Below are positions 1-11,815 of a DNA stretch of 11,815 nt, piece by piece. This DNA comes from an uncultured Solimonas sp. (GTDB lineage: Bacteria; Pseudomonadota; Gammaproteobacteria; Nevskiales; Nevskiaceae): the NCBI GenBank assembly GCA_946478985.1, contig CAMLDZ010000098.1, positions 1 through 11,815 on the forward strand. Direction: 5' to 3'. A program made the translations under genes and the position numbers. Numbering within the stretch: the stretch's first letter is position 1; each line of letters begins with the position of its first letter. The notes beneath the pieces are model-generated. The model saw only the letters and a list, made by a program, of their open reading frames with translations. It was not told the DNA's origin and searched no databases.

Positions 1-20
1 TTTTTTTTGGCTCGCGTTCC

Positions 21-1280
21 ATGAATTCTGCTTTTGCCACTGTCGACAGCTGCCCCGTCTCCCATGTCGGAGGCGCGCAGGCCGTCGCTGCGCCGCCGGT
101 CGGCCCCCATGCGCATACGCTGGAAGTCCTGCTCAAATCGATCAGCGAAGGCTTTTACGGCATCGATCGCGGCGGCCGCTGCGTCTTCATCAACCGCGCC
201 GGCGCCGAGACCCTGGGCTACACGCCGCAGCAGCTGATCGGCCGCGAGATGCACGCGCTGATCCACCGCTACCAGGCCGACTCCGACGCCGCGCCGCGCG
301 AGCAGCACTGCCCGTTCTACCGCGCCGTCGTGCACGGCGAATCCTGCTGCATCGACAGCGAACGGCTGTGGCGCGCCGATGGCAGCAGCTTTCCGGTCGA
401 ATACTCGGTATCGCCGATCATCGAGGCCGGCCACACCATCACCGGCGCCGTCGTCACCTTCCGCGACATCAGCGACCGCAAGCAGGCCGAGGCCTTGCAG
501 CGGCGCATGCACGACGAACTGGAACGCCGCGTCGAAGAGCGCACGCAGGAGCTGCACCAGACGCTGCAGGAGCTGGGCCGCACCACCGACCGGCTGCGCG
601 AACTGTCGGCGCATGTCGAGAACGCCTGCGAGCTGGATCGCAAGCGCATCGCCCGCGAAATCCACGATGAGCTGGGCAGCGTGCTGGTGGCGCTCAAGCT
701 CGACACCAGCTGGCTGCGCGGCCGCGTCGCCGACCGTGATGATCTGGTCGCCAAGACCACGACGATGACGCGGCTGATCGACAAGGCGGTGGTCGAGGTC
801 GGCCGCATCATCACCGACCTGCGGCCGTCGATCCTCGATCATCAGGGCCTGTGGGCGGCGATGGAATGGCACGCGCTGGAGTTCCTCGAATCCAGCGGCC
901 TGCGCGGCAAGCTGCGGATCGACGTCGCCGACCGCGCGCCGCCGGACGGCGCGCTGGCCACCGCCGCCTACCGCATCTTCCAGGAGATGCTCAACAACGT
1001 CGTCCGCCACGCCCGCGCCTCGGCGATCGACATCGAAGTCTGCGCCACCGCCGAGCGGCTGCGCATCGTCGTCAGCGACGACGGCCTCGGCATCACCGAG
1101 CAGCAGCTGCACGGCCGCCGCTCGTACGGGCTGATCGGCATGTGCGAGCGCGCCCGCCATTTCGGTGGCGAGCTGCAGATCGGCGCGTCCGCCAGTGGCG
1201 GCACGCGCGTCACCGTCCGTCTTCCGTATGCCCCCTCACTCGCCAAGGAGCCGAGCCATGATTCGCTTGTTGATCTGTGA
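21..1280 (+). CDS. PAS-domain sensor histidine kinase, NarX/HisKA_3 type
   Basis: This is a cytoplasmic two-component sensor kinase that should autophosphorylate and pass phosphate to the regulator encoded next to it. A PAS/PAC region spans about residues 32-155 (FYGIDRGGRCVFINRAG, then WRADGSSFPVEYS and FRDISDRKQAE). A coiled-coil linker follows at about 155-205. The HisKA_3 dimerisation segment has phosphoacceptor His215 in REIHDELG. The HATPase_c domain shows the N box (QEMLNNVVRHA, about 321-331), the DDGLG box (353-357) and the C-terminal GGTRVTVRLP. There is no transmembrane segment or signal peptide, so sensing should be cytosolic through the PAS domain; its ligand cannot be told from sequence. 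The frame is open to the left window edge and no good Shine-Dalgarno precedes the ATG at 21, so the true start may lie upstream. The 3' end overlaps the regulator gene by 23 bases, implying co-transcription. Confidence 0.93.
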   Translation: MNSAFATVDSCPVSHVGGAQAVAAPPVGPHAHTLEVLLKSISEGFYGIDRGGRCVFINRAGAETLGYTPQQLIGREMHALIHRYQADSDAAPREQHCPFYRAVVHGESCCIDSERLWRADGSSFPVEYSVSPIIEAGHTITGAVVTFRDISDRKQAEALQRRMHDELERRVEERTQELHQTLQELGRTTDRLRELSAHVENACELDRKRIAREIHDELGSVLVALKLDTSWLRGRVADRDDLVAKTTTMTRLIDKAVVEVGRIITDLRPSILDHQGLWAAMEWHALEFLESSGLRGKLRIDVADRAPPDGALATAAYRIFQEMLNNVVRHARASAIDIEVCATAERLRIVVSDDGLGITEQQLHGRRSYGLIGMCERARHFGGELQIGASASGGTRVTVRLPYAPSLAKEPSHDSLVDL

Positions 1281-1983
1281 CGACCACGCCATCGTCCGCG
1301 CCGGCCTCGCACAGATGCTGGCCGGCGTCAGCGATTTCCGCGTCGCCGCCGAGGCTTCGGATGGCCCGCAGGCCATGCGCTTTCTGCGCGACGGCGGCAT
1401 CGACGCGCTGCTGCTCGACATCGCCCTGCCCGGCCGCGATGGACTGGACGTGCTCAAGCAGGTGCGCAGCGAGTTTCCGCGGCTGCCGGTGCTGATGCTG
1501 TCGACCTATCCGGAGAAGCAGTACGCGATGCGCTGCCTGCAGCTGGGCGCCGATGGCTATCTCAACAAGAGCGCCGATCCCGAACAGGTGGTGGTGGCGA
1601 TCCGCAAGGTGGTCGGCGGCGGCCGTTACATCACCTCATCGGTGGCCGAATCGCTGGCCTCGGCGCTACGCCGCGAAGTCGAGCGGCCGCCGCACGAATC
1701 GCTGTCCAAGCGCGAATACCAGGTGTTCTGCCAGATCGCCAGCGGCCGTTCGCTGTCGCAGATCGCCGAGTTGCTGAGCCTGTCGCCGAATACCGTCAGC
1801 ACCTATCGCGCGCGGGTGATGGACAAGATCAGCACGCACAACGATGTCGAGACCGCGCTCTACGCGGTACGCCACCGCATCGCCGTCGACGGCGGTGTCG
1901 AACTGCACGAGCAGGGCAATGCCGAGCTGCGCGCGCCCGGTCTGTCGACCGAAGCGCGGTACGGCGCCGCCAGCCTCATGTAG
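1258..1983 (+). CDS. NarL/FixJ-family response regulator (REC + LuxR-type HTH)
   Basis: This is a 241-residue DNA-binding response regulator. The receiver domain (1-120) has the acidic pair Asp8-Asp9, phosphoacceptor Asp54 in LLLDIALPGRDG, Ser82 in MLSTYP and the conserved Lys104 in YLNKSA. A LuxR/GerE helix-turn-helix occupies about 147-207 (LSKREYQVFCQIASGRSLSQIA, then LSLSPNTVSTYRARVMDKI). About 34 further residues form a tail without a recognised domain. The start at 1258 is chosen because AAGGAG at 1245-1250 lies 7 bases upstream and the residues fit the domain start; an in-frame ATG at 1165 lies inside the kinase gene and lacks this support. The gene overlaps its kinase partner and should receive its phosphate. 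Its stop codon lies inside the palindrome at 1979-1996. By inference it binds that palindrome and the copy at 3312-3329. Confidence 0.94.
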   Translation: MIRLLICDDHAIVRAGLAQMLAGVSDFRVAAEASDGPQAMRFLRDGGIDALLLDIALPGRDGLDVLKQVRSEFPRLPVLMLSTYPEKQYAMRCLQLGADGYLNKSADPEQVVVAIRKVVGGGRYITSSVAESLASALRREVERPPHESLSKREYQVFCQIASGRSLSQIAELLSLSPNTVSTYRARVMDKISTHNDVETALYAVRHRIAVDGGVELHEQGNAELRAPGLSTEARYGAASLM

Positions 1984-1996
1984 TGCTGCCACTACA
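1979..1996. promoter_or_regulatory. Palindromic operator, copy 1 (TGTAGTG-N4-CACTACA)
   Basis: This is a perfect 7-bp inverted repeat with spacer CTGC. It overlaps the last codon and the TAG stop of the response regulator gene and lies 155 bases before the lipoprotein start. The same arms with the same spacer length recur at 3312-3329 upstream of the barrel gene. The dyad symmetry fits a dimeric regulator. The adjacent NarL-type regulator is the simplest candidate, although the arms do not match the classical E. coli NarL heptamer arrangement. It could in principle also form an RNA hairpin, but no T-run follows. Confidence 0.75.
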
Positions 1997-2012
1997 GACC
2001 GTCGTCGCCATG

Positions 2013-2047
2013 ACGACAGGCGAATGCCGCGCAGCGTGATAGGCCGC
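2013..2047 (+). promoter_or_regulatory. Putative promoter of the lipoprotein-globin unit
   Basis: ACGACA (2013-2018) lies 16 bases beyond the palindrome. A GTGATAGG region follows about 17-19 bases later (2036-2043). Both are poor sigma-70 matches, as expected for an activator-dependent promoter. The support is comparative: bases 1997-2043 align without gaps to 3330-3376 upstream of the barrel gene with 25 of 47 identities, including ACGACA, AATG and GCG-N-GATA. If transcription starts near 2052, the palindrome is centred around -64. The resulting leader of about 100 bases holds a small GC-rich hairpin (2098-2112). Confidence 0.45.
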
Positions 2048-2151
2048 GGCAGCGTCACCCTCTAGCCTCTGTACCAGGGCGAACCCCGGAGCCGACACGG
2101 CGCCGGGCGCCGACGTTCCGAACCACCCTTTTCGCGATCGGAGTTCCACCC

Positions 2152-2757
2152 ATGTCTCACCTCTACCGAACCGCCGCGGCGCTGCTCTGCCTCGGCACGG
2201 CGGTAAGCCTGTCCGCCTGCGGCAAATCCGCCGAAGCTCCGGCCGCCGGTCCCGGCGAAGCCAAGACCATCAGTGCCAAGGCGATGGCCGACGGCCTGCA
2301 TCTGGTCATGAGCTCGGATCGCACCGTCTATACGCGCCTGATCGTCAATCGCCTGCAGAACGACGAGCAGATCATCAAGGCCTCCGAGCACTGGAAGGAA
2401 GACAAGGCGCTGGTGCTGCCGGCGCAGATGTTCCGCTTCGGTGCCGAGATGGTCGCCGAGAAAGGAGCGGGTTTCTCGTACTCGTTGCAATCGCTGTGGC
2501 CGGTCAACAAGCAGAACGCGCCGAAGACCGAGGTCGAGAAAGCCGGGCTGCAGTTCATCGTCGACAACAAGGGCAAGAACTACTACGCCGAGGAAACGCT
2601 CGGCGAGCAGAAGTACTTCACCGCGGTGTACGCCGACATGGCCGTCGCACCGGCCTGCGTGTCCTGCCACAACGGCCACAAGGATTCGCCGAAGACCGAT
2701 TTCCAGATCGGTGACGTGATGGGCGGCGTGGTCATCCGCATCCCGCTCGAAAGCTGA
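2152..2757 (+). CDS. Tll0287-like (DUF3365) c-type heme lipoprotein
   Basis: This is a 201-residue predicted periplasmic or membrane-anchored lipoprotein. The N-terminus is a signal peptide with lipobox LSAC, giving lipidated Cys23, followed by a short Ala/Pro/Gly-rich linker. The rest matches the Tll0287-like/DUF3365 family as I recall it: a helical start around 38-80, FRFGAEMVAEKG, the FSYSLQSLWPVNKQNAP stretch, and one heme c attachment motif CVSCH (Cys169, Cys172, His173) followed by NGHKDSPKTDFQIGDVMGG. Family members are PAS-like heme domains found alone or as the sensor part of signalling proteins. A role as periplasmic heme sensor or electron carrier is therefore plausible but not shown. 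GGAG at 2140-2143 supports the start. The globin gene follows after 26 bases without a terminator, so the two are probably one transcript controlled from the palindrome at 1979-1996. Confidence 0.85.
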   Translation: MSHLYRTAAALLCLGTAVSLSACGKSAEAPAAGPGEAKTISAKAMADGLHLVMSSDRTVYTRLIVNRLQNDEQIIKASEHWKEDKALVLPAQMFRFGAEMVAEKGAGFSYSLQSLWPVNKQNAPKTEVEKAGLQFIVDNKGKNYYAEETLGEQKYFTAVYADMAVAPACVSCHNGHKDSPKTDFQIGDVMGGVVIRIPLES

Positions 2758-2783
2758 TCGATCCTCCCGCACGGAAACACGCC

Positions 2784-3182
2784 ATGACGCCTCAACAAGT
2801 CGAACTCGTGACCACGACCTGGGACAAGGTCGTACCGATCCGCGACACCGCCGCCGAACTGTTCTACGGCAAGCTGTTCGAGCTGGACCCCAACCTCAAG
2901 CTGCTGTTCAAGGGCGACATGAAGGAACAGGGCCGCAAGCTGATGATGATGATCAACACCGCCGTGCGCGGCCTGCGCGATCTGCCGGCGCTGGTGCCCG
3001 CGGTCAAGGCCCTGGGCCAGCGCCACGTCGGCTACGGCGTGCAGCCCAGCCACTACTCGACCGTCGCGGTGGCGCTGCTGTGGACGCTCGAACAAGGGCT
3101 CGGCGACGACTTCACGATGGAAGTCCGCGACGCCTGGACCGAGGTGTACATGGTGCTGGCGACGACGATGCAGACTGCCTAG
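2784..3182 (+). CDS. Single-domain bacterial globin
   Basis: This is a 132-residue heme globin of the Vitreoscilla haemoglobin/flavohaemoglobin-domain type, without a reductase domain. Visible features are Tyr28 at the B10 position (ELFYGKLFELDP), Phe42 at CD1 (LKLLFKGDM), Gln49 at or near distal E7 (KEQGRKLMMMI) and proximal His81 in GQRHVGYGVQPSHY. Tyr-B10/Gln-E7 pockets in this family usually bind O2 tightly and can act on NO, so O2 binding, NO dioxygenation with a separate reductase, or gas sensing are all possible. There is no signal peptide, so it is cytoplasmic. The start at 2784 gives normal globin length, though its Shine-Dalgarno (ACGGA) is weak, consistent with coupling to the lipoprotein gene upstream. 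A strong terminator at 3236-3264 ends the unit. Confidence 0.9.
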   Translation: MTPQQVELVTTTWDKVVPIRDTAAELFYGKLFELDPNLKLLFKGDMKEQGRKLMMMINTAVRGLRDLPALVPAVKALGQRHVGYGVQPSHYSTVAVALLWTLEQGLGDDFTMEVRDAWTEVYMVLATTMQTA

Positions 3183-3197
3183 GACTCGCCAGAGTCC
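3182..3197 (+). other. Short hairpin at the globin stop codon
   Basis: GGACTC-GCCA-GAGTCC is a perfect 6-bp stem with a 4-base loop. It begins at the last base of the globin TAG stop. No T-run follows, so it is not itself an intrinsic terminator. It may protect the mRNA 3' end together with the terminator hairpin 38 bases downstream, or have no function. Confidence 0.4.
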
Positions 3198-3235
3198 GAA
3201 CCACTCCACCCCACCATCCCGGGGCGCAATGGCAG

Positions 3236-3264
3236 ACCGCAGGTGCTTGCACCTGCGGTTTTTT
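3236..3264 (+). terminator. Intrinsic terminator after the globin gene
   Basis: ACCGCAGGTG and CACCTGCGGT form a perfect 10-bp stem around loop CTTG. Six T's follow directly (3259-3264, the first shared with the stem end). The site lies 54 bases after the globin stop. It separates the lipoprotein-globin unit from the barrel gene, which therefore needs its own promoter. Confidence 0.93.
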
Positions 3265-3311
3265 GCTGTGCGCGCGGCATTCGGGCTTCAGAAGTCGCCT
3301 GCCGCGGCCGC

Positions 3312-3329
3312 TGTAGTGCCCACACTACA
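3312..3329. promoter_or_regulatory. Palindromic operator, copy 2 (TGTAGTG-N4-CACTACA)
   Basis: Both 7-bp arms are identical to those at 1979-1996, with the same 4-base spacing (here CCCA). It lies 124 bases before the barrel start and just after the terminator of the preceding unit, where an operator would be expected. No third perfect copy was seen by eye in the window. Confidence 0.75.
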
Positions 3330-3345
3330 AGGCATCGCTGCATTC

Positions 3346-3380
3346 ACGACATCGCAATGATGGCTGGCGCGATACAGCGC
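3346..3380 (+). promoter_or_regulatory. Putative promoter of the outer-membrane barrel gene
   Basis: ACGACA (3346-3351) again lies 16 bases beyond the palindrome, with GCGATACA at 3369-3376 in the -10 position. Alignment with the region after copy 1 gives 25 of 47 identities at identical spacing. The core elements are weak, suggesting dependence on an activator bound at 3312-3329. Confidence 0.45.
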
Positions 3381-3408
3381 GATCCCGCCACTCCATAAGC
3401 TGACTCCA

Positions 3409-3437
3409 GATCGCGACAACGACCCCGCAGCGCGATC
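3409..3437 (+). other. Leader hairpin before the barrel gene
   Basis: GATCGCG (3409-3415) and CGCGATC (3431-3437) can pair as a perfect 7-bp stem with a 15-base loop. It ends 5 bases before the AGGGAG ribosome-binding site (3443-3448). It may affect translation or mRNA stability, but a chance pairing in GC-rich DNA cannot be excluded. Confidence 0.3.
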
Positions 3438-3453
3438 GCACCAGGGAGCAACA

Positions 3454-4680
3454 ATGACACGCAACAAGGTCACGGCACCGGATCAGCGCATCTTCCGCCG
3501 CCGCGCCATTTCGCTGGCCGCATCGCTGGCCGGCCTGTTGATGCTGCAGCCGCAGATCGCCAGCGCCGACGCGCTGACAGACGCCATCACCAAGGGTACG
3601 ACCAATCTCGACATGCGCCTGCGCTACGAGACGGTCGACCAGGACAACACGCTCAAGCAGGCCGATGCGCTGACCCTGCGCACCCGCCTGGGCTACACCA
3701 CGCAGAGCTGGAACAAGTTCAGCGCGATGGCCGAGCTGGAGAACACCTCGGCACTGATCGACGATTACGCGCCGGTGCAGGCCGGCTATTCCGTCGTTGC
3801 CGACCCGGACGACAGCGAGCTCAACCAGTGGGGCATCAGCTACGCCGCGCTGCCGGGCCTGACCGCCAGCGTCGGCCGCAAGCGCGTGGTGCTCGACAAT
3901 GCACGCTGGATCGGCAATGTCGTGTGGCGGCAGAACGAGCAGACCTACGACGGCGCCTTCCTCAAGTACGCGCCGAGCACCGCGCTGAACTTCGAATACG
4001 CGTACATCAACAACGTCAACAACATCGTCTTCGCCAACGTCGATCTCGAAGGCCACCTGGCCAATCTGCGCTGGGCGGTGCTGCCGACGCTGACGCTGGT
4101 CGGCTACGCCTATCTGCTCGACTACGAAGTGCCGGCAACGCCGGATCTCGACACCTACGGCATCCGCGCCGACGGCAGCGCCCCGCTGAGCAGCACCGTC
4201 AAGCTGCTGTACACGGCCGAGTACGCCGCGCAGAAAGCCGACACGCCGGCCGGCAGCTTCGATACCGACTACCTGCTCGGCGAGATCGGCCTCGGCTTCA
4301 AGCCGCTGAGCGTGCGACTGGGTTACGAAAAGCTCGGCAGCGACGATGGCGTGGTTGCGCTGCAGACGCCGCTGGCAACGAAGTACGCGTTCAACGGCTG
4401 GGCCGACCTGTTCCTGACCACGCCGGCCGGCGGTCTGGAAGACGTCTACCTGACGGTCACCGGCAAGCTCGGCACCGCCACGCTGATCGCCAGCTATCAC
4501 GAGTACAGCGCCGACCAGACCGTGGGCGGCGTCGACGACTACGGCAGCGAAATCAATCTGTCGGCGGGCATGCCGCTGGCCGGCAAGCTCAGCGGCCTGA
4601 TCCGATATGCCAGCTACAGCGCCGACGAGTTCGGCGTCGATACCGACAAGTTCTGGGCGCAGCTCGAATTCAAGTTCTGA
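3454..4680 (+). CDS. Outer-membrane beta-barrel protein, alginate-export/porin-like
   Basis: This is a 408-residue predicted outer-membrane channel. The N-terminus has a basic stretch (RIFRRRAIS), a hydrophobic core (about 19-31) and a likely signal peptidase site near IASADA (35-40). The mature part is a series of alternating amphipathic strands (for example NLDMRLRYETV, TLTLVGYAYLLDY, INLSAGMPL) and ends in phenylalanine (QLEFKF), the usual C-terminal signal for barrel assembly. The stretch GRKRVVLDNARWIGNVVWRQ, followed by NEQTYDGAF, resembles the conserved segment of alginate-export-family porins as I remember it. The transported substrate cannot be inferred. AGGGAG 5 bases upstream supports the start. 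The gene is monocistronic between two terminators, and the palindrome at 3312-3329 ties it to the heme lipoprotein-globin unit. Confidence 0.82.
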   Translation: MTRNKVTAPDQRIFRRRAISLAASLAGLLMLQPQIASADALTDAITKGTTNLDMRLRYETVDQDNTLKQADALTLRTRLGYTTQSWNKFSAMAELENTSALIDDYAPVQAGYSVVADPDDSELNQWGISYAALPGLTASVGRKRVVLDNARWIGNVVWRQNEQTYDGAFLKYAPSTALNFEYAYINNVNNIVFANVDLEGHLANLRWAVLPTLTLVGYAYLLDYEVPATPDLDTYGIRADGSAPLSSTVKLLYTAEYAAQKADTPAGSFDTDYLLGEIGLGFKPLSVRLGYEKLGSDDGVVALQTPLATKYAFNGWADLFLTTPAGGLEDVYLTVTGKLGTATLIASYHEYSADQTVGGVDDYGSEINLSAGMPLAGKLSGLIRYASYSADEFGVDTDKFWAQLEFKF

Positions 4681-4736
4681 GCGATACCTTTCTCGGTGGT
4701 GCCAGCGGCGGCAGTACGCGTCGCTGGCGTCTCAAC

Positions 4737-4769
4737 TGCGGTCCGGCTCCGGTCGGGCCGCAATTTTTT
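4737..4769 (+). terminator. Intrinsic terminator after the barrel gene
   Basis: TGCGGTCCG (4737-4745) pairs with CGGGCCGCA (4754-4762): 9 bp including one T-G wobble, with an 8-base loop. Six T's follow at 4764-4769. A second hairpin without a T-run (GCCAGCG at 4701-4707 with CGCTGGC at 4722-4728) lies just before it. The site is in the convergent gap between the barrel gene and the acyltransferase gene; the T-run favours plus-strand termination only. Confidence 0.85.
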
Positions 4770-4776
4770 GTGCGCC

Positions 4777-5712
4777 TCAGAAATGTGCGGCCCGTGGCGC
4801 CGGCTCGGGCGGCGGCGCGCCGAGCATGCGCTCCAGCCGCGCGTCCTTGCGCGCCCACAGCCCGTTGATCCAGGACTGGAAGCGCTCGCGATAGTCGCTG
4901 TCGTTTTCGTAGTCGCCCTGCAACAGATCCGCAGGCACCGGCAGCAGATCGATGTGGACGGCCAGCGCGTGCTGCTGCCCGCTGCCGAAGCTCCACAGCA
5001 GCGCCTGCCGGGTCGGCCTATAGGCAATCGTCACATCGATGACGCCGGCGAACTGTTCACCCATCGCCCCCAGCGTGTAGGCAACGCCGCCGGCCTTGGG
5101 CCTGAGCAGGTGGCGCAAGGGCGAGCGGCCGCTGCGGTGCTTGGCCGCCGTGAAGCGGGTGCCTTCGACGAAGTTGATGACGGTGACCGGCTCGCTGCGG
5201 TAGATCTCGCAGGCGCGGCGGGTCGCCTCCAGATCGCGGCTCCTGAGCGCCGGGCGCGCGGCGATCTGAGCCTTGCTGTGCCGGCGCATGAAGGGAAAGT
5301 CCATGCCCCAGCACGCCAGGCCGATCACCGGCACGTACATCAGCTCCCATTTCAGGAAGAAGCGCGGAAACGGCGTGCGGCCGTGCAGCAGATCGAGCAG
5401 CAGCAGGATGTCGGCCCAGGACTGGTGATTGGCGATCAGCAGGTAGTTGGCGCGCGGGTCCAGCGCCGTGTCCGGCCCCTCGATGTTCCAGTGCACGGGA
5501 TGCAGCGTGCGCAACACCAGGCGATTGGCGGCGACCCAGCGACGCGCGATGAGGATGCAGCCGCGGCTGCAGGCACGCCGCAGCGACCGCTGCGGCAGCA
5601 GCTTGAGCAGCAGCAGCGGCGTCATCAGCAGGAACGACAGCAGCGTGGTGGCGACCAGCGCCACTCCGGTGAGCAGGCCGATCACCACGGCCGGAAAGAT
5701 GGCGGTCAGCAT
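4777..5712 (-). CDS. PlsC-family lysophospholipid acyltransferase, YihG-like
   Basis: This is a 311-residue membrane-associated acyltransferase that by family should acylate lysophosphatidic acid or a related lysophospholipid. The N-terminus is hydrophobic (about 1-39: LTAIFPAVVIGLLTG, then LLSFLLMTPLLLL). The catalytic motif NHQSWAD (His96, Asp101) is present, followed by FPRFFLKWELMYVPVIG, the substrate-binding EGTR motif (183-186, in NFVEGTRFT) and RPKAGGVAY (204-212). Length and layout resemble E. coli YihG rather than the shorter PlsC. A proline-rich tail ends the protein. It lies 34 bases after hemE on the same strand and may be the last gene of the ccdAB-pyrF-hemE run; no strong Shine-Dalgarno is visible. 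Confidence 0.88.
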   Translation of the reverse strand: MLTAIFPAVVIGLLTGVALVATTLLSFLLMTPLLLLKLLPQRSLRRACSRGCILIARRWVAANRLVLRTLHPVHWNIEGPDTALDPRANYLLIANHQSWADILLLLDLLHGRTPFPRFFLKWELMYVPVIGLACWGMDFPFMRRHSKAQIAARPALRSRDLEATRRACEIYRSEPVTVINFVEGTRFTAAKHRSGRSPLRHLLRPKAGGVAYTLGAMGEQFAGVIDVTIAYRPTRQALLWSFGSGQQHALAVHIDLLPVPADLLQGDYENDSDYRERFQSWINGLWARKDARLERMLGAPPPEPAPRAAHF

Positions 5713-5746
5713 CGCCGGCCCCGAAAGCTGGATCGACGGCGCCCGC

Positions 5747-6817
5747 TCAGAGCGTGTGATAGGCCGGGCTGAGCCGGTGCACCGCTTCGATCATCGCCGC
5801 GGCGTGCTCCGGCGGCGTCTGCTGCAGGATGCCATGGCCGAGATTGAAGACATGGCCGTGGCCCTTGCCGTAGCTGGCCAGCACGCGCGCCACTGCTGCT
5901 TCGATTTTCGCAGGGCTGGCGAACAGCGTGGCCGGGTCCAGGTTGCCCTGCAGGGCGACACGATCGCCGACACGCGCCCGCGCGGTCGCCAGATCGGTGG
6001 TCCAGTCGACACCGAGCGCATCGCAGCCGGTACTGGCCATCGCCTCCAGGTGCTGGCCGCCGTTCTTGGTGAACAGGATGACCGGCACATCGGGGGCGAC
6101 ACGCTTGAGGTGCTCGACGATCTTGGCCATCGGCTCCAGCGAGAAGCGCAGATAGTCGGCCGGCGCCAGCGCACCGCCCCAGGTGTCGAACACCATCACC
6201 GCGTCGGCGCCGGCAGCGATCTGCGCCTGCAGGTACAGGCTCACCGAGGCGACCAGCTTGGACAGCAGCTCGTCGAGCACTTCCGGCGATTCATAGCCGA
6301 GCGCCTTGACGCGCGCGAAGTCGGAGCCGCCGGAGCCTTCGACCATGTAGGTCGCCAGTGTCCACGGGCTGCCGGCGAAGCCGATCAGCGGCATGCGGCT
6401 GCCGAGCGCGGCGCGGATCGTCGTCACCGCGTCGATCACATAGCGCAGCTCGCCGTGCGGATCGGGAATCGGCAGCTGCGCGATGGCGCGCTCGTCGCGC
6501 ACCGGGCGGTCGAACACCGGGCCTTCCCCCTCGACGAAGCGCAGGCCCAGGCCCATCGCATCCGGCACGGTGAGGATGTCGGAGAACAGGATCGCGGTGT
6601 CGAGCGCGTAACGGTCCAGCGGCTGCAGCGTGACTTCGCAGCACAGCTCCGGGTTGCGGCACAGCGACATGAAGTCGCCGGCCTTGGCGCGGCTGGCGCG
6701 ATACTCCGGCAGATAGCGGCCGGCCTGGCGCATCATCCAGATCGGCGTGCGCTCGGTGGGCTGGCGGCGCAGCGCGCGCAGGAAGAGATCGTTGTCGAGT
6801 TGCCGCGGGCTGCTCAT
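5747..6817 (-). CDS. hemE: Uroporphyrinogen decarboxylase
   Basis: This 356-residue enzyme decarboxylates uroporphyrinogen III to coproporphyrinogen III in heme biosynthesis; it acts in the cytoplasm. Both family signatures are visible: [11 protein letters not shown] (25-35) and [18 protein letters not shown] (146-163). Asp80 in LFSDIL is the catalytic aspartate of the family. The C-terminal [14 protein letters not shown] is also typical, and length is normal. The start follows the pyrF stop by 3 bases, with AAGGA about 10 bases upstream inside pyrF, so the two genes should be translated from one message. Although heme-binding proteins are encoded nearby on the plus strand, the opposite orientation and the intervening terminator suggest separate regulation. 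Confidence 0.97.
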
Positions 6818-6820
6818 CGC

Positions 6821-7549
6821 TTACTGTCCTTGTGTCTCGCGCGCGGCGACGGCCTGCGCGATCTCGTCCTGTATGGTCTGCGCCATGGCGCGCGGATCGG
6901 CGGCGTCGCGGATCGGCCGGCCGACGACCAGATAATCGGAGCCGGCGGCGATCGCGGCGGCCGGCGTCATGATGCGCTTCTGGTCGGCCTCGACGCGGTT
7001 CTCGACCGGGCGGATGCCCGGCGTCACGCAAATCAGCTTGGCCGGCGCCTCGCGGCGCAGCCGCTCGACTTCCAGCCCCGACGACACCACGCCATCGCAA
7101 CCGGCTTCAAGCGCACGGCGCGCGCGCGACAGCACCAGATCGGCCACCTCGCACTGAAAGCCGAGGTCGTTGAGATCGCCCTGATCGAGGCTGGTCAGCG
7201 CCGTCACTGCCAGCACCTTCATGCCGTCGGTCTTGGCGCGGGCGGCGGCTTCCATGATCGACTGGTTGCCGTGGATCGTGCACAGGTCGGCGCCGCGCTC
7301 GGAGAGGTTGCGCACCGCGCGCGCGACGGTCTCCGGGATGTCGAAGAACTTGAGGTCGACGAAGACCTTCTTGCCGTCGGCCTTGAGCCCGTCAAGCAGC
7401 TCGAAGAAGCCGGGCGCCATCAGCAGTTCCATGCCGATCTTGTAGAACACGGCGGCATCGCCGATCCGCGCCACCAGCGCGCGGGCTGCATCGGCCGTCG
7501 GCACATCGAGCGCGACGATCAGGCGCTCGCGGGAGGGAATGGCATTCAT
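6821..7549 (-). CDS. pyrF: Orotidine 5'-phosphate decarboxylase
   Basis: This 242-residue enzyme performs the last step of UMP synthesis, decarboxylating OMP. The family core DLKFFDIP (Asp65, Lys67, Asp70) is intact, with Asp15 in IVALDV, Lys37 in FYKIG, and the C-terminal phosphate-binding region around CVTPGIRP and YLVVGRPI. The ATG at 7549 is chosen over an in-frame TTG at 7552. This ATG overlaps the ccdB stop by one base (TGATG), so translation is probably coupled to the toxin gene; only a weak Shine-Dalgarno-like ACGGG lies upstream. hemE follows after 3 bases. An essential biosynthetic gene directly coupled to a toxin-antitoxin module is unusual. Confidence 0.96.
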   Translation of the reverse strand: MNAIPSRERLIVALDVPTADAARALVARIGDAAVFYKIGMELLMAPGFFELLDGLKADGKKVFVDLKFFDIPETVARAVRNLSERGADLCTIHGNQSIMEAAARAKTDGMKVLAVTALTSLDQGDLNDLGFQCEVADLVLSRARRALEAGCDGVVSSGLEVERLRREAPAKLICVTPGIRPVENRVEADQKRIMTPAAAIAAGSDYLVVGRPIRDAADPRAMAQTIQDEIAQAVAARETQGQ

Positions 7550-7857
7550 CAATAACCCGTCAATAAAAAATCCAGCGCAGCGAGTATTTCGCCTCGGTGC
7601 ACGGACAGATCGCCAACCGGCAAGCCCAGCACACCCAGCGGCAAGGCTCCGATCTCACCCGGCGACATCACGTAACTGTCTTGCCCTACAGGCAGCAGCG
7701 GGTTGAGACGGGTGGCCGTCGATCCGAAATATCCAAGCTCCACCAGCGGCACGACGACGCGCAACTGCGTTGCCACGATGTCCGATTGCACATCGAGCAG
7801 ATATGGGGCCTGCTTACGACTCGCGCGCGGATTGCGGTAGACGTGGAACTGCGCCAT
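7549..7857 (-). CDS. ccdB: CcdB-family toxin
   Basis: This 102-residue protein belongs to the CcdB family, whose plasmid-F member poisons DNA gyrase. Recognisable segments are MAQFHVYRNP at the N-terminus, YLLDVQSDIV (19-28), RVVVPLVE (33-40), LNPLLPVG (51-58) and DLSVHRGEILAALDFLL (83-99). The start at 7857 overlaps the ccdA stop by one base (TGATG), and upstream in-frame codons lie inside ccdA. Its own stop overlaps the pyrF ATG in the same way. The C-terminus is LLTGY, whereas F-plasmid CcdB ends in WGI, residues known to be needed for gyrase poisoning; only the glycine is kept. It may therefore have altered activity, or belong to a chromosomal subgroup with another terminus. Confidence 0.9.
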   Translation of the reverse strand: MAQFHVYRNPRASRKQAPYLLDVQSDIVATQLRVVVPLVELGYFGSTATRLNPLLPVGQDSYVMSPGEIGALPLGVLGLPVGDLSVHRGEILAALDFLLTGY

Positions 7858-8102
7858 CAGAACGGCAGCAGATCGCCATTCAGCGGCCCGTCGCGGGCAA
7901 CGCGCGCGTCGAATGCGGCCAGGGCTTCCCGGTTCTCGTCCAGCCATTGCCTTCCGCGCACTTCGCGCAAGGCCTGTTCGAGCTTCTCTTCGAGAAAGCG
8001 TGACAGATTGACCTGCTCCTTGCGCGCCTCGGCGATCAGGTCTTCACGAATGCTCAGATTGAGGCGGCGGCGCGCTTCAGACGTTTTGCGGGTGAGGGCC
8101 AC
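7857..8102 (-). CDS. ccdA: CcdA-family antitoxin
   Basis: This protein of about 81 residues has an N-terminal ribbon-helix-helix-like DNA-binding part (RRRLNLSIREDLIAEARKEQ, followed by VNLSRFLEEKLEQAL) and a C-terminal toxin-binding tail (QWLDENREALAAFDARVARD, then GPLNGDLLPF), matching CcdA layout. It should neutralise CcdB and repress its own operon. I prefer a GTG start at 8102 because GGAG (8113-8110, minus strand) lies 7 bases upstream. The in-frame ATG at 8126 would add 8 residues but lacks a Shine-Dalgarno and lies inside a palindrome that is probably the operator. The stop overlaps the ccdB start by one base. Confidence 0.87.
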   Translation of the reverse strand: MALTRKTSEARRRLNLSIREDLIAEARKEQVNLSRFLEEKLEQALREVRGRQWLDENREALAAFDARVARDGPLNGDLLPF

Positions 8103-8115
8103 GATGGAACTCCAG

Positions 8116-8142
8116 GCAGTGCGCATAGTTTATGCACATTGC
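8116..8142. promoter_or_regulatory. Palindromic operator/promoter region of ccdAB
   Basis: GCAGTGCGCATA and TATGCACATTGC are 12-base arms around GTT; 10 of 12 positions are complementary, with an unbroken inner GCATA/TATGC. On the minus strand it contains TAAACT (8132-8127), a possible -10 that would place the start of transcription near 8120, just ahead of the GGAG and GTG of ccdA. This fits an operator bound by the CcdA-CcdB complex. No convincing -35 was found. Confidence 0.55.
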
Positions 8143-8211
8143 TCTGCAGCAACCAGCCGCGACAGCGTTGCGACTCGACTTGACGCTGAGGTGTTGCGCG
8201 ATGCCCAGGCC

Positions 8212-9246
8212 TCAGCCGTTGCGGATCCGCGCCAGCAGCGCTTTGGTGAAGGCCTGGGTATCCGCCTTGCCCTTGAGATCGCCGGTGCGTACCTGGTCGA
8301 CGTTGAGGGTGTCGTCGATGGCCTTGCGCAGGCGCGTGGCCTTGTCGCTCTCGTGGACGTGGTCGAGCATCAGCGCTGCCGCCAGCATCAGGGCGATGGG
8401 GTTGGCGATGCCGCGGCCGGCGATATCCGGCGCCGAGCCGTGCACGGCCTCGAAGATCGCCGCATCGGTGCCGATGTTGGCGCCGGGCGCCATGCCCAGG
8501 CCGCCGACCAGGCCGGCGACCAGATCGGAGAGGATGTCGCCGAACAGGTTGGTGGTGACGATGCAGTCGAACTGCCAGGGGTTGAGCACCAGCTTCATCG
8601 CGCAGGCGTCGACGATGACTTCCTGCATCTCGATCCGGCCGGCGTACTTCTGCTTGTGCAGCTTGCGCGCCTCGTCGAGGAAGATGCCGGTCAGCGACTT
8701 CATGATGTTGGCCTTGTGCACGACCGCGATCTTCTTGCGGCCGAGCGCGATGGCGTGCTCGAAGGCGTATTCGAGCAGGCGATGCGAACCCTGCCGCGTA
8801 TTGACGCCGGTGGCGATCGCCACGGCTTCCGGGTCGCCGTCGATGGCGATGTAGTGCTCGTAGCCCATGTACAGGCCTTCGAGGTTCTCGCGATAGACCA
8901 TCAGGTCGATGTTGTCGTAGCGGCCGCCGGGAATCAGCGTGCGCGCCGGCCGCACGTTGGCGTATAGCTTGAACGCCTCGCGCAGGCGCACGTTGGACGA
9001 GCGATAGCCGCCGCCGGATGGCGTCTCCAGCGGCCCCTTGAGCGCCAGCCGCGTGCGGCGGATGCTGTCGAGCACCGCCGGCGGCAGCGGATCGCCGGCC
9101 TCGCGCACGGCGGCCAGGCCGGCCTGGTGCGTCTCCCAGACGAACGGCGCCTGCAGCGCATCGAGGGCGGCGAGCGTGGCCTCGACGATTTCAGGGCCGA
9201 TGCCGTCACCGGGGATCAAGGTTGCGGGAATGGCGGGTGCGCTCAT
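8212..9246 (-). CDS. NAD-dependent isocitrate dehydrogenase, IMDH-like type
   Basis: This is a 344-residue beta-decarboxylating dehydrogenase. Motifs in order are IPGDGIGPEI (11-20), LKGPLETPSGGGYRSSNVRL (69-88, with substrate-contacting Ser84/Asn85), YANVRPART, YRENLEGLYMGYEHY (118-132, catalytic Tyr), HKANIMKSLTG (Lys178), TTNLFGDILSDL (231-242, metal-binding Asp) and HGSAPDIAGRGIANP (269-283). Asp274-Ile275 in the last motif is the pair linked to NAD rather than NADP use; the NADP enzymes of E. coli type have Lys-Tyr there. Isocitrate is favoured over isopropylmalate from SSNVRLREAFKLYANVRP, but homoisocitrate or another 2-hydroxyacid cannot be fully excluded. The ATG at 9246 gives normal length with a weak Shine-Dalgarno. 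It lies downstream of hrpA with an 82-base gap holding a hairpin. Confidence 0.9.
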   Translation of the reverse strand: MSAPAIPATLIPGDGIGPEIVEATLAALDALQAPFVWETHQAGLAAVREAGDPLPPAVLDSIRRTRLALKGPLETPSGGGYRSSNVRLREAFKLYANVRPARTLIPGGRYDNIDLMVYRENLEGLYMGYEHYIAIDGDPEAVAIATGVNTRQGSHRLLEYAFEHAIALGRKKIAVVHKANIMKSLTGIFLDEARKLHKQKYAGRIEMQEVIVDACAMKLVLNPWQFDCIVTTNLFGDILSDLVAGLVGGLGMAPGANIGTDAAIFEAVHGSAPDIAGRGIANPIALMLAAALMLDHVHESDKATRLRKAIDDTLNVDQVRTGDLKGKADTQAFTKALLARIRNG

Positions 9247-9271
9247 GAGGTCATCCGGTTCATATGGTTGA

Positions 9272-9291
9272 GGCAGTCGCTATCGACTGCC
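9272..9291. other. Perfect 8-bp inverted repeat upstream of isocitrate dehydrogenase
   Basis: GGCAGTCG-CTAT-CGACTGCC is a perfect 8-bp stem with a 4-base loop in the 82-base gap between hrpA and the dehydrogenase gene, 25 bases before the latter's start codon. On the minus strand no T-run follows, so it is not a typical intrinsic terminator. It could be an operator, a leader hairpin or an mRNA processing site. Confidence 0.5.
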
Positions 9292-9328
9292 AATATCGCG
9301 GCAAGTTTCGCACCGGCCGGCGACCGCT

Positions 9329-11815
9329 TCATGTAGACCTTGGTGGAGTGTCGAGCAGGGCCTTGAGCGTTTGCGCCGACGGCCGGTTCAGGGCCTTGAG
9401 TTCCTGCGCGAACAAGGCGATCCGCCATTCCTCCAGCAGCCAGCGTGCCGGATGCGAGAGATCCGCCAGCTTTGCCGCGAACGGCGCCACCTGCAGACTC
9501 AGCTCCTCGTCACGCGCCGGCTTGTTGGCCAGCCGTTCCATCCGCACCTGCAGCGCGCGCAGGTACAGCGCGATGCGCGACCACTGCGCGTCGGGAATCT
9601 GCAGCAGGAAATCGCCGGCGAACAGGCTGTCGAGCTGCGCGCGCATGTCGGCCACCGACTTTGGCCAGCGCGCCTCGATGCCCGCCAGCGACTTGCGGAT
9701 GCCGGCAGCGAGGTTGAGCCAGTTGAGCAGCGTGTCGAGCCGTGCGGCGGCGTCGAGGCTGAACGCGGCGCGGCGTTCCAGCGCCTGCTGGAAATCGGCG
9801 CGCGTGCGGATCGGCGCGTCGATCAGCTTGCTGTCCGCGGCGCGCTGCGCCAGCTGTTCGGCGACGCGCTGCGGATCGAGCTGGAACGTCGTCGCCAACA
9901 AGGCCAGCTTGAGCCGCGCGCTCTTGGCCAGATCGCGCATGCGGTCCGGCAGCTTGAGCAGCAGCAGCGCACGGCTGCCGGCGTGATGCGCGGCCTGCGC
10001 GGCCTCGCGCGATTCGAACAGGCGCAGCTTGACGAAGTCCTGGTCGACGCTCAGCGCCGGAAAGCCGCGTGCGCCGCTGGCCAGCGGCACCGACTCCGGC
10101 AGATCGTCGAAATCCCAGTCGGTGAGCTTGTCGCGCGTCCACTGCTTCAGGCCGTCGTCACGGCTCGCCGCCTGATTGAGCGCGCTGCGCGCCTCGCCGC
10201 GGAAGCGGCCGCGCAGCTGGTCCAATGTCTCGCCGGTGCCGAGCACCACGCCCTTGTCGTCCTCCAGCTGCAACCGCGGGCGCAGATGCCGCTCCAGCCT
10301 GGCCGGCTCGAAGTCGCCGGGCTCCAGCCGCACGCCGGTCATCGCCTGCAGCGCACCGCAGATGCTGGCCAGCAGCTCGCCCTGCGGCGGATCGAGCCGC
10401 TGCGCGACCGCCAGCGCGTATTCGCCGGCCGGCGTGCACTGCCGGCGCAGGTGCATCGGCAGCGTGCGGATCAGCGCCTCGATCTTGGCCGCGCGCAGGC
10501 CCGGCACCAGCCAGTCGAACACCTCCGCCGGCAACTGGTGCACCTGCGCCAGCGGCACGTGGAAAGTGACGCCGTCATGCGCCTCGCCCGGCTCATGCGA
10601 GTAGCTCAGGCGCAGCGCCACGCCGCCGACGTCGAGATGATCGGGGAACAGGCTTTCGACGTCCGGATTGGCGCCGGGCCGCAGCGCGTCGGCCTCGGCC
10701 ATCGTCAGCGTCTTCTGCGCCGCCGGCTCGCGGCGCAGCCAGTTCTTCAGGTGCGCGCTGGCGCAGACGTCCGCCGGGATGCGCGCCTCGTAGAACGCCT
10801 GCAGCTGCTCCTCGCTGGCCAGCAGGTCCGGCCGGCGCAGCCGCGCTTCCTTGTCGAGGATGCTGCTGACCAGTTCCAGGTTGGCGTCGAGAAAGGCCGG
10901 CTTGCGCGACAGGTTGCCGCGCACCAGCGCCTCCAGGATGAAGATCTGACGCGCCTCGGCCGGATGCGTGGAGCCGTAGTGGCGCGCCCGCGTCAGCAGC
11001 GCCAGGCCCAGCAAGGACACGTTCTCGGTGGCGGTGACCTCGCCGCGCTCGACATTCCACTGCGGATGCAGCAGCACGCGCTTCACCAGATGCGGCGCGA
11101 CGCGCTCCAGCCAGTCCGGCTCGATCGCCGCGTTGGTGCGCGCGTACAGCTGCGTGGTCTGCGCCAGCTGCGCGCTCATCACCCATTGCGGCTGCTTCTT
11201 GATCAGCGCCGAGCCGGGATGGATGCGGAAGCGGCGGTTGCGCGGCCCCTGGTACTCGGTCTTCTCCGGCAGCTTGTGGCCGATGTGATCGATCAGGCCG
11301 GCGAGCAGGGCCTCGTGAATCGGCACGAACAGCTCGTCGAGCTTCTCGTTGGTCCAGCGCTCGCTCACCGCTTGTCTCCCTCTCCCCGCCTGCGGGGAGA
11401 GGGTTGGGGTGAGGGGCATGCCGTTGGCGTCCGCGCGCTGCCCCTCATCCGCCCTGCGGGCACCTTCTCCCCGCCCGCGGGGAGAAGGATTCGCAGAAGG
11501 ATTCTGGGTCAACAGATCGACCAATTGCCTGTGCACCGCCTCCCATTCCTCCATGCGCAGGAACGAGACGAAGTGGTCGCGGCAGATCTTGCGCAGCTGG
11601 CGGTTGCTGGCGCTGCCGCTCCAGTCGCGCCACTGCTGCCAGAGCTTGAGCAGGGTGAGGAAGTCCGAGCGCGGATGGCGCCACTGCGCGTGCTTCTGCC
11701 GCGCGCTGTCCTGCGCGTCGGACGGAAACTCGTGCGGGTCCTGCACCGACATCGCCGCCGCCAGCACGGTGACGGCGTCCTGCGCCATGCTGCCCTTGCC
11801 GGCCAGCGCGATGCG
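9329..11815 (-). CDS. hrpA: DEAH-box RNA helicase HrpA, C-terminal part (cut by right edge)
   Basis: These are 828 codons of the C-terminal part of HrpA, a large DEAH/RHA-family ATP-dependent RNA helicase; the ATPase core with the DEAH motif lies beyond the window. The fragment opens at the end of the helicase-associated/OB region (AMSVQDPHEFP, then SDFLTLLKLWQQWRD) and continues through the DUF3418-type region. Examples are VHRQLVDLL, IHEALLAGLIDHIG, RFRIHPGSALIKKQPQWVM, LRLSYSHEPGEAHDGVTFHV, FDWLVPGLRAAKIEALI and DDKGVVLGTGETLDQL; these match E. coli HrpA as I recall it. The frame is open to base 11815 with no start inside. Between HRQLVDLL and IHEALL it carries a Gly/Arg/Pro-rich segment encoded by a REP-like inverted repeat pair (11378-11488), absent from typical HrpA. 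The helicase fold should not be interrupted. Confidence 0.95.
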   Translation of the reverse strand, partial: RIALAGKGSMAQDAVTVLAAAMSVQDPHEFPSDAQDSARQKHAQWRHPRSDFLTLLKLWQQWRDWSGSASNRQLRKICRDHFVSFLRMEEWEAVHRQLVDLLTQNPSANPSPRGRGEGARRADEGQRADANGMPLTPTLSPQAGRGRQAVSERWTNEKLDELFVPIHEALLAGLIDHIGHKLPEKTEYQGPRNRRFRIHPGSALIKKQPQWVMSAQLAQTTQLYARTNAAIEPDWLERVAPHLVKRVLLHPQWNVERGEVTATENVSLLGLALLTRARHYGSTHPAEARQIFILEALVRGNLSRKPAFLDANLELVSSILDKEARLRRPDLLASEEQLQAFYEARIPADVCASAHLKNWLRREPAAQKTLTMAEADALRPGANPDVESLFPDHLDVGGVALRLSYSHEPGEAHDGVTFHVPLAQVHQLPAEVFDWLVPGLRAAKIEALIRTLPMHLRRQCTPAGEYALAVAQRLDPPQGELLASICGALQAMTGVRLEPGDFEPARLERHLRPRLQLEDDKGVVLGTGETLDQLRGRFRGEARSALNQAASRDDGLKQWTRDKLTDWDFDDLPESVPLASGARGFPALSVDQDFVKLRLFESREAAQAAHHAGSRALLLLKLPDRMRDLAKSARLKLALLATTFQLDPQRVAEQLAQRAADSKLIDAPIRTRADFQQALERRAAFSLDAAARLDTLLNWLNLAAGIRKSLAGIEARWPKSVADMRAQLDSLFAGDFLLQIPDAQWSRIALYLRALQVRMERLANKPARDEELSLQVAPFAAKLADLSHPARWLLEEWRIALFAQELKALNRPSAQTLKALLDTPPRST
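11378..11416. repeat. REP-like palindromic unit 1 inside hrpA
   Basis: CCCTCTCCCCGC (11378-11389) and GCGGGGAGAGGG (11392-11403) form a perfect 12-bp stem around CT, followed by TTGGGGTGAGGGG. This stem-plus-tail layout is familiar from dispersed, mostly intergenic palindromic repeats in GC-rich proteobacteria; that assignment rests on recall. Read in the hrpA frame it gives PLTPTLSPQAGRG, a peptide commonly seen where such repeats are translated. Confidence 0.8.
11441..11488. repeat. REP-like palindromic unit 2, inverted to unit 1
   Basis: CCCCTCATCC begins the unit and mirrors the GGGGTGAGGGG end of unit 1. A small GCCC-TGC-GGGC hairpin (11451-11461) follows. Then CCTTCTCCCCGC (11463-11474) and GCGGGGAGAAGG (11477-11488) form a perfect 12-bp stem around CC. 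Units 1 and 2 thus face each other across 24 bases (11417-11440). In hrpA they span 111 bases, exactly 37 codons, and keep the frame open. Confidence 0.8.
11483..11504. repeat. Tandem 10-bp direct repeat at the edge of the REP-like insertion
   Basis: AGAAGGATTC occurs at 11483-11492 and again at 11495-11504, separated by GC. On the hrpA strand this encodes a repeated Asn-Pro-Ser (NPSANPS). It abuts unit 2 and could be a small duplication made during or after the insertion. Confidence 0.6.

Follow-up and report, generated by a model that had tools for sequence, protein, structure and literature searches.

A putative 18-bp operator of a NarL/UvrY-type response regulator next to heme lipoprotein-globin and porin genes of an uncultured Solimonas sp.

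Introduction

In an uncultured Solimonas sp. two neighboring transcription units, one encoding a heme lipoprotein and a globin, the other an outer-membrane β-barrel protein, are each preceded by the palindrome TGTAGTG-N4-CACTACA, and both lie next to the genes of a two-component system. This raises the question of whether the palindrome is the operator of the adjacent response regulator, as an earlier note on this DNA had proposed, and, if so, what the regulator controls. Here, we address this question by analysing the window, i.e. the whole stretch of 11,815 nt, and by comparing it with related genomes.

Results

Genes and palindromes in the window

Profile searches identified the genes flanking the palindromes broadly as previously described, i.e. 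as genes for a kinase, a NarL-type regulator, a heme lipoprotein, a globin, and a barrel protein (Table 1). The regulator belongs to the NarL/FixJ family, its Response_reg (94.6 bits) and GerE (58.9 bits) domains both scoring above the Pfam cut-offs, and its matches among solved structures include VraR, ChrA, and NarL. Its best NCBIfam match is UvrY/SirA/GacA (NF007018) with 170.4 bits, which is under the 280-bit cut-off for an equivalog. The lipoprotein is an sCache_heme protein, with a Tll0287 domain of 71.3 bits (cut-off 24.1) and a CXXCH motif, and the barrel protein has porin-type matches, all under the curated cut-offs, and no match among solved structures at E<=1. A search of the kinase for a strongly hydrophobic stretch of 19 residues found none. 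Its PAS domain carries a Cys pair that is also present in 7 of 8 other aligned kinases and absent from the kinase of locus L003.

Table 1. Features of the window around the two palindromes
Feature	Position	Strand	Basis	Remark
Sensor histidine kinase (PAS, HisKA_3, HATPase_c)	21-1280	+	domain profiles	
NarL/UvrY-type response regulator	1258-1983	+	domain profiles, alignment	proposed palindrome binder; recognition helix NTVSTYRAR
Palindrome copy 1, TGTAGTG-CTGC-CACTACA	1979-1996	+	exact match	proposed operator of lipoprotein-globin unit
Degenerate inverted repeat GTCGTC-GCCAT-GACGAC	2001-2017	+	sequence	~22 bases beyond copy 1; possible secondary site
ACGACA	2013-2018	+		with 2001-2017 repeat, possible secondary site of promoter 1
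GTGATA, promoter-proximal and conserved (promoter 1; consensus GCGAYA)	2036-2041	+	site alignment	
TAGCCT, putative -10 element (promoter 1)	2063-2068	+	site alignment	
Lipoprotein with Tll0287-like (sCache_heme) domain	2152-2757	+	domain profile, sequence	CXXCH (C-V-S-C-H), c-heme type
Single-domain globin	2784-3182	+	domain profiles	
Terminator-like hairpin	3234-3261	+	terminator scan/folding	after lipoprotein-globin unit
Palindrome copy 2, TGTAGTG-CCCA-CACTACA	3312-3329	+	exact match	proposed operator of porin gene
ACGACA	3346-3351	+		possible secondary half-site of promoter 2
GCGATA, promoter-proximal and conserved (promoter 2)	3369-3374	+	site alignment	
TAAGCT, putative -10 element (promoter 2)	3396-3401	+	site alignment	
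Outer-membrane β-barrel protein	3454-4680	+	profile + neighbourhood	family often beside NrtA-type binding proteins

A scan of the window bore out the two exact palindrome copies, each with perfect 7-base arms and a 4-base spacer, at the positions given earlier. As the spacers are unlike (CTGC and CCCA), the arms alone are common to both copies. There is no third match in the window at <=3 mismatches, a threshold at which 200 dinucleotide shuffles of the window gave a mean of 0.10 matches, two matches being reached in 1 of the 200.

The palindrome at cyanate-type clusters of the regulator's clade

In related genomes we compared 53 loci that encode a relative of the regulator. One of the searches scored at most 9 candidates per genome and did not include G097, which was found through the motif. 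From one set of 49 loci the first 13 were analysed, the other 36 (24-37% identity) being left out. A cluster for a cyanate-type ABC transporter (cyn) lies near the regulator relative in 17 of the 53 loci, and the palindrome (<=2 mismatches, allowing for a T/G variant defined post hoc, after inspection of the sites) is found upstream of the cyn cluster in 14 of the 17. In contrast, none of 34 paralogue loci has the palindrome nearby, the only match, with 2 mismatches, being 3.4 kb off (Fisher p 5e-10 for 14/17 vs 0/34, a nominal value since the loci share descent). The first residue of the recognition helix is N in all 20 clade regulators and K or A in all 34 paralogues.

The remaining cyn-linked loci carry either a related perfect palindrome in place of the motif (L001 and L002) or only a half site (L005). 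At L004, which belongs to the same clade, there is no palindrome beside the regulator, and the cyn contig begins within the permease gene, the region upstream lying outside it. The site is at the cyn cluster also where the regulator is encoded at some distance, i.e. 3.4 kb away in L168 and 2.1 kb away in L001, where the site has the form CGTAGTA...TACTACG. Forms of the type TGTAGGG-N4-CCCTACA also occur within the clade (L168, L170, L173). Five genomes have a single site each at a cyn cluster beside a clade regulator, namely G009, G010, and G011 at <=1 mismatch and G272 and G220 with an exact site, and the motif is absent from two genomes that have a related cyn cluster and no match to the regulator. 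A class-wide search for the regulator at E<=1e-68 gave hits in 2 of 369 genomes, both already in our set. Thus, the earlier expectation that the motif follows the regulator holds for the 14 cyn-linked loci, but not for L005 and L004, nor for the similar palindromes beside other NarL-type regulators (see Discussion).

Lipoprotein-globin and porin orthologues

A Panacagrimonas MAG (G003) has the palindrome, with one mismatch, between its orthologues of the regulator and the lipoprotein-globin genes (L003), and an exact copy upstream of its porin orthologue, which is located on a separate contig (G003:C2). Among the 85 genomes of this order, regulator and lipoprotein are confined to the same three genomes. 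For the porin we compared 30 loci out of 32 matches (G054:C3 and G032:C53 had no locus), and none of the 27 loci from genomes without a match to the regulator has the palindrome at <=2 mismatches. The search in relatives suggested by the earlier note thus recovered the motif in front of both kinds of orthologue in the Panacagrimonas MAG, but the motif is absent at the lipoprotein and porin genes of G005 and at the lipoprotein gene of G006. The genes next to other members of the porin and globin families indicate a link to nitrogen assimilation from nitrate or cyanate.

Promoter-like elements downstream of the palindromes

Both palindromes of the window are followed by similar elements at the same distances, GTGATA/GCGATA starting 40 bases and TAGCCT/TAAGCT 67 bases past the palindrome. 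ACGACA occurs at offset 17 in both window sites and in the porin site of G003, and in L003 and L006 the palindrome is followed, 21 bases on, by a degenerate second site. In an alignment of 21 sites, from which L004 and L005 are absent as they have no palindrome, GCGAYA with TA 27 bases later is found at fixed offsets in 14 sites, as compared to <=1 of 21 in 2000 shuffles, these elements likewise having been defined after the sites were inspected. A scan of positions 1900-3500 for the sigma-70 consensus found no promoter, and the -10 proposal therefore rests on conservation. The shared elements at fixed spacing suggest that the regulator is an activator.

Frequency of the motif

The exact motif is rare, being present in 2 of 339 genomes class-wide (reversed control: 3 of 339). 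With the T/G variant, 21 sites in 18 of 300 genomes of G009's order were found, 7 of them at cynA (reversed control: 9 sites), and in a set of 13 genomes one mismatch gave 8 sites spread over 7 genomes, as compared to 5 for the reversed control. In the 85 genomes of G003's order the one-mismatch pattern is at background level, with 26 sites in 21 genomes vs, by our count, ~92 sites of the reversed control. 16 of these 26 sites have a single form, TGTA(C/T)TGGTA(C/T)CACTACA. Three loci with this form were inspected, and in each it was located within a reading frame of the same kind, which, judged by eye, looks like that of a citrate/methylcitrate synthase.

Discussion

The comparison supports the earlier proposal on the role of the palindrome: based on the contrast between cyn-linked relatives and paralogue loci and on the two sites of the Panacagrimonas MAG, the palindrome most likely serves the NarL/UvrY-type response regulator encoded next to it as its primary operator.

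The palindrome might instead be read by a different, unlinked NarL-type regulator that uses the same half-site. The motif does adjoin other NarL-type regulators in G075-G078, exactly in three genomes and with one mismatch in the fourth; the regulators at L076-L078 have 34-39% identity to that of the window, and the L079 site is likewise located beside another NarL-type regulator. Moreover, TGTAGGG-N4-CCCTACA precedes an ABC operon adjoining another regulator in L236 and L245. However, the motif tracks the clade of the window regulator, and in each of the five genomes with a single site the cyn cluster next to the clade regulator is where this site is found, which renders an unlinked regulator improbable.

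The palindrome might also act as RNA, forming a hairpin behind the regulator gene that would terminate or attenuate transcription, as copy 1 overlaps the stop codon of this gene (TAG, 1981-1983) and both copies can be folded into a 7-bp hairpin (z-scores -2.2 and -1.8). Yet neither copy is called by the terminator scan, copy 2 precedes a gene and is separated from the globin gene by another terminator-like hairpin, the sites of L168 and L001 are kilobases away from the regulator gene, and the letters themselves are conserved, beyond pairing. The missing scan call and the displaced sites disfavor the terminator reading in particular, and a function as RNA hairpin is very unlikely altogether. 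A chance or repetitive element would fit the one-mismatch counts in G003's order, which do not exceed the reversed control and are dominated by one form within the same kind of reading frame, but it agrees poorly with the rarity of the exact motif and with the copies in the clade, which, exact or nearly so, are found at the same promoters, so that we give this explanation hardly any weight.

As the putative operator of the adjacent regulator, the palindrome resembles known sites in part. The earlier note did not recognize it as a described consensus, and neither arm was found among the literature matches listed; nevertheless, its length of 18 bp and its outer TGTA...TACA are shared with the box of UvrY/GacA/SirA (BarA-UvrY, GacS-GacA), whereas the inner arm bases, by which it falls outside the box consensus, and the target genes differ. 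Compared to the classical NarL 7-2-7 site, arm orientation and spacer are different, the regulator being of the NarL family in both cases. The NreC site of Staphylococcus nitrate regulation, GTAGGG-N4-CCCTAC, has the same spacer and differs in one base per arm, in a system with a different kinase type and different genes. In the passages of the literature matched, NreC-P is described to bind a GC-rich palindromic region (PMC8139620), the UvrY/GacA box is given as TGTAAGN6CTTACA, an 18-bp inverted repeat (PMC3171408, PMC4682653), and E. coli UvrY is reported to have an upstream inverted repeat and a second crosslinking site near -35 (PMC4682653, PMC3171408).

The clade's predicted common target is a cyanate-type uptake/cyanase cluster. 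A cluster for a cyanate ABC transporter and cyanase is also found in Pseudomonas pseudoalcaligenes CECT5344, where, according to the matched passage, cynABDS is controlled by CynF, a divergently encoded sigma-54-dependent regulator (PMC6627978), whereas the clade described here has a kinase-regulator pair and the palindrome. In another such passage cynS is located in a urea-transport cluster (PMC2907700). Among the literature matches listed there is CynF-type control, but no two-component regulator of cyanate assimilation. The window contains the kinase-regulator pair, the palindrome, and the NTV helix, and no cyn cluster was found among its genes. In this lineage the regulator seems to have been rewired to the heme lipoprotein, the globin, and the outer-membrane porin.

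We suggest that the PAS kinase would read a signal and that the regulator, once phosphorylated, would occupy the 18-bp palindrome as a dimer and, less strongly, half-sites downstream of it, and activate a weak promoter whose start may lie ~87 bases, i.e. ~eight DNA turns, from the palindrome center. The lipoprotein-globin unit and the porin gene would thus be switched on together. As the site precedes a porin of the nitrate/cyanate-uptake type and two heme proteins, the regulon probably serves to take up a small nitrogen anion and to cope with reactive nitrogen or redox by-products. Tentatively, and with somewhat less than even confidence, we propose that a two-component system dedicated to the assimilation of cyanate (and possibly of nitrate/nitrite), equipped with an 18-bp operator of its own, was rewired, the cyn cluster having been lost or left, and now co-activates the porin, the periplasmic c-heme lipoprotein, and the globin, coupling nitrogen uptake to nitrosative/redox protection.

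If this is true, cyanate assimilation would gain a two-component regulator with a recognizable operator, and the operator would allow the regulon to be predicted from sequence in uncultured relatives. Moreover, two poorly understood proteins, the stand-alone sCache_heme lipoprotein and the globin that accompanies it, would be tied to a testable condition, and the system would constitute a case of regulon change under a conserved regulator and site.

The palindrome in the window and at orthologous genes

The two copies of TGTAGTG-N4-CACTACA described in the earlier note are present where it had placed them, with both arms exact in each, and copy 1 overlaps the stop codon of the regulator gene. 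No third copy occurs in the window even if three mismatches are allowed, with 0.10 expected.

Features of the window and of two related loci
Feature	Position	Strand	Remarks
Kinase gene	21-1280	+	PAS/HisKA_3 type
Regulator gene	1258-1983	+	NarL type
Palindrome copy 1	1979-1996		
Lipoprotein gene	2152-2757	+	Tll0287-like
Globin gene	2784-3182	+	
Palindrome copy 2	3312-3329		
Barrel gene	3454-4680	+	porin-type matches, all under curated cut-offs
Two small overlapping ORFs	7549-8126	-	between pyrF-like and isocitrate-dehydrogenase-type genes; by eye, resemble a CcdB/CcdA-type toxin-antitoxin
Long ORF	9329-11788	-	
GC-rich inverted repeat	11370-11500		CTCCCCGC...GCGGGGAG type; read in frame within the long ORF
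L003, kinase	844-2007		lacks two PAS-domain Cys present in other aligned relatives
L272 (genome G097)	10461-11677		kinase match, then regulator match limited to the HTH part; receiver part unmatched

A scan with a regulator alignment yielded 49 loci, the first 12 of which carry regulators with 62-72% identity. The motif (up to two mismatches) lies directly 3' of the regulator gene in seven of these 12 (L003, L007-L012) and is separated from it by one small ORF in L006, and there were zero matches at up to three mismatches in L001, L002, L004 and L005. At L003, from a Panacagrimonas MAG (genome G003), the motif precedes orthologues of the lipoprotein (76% identity) and the globin (75%), and the whole genome contains just two sites with up to one mismatch, namely this one plus, on another contig, an exact copy that precedes the porin orthologue (58%). 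Among 30 porin loci an upstream motif was found at that of G003; the G006 locus has a two-mismatch match inside the cyanase gene, and the other 28, including that of G005, have no motif (up to two mismatches). The expected conservation at orthologues of the window genes holds for the Panacagrimonas lipoprotein-globin and porin genes and fails at the G005 porin locus.

Association with a cyanate-type transporter cluster

At L007-L012 the motif is followed by the first gene of an ABC transporter. The L009 binding protein matches NMT1_2, while permease and ATPase score above the cut-offs for nitrate transporters in NCBIfam and are followed by a cyanase above its own cut-off; as the cluster contains cyanase, the substrate is probably cyanate. 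Of the 18 genomes with the regulator that were tried, 16 have a cyanase; G003 and G008 gave none, the start of a cyanase gene being visible at the contig end of L008, the G008 locus.

We compared 53 regulator loci (39 of the 40 loci of a further search, the remaining one being L009, plus one paralogue locus and L001-L013), 17 of which are linked to this cyn cluster, i.e. carry the transporter binding-protein gene. According to the earlier note, copies should follow the presence of this regulator, and the motif does track the regulator's clade: it lies upstream of the cluster at 14 of the 17 cyn-linked loci (up to two mismatches, T or G permitted at the sixth base) and near none of 34 paralogue loci, one of which (L181) has a two-mismatch match 3.4 kb off. 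The nominal Fisher p value, uncorrected for shared descent, is 5e-10 for 14/17 versus 0/34 and 7e-9 versus 1/34. L003, being lipoprotein-linked, and L004 are outside the 17; the cyn contig of L004 is separate and begins within the permease gene, so that the upstream region is outside the data. L001 and L002 have a perfect palindrome, CGTAGTAGCACTACTACG, upstream of the first gene of the cluster (DJ-1/PfpI-type), 2.1 kb from the regulator in L001, and L005 has just a half site. In L168, 3.4 kb separate the cluster from the regulator, and the motif stops 79 bases short of the first ATG of the cluster. For G084 and G085, which have a related cluster and no regulator match, the stretches fetched contain no motif (up to two mismatches); in G084 the gene in front of the cluster encodes an ANTAR protein.

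Recognition helix and promoter layout

All 20 clade regulators counted (those of the window, of L003, of L272 and of the 17 cyn-linked loci), as well as that of L004, have a recognition helix starting with N; in all 34 paralogues it starts with K or A. Clade members L168, L170 and L173 combine N with the TGTAGGG form.

At 14 of 21 aligned sites the element GCGAYA, with at most one mismatch, is followed 27 bases on by TA. GCGAYA is offset from the palindrome by 18 at nine sites and by 39-40 at five, both window sites having 40; the long form exceeds the short one by 21-22 bases, roughly two turns of the helix. The pair occurred at no more than one of the 21 sites in 2000 mononucleotide shuffles and at no more than two in 200 shuffles with positions re-chosen, a test made after the fact, as the elements were chosen from the same sites. 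Of the two elements, L006 has the first alone and L168 the second alone, and the pair is absent in L169, L170, L172, L173 and L175. By eye, several cyn promoters of these five show a sigma-54-like TGGCCC...TTGCA downstream of the palindrome. A location well upstream of a weak promoter would be consistent with an activator.

Background frequency and alternative explanations

Apart from being the operator of the adjacent regulator, the palindrome might, with low probability, serve an unlinked NarL-type regulator, or be a chance match or repetitive element. As to chance, the order of G003 (85 genomes) contains 26 sites with up to one mismatch in 21 genomes and, by our count, about 92 sites of the reversed control, so that single-mismatch matches are background, which slightly weakens the operator reading and slightly raises both alternatives; a single form accounts for 16 of the 26 and lies inside an ORF at all three loci opened. 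In the genomes of 13 relatives this threshold gave eight sites in seven genomes (reversed control, five). Three of the 85 genomes contain the regulator (E up to 1e-50), and these three are also the ones with the lipoprotein (E up to 1e-30). Exact T/G-pattern sites number 21, in 18 of 300 genomes of the order of G009, versus nine for the reversed control; seven are at cynA (including that of G097, discovered via the motif), five before an ABC operon and nine show no evident pattern.

A class-wide sample has the exact motif in two of 339 genomes (reversed control, three), neither among those in which the regulator was found, and the two regulator-bearing genomes of this sample (G001, G144) have no exact TGTAGTG copy. 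As to another regulator, an exact copy adjoins a different NarL-type regulator in G075-G077, as does a one-mismatch copy in G078; the distant regulators beside the exact motif (L076-L078) also have N. By eye, the neighbour across the palindrome resembles a secreted protein in three of the four loci (L076-L079). In five genomes (L235, L236, L238, L239, L245), TGTAGGG-N4-CCCTACA lies in front of an ABC operon that by eye resembles the polyamine type; in L236 and L245 it also adjoins another NarL-type regulator, whose helix starts with K; these sites possibly represent a sister regulon. On balance, we consider it very likely from these sequence comparisons that the palindrome is the operator of the adjacent regulator.

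Possible role of the regulon

L006 unites lipoprotein, globin, kinase, regulator, cyn cluster and barrel. The barrel family is present in 31 of the 85 genomes, and an NrtA/CynA-type binding-protein gene lies near the barrel at 18 of 30 loci, including that of G003, within the flanks examined. L265 has the order NarK, ANTAR regulator, barrel, binding protein, permease, ATPase (by eye) and NirB, and two genes similar to NrtA/CynA-type binding proteins flank, in L275, a globin gene with 70% identity to that of the window. For a stand-alone sCache_heme protein, redox-like rather than NO-sensor properties are reported (PMC12889525). We infer that the regulon may serve nitrogen-anion uptake together with protection in reactive-nitrogen or redox stress.
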